Part shown: piece after piece, positions 1 through 40,511 of the stretch
Position numbering within the stretch: the first letter of the stretch is position 1
Layout of the letters: each line of letters begins with the position of its first letter
DNA from: Planctomycetia bacterium
Lineage (GTDB): Bacteria > Planctomycetota > UBA1135 > UBA2386
Direction of reading: 5' to 3'
Length of the DNA stretch: 40,511 nucleotides
Assembly (NCBI GenBank): GCA_005776365.1
Contig: SXPK01000169.1
Span: 1-40,511, forward strand
Notes under the pieces: model-generated
Database searches by the model: none
What the model saw: only the letters and a program-made list of their open reading frames with translations
What the model was told of the DNA's origin: nothing
Translations under genes and position numbers: made by a program

Positions 1-1
1 G

Positions 2-1117
<1,116 letters not shown>

Positions 1118-1247
1118 GCGAAAGCAGTGCGGGGTTGGCCCGGTCGCATGGGACGCATTGCGGTTCCGCTCGACCGCGCAAGACGTGATTTGGTGTCACG
1201 CCTCGGCTCAGCAAGGGTTGGAAAGGGCTTCTTCCAACTGAGCAATC

Positions 1248-3563
1248 ATGACCAGAAGCCCCTTCGTCCTTGCGACCACCCTCTTGGGCGCAAGTCTCTT
1301 CGCCCAATCCGACTGGCGCCTCGTGGCGGCCGGCAGTCCATCTGCGCGCATCAATGCGCGCAGCGTCTTTGTGCCAACGACGCAATCCATTGTGCTGTTC
1401 GGTGGCGCAGGCCCAGCGGGCTTCCTGAATGACACCTGGTCGTGGAACGGCTCGGCATGGAGCCAACTCGCACCACTTGGCGCGACTCCGAGCGCCCGCG
1501 CCGGCCACTCCTGGGCCTTTGATTCGAGCCGAGCCAAGATCGTCCTGTTCGGCGGCACGCTCAACGGTGGCGGCGGCAATGACGAAACCTGGGAGTTGGA
1601 CTCCACCGGCTGGACCCAGCTCACCCCCACGGTCTCACCAAGCTCACGCACCGAGGCATCCATGGCCTACAGCAATGGCCAACTCGTGCTGTTCGGCGGC
1701 ACGGCCAACGGCAGCGGAGCCGGAGCCCGCTTCGGCGACACGTGGACCTGGGACGGAACCAACTGGACGCAAGTGTCCACGACGGGCCCGGGCGCGCGGT
1801 TCGACCATGCGATGGTTGCCGATCCTGCTAACGGCGACATCAAGCTGTTCGGCGGCATGACGCAGAGCCTGCCGTCGCTCGCCGGCTACCGGAACGACCT
1901 GTGGTCGTGGAACGGGACCGCGTGGACCCAGATCACCACGGCGACCGCGCCTGCAGCGCGCCGACTCCACGGCCTCACGTTCGACACGGGTCGCAACAAG
2001 CTGCTGATGTTCGGCGGCACGCCCGGTGGCTCCACGAACTACTCCGACTCGTGGACCTGGGACGCGACGAACGGTTGGGTGCAACTCAACACGACGGTTG
2101 CGCCTTCCGACCGCCACGGACACTCGATGGCCTACGACGAGACGCGGCGCGAAGTGGTGATTCACGGTGGCAACACCTCGGATCCTGCCGGCGCCACGCA
2201 AACGTGGGCGCTCGCAGGTCCCGTTGCGGCGCAGGTCTTCGATTGGCGTCAGGCAGCAAACACCACTCCTGGCGATCGCCATGTCCACACGCTCTCGTGG
2301 ATCTCGACGACGCAGTCGCTGTTGATGTTCGGCGGCGCAACGCCGACTGGATTCGTGAACGACATGTGGTCGTGGAACGGCGCCAACTGGACCTCGATGC
2401 CGACGCCCGCAACGGCGCCGAGCCCGCGCGGCGGACACTTCGCAGCATATGACATCCTGCGCAACCGCCTCGTCGTCTTCGGCGGCATCGCTCCAAGCGG
2501 CGGCGGACTCGGGGACACGTGGGAATGGGACGGATTCAGCTGGTCCCAGAAGTTCCCTGTGAACAGTCCGAGCGTGCGCTGCAACGGTGCCATGGCCTAT
2601 GGCCTCGGCCGCGTCGTGCTGTTCGGAGGCACGATCAACGGCAGTGGAGGCGGAGCCCGCTACAACGACACGTGGACGTGGGATGGGATCAACTGGGTCC
2701 AGGTCGCCTCAACCGGTCCCTCGGCCCGTTTCGGCGCCACGATGGCCTTCGACAGCATCGCGAGCGACATCAAGCTGTTCGGCGGCAACACGACCGGACC
2801 ATCGGGCGGCGAACAGAACGACCTGTGGCGCTGGAACGGCCTTTCGTGGAGCCAGATCACGACGCCCGTGGCCCCGCGCGCGCGGCGCCTGCAGCAGATG
2901 ACGTTCGACCGCGCGCGCAACGAGTTGATCGTCTTCGGTGGCATCACCGGCTCGACGGGCAACCGCAGCGATACGTGGGCCTATCGTCCGAGTAGCGGCT
3001 GGATGGAGGTGACCAACCTGTCCAAGCCGACCGGCCGTCACGCTCCGGCAATGGGCTACGACGAGATCCGCAAGGAAGTGGTGCTCCACGGCGGCACGGG
3101 ATGCACGTCCGCCGAGGCGACCGAAACGTGGGTTTCGCCAGGCGCGTTCACGCAGAGCTTCGGCACGCCGTGCTCCACTTCCGTCGGCACGCCGATCCTC
3201 GCGGCCGTAACGCGGCCGACGTTCGGCAACTCGCTGCAGTTGCTGGGCTCGAACCTCGTGCCGAACTCGTTCAACTGGTTCGTGCTCGGCTTCAACAACA
3301 CCACCTGGAACACGATCCCGCTGCCGTTCAACCTCGCGCAGTTGGGCTTCCCGACCGGCTGCCAGCTGCTGGTGCCGGATGACGCGCTGTTCTGGACGCT
3401 CTCGGACGGGATCGGCCAGAGCGCCTTCTCGATCGGGATACCGGCCGCGTCGGCGTTGTTCGCGATTCCCATCTACTTCCAGTGCGCAACCTACGACCCG
3501 ACTCTCCCCAATGTCTGGCCGCTCGCCTGGTCGAACGGAATCACGGCTCGCCTCGGCTACTGA
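1248..3563 (+). CDS. Secreted kelch-repeat protein (12 kelch motifs, two tandem halves) with planctomycete-type C-terminal module
   Basis: 771 residues. A signal peptide covers about residues 1-20 (hydrophobic LATTLLGASLFAQ), so the protein is exported. Twelve kelch blades carry an FGG or HGG turn and a W-x-W-x-G strand (for example DTWTWDG). Blades 1-6 (residues about 22-331) and 7-12 (about 332-632) correspond one to one, including the odd HGG variants in blades 6 and 12 and DIKLFGG in blades 4 and 10, so the gene arose by duplication of a 930-nt unit. Residues about 635-771 form a separate beta-rich end module that resembles the end of the secreted protein at 17540-19213. Kelch propellers bind partners or carbohydrate; no catalytic motif is visible, so the ligand is unknown. 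No clear ribosome site precedes the ATG. Confidence 0.92.
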   Translation: MTRSPFVLATTLLGASLFAQSDWRLVAAGSPSARINARSVFVPTTQSIVLFGGAGPAGFLNDTWSWNGSAWSQLAPLGATPSARAGHSWAFDSSRAKIVLFGGTLNGGGGNDETWELDSTGWTQLTPTVSPSSRTEASMAYSNGQLVLFGGTANGSGAGARFGDTWTWDGTNWTQVSTTGPGARFDHAMVADPANGDIKLFGGMTQSLPSLAGYRNDLWSWNGTAWTQITTATAPAARRLHGLTFDTGRNKLLMFGGTPGGSTNYSDSWTWDATNGWVQLNTTVAPSDRHGHSMAYDETRREVVIHGGNTSDPAGATQTWALAGPVAAQVFDWRQAANTTPGDRHVHTLSWISTTQSLLMFGGATPTGFVNDMWSWNGANWTSMPTPATAPSPRGGHFAAYDILRNRLVVFGGIAPSGGGLGDTWEWDGFSWSQKFPVNSPSVRCNGAMAYGLGRVVLFGGTINGSGGGARYNDTWTWDGINWVQVASTGPSARFGATMAFDSIASDIKLFGGNTTGPSGGEQNDLWRWNGLSWSQITTPVAPRARRLQQMTFDRARNELIVFGGITGSTGNRSDTWAYRPSSGWMEVTNLSKPTGRHAPAMGYDEIRKEVVLHGGTGCTSAEATETWVSPGAFTQSFGTPCSTSVGTPILAAVTRPTFGNSLQLLGSNLVPNSFNWFVLGFNNTTWNTIPLPFNLAQLGFPTGCQLLVPDDALFWTLSDGIGQSAFSIGIPAASALFAIPIYFQCATYDPTLPNVWPLAWSNGITARLGY

Positions 3564-3589
3564 TCCCCGACGATCCCGCTGGCCTCTTG

Positions 3590-3659
3590 GCAACGCGTCG
3601 AAGAACGGCTGCGTTGCAACGAGGCTGGCTTCCTGGTCGCGATCAAGGGGCGCGAACGG
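3590..3659 (+). repeat. Partial dispersed repeat copy (copy D)
   Basis: About 70 nt just after the kelch stop codon. It matches the first half of the repeat copies at 23431-23564 and (inverted) 27150-27285, including a 19-nt identical stretch starting cgtcgaagaacgg. The hairpin part of the element is missing. No gene is supported in 3564-3704. Confidence 0.6.
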
Positions 3660-3704
3660 CCCGGACGAATGGCACGCAGGCAGCATGCGTAGCAAGACGG
3701 GCTA

Positions 3705-4289
3705 TCAGCCCCCCATCTCCACCCGCATCATCTCGAGAGCACGCTGCGCCATCTTGCGGCAGTTCGCCTCGGTGCGGCCGAGATCCTGAGCGATCTCCGC
3801 ATAGGTCGCGCCGGCGAGGTGGCGCAGCGACAACACGCGGCGATACAGACCCGGCAAGGCCAACAACGCCTGCTCGACGAGGCCGGCGGATTCTGCGCCG
3901 GAGAGAATGCGGCTCGGCGACACTTCCTGCGAGGAGAAGAAGGACTCGGAGAGGCTCATGTCGCCATAGCGCTGCCACAACAGCCGCGACTTGGAATTGC
4001 CCTGCGTCACGCGTCGTTGGCGCACGCAGTTCTCCACGATGCGCGCGAGCCATGCGGCAAAGGCCCCCGGGCTTCGCACTTCGAAAGCTGGCAGCGCCTT
4101 CAGCGCTCGCAGGATCGCCTCCTGCACGATGTCTTCCGCGTCACCGCTCAGTTCGCGCCGCGGCACGCCCAGTTCGAGCGCCACCATGCTGGCTACGCGT
4201 GGCAGGTAGCGAGCGAACAAGTCCTCGGTCGCAGCCGCGTCTCCGGTCTGGACCAAGCGCACCAATCGCTGCGTCGACGAGTCGCTCAT
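3705..4289 (-). CDS. ECF-type RNA polymerase sigma factor
   Basis: 194 residues, typical for an ECF sigma factor. Region 2 is visible around residues 20-90 (LFARYLP, then DAEDIVQEAILRAL and FAAWLARIVENCVRQ). Region 4 at about residues 140-190 contains LPGLYRRVLSLRHLAGATYAEIAQDLG, a helix-turn-helix for -35 recognition. The ATG overlaps the TGA of the kinase gene at 4286-6739 by four bases (ATGA), so the two are translationally coupled, with the kinase first. Inference: the kinase modulates this sigma factor, an arrangement known in Planctomycetota, where kinase-linked ECF families are common. The target genes cannot be read from the window. Confidence 0.93.
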   Translation of the reverse strand: MSDSSTQRLVRLVQTGDAAATEDLFARYLPRVASMVALELGVPRRELSGDAEDIVQEAILRALKALPAFEVRSPGAFAAWLARIVENCVRQRRVTQGNSKSRLLWQRYGDMSLSESFFSSQEVSPSRILSGAESAGLVEQALLALPGLYRRVLSLRHLAGATYAEIAQDLGRTEANCRKMAQRALEMMRVEMGG

Positions 4290-6739
4290 CGTTCGCTCTC
4301 CAGCCGAATTGCGTGCGAGATGCGCTCGGCGGCGGCGCGCTCGGAGCCTTCCATGCGCAACAACTCGGCCTCGATCCGATACGCACGCGCGAGTTCAGGG
4401 CGCATGCCACGCCGTTCGTAGAACGCACGACCACGCTCCAACTGCGCACGCACTCCTCGCGACCTCATGCCCTCCGCACTCGGGTCGCGGAGCAAACACT
4501 CGGCCAGCAACAAGGGCACGCCGCAGTTCACCTGGCTCATGGCGTCGCTCGTCACATTGGCTTCGATGCTCGCCAGAATCGCCCGCGCGCGAGCAAAGGA
4601 GCCTTCTGCCATGAAAGCGCGAGCTTCGATCCCGCGCATCGCATCGGCTCCCTGCCGATCCCGGACGCGCGCATCTGGCACGCCCGGCCGGTCGCGGTTG
4701 TCCGGAGTCGGATCGGTGAACCCGCGCTCGTAGAGCTCGGTTGCTCGCGCCGCATCAACTCGAGCCTCTTGGATGCGATTTCGCGCAATGAAGATTCCTG
4801 CGCGCACCGCCAGGGCGTTTGCCAGGCGATGGGAGTTGCCGCACGTCTCGAAGTCCGCAATCGCAAACCGCAAGTCCTCGAGCGCGAGGTCCAACCGCCC
4901 GCTCACGCGACGCGCCTCGCCTCGGAGCAGCAAGCCTTGCCCACGCGAGTCCTCCACGCCTGCCGCCGCTGGACGTCGCCGTTCCGCAACCCAGAACTCT
5001 GGGTCTGTCGCGATCTGCAGCGCGTGGAGGTGCGTCCATTGGCCAGCGAGCGAGAGTTTCTCGACCAGCGTCACGCCTTCATTCGCGAGGCTCTCGCCAA
5101 CCCCGAGGTCTCCGGCATGGTAGATCGCCCATCGCGCGGCGGCGAAGGCGACCCAGGCCTTGCGTGGCTCGTCCGGCCATTTTCGCAACAGCCGGATGTA
5201 GCGCTCCGTTACGTCGCGCCGCTCGGCATCCGTCTTCGATGCCACCAGTGCACCGCGAAGCATGAGGGCTCGGCAAACGCCGAGTGGCGGCTGCATCGCG
5301 AGGCCGCGGCGCTCCAGGAGATCGAGATCCGCAAGGGCCTGCTCGTCACCGTGGAACTCGCGTTGGTGCATGATGAGTTCGCACCAGTCCAGCACCAATC
5401 CCAACGTCAGCGTCTCCGCATCGCGCTCGACCAGCCCGCGACGCTGTTCTGCGAGGCTCTGCACCAGCCGGTCGTGGATGTAGGTCGAATCCCACGCGAC
5501 CCAACCCGAGGCGCAGAGGATCGACGCTGTCGCGGTCGCCGCTGCCAATCGCCGGGGCCGCCGCGTCGCGCGACGAAGCCATAACGTGATGCCGCTGACC
5601 GGCCGCGCCTCGGTGGGCTCCAGCGCGATGACGCGCCGCAACTCACGCGCAAGCGCCGCGGCGTCTGCGTAGCGGCGGTGCGCGTCACGCTCCATCGCCT
5701 TGTGCACGACGGCCTCGAGATCGCGCGGCACCAACGGTTGATGGCGCCGCAACGGCACCGGGTCGCCGCGCAGCACGCGATGGAAGGTCGCCTCGCGGCC
5801 GCCTGCGCCGGTGAAGGGATGCACGAGCGAAAGCGCTTCGTAGAGGGTGACTCCGAGCGAGTAGATGTCGGAACGCGCATCGATGGGCCGCGCGCCGTCG
5901 ATCTGCTCGGCCGACATGTAGAGCGGAGTTCCGATCACTTCACCCGGCTGCGTCAGGCGCTCGTCCGCGTCTGGCAACGCGAGGCCGAAGTCGAGCAGGA
6001 CTGGCGTGCCATCTGGCTGAACGATCAGGTTCTGCGGCTTGAGGTCGCGATGGACGATCCCAGACCGATGCGCTTGATGCAGGGCGTCCGCCGCGTCCGC
6101 GAAGAACTCGAGCAATGCGCGCAACGCCGTCGGCCGGTCATTGCCCGAAGCGCTCTCCACGTCGACCCAGGGGGCAATGGCGCCTGGCCCCTCGCTGCGC
6201 GCGCGGGCACGAGCGATGCGCACGCCCAAGGTGTCCCCGTCGTAAAACGGCAGCACGAGGTAAACGCGTTTGCTGTCCTCCAGGATGTCGAGCACCTTTG
6301 CGATCGCCGGATGGTCGAGGCGGCCGAGGACGCGCGCTTCACGGCGCAAGCGTTCGTGGGCAGGATCGCTCGGCTCGGCGTCGCCGCGCAGCGCTTTCAC
6401 CACCACGTCGCGCCCCAACATCGGATCGCGCGCGAGCCAAGCTCGGCCCATGCCGCCCTCGCCGATCAAGCGGATCAGCTCGTAGCGCCCGATCCGATCG
6501 CCCCGTTGGAAGTCCTGCTTCTCGAGCGACTCGCCGCCTGATTCGCGAGCAATGGTCTCGTATTCCGCGCGGACGAACGACTCGATGCCCGGGAACTCCG
6601 TGACATAGTTGCTGACCGAAGGCAGCCTCCCTCGCTCCTGATCCTCCAGTAGGCGCGAAAGAAACCGAGTGCGCTCGGTCGGCGGTTCTTGGGGGCGTTC
6701 GTGTCCTCCGGCCATCGGTCCTTGAAGAACCCCTGCCAT
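4286..6739 (-). CDS. Transmembrane Ser/Thr protein kinase with TPR-like C-terminal region
   Basis: 817 residues from the ATG at 6739; a TTG at 6766 or ATG at 6715 in the same frame are alternatives. Kinase domain at about residues 85-370: glycine loop GEGGMG (about 93-98), ATP-binding Lys in VVVKAL (about 115), catalytic HRDLKPQN (about 230-237), DFGLA (about 250-254), SAEQ in place of APE, and DARSDIYSLG. A single membrane helix follows (about 396-415). The remaining ~400 residues are helical and Ala/Arg-rich with TPR character, probably extracytoplasmic. The N-terminus has an YVTEFPGIESFVRAEY stretch common before planctomycete kinases. The stop codon overlaps the start of the ECF sigma gene (ATGA), so sensing, phosphorylation and sigma output are probably linked. 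Confidence 0.93.
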   Translation of the reverse strand: MAGVLQGPMAGGHERPQEPPTERTRFLSRLLEDQERGRLPSVSNYVTEFPGIESFVRAEYETIARESGGESLEKQDFQRGDRIGRYELIRLIGEGGMGRAWLARDPMLGRDVVVKALRGDAEPSDPAHERLRREARVLGRLDHPAIAKVLDILEDSKRVYLVLPFYDGDTLGVRIARARARSEGPGAIAPWVDVESASGNDRPTALRALLEFFADAADALHQAHRSGIVHRDLKPQNLIVQPDGTPVLLDFGLALPDADERLTQPGEVIGTPLYMSAEQIDGARPIDARSDIYSLGVTLYEALSLVHPFTGAGGREATFHRVLRGDPVPLRRHQPLVPRDLEAVVHKAMERDAHRRYADAAALARELRRVIALEPTEARPVSGITLWLRRATRRPRRLAAATATASILCASGWVAWDSTYIHDRLVQSLAEQRRGLVERDAETLTLGLVLDWCELIMHQREFHGDEQALADLDLLERRGLAMQPPLGVCRALMLRGALVASKTDAERRDVTERYIRLLRKWPDEPRKAWVAFAAARWAIYHAGDLGVGESLANEGVTLVEKLSLAGQWTHLHALQIATDPEFWVAERRRPAAAGVEDSRGQGLLLRGEARRVSGRLDLALEDLRFAIADFETCGNSHRLANALAVRAGIFIARNRIQEARVDAARATELYERGFTDPTPDNRDRPGVPDARVRDRQGADAMRGIEARAFMAEGSFARARAILASIEANVTSDAMSQVNCGVPLLLAECLLRDPSAEGMRSRGVRAQLERGRAFYERRGMRPELARAYRIEAELLRMEGSERAAAERISHAIRLESER

Positions 6740-6780
6740 GGGGTTTTGTGACACATTCTCCGGCAAATCGCCGCGGCGCC

Positions 6781-7194
6781 ATGTCGAGGTCGGTTCCCCA
6801 GCACGTTGCGGCGGCTCTTCCTTGGGGTAGCGTTTTGGAAGTGGAACCCGCCATACCCCCGACCGAACGTCGCCGGCGCCCGCGCGCAGAGGCAGAGTTC
6901 GAAGTCATGCTCAGCCATGAAGCAGGGCTGCTGGCCACGACCGCGCGGGATGTGTCCGAGTTGGGCATCGCGGTCCGCAGCAAGTCGCGCCTGCCCATGC
7001 GCGAGCCGCTGGAGATTCGACTCTCACTGCCGGAGGCGAAGGACCTGCCAACGATCCGCGGGCACGTGATCCGCTGCCTGCCGGTCGATGCCCGCGGGCG
7101 CGAGCACTACGTCGCCATCGCGTTCACCGACGTGCCACCGCCGACGCGCGCCGCGATCTACACGTTCGTGAAGCTCGGCAAAGCGGCGCGCTGA
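6781..7194 (+). CDS. PilZ-domain protein
   Basis: 137 residues from ATG 6781; a GTG at 6748 in frame would add 11 residues. The PilZ domain occupies about residues 25-135. It opens with an Arg-rich RRRRPR segment matching the RxxxR c-di-GMP-binding element, followed by DVSELGIAV, which fits the D/NxSxxG motif. Later strands are PLEIRLSLP, IRGHVIRC and YVAIAFTDV. This makes it a likely c-di-GMP receptor. It stands alone, divergent from the kinase gene, and its 3' end overlaps the convergent glycosyltransferase gene by 37 nt. No output domain is attached, so it probably acts by binding a partner protein. Confidence 0.85.
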   Translation: MSRSVPQHVAAALPWGSVLEVEPAIPPTERRRRPRAEAEFEVMLSHEAGLLATTARDVSELGIAVRSKSRLPMREPLEIRLSLPEAKDLPTIRGHVIRCLPVDARGREHYVAIAFTDVPPPTRAAIYTFVKLGKAAR

Positions 7195-10088
7195 CGCGAG
7201 GATTCGAGCATCGCGTCCCATGCCGCGATCGTCCGATCCGCGACGTCGTCCCAGTCGAACATCGTGGCCTGCCGCAGGCCGCGGTCGCGCAGCGTGGCGG
7301 CAAGGCCCGGTTCACTGAGCACGCGCAGCAACGCATTCTTGGCGTGCTCCGCCGCGCCATCCAGCGGCACGAGCAAGCCAGCTTCTCCGACCACCTCGGG
7401 ATGCGAGGTCGCGTCGCTGCCAATGACCGGACATCCCGCCGCCATTGCTTCGAGCAGCGGGAAGCCGAACCCTTCCGCCTTCGACAAGAACAACAAGGCC
7501 GCGGCATCCGCGTAGAGCGCGTCGAGGTCGGCGCGCGGCAAGAAGCCCGTGAACAAGACATCTGGGATCCGCTTCTTGCTGCAAAGGGACGCAAACTGCT
7601 CGATCCCTGGATCCACTGCGCCAACGACGACGAACTGCAGCGGCCGCCGCGCCCGCACCTGCACGAAGGCAGACAACGATGCCGCGAAGTTCTTGTGTGG
7701 GTCGAGCGCGCCAACGTGCAGCACGAATGGACCGCGGATGCCGAGCCGCGCCTTGGTCGCCGCAATCGCACGCGCGTCCGGTCGGCTGCGCTGCCCGTTC
7801 CATCCCGCGAGCACTGGGATCGCGCGCGCTGGTTCGATCCCGAGCGTGCGGACTGCGTCTGCCGCGGTGAATGCCGAATTGCACAGCAGCGTCGCATCCG
7901 ACTTCTCGATCTGCCGCAGCCGATCGAGATAGGCGTCACGATTGGAGGCGGGCCATTGTGCGACGTAGTGATGCAGTGGCGTCAGGTCGTGGAACAGCAC
8001 GGTCGTGCACGGATGCCGAAACACACGCAGCGGCGAGTCAAAGCCGATCGCGAGGTTCATCGGATCCGGGATGTGCATGAGATCGCACGCTGAAGACGAA
8101 TAGGTATCGACGTCGCGTGCCTCGACGTTGGGCAAGCTCAGCGCGCCCGGCAGTGCGCGGCCCTCGGGCAGGTAGCACGCGATGCGAAGGTCCGGCGCGC
8201 GACGCGCGATCGCCGCGAGGTGATGGATTGCGTAGTGACCGATGCCGCGGGCCGTCGAATCGGCATAGGCGACCGTGCGCATGTCGACGCCAAGGACCGC
8301 GCGAGCAGCGATCGGCAGCCAAGGGTGCGTTGGCTTCACGACCGCTTCGACCCCGACCGCTTGACGCCGGAACGCGACCACGAAGCCGGTAGTCAGCCGT
8401 TCGCCGAGCGTGCACAACTTGGGCCCATGGCTCGCGCCAGCTTGGAAGGCGCAGGCCTCGAGCAGCGCCGGATCCACCGCGGTGCGGATCGGCCAGAGCG
8501 GCACCAGTCCAGTGCGCGGCCCGAGTTCGTGTTCGAGTTGCATCGGCTGCAGCAACAACGCCGTCGGCGCGCCGTCGAGGCATGCCTCGCCAACAACGAC
8601 GACCGTGGCGTCGGCGCGACACGCACGCAAGGCCGGCGCCATGACGTAGGGGACGTGAGCCGCAAGCAGGAGCGCAACCGAACACGATCCCTCAGCTGGT
8701 GGCGACGCGGGATCGAAGTCGACCACGCGCTCGAACATCGCCTGCAGCGCTCGCACGAGCCGCGGTGCTGCACGGCCAACGAGCAGCAGCGTCGAAGCCG
8801 TTCTCGCGACGCCGGCACGGCGCAATGCGAGCAGCACGGACGTGTCCTGCCAGAACACAAGGTCGCGCGCGTATGGGTCGCGCGTTGCATGACCCGGCTC
8901 CATCGCATCCGCCACTGCGAGCCACTCCGGATCGTCAAAGTCCGAGCTCGCGCAAACGCCGTTGCCGACAGGGCCGGCGGACGACTGCGATGGGAGCTTG
9001 ACCGATGGCAGGATGCGGGCGGCCAGCGAACCGCGACGCGACGCTTCGGCGACACGATCGAGCTGCACGACAAGTTCGGCAGCGCCGCAAGACGCAGCAG
9101 TTTCTCGATTCCAAGACAGCCATGCCCCAAAGCATTGCGGCAATGGCTCGGGCCGCGCTCCAAGCTCGGCCAACGGGTCCGTCGCGCCAACGAGGCGATC
9201 GAGCAGATCCGCGGCGGCGAACATCTCGGCGCGCCCGATCGGCGCGAGCCTGCCGCAGCGTCGCTGCAGTTCGGCGCGCAACGTCGGCGGCTTGTAGTGC
9301 GCGCTCGACTGCCGCACCCAGCCGCCTTCATCGACGATGCCAGCGCCGCGCCACTTCGCGCAGAGGTAGGCCTGGTTCTTCAGCGAGCCGCCGTCGCGCA
9401 GGCAGTCTGTCGCGACGCCACTTGCGTGTTCATGGTGCACGACGCCCGCGTCGGGCACGGCCACCAGCTCGACACCGAGTTGCAGCGCACGCACGCTCCA
9501 GTCATCGTCTTCGTGCCAGAACAGGCCCAGCTTCTCGTCGAACGGCCCGATCGCAGCAGCGACGTCGGCGCGCACCATGCAGGCAAAGCCACCGCTCAAC
9601 ACGTCGACCGGCCTAGTGCGCCCAAACGCCGGCAGCAGCGCGCGACGCTCGCCGAGAACCTGCACGAGATGCCCGACCTGTCCGAGCATGCGCGCATTGG
9701 GGAACTGCCGCATCGCGTCGCGATACTTCGCAAGCCATCCCGTCGTGAACTCCAAGTCGTTGTCGCAGAAGACGAGCCAGTCGTCCGGCCGCATGTTGGG
9801 CAACGCGAACGCAAGCAGATCGTTTCGCCCGCCGGGAACGCCGCGATTCGCCTCGTTGCAACGCACGCGCAACCACGGCTTGCCACACGAACGGAGCCAC
9901 TGCTGCGTTCCATCGCTCGATGCGTTGTCGATGACATGCACGACGAATGGCTCGTCGACGGTTGCCTCGAGCGACGCAAGGCAGCGCTTCGTCTCGGCGA
10001 GGTTCCCGTAGGTCAGGATCGCAACGTGCCACTTCGCGGGAAGCGAGGCGGACGCCGGATCGATCAGACGCGGATCGGGGGAAGCCAT
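7158..10088 (-). CDS. Bifunctional glycosyltransferase: N-terminal GT2, central unknown region, C-terminal GT4
   Basis: 976 residues. Start chosen at ATG 10088 because an AGGAGG lies 6 nt upstream; an in-frame GTG at 10109 lies ahead of that site and is less likely. Residues about 20-255 are GT2 (GT-A fold): VAILTYGN, DNASSDGT, NRGVPGGRN, the metal-binding DND (about 109-111), and HEDDDW (about 192-197). Residues about 603-963 are GT4 (GT-B fold): FVLHVGALDPHKN, LFTGFLP, and the EX7E motif AEGFGFPLLEA (Glu about 872 and 880). Between them lie about 340 residues without recognised motifs, partly Rossmann-like in pattern (STLLLVGRAAPRLV). No membrane segment is seen, so it likely builds an envelope or capsular glycan at the cytoplasmic face. 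Donor and acceptor cannot be inferred. Confidence 0.93.
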   Translation of the reverse strand: MASPDPRLIDPASASLPAKWHVAILTYGNLAETKRCLASLEATVDEPFVVHVIDNASSDGTQQWLRSCGKPWLRVRCNEANRGVPGGRNDLLAFALPNMRPDDWLVFCDNDLEFTTGWLAKYRDAMRQFPNARMLGQVGHLVQVLGERRALLPAFGRTRPVDVLSGGFACMVRADVAAAIGPFDEKLGLFWHEDDDWSVRALQLGVELVAVPDAGVVHHEHASGVATDCLRDGGSLKNQAYLCAKWRGAGIVDEGGWVRQSSAHYKPPTLRAELQRRCGRLAPIGRAEMFAAADLLDRLVGATDPLAELGARPEPLPQCFGAWLSWNRETAASCGAAELVVQLDRVAEASRRGSLAARILPSVKLPSQSSAGPVGNGVCASSDFDDPEWLAVADAMEPGHATRDPYARDLVFWQDTSVLLALRRAGVARTASTLLLVGRAAPRLVRALQAMFERVVDFDPASPPAEGSCSVALLLAAHVPYVMAPALRACRADATVVVVGEACLDGAPTALLLQPMQLEHELGPRTGLVPLWPIRTAVDPALLEACAFQAGASHGPKLCTLGERLTTGFVVAFRRQAVGVEAVVKPTHPWLPIAARAVLGVDMRTVAYADSTARGIGHYAIHHLAAIARRAPDLRIACYLPEGRALPGALSLPNVEARDVDTYSSSACDLMHIPDPMNLAIGFDSPLRVFRHPCTTVLFHDLTPLHHYVAQWPASNRDAYLDRLRQIEKSDATLLCNSAFTAADAVRTLGIEPARAIPVLAGWNGQRSRPDARAIAATKARLGIRGPFVLHVGALDPHKNFAASLSAFVQVRARRPLQFVVVGAVDPGIEQFASLCSKKRIPDVLFTGFLPRADLDALYADAAALLFLSKAEGFGFPLLEAMAAGCPVIGSDATSHPEVVGEAGLLVPLDGAAEHAKNALLRVLSEPGLAATLRDRGLRQATMFDWDDVADRTIAAWDAMLESSRQRAALPSFTNV

Positions 10089-10094
10089 TCGACC

Positions 10095-10100
10095 CCTCCT
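10095..10100 (-). promoter_or_regulatory. Ribosome binding site of the GT2-GT4 gene
   Basis: A full AGGAGG (CCTCCT on the plus strand) sits six bases before ATG 10088. It lies inside the longer reading frame beginning with GTG 10109, which argues for the ATG start. Confidence 0.8.
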
Positions 10101-10200
10101 TTTCGTCACGAAAGCCGTCGCGGCTCAAGCCGTGCCATCGGCGCTTTGGCCTTCGGCGGAAGGGCCGGGCTCCAGGCTGGAAAGCTGCCCGCCAGAACCG

Positions 10201-11043
10201 CTACGGCAGCATGCGGCGCAGCATCTCTGGCTGCAGACGTGGCCCATCGCCAAATGGCGCGGTTTGGCTGGCCGCGACGTAGACGCTTGCCTCCCAACGC
10301 GACAGCAACTGCTCGCTTCGCGCGCGGTCGCCGACCCGGCAAGCGAGCGCAAATGCCTCGAGCAATGGCCCGGTCCGGTCGCCGACGAGCGCGAGTCGCT
10401 CCTCGTGCCATGCCAGGGCAGCCCCGGCGCCCGCAAGCGGGGCCGGCACGTCGGCAAGGTGCTCCGGCTCGCTGTCGCCTGCCATTCCTGGCAGCCAAAA
10501 CGACTCGCTGCTCGGCAGGAAGGAGTTCACGACGTGCAGCACGCGGACAAACGTGCCGTGCGCCTGCCCCACCGCCGTGTAGATGCGCGGCGGCCCGAAC
10601 GCGCCGTGTCGCAATCGGATTGCCGGTGCGTCGACGTCGTCGACCGCTCCTTGCTGCGGCTCGAGAGTCGCGATGCCGCGAAGGTGCAGCTTTCTTGCGA
10701 GCAGCCGTGTGCACTCGAGGCGCATGCGATAGGCGCACATCGTCTCGAACACCGGCAAAGCCGCCCGACTGACCGGATCGATGACCGGCGACGCGGACTT
10801 CGAATAGACACACACGCCGCTCGCATCCACCGTGAAGCGCTTGGTCTGCGCCTGCGCCGGCGGGCCGCCACTGCTCCATTCGACTTCGAGGACAAAGTCC
10901 TGGGGCGGCCAGACGGTTTCGCCCTGTGGCGCGGTCGAGCCGCAGCCTGTCAAGAGTGCAAGAAGCCCGATACCTACAAGTTCGAGGCAGAAATGCGTCT
11001 TCGGCGTGGCCAGCGTCCTCCGGTTGGATCCGTGCCCACTCAT
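10201..11043 (-). CDS. Putative lipoprotein of unknown function
   Basis: 280 residues from ATG 11043. A lipoprotein signal ends at LLTGC, with the lipidated Cys at about residue 34 after the hydrophobic run LVGIGLLALL. The mature part is not recognised. It has a beta-rich start (DFVLEVEWSSGG, RFTVDASGVCVYS) followed by a helical half with several Trp and His. The longer frame reaching 11217 runs across the divergent XRE gene and is rejected. Its start lies only 25 nt from that of the divergent regulator, and a symmetric -10-like element lies between them, so co-regulation is plausible. It could be a small envelope or substrate-binding lipoprotein; no function is claimed. Confidence 0.75.
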   Translation of the reverse strand: MSGHGSNRRTLATPKTHFCLELVGIGLLALLTGCGSTAPQGETVWPPQDFVLEVEWSSGGPPAQAQTKRFTVDASGVCVYSKSASPVIDPVSRAALPVFETMCAYRMRLECTRLLARKLHLRGIATLEPQQGAVDDVDAPAIRLRHGAFGPPRIYTAVGQAHGTFVRVLHVVNSFLPSSESFWLPGMAGDSEPEHLADVPAPLAGAGAALAWHEERLALVGDRTGPLLEAFALACRVGDRARSEQLLSRWEASVYVAASQTAPFGDGPRLQPEMLRRMLP

Positions 11044-11054
11044 GCGGCGAGGGC

Positions 11055-11061
11055 TATCGTA
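11055..11061. promoter_or_regulatory. Symmetric -10 element serving two divergent genes (putative)
   Basis: TATCGT (plus, 11055-11060) and TACGAT (minus, 11061-11056) are read from the same seven bases. Both fit a TANNNT -10 hexamer. The plus-strand start codon follows after 8 nt and the minus-strand start codon after 12 nt, giving near-leaderless transcripts both ways. No convincing -35 is visible. Confidence 0.45.
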
Positions 11062-11068
11062 GGTCGCC

Positions 11069-11524
11069 ATGGTTGCCATCCACGAGAAGATCGTTGCGCA
11101 GTTGGAACAACGCAAGCTCAAGAAGCGAGACCTTGCGCGCGCGTTGTCCGTATCGCCGCAAACCGCGACCGACATCTGCAAGGGTCGATCCGCCATCACG
11201 CTGCCACACCTGCGCAACCTCGTGCTCTACTTCGGGCTCCGCGCCGACTACTGGCTCGACGAGAGCAAGCTGCTCCCGGATGCCAGCGACAAGGTAGGCG
11301 GGGCGCCAATCACGGGCGCGACCCAGCCGCCGACGGGCAGCGGCGAAGAACTCACGCGCTCAGGCCTGACCCGGATCAAGGACCCGGTGCGCTTCGTGCA
11401 ACGATTGCGAGTGATGGTCGGAGAACACAAGCGCGAGTTTGTCTCGCGCAACCCAGACCTTCACGAGACCGAGCGCCAGTTGCTCGGCTTGCCCGAGAAC
11501 GGCTCGGCACACTCGCTGACCTGA
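11069..11524 (+). CDS. XRE-type helix-turn-helix transcriptional regulator
   Basis: 151 residues. The N-terminal domain (residues about 1-65) is a Cro/CI-type helix-turn-helix: KRDLARALSVSPQTATDICKG gives the two core helices, then LPHLRNLVLYFGLRADYWLDE, the usual scaffold helix for XRE proteins. Residues about 70-151 are Pro/Gly-rich and then charged, with no recognised ligand domain. The start codon lies 8 nt after a TATCGT hexamer, without a Shine-Dalgarno, so the mRNA is probably leaderless. It is divergent from the lipoprotein at 10201-11043 with 25 nt between the start codons; auto-regulation and control of that gene are likely but inferred. Confidence 0.88.
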   Translation: MVAIHEKIVAQLEQRKLKKRDLARALSVSPQTATDICKGRSAITLPHLRNLVLYFGLRADYWLDESKLLPDASDKVGGAPITGATQPPTGSGEELTRSGLTRIKDPVRFVQRLRVMVGEHKREFVSRNPDLHETERQLLGLPENGSAHSLT

Positions 11525-11528
11525 GTTG

Positions 11529-11548
11529 TCGCGGCAAAGCCGCCGCGA
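11529..11548 (+). terminator. Hairpin after the XRE gene
   Basis: Perfect 7-bp stem tcgcggc/gccgcga with a 6-nt loop, beginning 4 nt after the stop codon. There is no U-tract, so termination is not certain. Confidence 0.4.
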
Positions 11549-11564
11549 ACACGCACCTTCGCCG

Positions 11565-11593
11565 TTGTCCGTTCCGCGCCGGGGCGGTTCACT
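11565..11593 (+). promoter_or_regulatory. Putative sigma-70-like promoter of the TolB-like gene
   Basis: TTGTCC at 11565-11570, a 17-nt spacer, then TTCACT at 11588-11593. The start codon follows after only 6 nt (gcgcgc), implying a leaderless transcript. Confidence 0.45.
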
Positions 11594-11599
11594 GCGCGC

Positions 11600-12709
11600 A
11601 TGCGTCGCGAAGCCATGTGTCTCCTGTTCCTCGCCGCCTGCGCGCAGCAAGCGCAAGTCGAGCCCGCCGTCCCGCACCGACCGTTCTTGATCCAGGCCGG
11701 CAAGCCGGTCGCGGACCTGCCAGCCGAACCGCACCTGAAGAACGTGCGGCAACTCACGTTCGACGGCGAGAACGCAGAAGCCTACTGGGCCAACGACGGC
11801 AAGAAGCTGATCCTGCAGCGCCGCAACGGCGAGATGCCCGCAGACCAGATCTACGTCCTCGACCTCGCGTCGGGCGACATGAAGCAGATCAGCACGGGTG
11901 GCCGCACGACGTGCAGCTACTTCCTGCAGGGCGACAAGAAGGTCGTCTACGCATCCACGCACCACCACGGCGCACAACCGCCGCCCGTCGCCAAGCGCAC
12001 CGGACGAAGCTACGTCTGGAACGTGCACCGCGAGTACGACCTGTTCGTCGCCAATGCGGACGGCAGCGGCGTCGCCCAGATCACAAACGAGCCAGGCTAC
12101 GACGCCGAGGCGACCGTGTGCCCCGTGACCGGCACGCTGGTCTTCACGTCGGTGCGCGACGGCGACCTCGAGCTCTACACCTGCGAGCCGGACGGCAGCG
12201 ACGTCAAGCGCATCACCAGCCGCCCTGGCTACGACGGCGGCGCCTTCTTCTCGCACGACGGTCGCAAGCTCGTGTTCCGTTCTGCGTTCCCCCGCACACC
12301 GGAAGAGTCGAAGGAGGACGTGGACTTGCTTGGGCAGGCGCTCGTTCGCCCGTCCCACATGGAGATCACGGTCGTGAACCGCGACGGCACCGGGTTCAAG
12401 CAGCTGACCAACAACGGCTGCGCCAACTTCGCGCCGTACTACCTGCCCGACGACAAGCGCGTGATCTTCTCCAGCAACTTCGAAGGCATGCGCATCGCGC
12501 AAGAAACGGGCGACCACAAGGCCGCGCGCAACTTCGACCTGTTCGTCGTCGGCGAGGCCGGCGGCGAGCCGCAGCGCATCACCAACTCACCGGAGTTCGA
12601 CGGCTTCCCGGTGTTCTCACCGGATGGGCGCCACCTCGTGTTCGCGAGCAATCGCTACGCGCAGAAGGAAGGCGAGACGAACGTATTCGTCGCCGAATGG
12701 ATCGACTGA
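11600..12709 (+). CDS. TolB-like beta-propeller lipoprotein (PD40 repeats)
   Basis: 369 residues. A short lipoprotein signal ends at FLAAC (Cys about 14). The rest is a series of PD40/TolB-type blades: VRQLTFDGENAEAYWANDGKKL, VFTSVRDGDLELYTCEPDG, QITNEPGYDAEAT, RITSRPGYDGGAFFSHDGRKLVF and ITNSPEFDGFPVFSPDGRHLVF. The repeated ITN-x-P-x-(F/Y)D and (S/H)DG-(R/K)-x-(L/V)VF pattern marks the blades. Such proteins sit in the periplasm or on the outer membrane and usually bind proteins or peptidoglycan-associated partners; TolB itself is not implied because TolA/Pal genes are absent. The promoter-like TTGTCC-17-TTCACT ends 6 nt before the ATG, and a strong hairpin follows the stop codon. Confidence 0.88.
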   Translation: MRREAMCLLFLAACAQQAQVEPAVPHRPFLIQAGKPVADLPAEPHLKNVRQLTFDGENAEAYWANDGKKLILQRRNGEMPADQIYVLDLASGDMKQISTGGRTTCSYFLQGDKKVVYASTHHHGAQPPPVAKRTGRSYVWNVHREYDLFVANADGSGVAQITNEPGYDAEATVCPVTGTLVFTSVRDGDLELYTCEPDGSDVKRITSRPGYDGGAFFSHDGRKLVFRSAFPRTPEESKEDVDLLGQALVRPSHMEITVVNRDGTGFKQLTNNGCANFAPYYLPDDKRVIFSSNFEGMRIAQETGDHKAARNFDLFVVGEAGGEPQRITNSPEFDGFPVFSPDGRHLVFASNRYAQKEGETNVFVAEWID

Positions 12710-12722
12710 GTGCAGGAACAAG

Positions 12723-12746
12723 TCCGCGGCGAGCCTTGGCCGCGGA
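12723..12746 (+). terminator. Hairpin after the TolB-like gene
   Basis: Perfect 8-bp GC-rich stem tccgcggc/gccgcgga with an 8-nt loop, followed by the short T-containing ttgacctt. It starts 13 nt after the stop codon; a plausible weak intrinsic terminator. Confidence 0.5.
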
Positions 12747-12795
12747 TTGACCTTCGCCTCCGACGCGCTTCATCGCCAGCCGCCATCGTGCGCGC

Positions 12796-13032
12796 ATGGA
12801 ACACGACGAAAGCACGGCAGCCTGCGCCGCAGCAGACGTGGCGGCGCGGCTGGTCTTTGAACGCAAGCGGGCAAGAGCCGAGTTGCGCGCAGTCGAACTC
12901 GAGCTCGAACTGCTGCGGCAGCCGACGGACCAAGGCAAGAGTCGCACTGCGACTGCCTTGCATCGCGTCGATCTGGATCGCGCAGCGCATCGCATCGCGC
13001 ACCACGGAGGGCGTCATGGCATCCGTGCTTGA
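12796..13032 (+). CDS. Small predicted coiled-coil protein, unknown
   Basis: 78 residues. Residues about 15-42 (RLVFERKRARAELRAVELELELLRQ) form an amphipathic, heptad-like helix; the C-terminal third is His/Arg-rich. The ATG follows a CATCGT hexamer by 6 nt (gcgcgc), the same spacing seen before pdxH and the TolB-like gene, which supports transcription from a leaderless start. Its 3' end overlaps the next small gene by 17 nt in another frame, so the two are probably co-expressed. No homologue is recognised, and a spurious frame cannot be excluded. Confidence 0.5.
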   Translation: MEHDESTAACAAADVAARLVFERKRARAELRAVELELELLRQPTDQGKSRTATALHRVDLDRAAHRIAHHGGRHGIRA

Positions 13033-13342
13033 CCTGCGAGCGGACTTCCTCGGCGACAAAGAACGCCTTCGCCAAGTCGAAGTCAGTTGGATTTGCGAGG
13101 AACGCGCCGTGAGCCAATTGCTGTTGGAACTCGAGTGCGAACTCGACCACGTGCTGCGCGAGATGTCGTTTAGGCGGCTCCTGTGCGAGGCATGCGATGA
13201 GCTAGCAGAACGCGCGATGCTGCTGCAGGCAGAATGCGATGCGCTGAACGCCGAGTCGGCTCATGTGCGCCTCGCGCTGGTCTCGGTGCGTGCCGCATTG
13301 CAGCAGGCTCCCGAGAAAGCAGCAGTGCGCGCCGGGGCCTGA
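13016..13342 (+). CDS. Small coiled-coil protein, unknown, coupled to the preceding gene
   Basis: 108 residues from ATG 13016, chosen because GGAGG (13006-13010) lies 5 nt upstream. The same frame is open further upstream to 12710, but that part lacks coding character. Nearly the whole protein is helical and rich in Leu, Glu and Cys (ERLRQVEVSWICEERAVSQ, LLLELECELDHVLREM, AERAMLLQAECDALNAES), giving a long amphipathic coiled coil with five Cys. It overlaps the 78-residue gene by 17 nt. The pair may form a hetero-oligomer; this is inference from composition and overlap only. Confidence 0.6.
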   Translation: MASVLDLRADFLGDKERLRQVEVSWICEERAVSQLLLELECELDHVLREMSFRRLLCEACDELAERAMLLQAECDALNAESAHVRLALVSVRAALQQAPEKAAVRAGA

Positions 13343-13370
13343 TCGCGAGCGCGGATCGCCAAGCTCATCG

Positions 13371-13399
13371 GTGACGCAAGGCCGGACCACGCGCACACT
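13371..13399 (+). promoter_or_regulatory. Putative promoter of pdxH
   Basis: GTGACG at 13371-13376, a 17-nt spacer, then CACACT at 13394-13399, ending 6 nt before the pdxH ATG. Spacing fits a sigma-70 promoter giving a leaderless mRNA. Confidence 0.4.
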
Positions 13400-13405
13400 G
13401 CGCGC

Positions 13406-14053
13406 ATGAACCCGCCCGACTTCGAACGCATGCGCCGCGACTACGGCGACGCGCCGCTCGACCGCGAGCACATTGCCCACGATCCGCTGCAGACGATCCG
13501 CGACTGGATGGAAGAAGCACGCGCCAACGGAGTCTCCGAGCCCAACGCGATGGCGCTCGCGACCTGCGGCCGCGACGGCGCGCCGCACTGCCGCATCGTG
13601 CTGTGCAAACAAATCGACGCGCGCGGCATCTCGTTTTTCACCAACTACGGCAGCGACAAGGGCGCGCAGTTGGAAGCGAGCGCCCGCGCCGCTGCGACCT
13701 TCTGGTGGGGCGCGCCACGCAACCGCCAGGTCCGCATCGAAGGCTCGGTGACGCGCGTGCCCGAAGCCGAGTCCGACGCTTACTTCTCGTCGCGCCCGCG
13801 GCAGGCGCAGTTTGCGAGCGCCGCGTCCCCGCAAAGCCGCGTCTTGCGCGACCGCGCGGAGTTGGAGCAGTCGGTGCGCGAGTTGGAGGCCAAGGTCGGC
13901 GACGGCGCGGTGCCGCGGCCGGCACACTGGGGCGGATATGTGATCGCGCCAGAGTCGATCGAATTCTGGCAAGGGCGAGATGCGCGATTGCACGACCGGT
14001 TGCGTTTCGTGCGCGATCGTGATGCGTGGCGCGTGGAGCGACTCGCGCCTTAG
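13406..14053 (+). CDS. pdxH: Pyridoxamine 5'-phosphate oxidase
   Basis: 215 residues, the normal length for PdxH, which oxidises pyridoxine or pyridoxamine 5'-phosphate to pyridoxal 5'-phosphate using FMN and O2. Family hallmarks are present in order: PNAMALATCGRDGAPHCRIVLCK, FFTNYGSDKGAQLEASARAA, QVRIEGSVTRVPEAESDAYFSSRPRQ, and near the C-terminus PRPAHWGGYVIAPESIEFWQGRDARLHDR, whose Trp, Gly and His/Asp-Arg residues line the FMN and substrate site. The C-terminal VERLAP matches the family's usual R-L-x-P end. The cytoplasmic enzyme appears to be a single-gene unit. Confidence 0.97.
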   Translation: MNPPDFERMRRDYGDAPLDREHIAHDPLQTIRDWMEEARANGVSEPNAMALATCGRDGAPHCRIVLCKQIDARGISFFTNYGSDKGAQLEASARAAATFWWGAPRNRQVRIEGSVTRVPEAESDAYFSSRPRQAQFASAASPQSRVLRDRAELEQSVRELEAKVGDGAVPRPAHWGGYVIAPESIEFWQGRDARLHDRLRFVRDRDAWRVERLAP

Positions 14054-14498
14054 CAATCAAAGCCCAGGACTCGAGCGGTCCGATGCGGGTGTTACCCGTA
14101 TGCGCGGGCCGGCACGCTCGCAGTTGGCTCCTGCTTCCAACCGCGCTGGCTTCTCGCTTCCTGCCGCTGCGTGCATCTCCGTTGTTGACTGCGAGTTCCA
14201 CGCCAAGGGTGCGAGTGTCGACACAACGCACGTCGCTCTTGTCGCGATGATTGCCCCGCGTGGAGTCCTAGCTCCAGCGACTAGACGCCGATCGTAACCG
14301 GCAGCAGCAGGGAGCGCGGCGCGCGCAGGCCGACCCTCCACGGCTGGTGCTGGTCAGCGGGCTGCGGCAATGCAGACCCAGGATCAACGGCGACGAGCAT
14401 GCCGTTGCCCAAGTCCTCCTCCTCCAACATGCAGACTGCGACAGGGAACGTTTCGGCGAGCCGTGCGATCACCCCCATGTGCAAGGTCGGGCACCTGC
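14054..14498. other. Intergenic region between pdxH and the ECF sigma gene
   Basis: About 445 nt with no supported gene; short frames on both strands lack conserved motifs. A small inverted repeat (cgggt-gtt-acccg) about 35 nt after the pdxH stop could aid termination. Confidence 0.4.
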
Positions 14499-14504
14499 TA
14501 CCAT
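14499..14504 (+). promoter_or_regulatory. -10-like TACCAT ahead of the ECF sigma gene
   Basis: TACCAT followed by 8 nt and a GTG start codon. It argues for the GTG start at 14513 over ATG codons at 14477 or 14399 in the same frame. No clear -35 is visible. Confidence 0.4.
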
Positions 14505-14512
14505 CCCTCGCT

Positions 14513-15121
14513 GTGCAGGATGCGTGGCTGACGACAACTCTGATTCTCGACCGCATGCGCGCTGGCGACGATGCGATGTGGGACACCTTCGTCGAGCGGT
14601 TTCGCGAGCCAGTGCTGCGCTTGGCGTTGCGGCATGGCCTCGACGCGGCCGAGGCAGAGGATGCCACGCAGCAGGTGTTGGCGACGTTCCTCACCGGACT
14701 CCGTCGCGACAGCTACGACCGCAAGAAGGGCCGATTGTCGGCGTGGCTGTTCGGCATCGCTCGGCATGAGATCCGTCGCTGCGCGCAACACGCGCAGCGT
14801 CGCAAGCGTCTCGGCATTGCAGGCAGCGGTGATTCGATGCCGAGTGGTCTGCTCGAAGATCCTGCGCCGCAGGACTGGGAACGCGAGTGGCGCGAACACC
14901 TGCTGGCGACCGCGATGGGGCGCGTGCGCCGCGATGTGCAGCCCATAACCTGGTCGGCGTTCGAGCGTGTGCAATTGCATGGCGAGTCGCCGGCAGCCGT
15001 TGCCGATGCGCTAGGCATGACAAAGAACGCGGTCTTCGTCGCCAAACACCGGGTGCTGACCCGCCTTCGGCAATTCGAGAGCGAGATCGACGACGTGCGC
15101 CCGATCGAGTGCAAAGCATGA
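14513..15121 (+). CDS. ECF-type RNA polymerase sigma factor
   Basis: 202 residues from GTG 14513. Region 2: MWDTFVERFREPVLRLALR and AEAEDATQQVLATFLTGL, then GRLSAWLFGIARHEIRRCAQ. Region 4: WSAFERVQLHGESPAAVADALG and TKNAVFVAKHRVLTRLRQ, a helix-turn-helix. The stop TGA overlaps the ATG of the next gene, a zinc-finger/kinase protein (ATGA), so the pair is translationally coupled with the sigma factor first. The linked protein has an anti-sigma-type zinc finger, so it is the probable direct regulator. A TACCAT hexamer 8 nt before the GTG suggests a near-leaderless transcript. Confidence 0.9.
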   Translation: MQDAWLTTTLILDRMRAGDDAMWDTFVERFREPVLRLALRHGLDAAEAEDATQQVLATFLTGLRRDSYDRKKGRLSAWLFGIARHEIRRCAQHAQRRKRLGIAGSGDSMPSGLLEDPAPQDWEREWREHLLATAMGRVRRDVQPITWSAFERVQLHGESPAAVADALGMTKNAVFVAKHRVLTRLRQFESEIDDVRPIECKA

Positions 15122-17520
15122 TCGCCTGCCCGGATCTGGACGTGCTGGAGGGGCTGGCGCGCGGCGAATCCGACGATGCGGCACTGCGGACGCACGTCGA
15201 GGGATGCGCGTCGTGCAGTGGTCTCATGGTCGAGATCGCTGCCAACCTCTCTGCGGTGGTGCGGTGGGAACGCTTGCCGCACCCCGCGTCGGAGGCCACG
15301 GAGATTGCTCCCACGATTCCCGGCCTCGACATCGAAGCCCCACTTTCTTCGGGCGGCCAAGGCATCGTCTGGCGAGCAGTGCAGCGAAGCACCAATCGCG
15401 TTGTCGCCGTGAAGACGCTGCGCCGAGGCAGCGCCGCCAGCGCTTCGGCACGCGATCGCTTTGCCCGTGAAGCGCGCCTCGGCGCTGCCCTGCGCCATCC
15501 CAATCTCGTCACCGTGCTCGACGCCGGGGAAACCAGCGACGGTCGTCTCTACTTGGTGATGGAGTTCGTCGATGGCGTGGCACTGGACGCTGGGCCGGCA
15601 CCGTCAGTCGACGAGGCCATGGCGCGCTTCACCGCTCTTGCGGATGCGGTGCGATTCGCTCATCAGCGCGGCGTGCTGCACCGCGACCTGAAGCCCGCGA
15701 ACATCCTTCTCGATGCCGATGGAGCCGTGCGCATCCTCGATTTTGGACTCGCCAAGGCATTCGAGGCAATCACGCCGGACGAGCAAACCACGCAAGAAGG
15801 CACCTTCATCGGCACGCTTTCGTGCGCGGCGCCAGAACAACTGCGCGGCGAACTCGGCGCAGTCGACGTACGCACCGACTTGTTCCAGCTTGGCGTCGTC
15901 TTCTACCACCACCTCACCGGTCAGTGGCCCCATGCGCCCGTGCCCGATCCGCATGCGATGCTCGGCAAGCGGCTGCATGAAGCTCCTCCTCGGCCGCAAC
16001 GACTGCGGCCCGGTTTGTCGGCCGATGGAGAATCCATCCTGCTGAGGCTGTTGGCACCGTCGCCGGAGGATCGGTATCCGACAGCGCACGACTTGTGGCT
16101 CGACCTCGATCGACTCCGTCGCGGGGAGCCAATCGTCGCGCGCGCAGAACAGATCCGAGTTCGACTGGCACGTGTCGTTCGCCGCTACCGCGCCGCCATG
16201 ATCGCCGGGGCAGTCGTTGTGCTAGCGATGCTGGTAGGAAGCATCGTGATTTGGAGCTATGCGGAAGCCGCCGAACGCAGCCGCGCGGAAATGGCGCGCG
16301 AATACGATCGTGCGGAGGAGGCCCTTGGAGTCCTGACTCGCTCTCTGGATGCATTTGCGATCGGCCCAGCTGGCCCGCGCACGCCGATGGTCGACTTCCT
16401 CGACCACTTGGTGACAGAACTGCAAACGGCGCCGACCCGCCATCCGGAAGGCCGAGTGGACCTACTGGTGCGCGCGGCTTTCCTCTACGCGCGCATCGCC
16501 GATCCCGCGCAAGGGGCCGACTTCCTGGATCGCGCCCTTGCCGTTGTGCGCGAGAGTGGGGGCGACGCAGACCGCGAACTTGATCTGCGCCAGCACGCGC
16601 TGCGGTTGCGATTGACGGCGGCCCCGAACGACCCGGCACTGATCGCGGCCCTGCCGAAGATGCGCGCCGATGTCGCCGCTGGTGGCGGGGAAAGTGAACT
16701 ACCCTTGCTGCGCCTCGATTTGCTGGCGGCGTGGTGTCGCGCGATGTCGGACCCATCAACCATGCCCGCCGCCTATGAAGACCTTGTTGCCCTGCGCGAG
16801 CGCGGCGCCGCGTTGCCAGCCGAACAGGAACGCGACGATGCACTGGACCAAGCCGACTGCATGCTAGTGCTGATCGGCGCTGGAATCGGTCGGCGTGACG
16901 ATGTGATCGAGCGGGGCAATGCACTTCGATTGCGCACCAACGCGGCCAGTTATGAAGGACGACTGCGACGCATTGCCGTCTTGCAGACGATTGTCCAAAC
17001 CTCACTCGACGGCGGCGGGATCGACCTAGCCGTCGAGGCAAGCAAAGAACTAGTGGACCTTGCCGATGCCCTGCTCGGCGAACGGGACCGCACTAGCGCA
17101 CTTGCCGCCTTTTCGCGCGCCTTGGCCCTGCATCGCAGCGGCGACCGCGACGGCGCCCGGCCATGGTTCTTGCGTGTCACCAAGGCGCATGCCGCAGGCA
17201 CGACCATCGATCCGAGTATCGTAGTGGTGGCATGCGGCGAACTTGGTGCCCACGCTGCCAACGAGGGGCGGCACGCGGACGCTGCCGAACTGCTCGGCAC
17301 CGCCCGCGGAGCGGCGAAGCAGGCTCGACCTGGCCAGTTCCATCCGCATCAACTGCTGTCGATCGAATACCAACTGGCCCAAGAACTCGAGGCGATCGAT
17401 CGCAAGGCAGAGGCCGCCGCAGTGCTGCGCGAAGCGCTGCCACGCGCAGAGACGCACTACGGCAAGGACGACGAACTCACCCTCAAAATGGCTGAAGCCC
17501 TGGACCGCGTGGAGCGGTGA
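15118..17520 (+). CDS. Ser/Thr protein kinase with N-terminal anti-sigma-type zinc finger and TPR-like C-terminus
   Basis: 800 residues from ATG 15118; the longer frame from 14887 runs through the sigma gene. Residues 1-45 resemble the zf-HC2 anti-sigma zinc finger (Cys4, then HVEGCASC with His26, Cys30, Cys33). Kinase domain at about 70-335: GGQG loop (about 79-82), Lys99 in VAVK, HRDLKPANILL (188-198), DFGLAK (208-213), CAAPEQ (about 236-241). A membrane helix spans about 360-380 (MIAGAVVVLAMLVGSIVIW). The remaining ~420 residues are helical TPR-like repeats, likely outside the membrane. The four-base overlap with the upstream ECF sigma gene suggests that the zinc finger holds the sigma factor and kinase activity controls its release; the coupling is seen, the mechanism inferred. 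Confidence 0.93.
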   Translation: MIACPDLDVLEGLARGESDDAALRTHVEGCASCSGLMVEIAANLSAVVRWERLPHPASEATEIAPTIPGLDIEAPLSSGGQGIVWRAVQRSTNRVVAVKTLRRGSAASASARDRFAREARLGAALRHPNLVTVLDAGETSDGRLYLVMEFVDGVALDAGPAPSVDEAMARFTALADAVRFAHQRGVLHRDLKPANILLDADGAVRILDFGLAKAFEAITPDEQTTQEGTFIGTLSCAAPEQLRGELGAVDVRTDLFQLGVVFYHHLTGQWPHAPVPDPHAMLGKRLHEAPPRPQRLRPGLSADGESILLRLLAPSPEDRYPTAHDLWLDLDRLRRGEPIVARAEQIRVRLARVVRRYRAAMIAGAVVVLAMLVGSIVIWSYAEAAERSRAEMAREYDRAEEALGVLTRSLDAFAIGPAGPRTPMVDFLDHLVTELQTAPTRHPEGRVDLLVRAAFLYARIADPAQGADFLDRALAVVRESGGDADRELDLRQHALRLRLTAAPNDPALIAALPKMRADVAAGGGESELPLLRLDLLAAWCRAMSDPSTMPAAYEDLVALRERGAALPAEQERDDALDQADCMLVLIGAGIGRRDDVIERGNALRLRTNAASYEGRLRRIAVLQTIVQTSLDGGGIDLAVEASKELVDLADALLGERDRTSALAAFSRALALHRSGDRDGARPWFLRVTKAHAAGTTIDPSIVVVACGELGAHAANEGRHADAAELLGTARGAAKQARPGQFHPHQLLSIEYQLAQELEAIDRKAEAAAVLREALPRAETHYGKDDELTLKMAEALDRVER

Positions 17521-17521
17521 C

Positions 17522-17535
17522 AGGGCGCCAGCCCT
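17522..17535. terminator. Hairpin between convergent genes
   Basis: Stem agggc/gccct with a 4-nt loop, located in the 19-nt gap between the kinase stop and the convergent propeller gene stop. It could serve both directions; it is short. Confidence 0.3.
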
Positions 17536-17539
17536 TCGA

Positions 17540-19213
17540 TCAGTGCGCCTGGATCTCGAGGCCGTTGGTGGACGAGAAGCCGCCCACGGCACTTGGGTCG
17601 AAGAAGAAGGCCTGCATGGCGAAGGAGACGTTGCTGAGCTGCGGCATCACGTAGAACCAATTGCCGGCGCCTGGAATCCCGGCCAAACCGCCATTCTGCA
17701 TCCAGAACGTCGAGTGCGGCTGCGCGAGATCGATCAGAATCTCGGAGCCGGCATAGGAGATGGGCATGAACTGAGGCGAGCCGATCACCACGATCAACAG
17801 TGCGCCTCCGAGACCGCCCGCCGCCGCCACGCTCACCGGGGTGGAGCAGTCGCCGGATGTGCCGAAGAACTGCGGCACGATGCCGCCGGTTCCAGCCTTG
17901 CCGTGGCCGTAGCGGTTCGAGGTGGCCGTGCACAGGAACTCGGTGACGTAGATATCCGTGGCTGACGAGAACGGGCCGCTGGTCAGATTGGTTGCCGAAC
18001 TGACGAAAGCGACCGCCATGCCGAGGTCCCCCTGTCCGATTCTTGGCGACCATGAGATGCTATTGCCCGGCACTCCGTTGGCGTTGCTAACCCTCTCGAT
18101 GGACCCATCGTCGAGGTCGACGGAGTAGATCTGCCAGTTTGTGCTCGCCACTGACAGCAGGCTCGTGCTGGTCGCAAAGACGACCTTGTTGGTGCGGTCA
18201 AAGAGGCGAGGTCCGAAGTCAAGGCCTACCACTGCCGCAACCCCAGCCAGCGAGACCGCAAGCGGCGTCGTGGTCCCGCTCCAGCGATCGCGCACACAGT
18301 AGATCCTATTGCCCGATGTCGACCCCAGACCCAGATCACCTGGTTGCGAAGCCGACACGACGAACCGACCGTTGCTCGAAACGGCGCAACCATAGTAGCT
18401 GGTTCCGCCGCCAGAGAACTGCGTCTCATCGCTGGCGACCGATACTCGCTCGACGAGCCCCGTTACCATGTCCCGCACGAACATGTCGAAAGCGTTATTG
18501 GTGTCGTTTGGCACCAAGTCGGCGTGAGTAGAACAGAATGCCACGAGGTCCCCGCTGGCTGACAAAGCCGGATACCTGTTGGGGTCCACCGTTCGTGCGG
18601 TGCCGTCATTCGCTACGATGACGTTGGTGCAACTGCCCGTCTGACGGTCAAGGCGGTAGAGATACACGCCGCCGCCGGCGTTTCCTCCCGGCAGGTCCGT
18701 CGCGTTGGACGAGAACAGCACATAGCGACCATCGGTGGAGACGGCGTGGGGCTTGTTTGAAGTGCCGTTGCAAGGCCCACCGGAAGCGGTGCGGCTGACA
18801 TACTCGGTGATTCCGGTTTGGAGATCGTGCCCGACGACCTGGCCGCCGGTCTGAAACATCGCGAACTGGCCGTCACTGGTCAGGTAGATGTTGGGCGCCC
18901 CCCCGAAGTGCACGATTTCGTTGACGTCGGTGCCCACCACGGTGATGGCTCCGGTGGTCGTATTGCGCGCATACAAGTCCTTCCTCCCAGGCACCGGAGT
19001 GCCGACGCCGACGTTCTGCGCGTCGGTCAGCATCAGGACGAGCGAGCCCGTTTGGGAGACGCACGTGTCGTAGATCACCCCATTGAGGGGCACGCCTTGG
19101 GTGTTCAGGGACACCTTCCGGAGCGCTGTCGTATAGGGGATCTGGGCAAGGGCAAGGGGAGGCATCGCGAGGAGAGCCAGGGCGATGCAGAGACGGGAGC
19201 GATTTTTGTTCAT
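17540..19213 (-). CDS. Secreted beta-propeller (TolB/WD40-like) protein with planctomycete-type C-terminal module
   Basis: 557 residues. Signal peptide at residues about 1-23 (CIALALLAMPPLALAQ). Residues about 30-425 carry repeated strands with S-x-D/N-G-R/Q-(Y/F) turns: LTSDGQFAMFQTGG, VSTDGRYVLFSSNATDL, LSASGDLVAFCSTHADLV, VSSNGRFVVSASQ, SISWSPRI. These alternate with reports of events or domains (VYLYRLDRQTG, FVRDMVTGLVERVS), as in TolB-like propellers. Residues about 430-557 form an end module with YGHGKAGTGG, DCSTPVSV and FFDPSAVGGFSSTNGLEIQ, resembling the end of the kelch protein at 1248-3563. It is probably extracellular or surface-attached; the ligand is unknown. A small ccccg/cgggg hairpin lies 11 nt upstream of the ATG. 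Confidence 0.88.
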   Translation of the reverse strand: MNKNRSRLCIALALLAMPPLALAQIPYTTALRKVSLNTQGVPLNGVIYDTCVSQTGSLVLMLTDAQNVGVGTPVPGRKDLYARNTTTGAITVVGTDVNEIVHFGGAPNIYLTSDGQFAMFQTGGQVVGHDLQTGITEYVSRTASGGPCNGTSNKPHAVSTDGRYVLFSSNATDLPGGNAGGGVYLYRLDRQTGSCTNVIVANDGTARTVDPNRYPALSASGDLVAFCSTHADLVPNDTNNAFDMFVRDMVTGLVERVSVASDETQFSGGGTSYYGCAVSSNGRFVVSASQPGDLGLGSTSGNRIYCVRDRWSGTTTPLAVSLAGVAAVVGLDFGPRLFDRTNKVVFATSTSLLSVASTNWQIYSVDLDDGSIERVSNANGVPGNSISWSPRIGQGDLGMAVAFVSSATNLTSGPFSSATDIYVTEFLCTATSNRYGHGKAGTGGIVPQFFGTSGDCSTPVSVAAAGGLGGALLIVVIGSPQFMPISYAGSEILIDLAQPHSTFWMQNGGLAGIPGAGNWFYVMPQLSNVSFAMQAFFFDPSAVGGFSSTNGLEIQAH

Positions 19214-19628
19214 GGCTTCGATGCCCCGGAAAGCGGGGTCGAAAGTCCATTGCCAGCAGCGTGCGTGTTCTTACACGCAACCTGAGATTCTGGACCGATG
19301 CCAAGCGCATCCGCCGGCTAGGCGCACCCCCAAGAGGCAGCACCCACACAAGTTGCGAGCAAGGCAATCCACACCGAGGCAGTGGGTATGCCCTCGGGAA
19401 TGCTGCGAGGTGCGTGCTCCATTGGCTCTCGCCAGCGCGGCAGGCGTCACGACCGAAGGAAACCGAGCGTCCATGCCACCGGCCCCCACCACGACGCAGA
19501 CGTGGCCGGGCGCGAACCACGCCAGGAAGGAGCATGACGATCCTCCATCCCTACTTCGCCACCCTGCACGGATGCAGCCTGCGAATGCAGTCGATGCGGG
19601 CGGCAACGGGGTGGCCGTGACGCTCCCC
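19214..19628. other. Intergenic region upstream of the propeller gene
   Basis: About 415 nt between two minus-strand genes. Apart from the 5-bp stem at 19224-19238 I see no gene, RNA or repeat; short frames here look non-coding. Confidence 0.4.
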
Positions 19629-21050
19629 TCAGAACCGGACCATGAATGCAAACGTGAGTCGATCCTCATCCTTGTCGAGATCTGGGCTCCAGCCAGTGAC
19701 TACCGAAGTCGGGTCGCCGGTGTTGCCACCGGGCGGCGTCATACCGCCGCTGCCGGCGAAATACGGGACGTTGGCGTGGCGGTGGTTGTATTCGAGTCGA
19801 AAGGTGCAGTTCGGCGTCGGCATGTAATCGAACGAGATCTGTGCATCCCAGGCGTGGAAGCTATCGCCTGGCGAAGCCGAAAAGTACGGCGAGCCAGAGG
19901 CCGCGCTCGCGCCGTTGATCGGCGGCATCAGCACCAGGTATCGGCCCGGATTGTCGATCGCGCCACCGCCGATGGTCAGAGCGAACTTGTTCTCACCAAA
20001 CCACAGCCGGTGGTAGGCCATGAAACCGAGGAAGTACTGTTTGTCCCAGCTCACGCCTTCCCCGGTCTCGCAACCGGCGTCGATGGTCAGTGACACCGCG
20101 GCTTGGCTGATGTCGGCCTTCGGCTCGTTCCGGTAGCGATACATCACGCTGTCATCCGTGTGCAGGCGCATGCGGTCTTGGTCGAGCGTGTCCTTTCCGA
20201 CCCACTGATTGGCGACGATCGAGAAGTCCTCGGTCGGAGTCCACTTGATCTGCATGCCGCCGCCGGGCGCATCGCGGTATTCGCCGTAGGACTGCCAGCC
20301 GTTGACCAGCCACGGCTCAATCTTCAGCCGATCGGAAGGAAAGATCTGCGCCCGCACACCGTGAAAGAACCAAGGCGTGTTCGACGACACGAACGAAGGT
20401 TGGTAAGTCCAGTTGTCGAAGTTGTAGTACGACCACAGACCGACATACGACATGAAGATGCCAGCCTGCACGTTGATGCCGTGCATCGCGTCGAAGTGGT
20501 AACCCGCATACGCTTCGGACACGTAGCGATATGCGTCGTCGAGATCCCACTGGCCGCGCGACGGCGTTGGGTCGTTGCGCGGCGTCGTCTGCGAATACAT
20601 GCCAAGCTGCGTCATGAAACGGGCATGGGCGCCGCGGTAGTAGATGTCGCCACCGAGCCCGAGTTGCGTCAGTTGGAACTCGCTGTGCCGGAACACCTCG
20701 CTCGATCCCGAGATCGTGTTGTCTGCGGGATTCGCAAACGAGTAGTGGTAGGTCGTGTCGACGCGCGCTTCGCCCGTGAACGCGCCGAACTTCAACGGGC
20801 TATCAGTCGGCGCATAGTTGCCGGGCATCCAGCGGAAATCGCCCCATGCAAAGGGCAACGTATCGGGCTGGTAGTCGCCCGTTGGCGACGAAGGCCGCAG
20901 TTCTCCGCGTATCGCTTCGTAGTCGCGGAGCTTCGCTTCGAGCTGCTCGATGCGCGCGCGAAGATCTGGATCGATGGTGGGTTCTTGCGCCGGCGCGTGC
21001 GCGCTGATCAGCGCGGCGACAAAGCAGGAGCGGTGGCAGGACCAGTTCAT
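19629..21050 (-). CDS. Outer-membrane beta-barrel porin (BBP2/OmpL-like)
   Basis: 473 residues from ATG 21050, picked because GAGGAG lies 7 nt upstream (21058-21063); the longer frame to 21110 is unlikely. Signal peptide at about 1-21 (FVAALISAHAPAQ). A short coiled coil follows (RARIEQLEAKLRDYEAIRGEL), as in porins that bind the cell wall. From about residue 60 on there are alternating aromatic-rich strands: FQLTQLGLGGDIYYRG, ARFMTQLGMYS, INVQAGIFMSYVGLWSYYNFDN, FDYMPTPNCTFRLEYNHRHAN. The C-terminus LTFAFMVRF ends in Phe, as outer-membrane barrels do. This fits the putative beta-barrel porin-2 family for small-solute passage; substrate not known. Confidence 0.85.
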   Translation of the reverse strand: MNWSCHRSCFVAALISAHAPAQEPTIDPDLRARIEQLEAKLRDYEAIRGELRPSSPTGDYQPDTLPFAWGDFRWMPGNYAPTDSPLKFGAFTGEARVDTTYHYSFANPADNTISGSSEVFRHSEFQLTQLGLGGDIYYRGAHARFMTQLGMYSQTTPRNDPTPSRGQWDLDDAYRYVSEAYAGYHFDAMHGINVQAGIFMSYVGLWSYYNFDNWTYQPSFVSSNTPWFFHGVRAQIFPSDRLKIEPWLVNGWQSYGEYRDAPGGGMQIKWTPTEDFSIVANQWVGKDTLDQDRMRLHTDDSVMYRYRNEPKADISQAAVSLTIDAGCETGEGVSWDKQYFLGFMAYHRLWFGENKFALTIGGGAIDNPGRYLVLMPPINGASAASGSPYFSASPGDSFHAWDAQISFDYMPTPNCTFRLEYNHRHANVPYFAGSGGMTPPGGNTGDPTSVVTGWSPDLDKDEDRLTFAFMVRF

Positions 21051-21385
21051 GCGTGGACTCCTCGTACCGGCGATCATCGGTGGTAGGACTTCAGGAAAGT
21101 ACCGTGACACCGTAGCGAGTGAAGGCTGCGCCAGTGCGTCCCTTCAGCAATCGCGCATGAACTCGACGAGAGCCGGAGAGGATCTCTTTGGCAAAACGTG
21201 GCGCTGCACTCCGAATGCAGGGCCATTGCAGCAACGCTCGAGCGGCTCGTCCCTGGCTCGCGCGCATTGTGCCTGGATCCGCCGAATAGTGGGGAACGGG
21301 ACCATGACTGCGTTGCTCGTGCGACGCCGCGCAGCACGCGTAGGAGCCGCCGCCCATCCCCGAGCGCCCGTTGACCATAGAACCC
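21051..21385. other. Divergent intergenic region (porin / solute-binding lipoprotein)
   Basis: About 335 nt containing the porin ribosome site (GAGGAG, 21058-21063, minus). No gene is supported. Promoters for both divergent genes must lie here, but I cannot define them. Confidence 0.4.
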
Positions 21386-22264
21386 ATGTTGAATCCCAGC
21401 CGCGTTGCTCTCGCCGCCGCATTGTTCACCGGATGCTCGGCAATTGAGGCCGTCCAAGCTCCATCCGCCGTCGTCCACTTCGACGCGCTGCTGTCGGCTG
21501 CGTTCGCTGAGTATGCCAAGGACGGCGATGCCTACCAGCAGAGCCACCACCGCCACCTCGGCGTCACGCAACCACCGCCGAGCACGCCAGCAGGCCCGCT
21601 GTGGCCCGACGTCGAGATCGGGGCCCGCACCCTCCGACTTGGCTACATCGTCGAACATCCGCTGCACACCGTCGACGACACGGGTCGGCATGTCGGATTC
21701 GAAGCCGAGTTGGCGGCTGAGCTCGTCCGTCGGATCAACGCGCACTACAGGGGCGCACAACTCGAACTGTCCTGGGTCTTGGTCGACGTGGACCTTCCCG
21801 TCGGCCCCCAGAAGAACAGCACGGCGTTTCGCGAACTGGCCGAGGGACTCCGTGGGGACCGCTTCGATGTCGCCTTCTCCTGCATCATTCCGGTTCCAGC
21901 CACGGACATCGTCTACCTATCACCGACCATGACGATGTTTCCCGGGATCATGTACACCGGACGCGACAACCTCGACGTCTCCGGCATCCACGACCGAGAC
22001 TCGCTGGTGGCCTTCCTCGTGGCGCATCCAGGAATGACGTTTGTGCACGGCATGGGCTTGGCCGTCTACAACGAGCTGGCCGCGGATGTCAGCAAGAAAG
22101 GCGGCAAGATCTCCGTCGCTTCGGCCGGCCTGCCGCACTTCCGCATGGCGGACATCCTCGGATTGTCCAAGATGCAGGCGCGACCCATGGGGCAAGGCAC
22201 GCTGCTCGACGTGAATCCGCGCCTCACCGTGCAGCGGAAGGCGACCTTCGCGCTCAAACGGTGA
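21386..22264 (+). CDS. Solute-binding (SBP_bac_3-like) lipoprotein, C-terminus probably cut by frameshift
   Basis: 292 residues from ATG 21386; an in-frame TTG at 21371 is less likely. A lipobox LFTGC places the lipidated Cys at residue 17. From about residue 80 it resembles periplasmic family-3 solute-binding proteins: LRLGYIVEHPLHTVDDTGRHVGFEAELAAELVRRIN, then LAEGLRGDRFDVAFSCIIPVPATDIVYLSPTM, the usual first lobe. The frame stops right after ATFALKR, where related proteins continue for another helix or more. Downstream bases keep coding sense in other frames (NSDIGALA, then DEFSYDTASGAGRI), so two single-base losses may have truncated it. No permease genes are adjacent, so it may feed a sensor instead. 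Confidence 0.75.
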   Translation: MLNPSRVALAAALFTGCSAIEAVQAPSAVVHFDALLSAAFAEYAKDGDAYQQSHHRHLGVTQPPPSTPAGPLWPDVEIGARTLRLGYIVEHPLHTVDDTGRHVGFEAELAAELVRRINAHYRGAQLELSWVLVDVDLPVGPQKNSTAFRELAEGLRGDRFDVAFSCIIPVPATDIVYLSPTMTMFPGIMYTGRDNLDVSGIHDRDSLVAFLVAHPGMTFVHGMGLAVYNELAADVSKKGGKISVASAGLPHFRMADILGLSKMQARPMGQGTLLDVNPRLTVQRKATFALKR

Positions 22265-22466
22265 ACAGCGACATCGGTGCGCTCGCCTTGACGAGTTCTC
22301 CTATGACACCGCCAGTGGCGCAGGCCGCATTCTCGACACAGCACCAGCAGCAGCAAGCCGCGTCGTGATCAGCGCAGTCGCGGCCAACGTATGCGCGCTC
22401 ACGCGTGATCTTTGATATGGCGAGCATGCGCGCCCAAATTGCCCAGTATCTCGGTGATCTCGCGGA

Positions 22467-23252
22467 TCAGCAGGTCCCCTTGGCGTTCGGATCCGCCTGA
22501 AACAGCGCAAACATGGCCCCCTGCGGATCCGTCAGCATCGAGAAGTAGCCCACCTTCGGGATCGGCACGCTTTCCATCATCGCCGATGCGCCGAGTTGTT
22601 TGGCCTTCACCGTGCTGGCCGCCAGGTCCTCGGTGAAGAAGTAGACGACCCAGCAAGAAGGCGCTCCGGGCATCGGATGCTGCATCAGCCCGCCAGCCTG
22701 TTTGTCGCCGACCTTTTGCACGTGGTAGATGCCCGCGGGCCCCATGTCCATGGCCTCGACTTTCCAGCCGACGAGCGCGCTATAAAAAGCCTGCGCCTTG
22801 TCCTTGTCGGTGCTGTAGCACTCGTTCCAGCAGATGCGACCGGGCACCGGCAGGTCGGGGTCGGAGCCCTGCGAGTCGGGGTTGCCGCGGTAGAGAGACA
22901 GGTAAGCGCCGGTCGGGTCCCCAATCACAGCGAATCGGCCCGTGCTCGGAATATCAGTAGGCGGCACGCAAACCGAGCCGGCAAGCTGCGCGACCTTCGC
23001 GGCGGCGCGGTCGACGTCGTCGACGGCTAGATACGGCATCCAATGCGAGATGGGGATGTTCTTGTCCTCCATTACGCCGCCAATCGGGCCTGGGCCGCAA
23101 TGAATCATGTGGTAGGTCGTTCCCATCATCGGGATCGCGTCCACGCGCCAATTGAACAACTTGCTGTAGAAAGCAAGCGCGCCCTTGGCGTCGGTAGTCA
23201 TGAGGTCGTGCCAGACAAAACGGCCGAGCCAAGGGCCATTGGAAGGAGTCAT
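22467..23252 (-). CDS. VOC-family (glyoxalase-like) protein, two tandem domains
   Basis: 261 residues from ATG 23252 (MTPSNGPWLGRFVWHDLM). Two VOC/glyoxalase folds lie in tandem: residues about 10-125 (RFVWHDLMTTDAKGALAFYSKLFNW, then FAVIGDPTGAYLSLYRG) and about 135-255 (ICWNECYSTDKDKAQAFYSALVGW, then FSMLTDPQGAMFALFQ). His/Glu at the strand starts could bind a metal. Members of this 'VOC family protein' group are often of unknown activity and soluble. The longer frame to 23375 is not supported. The first 11 codons and the bases before them recur at 27078-27110 as a detached fragment. Confidence 0.92.
   Translation of the reverse strand: MTPSNGPWLGRFVWHDLMTTDAKGALAFYSKLFNWRVDAIPMMGTTYHMIHCGPGPIGGVMEDKNIPISHWMPYLAVDDVDRAAAKVAQLAGSVCVPPTDIPSTGRFAVIGDPTGAYLSLYRGNPDSQGSDPDLPVPGRICWNECYSTDKDKAQAFYSALVGWKVEAMDMGPAGIYHVQKVGDKQAGGLMQHPMPGAPSCWVVYFFTEDLAASTVKAKQLGASAMMESVPIPKVGYFSMLTDPQGAMFALFQADPNAKGTC
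23220..23252 (-). repeat. 33-bp VOC start sequence, duplicated at 27078-27110
   Basis: 33 bases covering the first 11 codons of the VOC gene are identical to 27078-27110, in the same orientation. Similarity beyond the start codon is weak and then stops. Confidence 0.8.
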
Positions 23253-23275
23253 GCGAAGAAGTCTGAGCGGGAAAT

Positions 23276-23340
23276 GGTTCGGCGCTTGCATACGGCGTGC
23301 GGCGGCGGCTTGCGAGCAGGACGCGAAAGGAATTCGCCGC
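23276..23340 (+). repeat. Repeat box b, copy 1
   Basis: About 65 nt beginning ggttcggcgcttgcatacgg. It recurs in direct orientation at 27297-27361 with roughly four-fifths of bases matching by eye. Confidence 0.7.
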
Positions 23341-23430
23341 TTTCTGGCAAGCGCCCGATCTAACCACGCCTCCACTTGCGACAGCGGCGAGATCGCACGG
23401 TCGGGTCCGCGAACCAGCGCGGTGCAGCTG

Positions 23431-23564
23431 GCAGCCCGTTGGAGACGGTTGCGTCGCCGAGAGCCTGGCAGCAGGGGCGAGATCCAGGAGTGCGAGCGGA
23501 GTCGAATCTGGGGATTCGACTCCTTCGCACGACGCAGGGATCGGCCCGGATGCCGGGCTCGAGA
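23431..23564 (+). repeat. ~135-bp dispersed repeat with perfect hairpin (copy A)
   Basis: The inverted copy C at 27150-27285 matches over the full length by eye. The element carries a perfect 11-bp inverted repeat ggagtcgaatc/gattcgactcc at 23498-23508 and 23513-23523, with loop tggg, and a second GC-rich inverted repeat in ggcccggatgccgggc. Partial copies are at 3590-3659 and 26983-27054. With box b and the VOC start box it fills 23253-23767, where no gene is supported before the small exported protein. Confidence 0.8.
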
Positions 23565-23754
23565 GGCCGCATGCGTTCTTCAACGGGCTGGTAGACCTCC
23601 GTATCTTGTCTCGCAGGGCAACGGACGGCCGCGACGATTGTCTTGGGGCGGGACTCCTGGAGCACACCGACGTGAGGCATGGACTTGCTCCCGGCTGAGA
23701 TCCATTACACTGGCCGCTCGACACGCAACCGCCGCCGTCTGGCGAAAATCGGGC

Positions 23755-23760
23755 TATGCT
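23755..23760 (+). promoter_or_regulatory. -10-like TATGCT ahead of the small exported protein
   Basis: TATGCT followed by 7 nt and ATG 23768. It suggests a leaderless transcript and favours this ATG over the one at 23756, which lies inside the hexamer. Confidence 0.4.
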
Positions 23761-23767
23761 TGTCCTG

Positions 23768-24016
23768 ATGAGACTCCTCGCAACCTTGGCCGTTCTTCTC
23801 CTTGGTTCCCTGGTCCCTTTGATGGCGCAAGAGAACGCGTCCGCTGAGCAAGCCACTCGCTCGATGCGTGTTGCGAAGCTCACCGCCATGCGTCACGTCG
23901 GCACGCTGGGCACGGTGCGCCGCGTCCGAGCAGGCAGCGCAAACGAAACGAGCGATCGCAAAGCGACCAAGAAAGGCTCGCAACCGGCCTTTCGCCACGT
24001 GCACGTGCGGCGCTGA
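23768..24016 (+). CDS. Small exported basic protein, unknown
   Basis: 82 residues. A signal peptide is clear (MRLLATLAVLLLGSLVPLMAQ, about 1-21). The mature part of about 60 residues is strongly basic (many Arg, Lys and His), with no cysteine or known motif; it ends HVHVRR. Start chosen at ATG 23768 because a TATGCT hexamer lies 7 nt upstream. It is convergent with the barrel gene at 24047-24910, with a 30-nt gap. Such a basic secreted peptide might bind nucleic acid or envelope polyanions, but nothing in the sequence proves it. Confidence 0.55.
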   Translation: MRLLATLAVLLLGSLVPLMAQENASAEQATRSMRVAKLTAMRHVGTLGTVRRVRAGSANETSDRKATKKGSQPAFRHVHVRR

Positions 24017-24046
24017 GCACGTTTGCGACGCCCACGGCCAGCCGGG

Positions 24047-24910
24047 CTAGAACGAGGTGCTCAGGCTGAACGAGAACACCCACGCGAGGTCATCGTTTCC
24101 GTTCAGGGCAGCATTGCTGTCGCCTAGGAACAAGGCGTGCACGCCAAGGCTCGCGTCCCACGGCCCAAGGCGCGAAGGCATGAACGGCAATGGGCTGCTC
24201 AGCACCGCGCCGATGTCCACGAAGCCGAGCGCCGTGTCGCCGTTCAAGCCTTCATAGTAGCCGCCCAGGCTGAATCCAACCGTGACTGGCAACGCCAGCG
24301 ACAGATCCAGGCCACAGCACGGGCCGCAGGCAAACAACGGTTCGATCGCAACCTGCCCGTAGGTGCCGAGCTGCTCCCCTCCATCTGCCTGGCCTCTCGT
24401 TTCGACTGCGAGCACGATCGACGGCTGCAGGCTGAACGTGTCTGACAGCCAGCCGGTGTCGTCATATCCGAGGCTGAACGCCACTTCTTGGTATGTTCCA
24501 AACTTGCCATTGGAGCTGTGGTAGGCAGTGTAGATGACCGCGGCACTCCAGCGTTCGCCGATGCCAGCGCTGAAGGCGGCATAGAAGTCGCTTTCGTACC
24601 ACATCGACTGGCTGCCGGCACCGCTGCCGTTGTCGTCGTCGTGGAGGCTGTTCCATGTGCCCATTGTGAACGCCACATCGTGCACGGATTCGCCACCTCC
24701 CAGGTCATACCCCAGCTCCAAGTGCGGCTGGGCAATGACGCCACGGTTCTCCTGGAGGAGCCCACGAAAGAAATAGGCATTCGAGAAATCGACGCCCCAG
24801 TTGCCGCTCACGAAGCGCGTCGGTGTGGAGCCATCTGTTGCAGATACAATCGGATCTTGCGCCGCCACCTGTGTGATCAGAACCAGAACCGAGACAATTA
24901 CCCTGTTCAT
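24047..24910 (-). CDS. Outer-membrane beta-barrel protein (TorF-like putative porin)
   Basis: 287 residues from ATG 24910; an ATG four codons upstream (24922) is possible. Signal peptide at about 1-18 (VIVSVLVLITQVAAQ). The mature start GNWGVDFSNAYFFRGLLQENRGVIAQPHLELGY matches the conserved opening of TorF-type porins (a strand, then Y-x-FRG-x-x-Q). Repeated two-residue-alternating strands follow (VAFTMGTWNS, FYAAFSAGIGERWSAAVIYTAYHS, VAFSLGYDD), and the final strand WVFSFSLSTSF ends in Phe. It probably sits in the outer membrane as a small-molecule channel. It lies within the repeat-bounded segment with the chemoreceptor-like gene, from which it is divergent. Confidence 0.82.
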   Translation of the reverse strand: MNRVIVSVLVLITQVAAQDPIVSATDGSTPTRFVSGNWGVDFSNAYFFRGLLQENRGVIAQPHLELGYDLGGGESVHDVAFTMGTWNSLHDDDNGSGAGSQSMWYESDFYAAFSAGIGERWSAAVIYTAYHSSNGKFGTYQEVAFSLGYDDTGWLSDTFSLQPSIVLAVETRGQADGGEQLGTYGQVAIEPLFACGPCCGLDLSLALPVTVGFSLGGYYEGLNGDTALGFVDIGAVLSSPLPFMPSRLGPWDASLGVHALFLGDSNAALNGNDDLAWVFSFSLSTSF

Positions 24911-25134
24911 AAGCCCTCGCATGGAATGGAAAGATAAGTGAGTTCCAAGCGTGCTTCGAAGCTTTCAGCAGATCTACCTTAGCCGTGCCGCCTCCGTATT
25001 TTCCCTATGCCAGGATATGCGGCTTTCTTCCTTGGCTCTCAAGATTCGCTCTACAGGCCGACGAAGTTGCCCCGACCGGCCGCGACTCGCAAGGTCTTGC
25101 GGGCAACGGCGCAACGCTCCTCACGAAGCAGCCC

Positions 25135-25140
25135 AGGAGG
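25135..25140 (+). promoter_or_regulatory. Ribosome binding site of the chemoreceptor-like gene
   Basis: AGGAGG 5 nt before ATG 25146. It decides the start within a frame open from 24951. Confidence 0.85.
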
Positions 25141-25145
25141 CTCCC

Positions 25146-26447
25146 ATGCAGACATCCAATCGCAATACGACAATGAATGTTGGCCGCAGAATCACGCTCG
25201 TGGCCTGCGTTTTCACGCTGCCGATAGCCATCCTGTTTTCACAGGTCTGGTCGAGCATTACTGAGTTCGTCACTTTTGCACAGAAGGAGCACGCCGGCAA
25301 CGCCTACCAGCGCCCGCTAGAGCAGTCCCTCGCAGCCGTGCAGCAACTACGCCTCGCCCTGCTGGCCGGCAACGACGCTGGTGCCGCCCCGCGCCTGCAG
25401 GCGGCCATTGATTGCGGTAACGCAGCGATGGAATCCATCGCGCAAGCGGACGCCGACTTCGGGGAGCTCTTGCAGTTCACCCCTGAAGGGCTGCGGAAGC
25501 GCAATCGCGCTCACCTGCGCGTCCCCCTGTTGCGGAGTGAGTGGAGGAGCGCGGTAGCGGCCATCGAGGCCGGCTCGATTCAGGGGGCGCTCCCGCAACT
25601 CGAGCATCTGGTGGCGGACCTCAGAGGCTACATCACCCACGCCGGCGACACCTCCAACCTGATTCTCGACCCGGATCTCGACAGCTACTACTTGATGGAT
25701 GTCACGTTGCTGGCACTGCCGCAGACACAGGATCGTATCGGGGCAATCATGAGCTCGATCGAGGCGATACTGGCCCAAGGGAGTCCCTCGAGGGAAGCAC
25801 TCGCGTCGCTCGCGGTGCAAGCAGCGATGCTCGGTGAGGCTGACCTTGCGCGCGTGGTCGCCAGCACGCAGACCTGCATCAATGAGGACGCCAACTTCTA
25901 TGGTGCCCAGCAGTCCATGCAGGACGTGCTGCCCAGGGAACTGGCTGCCTACCAGCAAGCGACCACAGCTTTCCTCGAGTTGGCGCGCTGCGTCGCGGCT
26001 GGCGAAACCGTCGATGTCGCCACTGCGCGCTCGACGGGCAGCCAGGCCCTAGCCGCCAGCTTCAGCTTTTGGCACACCGCAGCAGTCGAACTCGACGTGC
26101 TCCTGTCGACCCGCATCGCGCACTACGAGTCGCGCCGGACGTGGATGGTGAGCCTGTCGGCATTGGCAGTGTTGGTGTCCTGCTTGCTGGGCTACGCAGT
26201 GAAGCGCAGCATCACCACGCCGCTGGCCAGGATCTCAGGCTCACTCGGCCCGGGTGCCACCTTGCTTTCCGAGTGCGCCACGCGCATCGCGGACGAGAAG
26301 GCAGCCGTGGAGGCAGTCGAGCGGCGGATCATCGTCAACGAGTTGGTCGCTCATGCCGACGACATGCGCAAGGCGGTTCTCGCCTTGTCCGTATTGGTAG
26401 GAACTGACCAGGAAGCCGAAACGCTGAGCGGTCGCACCAACGCCTAG
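25146..26447 (+). CDS. Chemoreceptor-like membrane sensor lacking the signalling hairpin
   Basis: 433 residues; start fixed by AGGAGG 5 nt upstream. Membrane helix 1 at about 15-35, a large extracytoplasmic helical sensor at about 40-330, membrane helix 2 at about 332-352. The sensor has the sequence LILDPDLDSYYLMDVTLLAL, familiar from methyl-accepting chemotaxis proteins with this input domain. After helix 2 a HAMP-like start is present (KRSITTPLARISGSL). Only about 65 residues follow, ending HADDMRKAVLALSVLVG, which resembles the far C-terminal end of chemoreceptors. The roughly 200-residue methylation and kinase-contact hairpin is absent. It therefore cannot activate CheA in the normal way. 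The 77-residue gene downstream starts directly after it and may be its partner. Confidence 0.8.
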   Translation: MQTSNRNTTMNVGRRITLVACVFTLPIAILFSQVWSSITEFVTFAQKEHAGNAYQRPLEQSLAAVQQLRLALLAGNDAGAAPRLQAAIDCGNAAMESIAQADADFGELLQFTPEGLRKRNRAHLRVPLLRSEWRSAVAAIEAGSIQGALPQLEHLVADLRGYITHAGDTSNLILDPDLDSYYLMDVTLLALPQTQDRIGAIMSSIEAILAQGSPSREALASLAVQAAMLGEADLARVVASTQTCINEDANFYGAQQSMQDVLPRELAAYQQATTAFLELARCVAAGETVDVATARSTGSQALAASFSFWHTAAVELDVLLSTRIAHYESRRTWMVSLSALAVLVSCLLGYAVKRSITTPLARISGSLGPGATLLSECATRIADEKAAVEAVERRIIVNELVAHADDMRKAVLALSVLVGTDQEAETLSGRTNA

Positions 26448-26457
26448 GAGCAACGCC

Positions 26458-26691
26458 ATGAGTCCTCTATTCAGCAAGCTGCTGCGGGTGGTCGCTGGTT
26501 TTCTCGGCGAAGACAAGGCCATGTCCGTCCTCGAACGCAACATCAAGGGCAACGGAGGCAATCTCTCTACCTTCGACAATTCGGAGATGAAGCGCCTGCT
26601 TCCGTACATTTTGGGCGCCTGCCGCCTCTACGTGGCGAACGATGCCAAGCGGGACGAATTGCGTCAGGAACTCTCCAAGATGATCGCGTGA
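26458..26691 (+). CDS. Small helical protein, unknown, coupled to the chemoreceptor-like gene
   Basis: 77 residues. GGAG (26447-26450) overlaps the preceding stop codon and lies 7 nt before the ATG, so this gene is read with the upstream sensor gene. The protein is predicted helical and basic at its start (FSKLLRVVAGFLGEDKAMSVLERN), with a central NGGNLSTFDNSEMKRLLPYILGACRLYV and a charged end (RDELRQELSKMIA). There is no signal peptide, so it is cytoplasmic. No family is recognised. Context suggests it works with the sensor, perhaps replacing the missing signalling part; that is inference. Confidence 0.75.
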   Translation: MSPLFSKLLRVVAGFLGEDKAMSVLERNIKGNGGNLSTFDNSEMKRLLPYILGACRLYVANDAKRDELRQELSKMIA

Positions 26692-26982
26692 GCAGTGAAG
26701 CGAGGTGCGATCGCGACCAGGACACAAGTGCCTGGCCGCGACGCATTCTCACCCGCAGGCTTCCTGGCTTTGCCTGTCCCCCGGATGGAATCGTTCTGCC
26801 AAGATCGTGTTTCGCCCTGTCGCGGTCCTTGAGATCGCCAATATGCAGAAGCGTGAAAAATGCCGCCGCGAGAAGCTGCATTTGCTGCGCAATGCCAGAA
26901 GTGGTTTCACAAGAATCCTGCGAGCGAAGGCAAGTCATGCATTCTGTGTGCTAGGAGGGAATTAGCACCGGGATCCGTGGAA

Positions 26983-27054
26983 CCTGCGTCGGCCAGAGCG
27001 CGGTAGCCGGGACGGGATCGAGAAGTGCGAAAGGAGTCCGATCCGTGGATTCGA
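26983..27054 (+). repeat. Degenerate partial copy of the ~135-bp repeat (copy B)
   Basis: Matches the middle of copy A (cctgcgtcgg... to ...ggattcgac). Its hairpin is degenerate: gtccgatc versus gattcgac. Confidence 0.55.
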
Positions 27055-27077
27055 CCTAGCAGGCACGTGCCAGCAAC

Positions 27078-27110
27078 ACGGCCGAGCCAAGGGCCATTGG
27101 AAGGAGTCAT
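27078..27110 (-). repeat. Detached copy of the VOC gene start
   Basis: 33 bases identical to 23220-23252, including the start codon and ten following codons; the frame then diverges and no VOC domain follows. Confidence 0.8.
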
Positions 27111-27149
27111 ATGAAGGACTCTAACAGCCAATTGAAAGGCGCATGATGC

Positions 27150-27285
27150 CTGCGAGCCCGGCATTCGGGCCGCTCTCAGCGTCGTGCGAGCTGCGTCGAA
27201 TCCCAGGATTCGACTCCGTTCGCACTGCTTGATCTCGCCCCAGATGCCAAGCTCTCGGCGACGCAGCCGTTCTTCGACGGGCTGC
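27150..27285 (-). repeat. ~135-bp dispersed repeat, inverted copy C
   Basis: The reverse complement aligns with 23431-23564 over its whole length. Its hairpin keeps 8 bp (gtcgaatc/gattcgac, 27195-27202 and 27207-27214). Copies A and C lie in opposite orientation 3.6 kb apart. Confidence 0.78.
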
Positions 27286-27296
27286 TAACTAGGAGT

Positions 27297-27361
27297 GGTT
27301 CGGCGCTTCCATACGACGCGCGGCGTCGGCCTGCGAGCAGGCCCCGGGAGGGAGATTGCCG
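27297..27361 (+). repeat. Repeat box b, copy 2
   Basis: Direct-orientation match to 23276-23340 (ggttcggcgctt-c-catacga...). It directly follows inverted copy C. Confidence 0.7.
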
Positions 27362-27515
27362 CGTGCGCGGACCGGCGACCGAATTCATCGAGGGTTCGCA
27401 ACGGCGCGATGCGCGCTTGCATGACGGATGGAGGCGGCGACAACACTTCGGTGCGTGCGCAGTAGAATGGCCCGCAATCCAGCAACCATCGAGGCGCCGC
27501 CAGAATCGGCCTCGC

Positions 27516-29210
27516 CTACTTGTCGCTCACTCGCGGCACCTCTAGCAACTCGACCGTCAGAACATCCGGACTTGTGGCGTCGAGAGTCCTCTCAGTCACA
27601 CGCTCCCATCTGTACCCCGGCTTTTGTGAGTAGGCACGCACTGTAACCTTTGAGAAACCACAGGGGATGAACCCCTCGAACCCGGTCGTAACACTTGCCA
27701 CCAATCCGCCCACGCGCAGATTGTGCTCTGGGCACTCGAGCATCACCGAGCCAGCCCCTGCTTGATCCCCGGCGATTCGCATCCATCGCAGCGCGATCCC
27801 ACCACCAAGCACGATGTGTTTGTGTTCCCCTTCGACGATCTCCACCGACCCGTGCTTCGCCGCGAGCTGCGTGATGAGCCAATCGTGGGCAGTGAGCTTG
27901 TAAACTCCCACTGGCAGCACCTGCGGCTCTGTCAGGTCCAATGGCCGGAATGCGTGATACATCCGATCCTCCCGCAGACGGTCCCATGTCGCCCTGATCT
28001 CCTTGTCCGACAGGTGGTGTCGATCCTGCTCGCGAATGGTCGGCAGTTCCACGGCAACCGAGCCAAACGCTGTAGACGTGGGCATGTCGCTCAGCGGAAT
28101 CACCAACGGGCGCTCCAACTCCCGCACTGCGATCGGGGTGACCGGACCCCTCCAAGCAACGCGGCCGATCGCCTGCACCTCCGCAAGGTAATGCGCCCCT
28201 TCGTCTTGCCCGGTCAGGGTGCTAATGGTCCGCGCCGTCGGCAGGCGCTCAGGCGCAGTCTTGACGACTACCGCAGCAAATGCCCGAGGGAACCGATCCT
28301 CGATTCGTGCCTTGATCGCCTGGACCTGCTCCCACCCGTCCTTGTTGCTTGGAACTACGTACCACGAGTCTGTCGCTCGCATGACGACATCTTGAATCTT
28401 CAGCATTCCCTCTAGCTCGACGACGATCGCATACGGCAGCGATAGTCGGATGTCTCGCCGGGTACCGGGCACTTGGAGAACCAGCTTCTCTTCGGGCTGC
28501 ACCCCTCCTTCCGCTCCGACTCCCGGGAAAAAGTAATTTGAAGTCTTTGGCAACGCCCATTTTCCTTGGGCTTCATGCACATACACGTACTCTGGATGTC
28601 GGCAGTGAATGAAGTAGTTGCCAAAAGCCAATTCCTTGAACTGTGCGAGCCCTTCCGCACTGGTTATGACGCGTTGGACCGAAGTATGCTCCAGTTCCGC
28701 GAAGTTCAACCATGCCTTGGCCAATACCACTTCGGCGCCCTCAATCGGCCGCCCTTCTTCGTTGATGATTAGGACAGTTCCCTCGCCTGTTCGCTGGAGG
28801 ACGATTTCGGCTCGCTCAGAACTGGAGAGCGTGCCCTCCCATCGACTGTGACCAAGACAAGTGGCCGCTGCTCTGCATTGCTCACCAGAAATCGGCGCGG
28901 ATCCTGTGCCGTCGACAGCGCAAACGTATTCCGCAGCGCCGACCCTGACAATCGCCGCAGGCAGTGGAAGGCCTCTATCATCAGCAACTCTCCATGTTGC
29001 GGCGTGACTCGGCACCAGGGACCGGTTGGGCACATCTGCGCGGCCACCGACACTTGCTTCGGCCGGAGCGCTTGGAATCGAATCATGCGCTTGTCCAATC
29101 TGGACATGCGGATCGACGTTGCCCGTCAATGTGAGCAGAAGAACCCCGAGCATGCTGAGCACCACAATTGCCGCTGCCCAGGCCCTTGAATTGCGCGGCG
29201 CTACTGACAT
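27516..29210 (-). CDS. Membrane-anchored protein with CarboxypepD_reg-like domain and C-terminal domain shared with the 31.5-kb protein
   Basis: 564 residues from ATG 29210. A membrane helix at about 11-30 (WAAAIVVLSMLGVLLLTLTG) leaves the bulk outside the cytoplasm. Residues about 140-215 look like a carboxypeptidase-regulatory-like beta sandwich (TVLIINEEGRPIEGAEVVLA, then AEGLAQFKELAFGNYFIHC). The middle is not recognised. Residues about 469-560 form a domain also present in the small secreted protein at 31520-32008: RWMRIAGDQAGAGSVML, GGLVASVTTGFEGF, then a V-x-(V/I)-R strand. The start overlaps the end of the Cys-rich gene at 29201-29665 by 10 nt, so the two are co-translated. The local base composition looks lower in GC than the flanks, suggesting transfer. 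Function unknown. Confidence 0.8.
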   Translation of the reverse strand: MSVAPRNSRAWAAAIVVLSMLGVLLLTLTGNVDPHVQIGQAHDSIPSAPAEASVGGRADVPNRSLVPSHAATWRVADDRGLPLPAAIVRVGAAEYVCAVDGTGSAPISGEQCRAAATCLGHSRWEGTLSSSERAEIVLQRTGEGTVLIINEEGRPIEGAEVVLAKAWLNFAELEHTSVQRVITSAEGLAQFKELAFGNYFIHCRHPEYVYVHEAQGKWALPKTSNYFFPGVGAEGGVQPEEKLVLQVPGTRRDIRLSLPYAIVVELEGMLKIQDVVMRATDSWYVVPSNKDGWEQVQAIKARIEDRFPRAFAAVVVKTAPERLPTARTISTLTGQDEGAHYLAEVQAIGRVAWRGPVTPIAVRELERPLVIPLSDMPTSTAFGSVAVELPTIREQDRHHLSDKEIRATWDRLREDRMYHAFRPLDLTEPQVLPVGVYKLTAHDWLITQLAAKHGSVEIVEGEHKHIVLGGGIALRWMRIAGDQAGAGSVMLECPEHNLRVGGLVASVTTGFEGFIPCGFSKVTVRAYSQKPGYRWERVTERTLDATSPDVLTVELLEVPRVSDK

Positions 29211-29665
29211 GAGCACACCGGAGTCGGATCCTCTGATTCCGAAAGCAGGTGCAGGCTCAGACAAAAGAACGCTAGCGGGCAACTCGAAGTGCCGCAGACA
29301 ACGTAGGGGGGGCTTTGGTTGGGCACTCGAATCAGTGCATGGCACGACTCCGCCTGCCCGAACTGTGCTCCGCAGCCGCACCATGTCTCAACGCCCCCAT
29401 TGTACAACTGAGCATTGAGCTTGCAGGCAGGTTCGGTCGGAGCACACGGCAGTCCACTACACCCGAACACCGTCCATTGCCCAGTCGTCGGATTGAAGGC
29501 CACCAGCGTGGTGCATCCATAGAACTCTACACTTTGCCTCAAAGCACCGGAGGCCAACACACTGCAAGGATCAAGGTCGCACCCGATCGCAGACTCAGGG
29601 CCTCCACGTAACACACTCGCTGCCATCCCACAACCCAGCACTCCGATGACAACCAACCCGATCAT
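29201..29665 (-). CDS. Secreted Cys-rich protein, unknown
   Basis: 154 residues with 15 cysteines, several as C-x4-C or CxC pairs (GCDLDPC, GCSGLPC, WCGCG, CGTSSC, CSC). A short hydrophobic start (IGLVVIGVLGCG) acts as signal peptide or lipoprotein signal. GGAGG lies 4 nt before ATG 29665. Its end overlaps the start of the membrane-anchored 564-residue gene by 10 nt. The even spread of Cys suggests a disulphide-stabilised extracellular protein. I do not recognise the family, although Cys-rich secreted proteins with short GC-x4-C units occur in Planctomycetota. Its partner is probably the co-translated downstream protein. Confidence 0.75.
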   Translation of the reverse strand: MIGLVVIGVLGCGMAASVLRGGPESAIGCDLDPCSVLASGALRQSVEFYGCTTLVAFNPTTGQWTVFGCSGLPCAPTEPACKLNAQLYNGGVETWCGCGAQFGQAESCHALIRVPNQSPPYVVCGTSSCPLAFFCLSLHLLSESEDPTPVCSCQ

Positions 29666-29913
29666 GATGCCTCCATGTTCTGAGTAGCCACAGGACTGTC
29701 GCGACTCTCCGTCGAGCGTCCCCGCTTCGGTTCCTCATGTCAACTGCATGACGAGTGATCGACTTCTCGTATCACCACCACCTTGGCTTCCCCGTGCCGA
29801 ATCGATCACGAGCCGAAGCGCAGTCGCCCTAAGCACGACTTTGTCAGGTATCTACTGAGCATCGAGCCAATACAAATTTCTACGCGTGCTGCGGTTGCGG
29901 TACTCCGCCGTCC
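29666..29913. other. Intergenic region upstream of the Cys-rich gene
   Basis: About 250 nt, more AT-rich than the flanks. It holds the minus-strand GGAGG at 29670-29674. No gene is seen. Confidence 0.4.
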
Positions 29914-30125
29914 TTGCTGCGCATCGACGTCAACCGACTGAAGCGACTGACGAAGTTCATGGATGGGCTCGCAGGCTCGTTCGCCGCGGTGGACAGACTG
30001 GCAACGCGCTCCGATACGTGCGCGACCTGCTCAGCGATGCGAAGCAGAAGAACATGGAGGGGATGCTGCAACGGCTGCGCGACCCAGGTCAGTACCAATC
30101 ACTGCAGCACTTCATCACGCACTCA
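29914..30125 (+). pseudogene. Frameshifted N-terminal remnant of an IS701-like transposase
   Basis: Frame 1 reads RLKRLTKFMDGLAGSFAAVDRLA. After a shift near 30000-30012, another frame reads LRYVRDLLSDAKQKNMEGMLQRL and DPGQYQSLQHFITHS. Together these match the N-terminal end of IS701-family (DDE) transposases: a 'Y-x-x-GLL-x-x-x-x-RKN' helix then 'QSLQHFIT'. The DDE catalytic core that should follow is missing, so this is a dead fragment of about 70 residues. No terminal inverted repeats were identified. It lies at the edge of the lower-GC stretch. Confidence 0.65.
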
Positions 30126-30293
30126 TGCTGTTCGCACTCGGAGAACGCTTCGCATCACGAGCCGCCGACTTCATCCGCGATCCGCCCAAGTTGTAAGGGC
30201 AGAAACTCTTTCACAACTCGGACTCGTGACAAAATAGTGCTACGACCAGGCGGAGACCTTGGTGGGGTTTCGCGAACAGGACATCCGCAGCTA

Positions 30294-31034
30294 TCAGTTA
30301 GCAGTCCGCCTGAATGCATTCAGCCCGTCTCCATCGTGCAACACATGCTCCATTGCGCGGAGCGTCGGCGCACCCGCCAGCAGGTCCTTTAGGTAGACGT
30401 GCCGATGCATCGGAAACGCTGCACTCACTTCGTGCGCGTCGATGATGAGGTAGAGCAGTCCGCCCGGCCTGACTGCCTGGGCCAGTCGCTCTACGGTGAG
30501 GGCGGGATCGGGAACGTGCTCAATGACCGAGTCCGAGAACACGAGGTCCCAATGCCGACGGGCTGGCAGCACGAGCTCATGCGAAGGCGTATGCACGATT
30601 TCGATGTCGTCCTGGCCGCAGCGTGCGAAGTACCACTGAGCAAACTTTGCCGCGGGTCCGTTCACGTCGCAGTAGGTGACGCGCTTGCCTGCGTCGCGCA
30701 GCATCGAGCAGCAAAAACCGAGGCCGCCGCCGAACTCGAGCACTTCCGGGCCGGCGCCGACCATCCAGCGCCAATGCCCATACTGCTGATAGATCGCGCG
30801 CCGCCTCGCTTTGGTCTGGCTGCCATACAGCAGGTCGAACAGGTACTCGTCCTTCTGTTCGTAGTAGACCTTGGCCTTGTCGAGCCAGTTGTCGCCAGGA
30901 CACTCTTGCCAAGTGACTTGGTTGAAGTTGCCGAAGTTCTGCGCGCACTGAGCAACCAGCGCCTCGGGCAGGCCGGTGTATTCGGCGTAGAGCTTGAAGA
31001 CGTGTTCGTCGATGGGCGGACTGACGGCCGACAT
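30294..31034 (-). CDS. SAM-dependent methyltransferase (class I)
   Basis: 246 residues. Motif I for SAM is VLEFGGGLGFCCSML (about 97-111), followed by VTYCDVNGPAAKFAQWY, whose acidic Asp would bind the ribose. WDLVFSDSVIEHVPDP is motif IV-like, and LAQAVRPGGLLYLIIDAHE motif V-like. This is the Methyltransf_11/23 type. The N-terminal ~90 residues are an extra helical region rich in Trp and Tyr (NQVTWQECPGDNW), perhaps for substrate binding. The substrate is not readable; a sugar or lipid is common for such stand-alone enzymes. The gene is cytoplasmic, and neighbours give no pathway. Confidence 0.9.
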   Translation of the reverse strand: MSAVSPPIDEHVFKLYAEYTGLPEALVAQCAQNFGNFNQVTWQECPGDNWLDKAKVYYEQKDEYLFDLLYGSQTKARRRAIYQQYGHWRWMVGAGPEVLEFGGGLGFCCSMLRDAGKRVTYCDVNGPAAKFAQWYFARCGQDDIEIVHTPSHELVLPARRHWDLVFSDSVIEHVPDPALTVERLAQAVRPGGLLYLIIDAHEVSAAFPMHRHVYLKDLLAGAPTLRAMEHVLHDGDGLNAFRRTAN

Positions 31035-31519
31035 GCTTGCGATCCTCCGTGGCGAGCTATCGACGACCAGCCAACCGAACTGAAGGCTGCGGTCGCATTG
31101 GGCCTTCGACAGGCGAAACCTGACCTGCTCGCCGGCGACTCACCTCGCTGTCGGGCAAACCTCCTCGGACTGGTGCCCGAGTGCATCCGCGCATCGACGC
31201 TTGGGTATGGCTGGCCGCGGATCGCGGTGAAGATGACGAGGGCGAGCGACATTGCCCGATCGCATCGTTCGCGGCAATCAGAAGCTGCAGGAGAGGATCA
31301 AGGAACGCTCCGATGTTGGCCGCCCGCTGCGGGTCCAGGTGAGTGCACCCGTTGGCAAGGACGATGGGGAGAAGCGCGCGGGGTGATCGATTCAGACACG
31401 AACGCTTGCGGCTCTCCACCCCACGACGATGCGGTCGTGCTTCATCGCGCTGTTATCTCGTCACGACAGAGTCGGCTTCGGAGCAAGCTCTCAGCCGACA
31501 ACGTGGTGCCCTCTCACTG
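31035..31519. other. Intergenic region, possibly a decayed gene
   Basis: About 485 nt. On the minus strand one frame reads LDPQRAANIGAFLDPLLQLL and the next SLALVIFTAIRGQPYPSVDAR, which hints at a broken coding region. No family is recognised and no intact gene is supported. Confidence 0.3.
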
Positions 31520-32008
31520 CTACTTGGCTGAGGGGTCGGCTTTGCCCTTCGACAGATCCATGACAATGTTGACGACGGAAGCGGTCGACTCGTCGATCTC
31601 CAACTCCATGCCGCCGACGAAGAACACTCCTTGCGCATCTGGAGCAGTTCGAATGGACACGGTTGCACTGCCGAAGCGCACGAATCCCTCGAACCCGCCT
31701 GCCAGAGTGTTGACCAGTCCACCCAGCTTGGCGCCGCCATCTGCGTAATGCAGCAGAACCGAACCCAGGCCCTCTCGATCACCAGTGATGCGGATCCAAC
31801 GAAAGCCCACGCCTGGAAGACACTGAACCTTCTTGATGCACTCATACACCTCGTCCAGAGCAATCCTGGGCTCGCAACGAGTAGTGCCCGGGCCAGCGAC
31901 TTGGATCAAGCCGCCGAGACGAGAGCGGCAAGCAGCGGACTGCGATGGACCATGAAGGGCTGAAATGACGATGGCCATCATAGCGAAAGCCGAAAGCACG
32001 TGGGTCAT
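31520..32008 (-). CDS. Small secreted protein consisting mainly of the shared RW-RI-GD domain
   Basis: 162 residues from ATG 32008, fixed by GGAGG (32016-32020) 7 nt upstream; the longer frame to 32161 lacks support. Signal peptide at about 1-25 (LSAFAMMAIVISALHG). Three Cys in the spacer (about 27, 45, 57) and one at 63. Residues about 66-155 match the C-terminal domain of the 564-residue membrane protein at 27516-29210: RWIRITGDREGLGSVLL, LGGLVNTLAGGFEGF, V-S-I-R. It is probably extracellular. Two copies 3.5 kb apart, one on a membrane anchor and one free, suggest related roles, but no function is known. Confidence 0.8.
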   Translation of the reverse strand: MTHVLSAFAMMAIVISALHGPSQSAACRSRLGGLIQVAGPGTTRCEPRIALDEVYECIKKVQCLPGVGFRWIRITGDREGLGSVLLHYADGGAKLGGLVNTLAGGFEGFVRFGSATVSIRTAPDAQGVFFVGGMELEIDESTASVVNIVMDLSKGKADPSAK

Positions 32009-32082
32009 CAGCAAACCTCCGCTTGGAATCTCTGTGGATGACCCCCCCCTCCAGAAAACACACTTCCCCAGCCCGAGGAATC

Positions 32083-33363
32083 TCACCCTTTCTTCGACTT
32101 GCCCGGCACCGGCACTGCGTCCACCTCGAGCGGGCCAGACTCCAGCTTCTCCGGCCCCCAAACATCATTCGACGCCATCGCGTCGTCCCACGTCACGACT
32201 TTGCCCGTGTAAGTCGCCATCCGGCCGAGGATCGCAGACATCGTGCTCTCCGCGACCATCTGGCCTTCATTGAGCAGGTTGCCGCTGCGGATGCCCGCGA
32301 ACAATGCGTCGTGCTCCGTCTGATACGGGTCGTTGTTGGCGCCGTCGTGCTTCCACGCGTTCTTGCCGTCGATGCGCCAGTTGCCGCTGTCCATATGGCA
32401 GCTGCCGTCGGTGCCATACACGTGTTCGCTGACGTCATTGGCGCAGCCGTCGATCTGGCGGCACTCCGAGAAGCACAGGAAGCCGTCCGCGTATTCGAAC
32501 TGCACCGCGTGATGGTCGAAGATGTTGCCCCACTTTGCATCGGTGCGGACCTGCCGGCCGCCCATGCCGCGCGCGCGCAGCGGGTGGCCCTTGGTCGCCC
32601 AGTTGACGACGTCGATGTTGTGGACGTGCTGCTCGACGATGTGGTCGCCCGACAGCCACGTGAAGTAGAGCCAGTTGCGCAACTGCCACTCCATGTCGGT
32701 CCACTTCGGATCGCGGCCGCGGTGCCACAGGCTGCCCATGTTCCAGCTACAACGCGCGAACTGCAGCTTGCCGAGCTCGCCGCCGTGGATGCGCTGCATC
32801 GCCGCGAGGTAGCCGTTCTGGTGATGGCGCTGCAGGCCGGAGACGACCGCGAGATTCTTCTGCTTGGCAAGCTCGGCCGCGGCAAGCACCTTGCGCACGC
32901 CCGGCGCGTCGACGGCGACGGGCTTCTCCAAGAACACGTGCTTGCCCGCCGCGATCGCGGCCTCGAAGTGCTGCGGCCGGAAGTAGGGCGGCGTCGCAAT
33001 GCAGACGACGTCGATGTCGCTCGCGAGCACGCCCTTGTAGCCATCGAAACCGACGAAGCGCCGCTCCGCTGGCACGTCGATGCGCGCGGCAAGGCGTTCG
33101 TTCTCCTGCAGAGAACTGAGCGCGTTCTCAAGGCTGTCGGCGAACATGTCCGCCACCGCAACGAGTCGCACCTGGCCGCTGGTCGAGAGCGCCTGCGCCG
33201 CAGCACCGGTGCCGCGACCTCCGCAACCGATCAAGCCGATGCGCAGCTCGTCGTCGCGGCCGTTGCGGACGCGAGCAGATGCAGGAAGCGATGCAGAGAG
33301 TCCGGCGCCGATGCCGGCGAGAGCCGACGACCGCAGGAACGAACGACGCGATGCATGGGTCAT
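32083..33363 (-). CDS. Tat-exported Gfo/Idh/MocA family oxidoreductase
   Basis: 426 residues from ATG 33363; the frame extends upstream to 33903 but overlaps the SUMF1 gene. Twin-arginine signal SRRSFLRSSALAGIGAGL at about 5-22, so the folded enzyme is exported. NAD(P) Rossmann domain at about 38-160: LRIGLIGCGGRGTGAA, VVCIATPPYFRPQHFEAAI, GKHVFLEKPVAVDAPG, the last being the family EKP motif. C-terminal substrate domain at about 165-400 with HHQNGYLA and WLSGDHIVEQHVHNIDVVNW. Such enzymes oxidise or epimerise sugars in planctomycete polysaccharide use. It is third in a tight minus-strand run behind the GT-C-like and SUMF1 genes (55-nt gap to the latter). The substrate cannot be told. Confidence 0.95.
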   Translation of the reverse strand: MTHASRRSFLRSSALAGIGAGLSASLPASARVRNGRDDELRIGLIGCGGRGTGAAAQALSTSGQVRLVAVADMFADSLENALSSLQENERLAARIDVPAERRFVGFDGYKGVLASDIDVVCIATPPYFRPQHFEAAIAAGKHVFLEKPVAVDAPGVRKVLAAAELAKQKNLAVVSGLQRHHQNGYLAAMQRIHGGELGKLQFARCSWNMGSLWHRGRDPKWTDMEWQLRNWLYFTWLSGDHIVEQHVHNIDVVNWATKGHPLRARGMGGRQVRTDAKWGNIFDHHAVQFEYADGFLCFSECRQIDGCANDVSEHVYGTDGSCHMDSGNWRIDGKNAWKHDGANNDPYQTEHDALFAGIRSGNLLNEGQMVAESTMSAILGRMATYTGKVVTWDDAMASNDVWGPEKLESGPLEVDAVPVPGKSKKG

Positions 33364-33418
33364 GCTGGGGACCTTCAAGAAGCGAGCGACATGCGCCGCG
33401 CGGCACGCGGAGCGGAGA

Positions 33419-34432
33419 TCACGGGGTTTCGAACTTCGCTCGCTCTGCGGGCGAAGGCTCGACGAAGGGACGCACGATGCGGAAGCCGACCAGTTGGCCC
33501 TCGGTGAGATACCACCAACTCTTCGGGATCTGCGGATCCTGCTTGTTCCACGCCTGCTCCGACGGTCGGCGAGCAGCGCTGCGCAGCAATGGCGCCAAGT
33601 CCTGCCACGAGCCGCCGCGCAATGGATGCGGGAAGCGGATCGGCCGATCCTTGTTGTCGCGTCCGGGCTGCAAGAACGGGTTGTCGCGCGGCGCCTTGCC
33701 GTTCTTCTCGGCATAGAGGTCGGCGAAATACTGGTCCGCCACCCACTCCGCCACGTTGCCGTGCATGTCGTGGAGGCCCCACGGATTGGGCTTCTTCTGC
33801 CCGACCTTGTGGTAGGCCTTCTCGCTGTTGCCCTGGTGCCATGCGTGCTCGTCGAGTTGCGACGCGTCGTCGCCAAACGAGTAAGCGGTCGCCGTCCCGG
33901 CACGACATGCGAACTCCCACTCCGCCTCGGTAGGCAACCGGTAGAAGTGGCCCGTCACCTTCGACAGCCATGCGCAGTATTGGCGCGCGGCAACATGCGA
34001 CATCGCGATCGCCGGGAAGCCGTCGCGGCCCATGTTGAACGTCATGTCCGTGTATGCCGGCGTCGGCTTGCTCGTGCCGTCAGGCTTCTTGCTCTGCGGC
34101 AGATCGGCTTCGTACCACCGGTCGTACTCGTTCCAGCGGACTTCGTGTTTGCCCATCCAGAACGGCGAGACCTTTACCTCGAGCTGTGGGCCTTCGTGTT
34201 CGACGCGACCCACTTCGTTCGCGAGGGCTCCCATCACGAACGATCCGCCGCGGATGGCGACCATGTCAAACGTGACGTCGCTGCCGGGAATCGTCGCCGA
34301 GTAGTCGACGAAGGCTCGGTCGTCGCCGGACGCTTTGAGCACGGGCGCTGGATCTTGTGCGACGCGCGTCGGGGGAACCGCGACGAATGCACCAAGGGCA
34401 GGAAGCAACGGCAGAAGCAGCAGCGTGCGCAT
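33419..34432 (-). CDS. Secreted SUMF1/FGE-sulfatase-modifying-fold protein, catalytic cysteines absent
   Basis: 337 residues. Signal peptide at about 1-25 (LLLLPLLPALGAFVA). The SUMF1 fold covers about 50-325: MVAIRGGSFVMGA, WMGKHEVRWNEYDRW, YCAWLSKVTGHFYRLPTEAEWEFACRAG, NPWGLHDMHGNVAEWVAD, HPLRGGSWQDLAPLLRSAAR, GFRIVRP. In true formylglycine-generating enzymes two copper-binding Cys lie just after the RGGS segment; here that segment has none, so this is a non-catalytic or differently acting relative, common in Planctomycetota beside Gfo/Idh genes. It is co-directional with the GT-C-like gene (44 nt before) and the oxidoreductase (55 nt after), probably one transcript. Confidence 0.93.
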   Translation of the reverse strand: MRTLLLLPLLPALGAFVAVPPTRVAQDPAPVLKASGDDRAFVDYSATIPGSDVTFDMVAIRGGSFVMGALANEVGRVEHEGPQLEVKVSPFWMGKHEVRWNEYDRWYEADLPQSKKPDGTSKPTPAYTDMTFNMGRDGFPAIAMSHVAARQYCAWLSKVTGHFYRLPTEAEWEFACRAGTATAYSFGDDASQLDEHAWHQGNSEKAYHKVGQKKPNPWGLHDMHGNVAEWVADQYFADLYAEKNGKAPRDNPFLQPGRDNKDRPIRFPHPLRGGSWQDLAPLLRSAARRPSEQAWNKQDPQIPKSWWYLTEGQLVGFRIVRPFVEPSPAERAKFETP

Positions 34433-34476
34433 GACGGGTCGCGCAGCTTATGCCGCCGCGAGCGTCGCTGCGAGAC

Positions 34477-36024
34477 TCAGCGTCGGTCCAGGACCACGTA
34501 GCCACGGAAGCGCCCGCGTTCGATCGGGACCAACGTGTAGCGAGCTGGGATGTGCTCGTTCGCGAGCGTGTCGAGCAGACCGTCCTTCGTGCCGCGCAAG
34601 AGCGCGAGCGCATCATCGGTGATCAACAACTGGCCGCCCTTCTGCCGGATCTGCTGCGCCTGCACGTCGAACCAGAGGAACACGTGCTCGCGCACGCGAT
34701 ACTCGGGGAAGCGGAAGAGCCACAGCCACAGCCCATAGACCGTCAGCACCGTGTTTGGTTCGGCGTGCATCGGTTCGCTGCCGCATTCGGGCCGCAACTG
34801 CAGGATCGAGTCCAGCTCGCTGTAGCCGCCGATCAGGATGCGCGCCTTCTTGTCGTCCAGCACGGCGAGCGCATCGCGGCCGTAGGCGAGATCGCTCGGA
34901 ACGCGCGGTGACGAGAACATCACGGCAAGAGCCGCAGCGAGCCCGATGACCGGCAACGCGATGGCAACCCGCTGCGGCACGAGGCGCAGCGCGAGCATCG
35001 CGCCCGGGAGCCCCAGCGGCAGGAAGTAGGCCCCGAACTCGTAGGTCGCAAGCGGTGGCAGATACTCGGGCTTCTGCATCACCGCGAGCGGCCCGAGCAA
35101 CATCGTCGTCAACACAAGGTAGACCGCGACCGTCGCACAAAACGCCGCGGCGTCGCGGCGAAGATCCCGACGCAGCAACGCGAATGGCGCGAGCACGGAC
35201 ACCGGGAACAACGGCACGAGCCATTCGTGCCAGACGATGCGCGGGAGTTGGCCCCAATCCGTGCCTAGCGACCGCAAGAACGCGAAGTAGGACGCCGCGC
35301 CAGCCTCTGGGTTGGGATCGGCGAGGACTTCATCCGGCAGCACGAGACGCGGCGCCATCCACGCAACGAACGCGTGCGGCAAGGCGATTGCAATCGCGTG
35401 CGGGAGCATGCGAACGAGCGACGCCATGCTGGGCGTGCGCGCGACCGCGAACAGCCCAAAGGTCAAGAGCAACAGATGCCCCGTTGCATGCGTCGCGGCC
35501 GCCACGCCGGTGGAGAGGCCGAGAAGCCACGCGTTGCCCCACGATGGGCGCGCGAGATAGCGCGCACAAAGCCACCACGCGACGCCTGCCGGCAGCAGGA
35601 ACACTGCGTGGATCTCCACCATCGAGCCATAGTAGAGAATGCCAAAGCACGCGACCGCGGTCGCAGCAGTCAGCGCCGCAGATCGACGATCCATCCACAG
35701 CGCAAGGCACGCACGATGGAAAAACACCGCACCGAAGGCCGCGCCGAGCGATGACGCAAAGGCCGCCGCGCGCACGACGGACACGCCAAAGGGCTCCAGC
35801 GCATCGACGACGAGACCCGCGAGCGGCAAGTAGAAGGGGTGCCGCGGATTCTGGTGCACGCCGCGCTCGAGGTGCGACAAGAAGCTGTAGGCATCCAGGC
35901 CGTGCCAGACTCCGCGCACGAGTAAGGAGCACGCGAGCAACGTGCCGAAGAACAACAACGCGGAGTCGAGCAGGTGCGCGCCGTGCGCGGCTGGTCCGTT
36001 CGTCGTTGTGCGGCTTGATTCCAT
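34477..36024 (-). CDS. Polytopic GT-C-like membrane protein
   Basis: 515 residues from ATG 36024. About ten membrane helices are visible (LLDSALLFFGTLLACSLLVRG, LTAATAVACFGILYYGSM, LLLLTFGLFAVA, AAFCATVAVYLVLTTMLLGPL, VAIALPVIGLAAALAVMF). A soluble ~110-residue end follows (AYGRDALAVLDDKKARILIGGYSELDSILQL...). The first outer loop HLERGVHQNPRHPFYLPLAGLVVDAL fits GT-C glycosyltransferases or DUF2723-like proteins, which move sugars from lipid carriers at the outer face. Acidic metal-ligand residues cannot be assigned safely. It heads the minus-strand run with the SUMF1 and Gfo/Idh genes. Confidence 0.8.
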   Translation of the reverse strand: MESSRTTTNGPAAHGAHLLDSALLFFGTLLACSLLVRGVWHGLDAYSFLSHLERGVHQNPRHPFYLPLAGLVVDALEPFGVSVVRAAAFASSLGAAFGAVFFHRACLALWMDRRSAALTAATAVACFGILYYGSMVEIHAVFLLPAGVAWWLCARYLARPSWGNAWLLGLSTGVAAATHATGHLLLLTFGLFAVARTPSMASLVRMLPHAIAIALPHAFVAWMAPRLVLPDEVLADPNPEAGAASYFAFLRSLGTDWGQLPRIVWHEWLVPLFPVSVLAPFALLRRDLRRDAAAFCATVAVYLVLTTMLLGPLAVMQKPEYLPPLATYEFGAYFLPLGLPGAMLALRLVPQRVAIALPVIGLAAALAVMFSSPRVPSDLAYGRDALAVLDDKKARILIGGYSELDSILQLRPECGSEPMHAEPNTVLTVYGLWLWLFRFPEYRVREHVFLWFDVQAQQIRQKGGQLLITDDALALLRGTKDGLLDTLANEHIPARYTLVPIERGRFRGYVVLDRR

Positions 36025-36171
36025 GCGTTCTTCGGTTCTGCAAGGTAGCCGCGCGCCGCGAACCCGACCACGGGCAGCAGCATCTGCAAGCTTGTTCTCC
36101 AAAGGGAAAACCCATCCGCCGCCGCGCCACGAACGCAGATGCAGGCTGATGCATCGGTCGCGCGATCCGCC

Positions 36172-36190
36172 TATCGTCCTCGCCCCGAGG
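36172..36190 (+). promoter_or_regulatory. -10-like TATCGT and Shine-Dalgarno of the TIM-barrel gene
   Basis: TATCGT (36172-36177), then GAGG (36187-36190) 5 nt before ATG 36196. Together they fix the start and suggest a very short leader. Confidence 0.45.
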
Positions 36191-36195
36191 TTCCT

Positions 36196-37107
36196 ATGCA
36201 TCGCCGCGACTTTCTCCTGACCGCCAGTTCCGCCGCCGCTTCACTTGCCGCCGCAACCGCTGCGCAAGAGCCCGCAGTCGCAGCCAAGAAGGGCCCCGCG
36301 CCCTTCCGGCTCAAGTACTCGCCGCACTTCGGCATGTTCGACAACCACGCGCCCGACATGCTCGATCAGCTGCAGTTCGCGGCGGACGAGGGCTTTGTCG
36401 GGTGGGAGGACAACGGCATGGGCGGCCGATCGACGGAAGAGCAGGAGAAGATCGCCAAGAAGATGCAGGCATGCGGCATCGAAATGGGCGTGTTCGTCGC
36501 GCACGCCGACTGGAACAACCCATCCTTCGCGTCGGGCAACAAGGATCACGCCGCGCGAGTGCTCGAGGAGATGCACAAGGCCGTCGAGATCAGCAAGCGC
36601 GTTCACGCGAAGTGGTGCACCGTCGTACCCGGCCTCATCGACCACCGACTCGACTTTGGCTATCAGATGGCCAACACGATCGACCTGCTGCGGCGCTGCG
36701 CCGAGATCACCGGCAAGAGCAACTTGACGCTGGTCCTCGAGCCACTCAATCGTCGCGATCATCCGGAGCTGTTCCTGACCGGCGTGCCGCAGGGCTACGA
36801 GATCTGCCGCGGCGTGAACTCGCCCTTCTGCAAGATCCTCGACGACCTCTACCACCAGCAGATCACCGAGGGGAACCTGATCCCCAACATCGACCGCGCG
36901 TGGTCCGAGATCGCCTACTTTCAGACGGGCGACAATCCGGGCCGCCGCGAGCCGTGGACCGGCGAAATCAACTACCGCAACGTCTTCAAGCACATCCACA
37001 GCAAGGGCTTCACCGGCATCGTCGGCATGGAGCACGGCAAGTCGCAGGGCGGCAAGGAAGGCGAGAAGAAACTCATCGACGCGTACCGACAAGCGGACGC
37101 ATTCTGA
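36196..37107 (+). CDS. Tat-exported hydroxypyruvate-isomerase-like TIM-barrel protein
   Basis: 303 residues from ATG 36196, where a twin-arginine signal begins (MHRRDFLLTASSAAASLAA). The frame runs further upstream, but GAGG 5 nt before this ATG decides. The barrel resembles Hyi/AP-endonuclease-2-type sugar isomerases: FRLKYSPHFGMF, DEGFVGWEDNG, LTLVLEPLN with a metal-binding Glu, CKILDDLYHQQITEGN with Asp and His, GDNPGRREPWTGEINY, and GIVGMEHG with a Glu. These acidic and His residues match the metal/proton-transfer site. It probably isomerises a small sugar acid or keto compound outside the cytoplasm. It is followed after 17 nt by the CCxxC-repeat gene, likely one operon. Confidence 0.93.
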   Translation: MHRRDFLLTASSAAASLAAATAAQEPAVAAKKGPAPFRLKYSPHFGMFDNHAPDMLDQLQFAADEGFVGWEDNGMGGRSTEEQEKIAKKMQACGIEMGVFVAHADWNNPSFASGNKDHAARVLEEMHKAVEISKRVHAKWCTVVPGLIDHRLDFGYQMANTIDLLRRCAEITGKSNLTLVLEPLNRRDHPELFLTGVPQGYEICRGVNSPFCKILDDLYHQQITEGNLIPNIDRAWSEIAYFQTGDNPGRREPWTGEINYRNVFKHIHSKGFTGIVGMEHGKSQGGKEGEKKLIDAYRQADAF

Positions 37108-37124
37108 CCCCTAGAGAGGCACCC

Positions 37125-37817
37125 ATGATCCGACTGTTCTCCGTTTGCGCAGCGCTGTTCTGCGCCGTTCTTCCCGCGCAGGACACGAAACCGGCCGAGC
37201 AGAAAAAGCCAGCCGCCATCGTGCAGAAGCCGGCGCTCTATCCAGACAACCTCTGCATCGTCTCCGACGAGCCGCTCGGGGAAGACGCAGTGTCCAAGAC
37301 GATCGAAGGCCAGACCTACAAGGCCTGCTGCAAGAAGTGTCTGGCCAAGGTCGAGAAGGACCCCGCGAAGTTCGGGGCAAAGCTCGCCGAGAAGCAGAAG
37401 GCTGTGCAACTCGCGAACTACCCGCTCAAGACTTGCACGATCTCGAAGGAAGAACTCGGCAGCATGGGCGAACCCGTGCAACTGATGCTCGAGGGAACCC
37501 TGGTCCAGCTCTGCTGCAAGAGCTGCACGAAGAAGGCGATGGCCAAGCCCGCGGAGATGGCGCAGATGATCAAGGACGCGGCCTACGCGGCGCAGCAAAA
37601 GAGCGCGAACACCTCGTGCCCGGTCGGCGGCGAGAAGCTCGAGGACACCGTCGTCGAAGTAATGTTCGGCACCAAGCTCGTCCGCTTCTGCTGCGAGAAG
37701 TGCGTGGCGAAGTTCGAGCAGGACCCGGCCAAGTACGCCGACAAGCTCGTGCCCGCCAAGGAAACGCCGGTGGCCGACGAGCCCGCGAAGGAAGAGAAGA
37801 AGGACGGCGGCAAGTAA
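37125..37817 (+). CDS. Secreted protein with three tandem CCxxC (YHS/TRASH-like) repeats
   Basis: 230 residues; GAGG 5 nt before ATG 37125. Signal peptide at about 1-18 (SVCAALFCAVLPAQ). Three repeats of about 60 residues follow, each with a lone Cys and, 24-26 residues on, CCxxC: C44 then C68-C69-C72, C104 then C130-C131-C134, C165 then C189-C190-C193. Each ends in K-x-(P)-A-(K/E), as in YHS-type metal-binding domains, where Cys residues bind heavy metal. The C-terminal tail is Lys/Glu-rich. The gene sits 17 nt after the TIM-barrel enzyme gene; it may supply or sense metal in the cell envelope. Metal binding is inferred from the Cys pattern. Confidence 0.85.
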   Translation: MIRLFSVCAALFCAVLPAQDTKPAEQKKPAAIVQKPALYPDNLCIVSDEPLGEDAVSKTIEGQTYKACCKKCLAKVEKDPAKFGAKLAEKQKAVQLANYPLKTCTISKEELGSMGEPVQLMLEGTLVQLCCKSCTKKAMAKPAEMAQMIKDAAYAAQQKSANTSCPVGGEKLEDTVVEVMFGTKLVRFCCEKCVAKFEQDPAKYADKLVPAKETPVADEPAKEEKKDGGK

Positions 37818-37920
37818 TCGCGGGTGCGACCGGCCCGCATCGCAGGATCGGCCGAAGGGCCTGGTGTTGGGCGCGAGATAGACCGCTGCGCAATGGGCGC
37901 TCGTTGGCCACAATGCGGCG

Positions 37921-39966
37921 ATGACCGCAAACCCGCAGCCCGACCTCGCCGCCTCACCGTTCGCCGATTGGCTCGCGAGCAGAGTCGCGGCACGTGCCGC
38001 GCTGGCGGCCCTCGTCACGCTCGCGTTCGGCACAGCGCTGCAGGCCGGACTCGTGCTCGACGCACCCAGCGTGATCGGTCAGGATCCGCGGCTGCACGGC
38101 CTCGACAGCCAGCGCCTCGCGGACATTCTGTTCGATGACTTCGGTGGAGAGGCACGCACGACCGCTGGCTACCGCCCGCTGACGACGCTGAGTTATGCGT
38201 TGCAGTACTCGGGGTTTGGCTGTGGCGTGGCGCCGTTCGGCTACGCGCTCGGCAACGTGCTGCTGCATTTGCTCAACGTGTTCTTGCTGCACGCATGCCT
38301 GCGACGCGCAACGAACAGCAACGCACTCGCGTTTGCAGCCGCGGCGCTGTGGGCCGTGCACCCGATTGCGAGCGAAGCGGTCGCCAATGTCGTGGGCCGC
38401 GCGGACCTGATCGCCGCATGTGGCGTGCTCTGCGGATACGCGCTGTTCCTCGGCGGCGGTGACGGGCCATACTCGCGAACGCGCAAGGCCGGCATCGCAC
38501 TCGCGCAGTTGCTAGCAGTGGGCGGCAAGGAGAGCGGCATCGTGCTGATGCCGCTGCTGCTGCTCGGGGACCTATGCAAGCCAGGCCGGGCGCCATGGCG
38601 GCAGCGCATCGGCGACGTGCACGCGTGGACACTCGCAGCGCTCGTGCTGTGGGCGATCCTGCGGGCCATCGCGATCGACGCGATCCCGGCGCCATCGGCC
38701 GCAGACAATCCCCTGCTCATCCTGCCCCTTTGGCAATCGCTCGGCGCCGCTGCGCTGCTGCAGCTTCGGTATGCCTACGTAATCCTCTGGCCCGCGTCGT
38801 TGTCTTGCGACTGGTCGTTTGACGCACTGCCTGTAACGGAACCGTGGTTCGTGTGGTCCGGCGTCTTTGCATTGGTGGCGCAGGTCTGGATCGCGGTGAT
38901 CGCGCTCCGTCGCCGCACGAGCGCGCCGACGACCGCGTTCCTCGCGCTCGCTTGGTTCGTCGCGTTTGCACCGGTCGCCAACGTCGCAACTCGCATCGGC
39001 ACGGTGTTTGGCGAGCGACTCGCCTATCTGCCAATGGCGATGCTGATCGCACTCGTGTGCGTCGCCGCTTCGCGCGTGCGTCAGCGCGTCGCAATGACGC
39101 TGCTCGCAGCGTGCGTCATCGCGCTCGCGGCGCGCACCAACCTGCGTAATCTGGAGTGGCATTCGCAAGAGACCTTGTGGCAAGCCGCCGTCGCGACTGC
39201 ACCTTCCTCATTCAAGGCGCACGGTTCGTACTCGGTCGCGCTGCACGAACGCGCCGTCCGCGAAAGCGCCGTCGCTTCGCACATCGATGAAGTCCTGCTG
39301 CACGCCGAGGCGGCGCGCGACATCGCCTTGCGCCTGCCACCGCGCGACGTTCCGGCCGACACGCTCGTCAACTATGCGGCCTTTCTGCGAGTGAAGGTCG
39401 CTGCAGTCGCCGAAGCCGATCGCCCGCAGTGGCGACAACGCGCGCGCTCCGAATACGAACGCGCCATCGACCTCGAAAAGCAAGCGCTCGCCGCCGCCGG
39501 CACGGAGCCCGACGCGCTGCACGGCAGCTTCCGGCTCTGGCTAGCGCACGGACAGTTCCTCGCCGAAGAACGTGACCACGAACGCGCGACTCAGAGCCTG
39601 CTGCGTGCGGTCGACCTCGCGCCGACGCCCGAAGCGCTGCTCGCTCTCGCGGATGCGTCGCTCGCCTCGGGCAAGTCGCGCGACGCGGCCATCGCCGCAG
39701 CACGGGCGGTTCTCGTCGACAACTCCACGTTGCGCGCATGGGACACGCTGCAACGCGCGTTCTCAGAGTGGAAGCCAGGCGGCGTGGCGGTAACGAATCG
39801 CCAAGACGGCTCACCGGTCTTCAACACCAAGCAGGACGGCCTGCGCCACCTGCTGATCGACGCCGCGAAAGCACAGCGCGAGGCGATGCGCGCGCGCGGT
39901 CACCACAAAGCCGCCGACATCTTCCATCGTCGCGCACAAGCCTCGCTCGGCCTGCGCCTCGACTGA
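37921..39966 (+). CDS. TMTC-like membrane protein with C-terminal TPR region
   Basis: 681 residues. Residues about 25-420 hold about ten membrane helices (AALAALVTLAFGTALQAGLVL, LGNVLLHLLNVFLLHACL, AFAAAALWAVHPIASEAVANV). The stretch YRPLTTLSYALQY, with VGRADLIAACGVL after it, matches TMTC-type O-mannosyltransferase-like proteins (GT-C fold), which use lipid-linked sugar outside the membrane. Residues about 430-681 are helical TPR-like repeats (ALHERAVRESAV, RSEYERAIDLEKQALAAAG, RATQSLLRAVDLAPTPEALLALADASLASGKSRDAAIAAARAVL). This order, membrane part then TPR, is the TMTC layout. A CACAAT hexamer 6 nt before the ATG hints at a leaderless mRNA. Transferase activity is inferred. Confidence 0.85.
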   Translation: MTANPQPDLAASPFADWLASRVAARAALAALVTLAFGTALQAGLVLDAPSVIGQDPRLHGLDSQRLADILFDDFGGEARTTAGYRPLTTLSYALQYSGFGCGVAPFGYALGNVLLHLLNVFLLHACLRRATNSNALAFAAAALWAVHPIASEAVANVVGRADLIAACGVLCGYALFLGGGDGPYSRTRKAGIALAQLLAVGGKESGIVLMPLLLLGDLCKPGRAPWRQRIGDVHAWTLAALVLWAILRAIAIDAIPAPSAADNPLLILPLWQSLGAAALLQLRYAYVILWPASLSCDWSFDALPVTEPWFVWSGVFALVAQVWIAVIALRRRTSAPTTAFLALAWFVAFAPVANVATRIGTVFGERLAYLPMAMLIALVCVAASRVRQRVAMTLLAACVIALAARTNLRNLEWHSQETLWQAAVATAPSSFKAHGSYSVALHERAVRESAVASHIDEVLLHAEAARDIALRLPPRDVPADTLVNYAAFLRVKVAAVAEADRPQWRQRARSEYERAIDLEKQALAAAGTEPDALHGSFRLWLAHGQFLAEERDHERATQSLLRAVDLAPTPEALLALADASLASGKSRDAAIAAARAVLVDNSTLRAWDTLQRAFSEWKPGGVAVTNRQDGSPVFNTKQDGLRHLLIDAAKAQREAMRARGHHKAADIFHRRAQASLGLRLD

Positions 39967-39976
39967 AGCAGGCGCG

Positions 39977-40511
39977 TCACTCTGCCGGTCGCTTGCGGAC
40001 GGCGAGGTACTGCTTGGGCCACGGAAAGTCCGCCACGCCGTATGCGTTCGCGGCGCGCAGCGTCAGGTAGGGGTCCTCGAGGTGCGCGCGCGCGATGGCG
40101 CAAAGGTCGGCGCGCCCGGCGCCGACGATCGTGTTGGCGTGATCGACGCCCTGGATGCCGCCGACCGCCATCACCGGCATGCCGGCCTCGTGCCGGATCT
40201 GCTCCGCAAATGGGACCTGGTACATGCGGCCGTAGACGGGCTTCGAGTCTGGCGAGTTGCCGGCCGACGACACGTCGATGCAGTCGCAGCCCTTCGCCTT
40301 CAGCCAGCGCGCAACCTGCACCGCATCTTCAATCGAAAACCCGCGCTCGCCGAGCCAGTCCGTCGCGGAGACACGAACGATGATCGGGCGATCCTGCGGC
40401 CATGCTGCGCGCACGGCATCGAATACTTCCAGTGGATAGCGCGCGCGATGCTCGAGGCTGCCGCCGGATTGATCGGTGCGCGCGTTCGACAGCGGCGACA
40501 GGAAGCTCGAC
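39977..40511 (-). CDS. NADH:flavin oxidoreductase / Old Yellow Enzyme (YqjM-like), 5' end beyond window
   Basis: The C-terminal ~178 residues are visible; the frame is open to the window edge (last full codon at 40510). It begins SFLSPLSNARTDQSGGSLEHRARYPLEVFDAVR, a hallmark of OYE-family TIM barrels (the SPL-x-N-x-R-D-x-GG motif for substrate and flavin). It continues with IVRVSATDW, CDCIDVSSAGNSP, MPVMAVGGIQG (FMN phosphate loop) and GRADLCAIARAHLEDPYL. The end FPWPKQYLA is typical of the YqjM subgroup. Such FMN enzymes reduce activated C=C bonds with NAD(P)H; the physiological substrate is unknown. The convergent TMTC-like gene ends 10 nt away. Confidence 0.95.
   Translation of the reverse strand, partial: SSFLSPLSNARTDQSGGSLEHRARYPLEVFDAVRAAWPQDRPIIVRVSATDWLGERGFSIEDAVQVARWLKAKGCDCIDVSSAGNSPDSKPVYGRMYQVPFAEQIRHEAGMPVMAVGGIQGVDHANTIVGAGRADLCAIARAHLEDPYLTLRAANAYGVADFPWPKQYLAVRKRPAE

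Follow-up and report, generated by a model that had tools for sequence, protein, structure and literature searches.

The window (the whole stretch of DNA analysed, 40,511 nucleotides) carries the genes here called A, B and C. The features that the analysis concerns are as follows.

27516-29210, minus strand: gene A, encoding a single-pass anchored protein of 564 aa, start ATG at 29210
29124-29189, minus strand: transmembrane anchor of A, residues 8-29 (model helix; hydrophobic window 2.81)
28584-28769, minus strand: sandwich 2 of A, residues 148-209, CarboxypepD_reg-like (PF13620, E 3.2e-5, below cut-off)
27531-27806, minus strand: D5, the domain at residues 469-560 of A, placed by the A-B alignment, the A model and the D5 profile
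29201-29665, minus strand: gene C, first of the C-A pair, encoding a predicted exported Cys-rich protein of 154 aa with 15 Cys that ends ...PVCSCQ
29201-29210, minus strand: overlap of 10 nt between the stop region of C and the start of A, from the coordinates
29832-30124, plus strand: transposase relic between B with the methyltransferase gene and the C-A pair, sharing 84% identity across 294 bp with an element next to the A paralog on contig C224
31520-32008, minus strand: gene B, encoding a predicted exported protein of 162 aa with an orphan D5 copy, start ATG at 32008
31544-31813, minus strand: D5-like part of B, residues 66-155, placed by the A-B alignment and the D5 profile

A sequence-only reading of the window had described A and B as a tethered and a free exported protein that share a domain, with a mobile-element relic between their genes. 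Both open reading frames are present at these lengths, A being anchored and B having a signal peptide. The listed reading frame of A has an in-frame upstream extension of 58 aa. The relic is also present, and its relative next to the A paralog on C224 codes for a transposase of the DDE_5 type (E 5.8e-47); however, a methyltransferase gene and gene C, neither of which had been mentioned, likewise lie between A and B. The methyltransferase gene (30294-31034) has an end adjoining the relic, and its 3' end may be cut. Elsewhere in the window, a plus-strand reading frame of 498 aa (24951-26447) has two apparent transmembrane segments and no Pfam match, and is sensor-like by eye; it is immediately followed by one of 77 aa (26458-26691). 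The GC3 values of B, A and C are 0.65, 0.65 and 0.63, against 0.78-0.88 in the neighbouring genes. The assembly of the genome to which the window belongs is 65% complete and is in 283 contigs. Its taxon is probably Planctomycetota, judging by the genes it contains and by the match of a sigma gene in a relative to a Rhodopirellula/Verrucomicrobium-type model.

Protein A consists of a short cytoplasmic tail, one transmembrane helix and a row of about five beta-sandwiches. In its AlphaFold2 model, made with 10 sequences (mean pLDDT 78), the helix at residues 8-29 is followed by a disordered linker that extends as far as about residue 65 and then by the beta-domains. Members of the A family are 480-570 residues long and every one starts with a hydrophobic helix. 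The closest full-length relative is the C224 paralog in the same genome (31% identity, E 5e-72), with other close full-length relatives occurring within the same genus and family. PF13620 matches sandwich 2 in six of six family members (best E 2.1e-15), the A of the window scoring 24.6 bits, under the cut-off of 32.3. Foldseek comparison of the A model with the PDB finds rows of prealbumin/CnaB domains, namely 6fwv (E 3.5e-11), the ancillary pilin 4oq1, BcpA, SpaD and RrgB. Also matched are carboxypeptidases N and D, in their transthyretin-like domains, and, with a TM of 0.74 over 77 columns, the N-terminal extension of SusC. The C-terminus of A, VELLEVPRVSDK, has no LPxTG sorting signal, the anchor being at the N-terminus.

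The C-terminus of A aligns with B without gaps, 28 of 83 residues being identical (34%). BLASTP scores the match at 59.3 bits, with E 1e-14 for a pairwise search space, and phmmer at 42.8 bits. With B as the query against the whole genome, the A C-terminus is recovered at E 1.4e-11 and the A paralog on contig C224 at E 1.7e-6. The D5 profile scores B at E 1.1e-26, B itself being one row of that profile. By the statistics of these alignments the similarity is not due to chance, and the domain match reported earlier is real. The set of motifs by which it had been recognized (RW-RI-x-GD...GGLV...GFEGF) is common to A and B, but to those two only, being partly lost in the C224 paralog (REIHVRGD, TRLV and GFRGF).

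The absence of a known family for this domain was also borne out. Neither D5 alone nor B alone has a Pfam match, no NCBIfam model covers the shared domain, with nothing above the NCBIfam cut-offs, and D5 has no significant match to PDB sequences. CarbopepD_reg_2 gives a sub-threshold match (E 0.0027) to D5 in the G004 homolog. A search of 154 genomes with a D5 profile gave strong matches only at A C-termini, in B and in an orphan D5 on contig C164; the idea that D5 is a domain of many architectures was therefore dropped. The remaining matches have E values of 8e-4 or weaker. Where the profile matches on C80 (L137), there is no A-like protein.

In the model of the whole of A, the strands of D5 at 474-559 form an all-beta block with pLDDT 84-90. 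Its P-x-G turn (P516, G518) is kept nearly family-wide and is typical of CarboxypepD_reg/transthyretin-like domains. Comparison by hhalign gave D5 a probability of 1% against sandwich 2 and of 11% against sandwich 4, the best of them and not significant, whereas sandwiches 1-2 and 2-4 do match one another. Linking D5 to sandwiches 1-4 by this method was therefore rejected, and the whole-chain Foldseek matches of the A model do not isolate D5. On the evidence of the model, it is quite likely that D5 has a transthyretin/CarboxypepD_reg-like fold and is the last of about five sandwiches in A. A new fold is not supported by a model in which A is a row of transthyretin/prealbumin-like sandwiches, though D5 itself is not tied to CarboxypepD_reg by profile. 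The fold of D5 is thus probably one already known, and it is the sequence family that is undescribed.

The number of Cys is 12-15 in all 15 tabulated copies of C, each of which has a CxC at or next to its end. In an alignment of 14 rows, 11 Cys are invariant and no Trp is. There is no Pfam, NCBIfam or PDB-sequence match to C; its structural model is weak (pLDDT 64) and has no Foldseek match below E 0.5. The C of the window, itself a row of the C profile, matches that profile at E 5.6e-29, with 18 other copies. As judged from these searches, C is an undescribed family of exported Cys-rich proteins to which no relative or similar fold is known, the export being predicted from sequence.

A C-A pair is present beside each of the first five A relatives examined. 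With a profile of six C proteins, eleven copies were found in 6 of 34 family genomes, with an A gene after each. Searching with an A profile added distant A genes (G129, G011:C58, G004 and G008:C146), each with a Cys-rich reading frame in front. The 14-row C profile finds 19 copies in 11 of the 154 genomes of the class and, each locus having been inspected, an A-type gene lies behind all 19. Four C loci were reached through C alone, and the reading frames downstream of these match the A profile at E 3e-21 to 6e-10. Of 15 tabulated pairs, 10 have a C-to-A spacing between -10 and +14 nt, and the two genes overlap by 4 nt as ATGA at C224, G001:C409b, G002:C250 and G004:C24. The tree of C proteins agrees with that of A proteins (Mantel r 0.76 over 13 pairs, with 0 of 20,000 permutations as high), an agreement that partly reflects shared ancestry. 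Judged by gene neighbourhood, the conserved partner gene of A is C, not B.

Individual loci vary. At L118 (G025:C32, 3620-4358, minus strand) the A behind C appears to be broken or internally deleted, having the transmembrane segment and first sandwich in one frame and the D4/D5 end in another. A full-length A without a C gene in front occurs within the family at L103 (G016:C11, 6006-7598, plus strand). Outside the class, among 392 genomes of the phylum, there is one C homolog, in G373 (E 2.9e-7); at this locus (L138, G373:C6, about 342-725, minus strand), in another class, C is next to a convergent gene and an A gene is absent. A and C were not found in plasmids, nor C in phages. No account of the cassette appears in the titles and abstracts retrieved on planctomycetes or ECF factors in combination with MauE or with carboxypeptidase-like proteins.

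These neighbourhoods bear directly on the earlier suggestion that A and B form a tethered and free pair, in which A would act as the receptor for B, a soluble ligand or decoy, with contact through D5. The D5 sequences of the two are closely related, both genes are within 5 kb, and B has a signal peptide and a GC3 as low as that of A and C. The two genes are nevertheless separated by the methyltransferase gene and the transposase relic, B is absent from 100 relatives whereas A-C pairs recur, and orphan D5 fragments arise through recombination in tandem arrays, as described below. The pairing of A with B is not supported, because B is found only in this genome while C accompanies A, and it is considered improbable. 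Listing the neighbours, as had been advised, therefore gave no counterpart of B and revealed instead the neighbour of A that had been missed. A paired surface system is still plausible, in which the partner of A would be C.

Locus G001:C409 (L061) is a tandem C-A-C-A array. From the start of mature C to the end of A, it is 98.9% identical to G000:C164 (L062), which is in the same genome as the window, while the signal peptide and upstream sequences are unrelated. At C164 a lone D5 of 103 aa lies a few nucleotides behind the A gene, which shares 99% identity with the D5 in the second unit of C409. These identities indicate recent recombination at the signal-peptide/mature junction of C, and therefore suggest that cassettes recombine at this junction and can leave an orphan D5. 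B, as a D5 with its own signal peptide, fits the same pattern. It would be an orphan D5, probably derived through recombination in, or deletion of, an A-type gene and fused to its own signal peptide. Such a protein could compete with the D5 of A, or could be a drifting relic.

It is proposed that C and A are a two-gene cassette that forms a complex at the envelope or surface, A being the tether or scaffold and C the variable exposed part; this is judged to have an even chance of being correct. The two proteins would be translated from one message, often with overlapping stop and start codons. C would be exported by the Sec pathway and held by about six disulfides, and A would present an exported rod of about five transthyretin-like sandwiches from its single membrane anchor, D5 being the last. 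Binding of C to the A rod would then place C as the exposed module of the assembled complex.

The same features can be read as those of a competition cassette, in which C would be a toxin or bacteriocin-like effector, secreted and rich in disulfides, A would present C or protect the producer, and orphan D5 copies would be the displaced relics of older cassettes. Orphan tail domains recall the displaced tails in polymorphic toxin loci. The cassettes are patchy in distribution, fast-diverging, multi-copy and tandem, and the C409 and C164 blocks, nearly identical from the C junction with unrelated upstream sequence, point to recombination there. However, no PADLOC, Pfam or NCBIfam model of a toxin, defence or immunity function matches, neither an immunity-like gene nor a secretion signature or means of release was seen, and A, anchored in the membrane, faces the same side as C. 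This function is quite unlikely. A broader version, although unlikely, has somewhat more to commend it: that the C-A cassette is an unrecognised surface recognition or competition system, with A as the displayed rod and C as a recombining specificity module of 12 cysteines, the mature part of which is swapped between species at the signal-peptide junction, orphan D5 copies such as B being displaced or decoy parts.

Some C-A cassettes have further genes beside them. A sigma-70-like reading frame is directly upstream of C at G017:C199, G011:C20, G011:C58 and G025:C32. The first of these exceeds the cut-off for Sigma70_r2 (24.6 bits), most of the sigma matches being below the curated cut-offs. 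The reading frame upstream at G011:C372 is sigma-like by eye and was not counted, having no Pfam sigma match. Directly behind A, a gene for a small MauE-like membrane protein is present at G011:C58, G008:C146, G110:C108 and G049:C290. All four of these proteins contain a CGC(L/M)G motif; that at G049:C290 scores 29.3 bits with PF07291 (cut-off 27) and the other three 25.2, 22.2 and 19.6. These genomes contain 0-4 MauE matches each, and four adjacencies to A are therefore unlikely to be chance. Profiles of sigma and MauE built locally are circular, being made from the same sequences, and were excluded from the evidence; a seed of the sigma profile was, moreover, read in the wrong frame. Each type of gene is found at only about 4 of the 19 C-A loci, and the cassette in the window has neither as a neighbour, the transposase relic being upstream of its C.

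The sigma genes raise the possibility that a linked ECF-like sigma factor is controlled by A and C in response to a signal sensed at the envelope. In at least four cassettes the sigma-70-like reading frame immediately precedes C, which would agree with this, but most cassettes, including that of the window, have no sigma gene. Furthermore, A has no cytoplasmic anti-sigma domain, with about 7 residues before the helix at 8-29 and about 7-15 across the A family, a stretch too short to form an anti-sigma domain of class I. Signalling of this type is accordingly held to be improbable. Under the two-gene cassette proposed here, an upstream sigma-70-like factor would, where present, switch the cassette on.

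The MauE-like genes, in turn, could point to a redox or metal function, in which C carries a disulfide or metal and is matured by the MauE-like protein, with A as the anchor. The methylamine dehydrogenase light chain, with 12 Cys, depends on MauE. C has about 12 conserved Cys with CxC pairs, and a MauE-like neighbour at four loci. Against this, none of six C members scanned with Pfam matches the light-chain family, no Trp pair is invariant among 14 C sequences, and no gene for a catalytic heavy chain was seen beside the cassettes inspected. Such a function is improbable. As part of the C-A cassette, the MauE-like membrane protein would, where present, support disulfide formation in C.

An unexplained domain match is in this way replaced by a two-protein system that can be tested. 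Its cassettes are multi-copy, partly tandem and recombining, and C is tied to A in all 19 of the copies found in the class. If C is shown to bind A, the pair would open a first approach to a system of interaction at the cell surface among bacteria almost without cultured representatives.

The proposed system shares features with several known ones. Some cassettes recall ECF sigma/anti-sigma pairs in that a sigma-70-like reading frame is beside an anchored exported protein; they differ in the lack of a cytoplasmic anti-sigma domain in A. Like the methylamine dehydrogenase light chain (MauA) with its MauE, C is small, exported and has about 12 Cys, with a MauE-like gene near at four loci, but it lacks both the sequence match and the invariant Trp, no heavy chain accompanies it, and the mau cluster contains nothing that corresponds to A. 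With the CarboxypepD_reg/transthyretin-like families (PF13620, PF13715 and SpaA PF17802), D5 shares the P-x-G turn, although Pfam recognizes neither D5 nor B as a member and profile comparison does not align D5 to sandwich 2. A as a whole is closer to CarboxypepD_reg proteins, through the PF13620 match of sandwich 2 and the resemblance of its model to the N-terminal extension of SusC and to transthyretin-like carboxypeptidase domains. The best Foldseek matches are to the CnaB-type pilins and anchored adhesins (6fwv, BcpA, RrgB and SpaD), which have the same row of prealbumin-like sandwiches. From these A differs in having no LPxTG signal, a transmembrane anchor at its N-terminus and, beside it, a partner gene for a Cys-rich exported protein.
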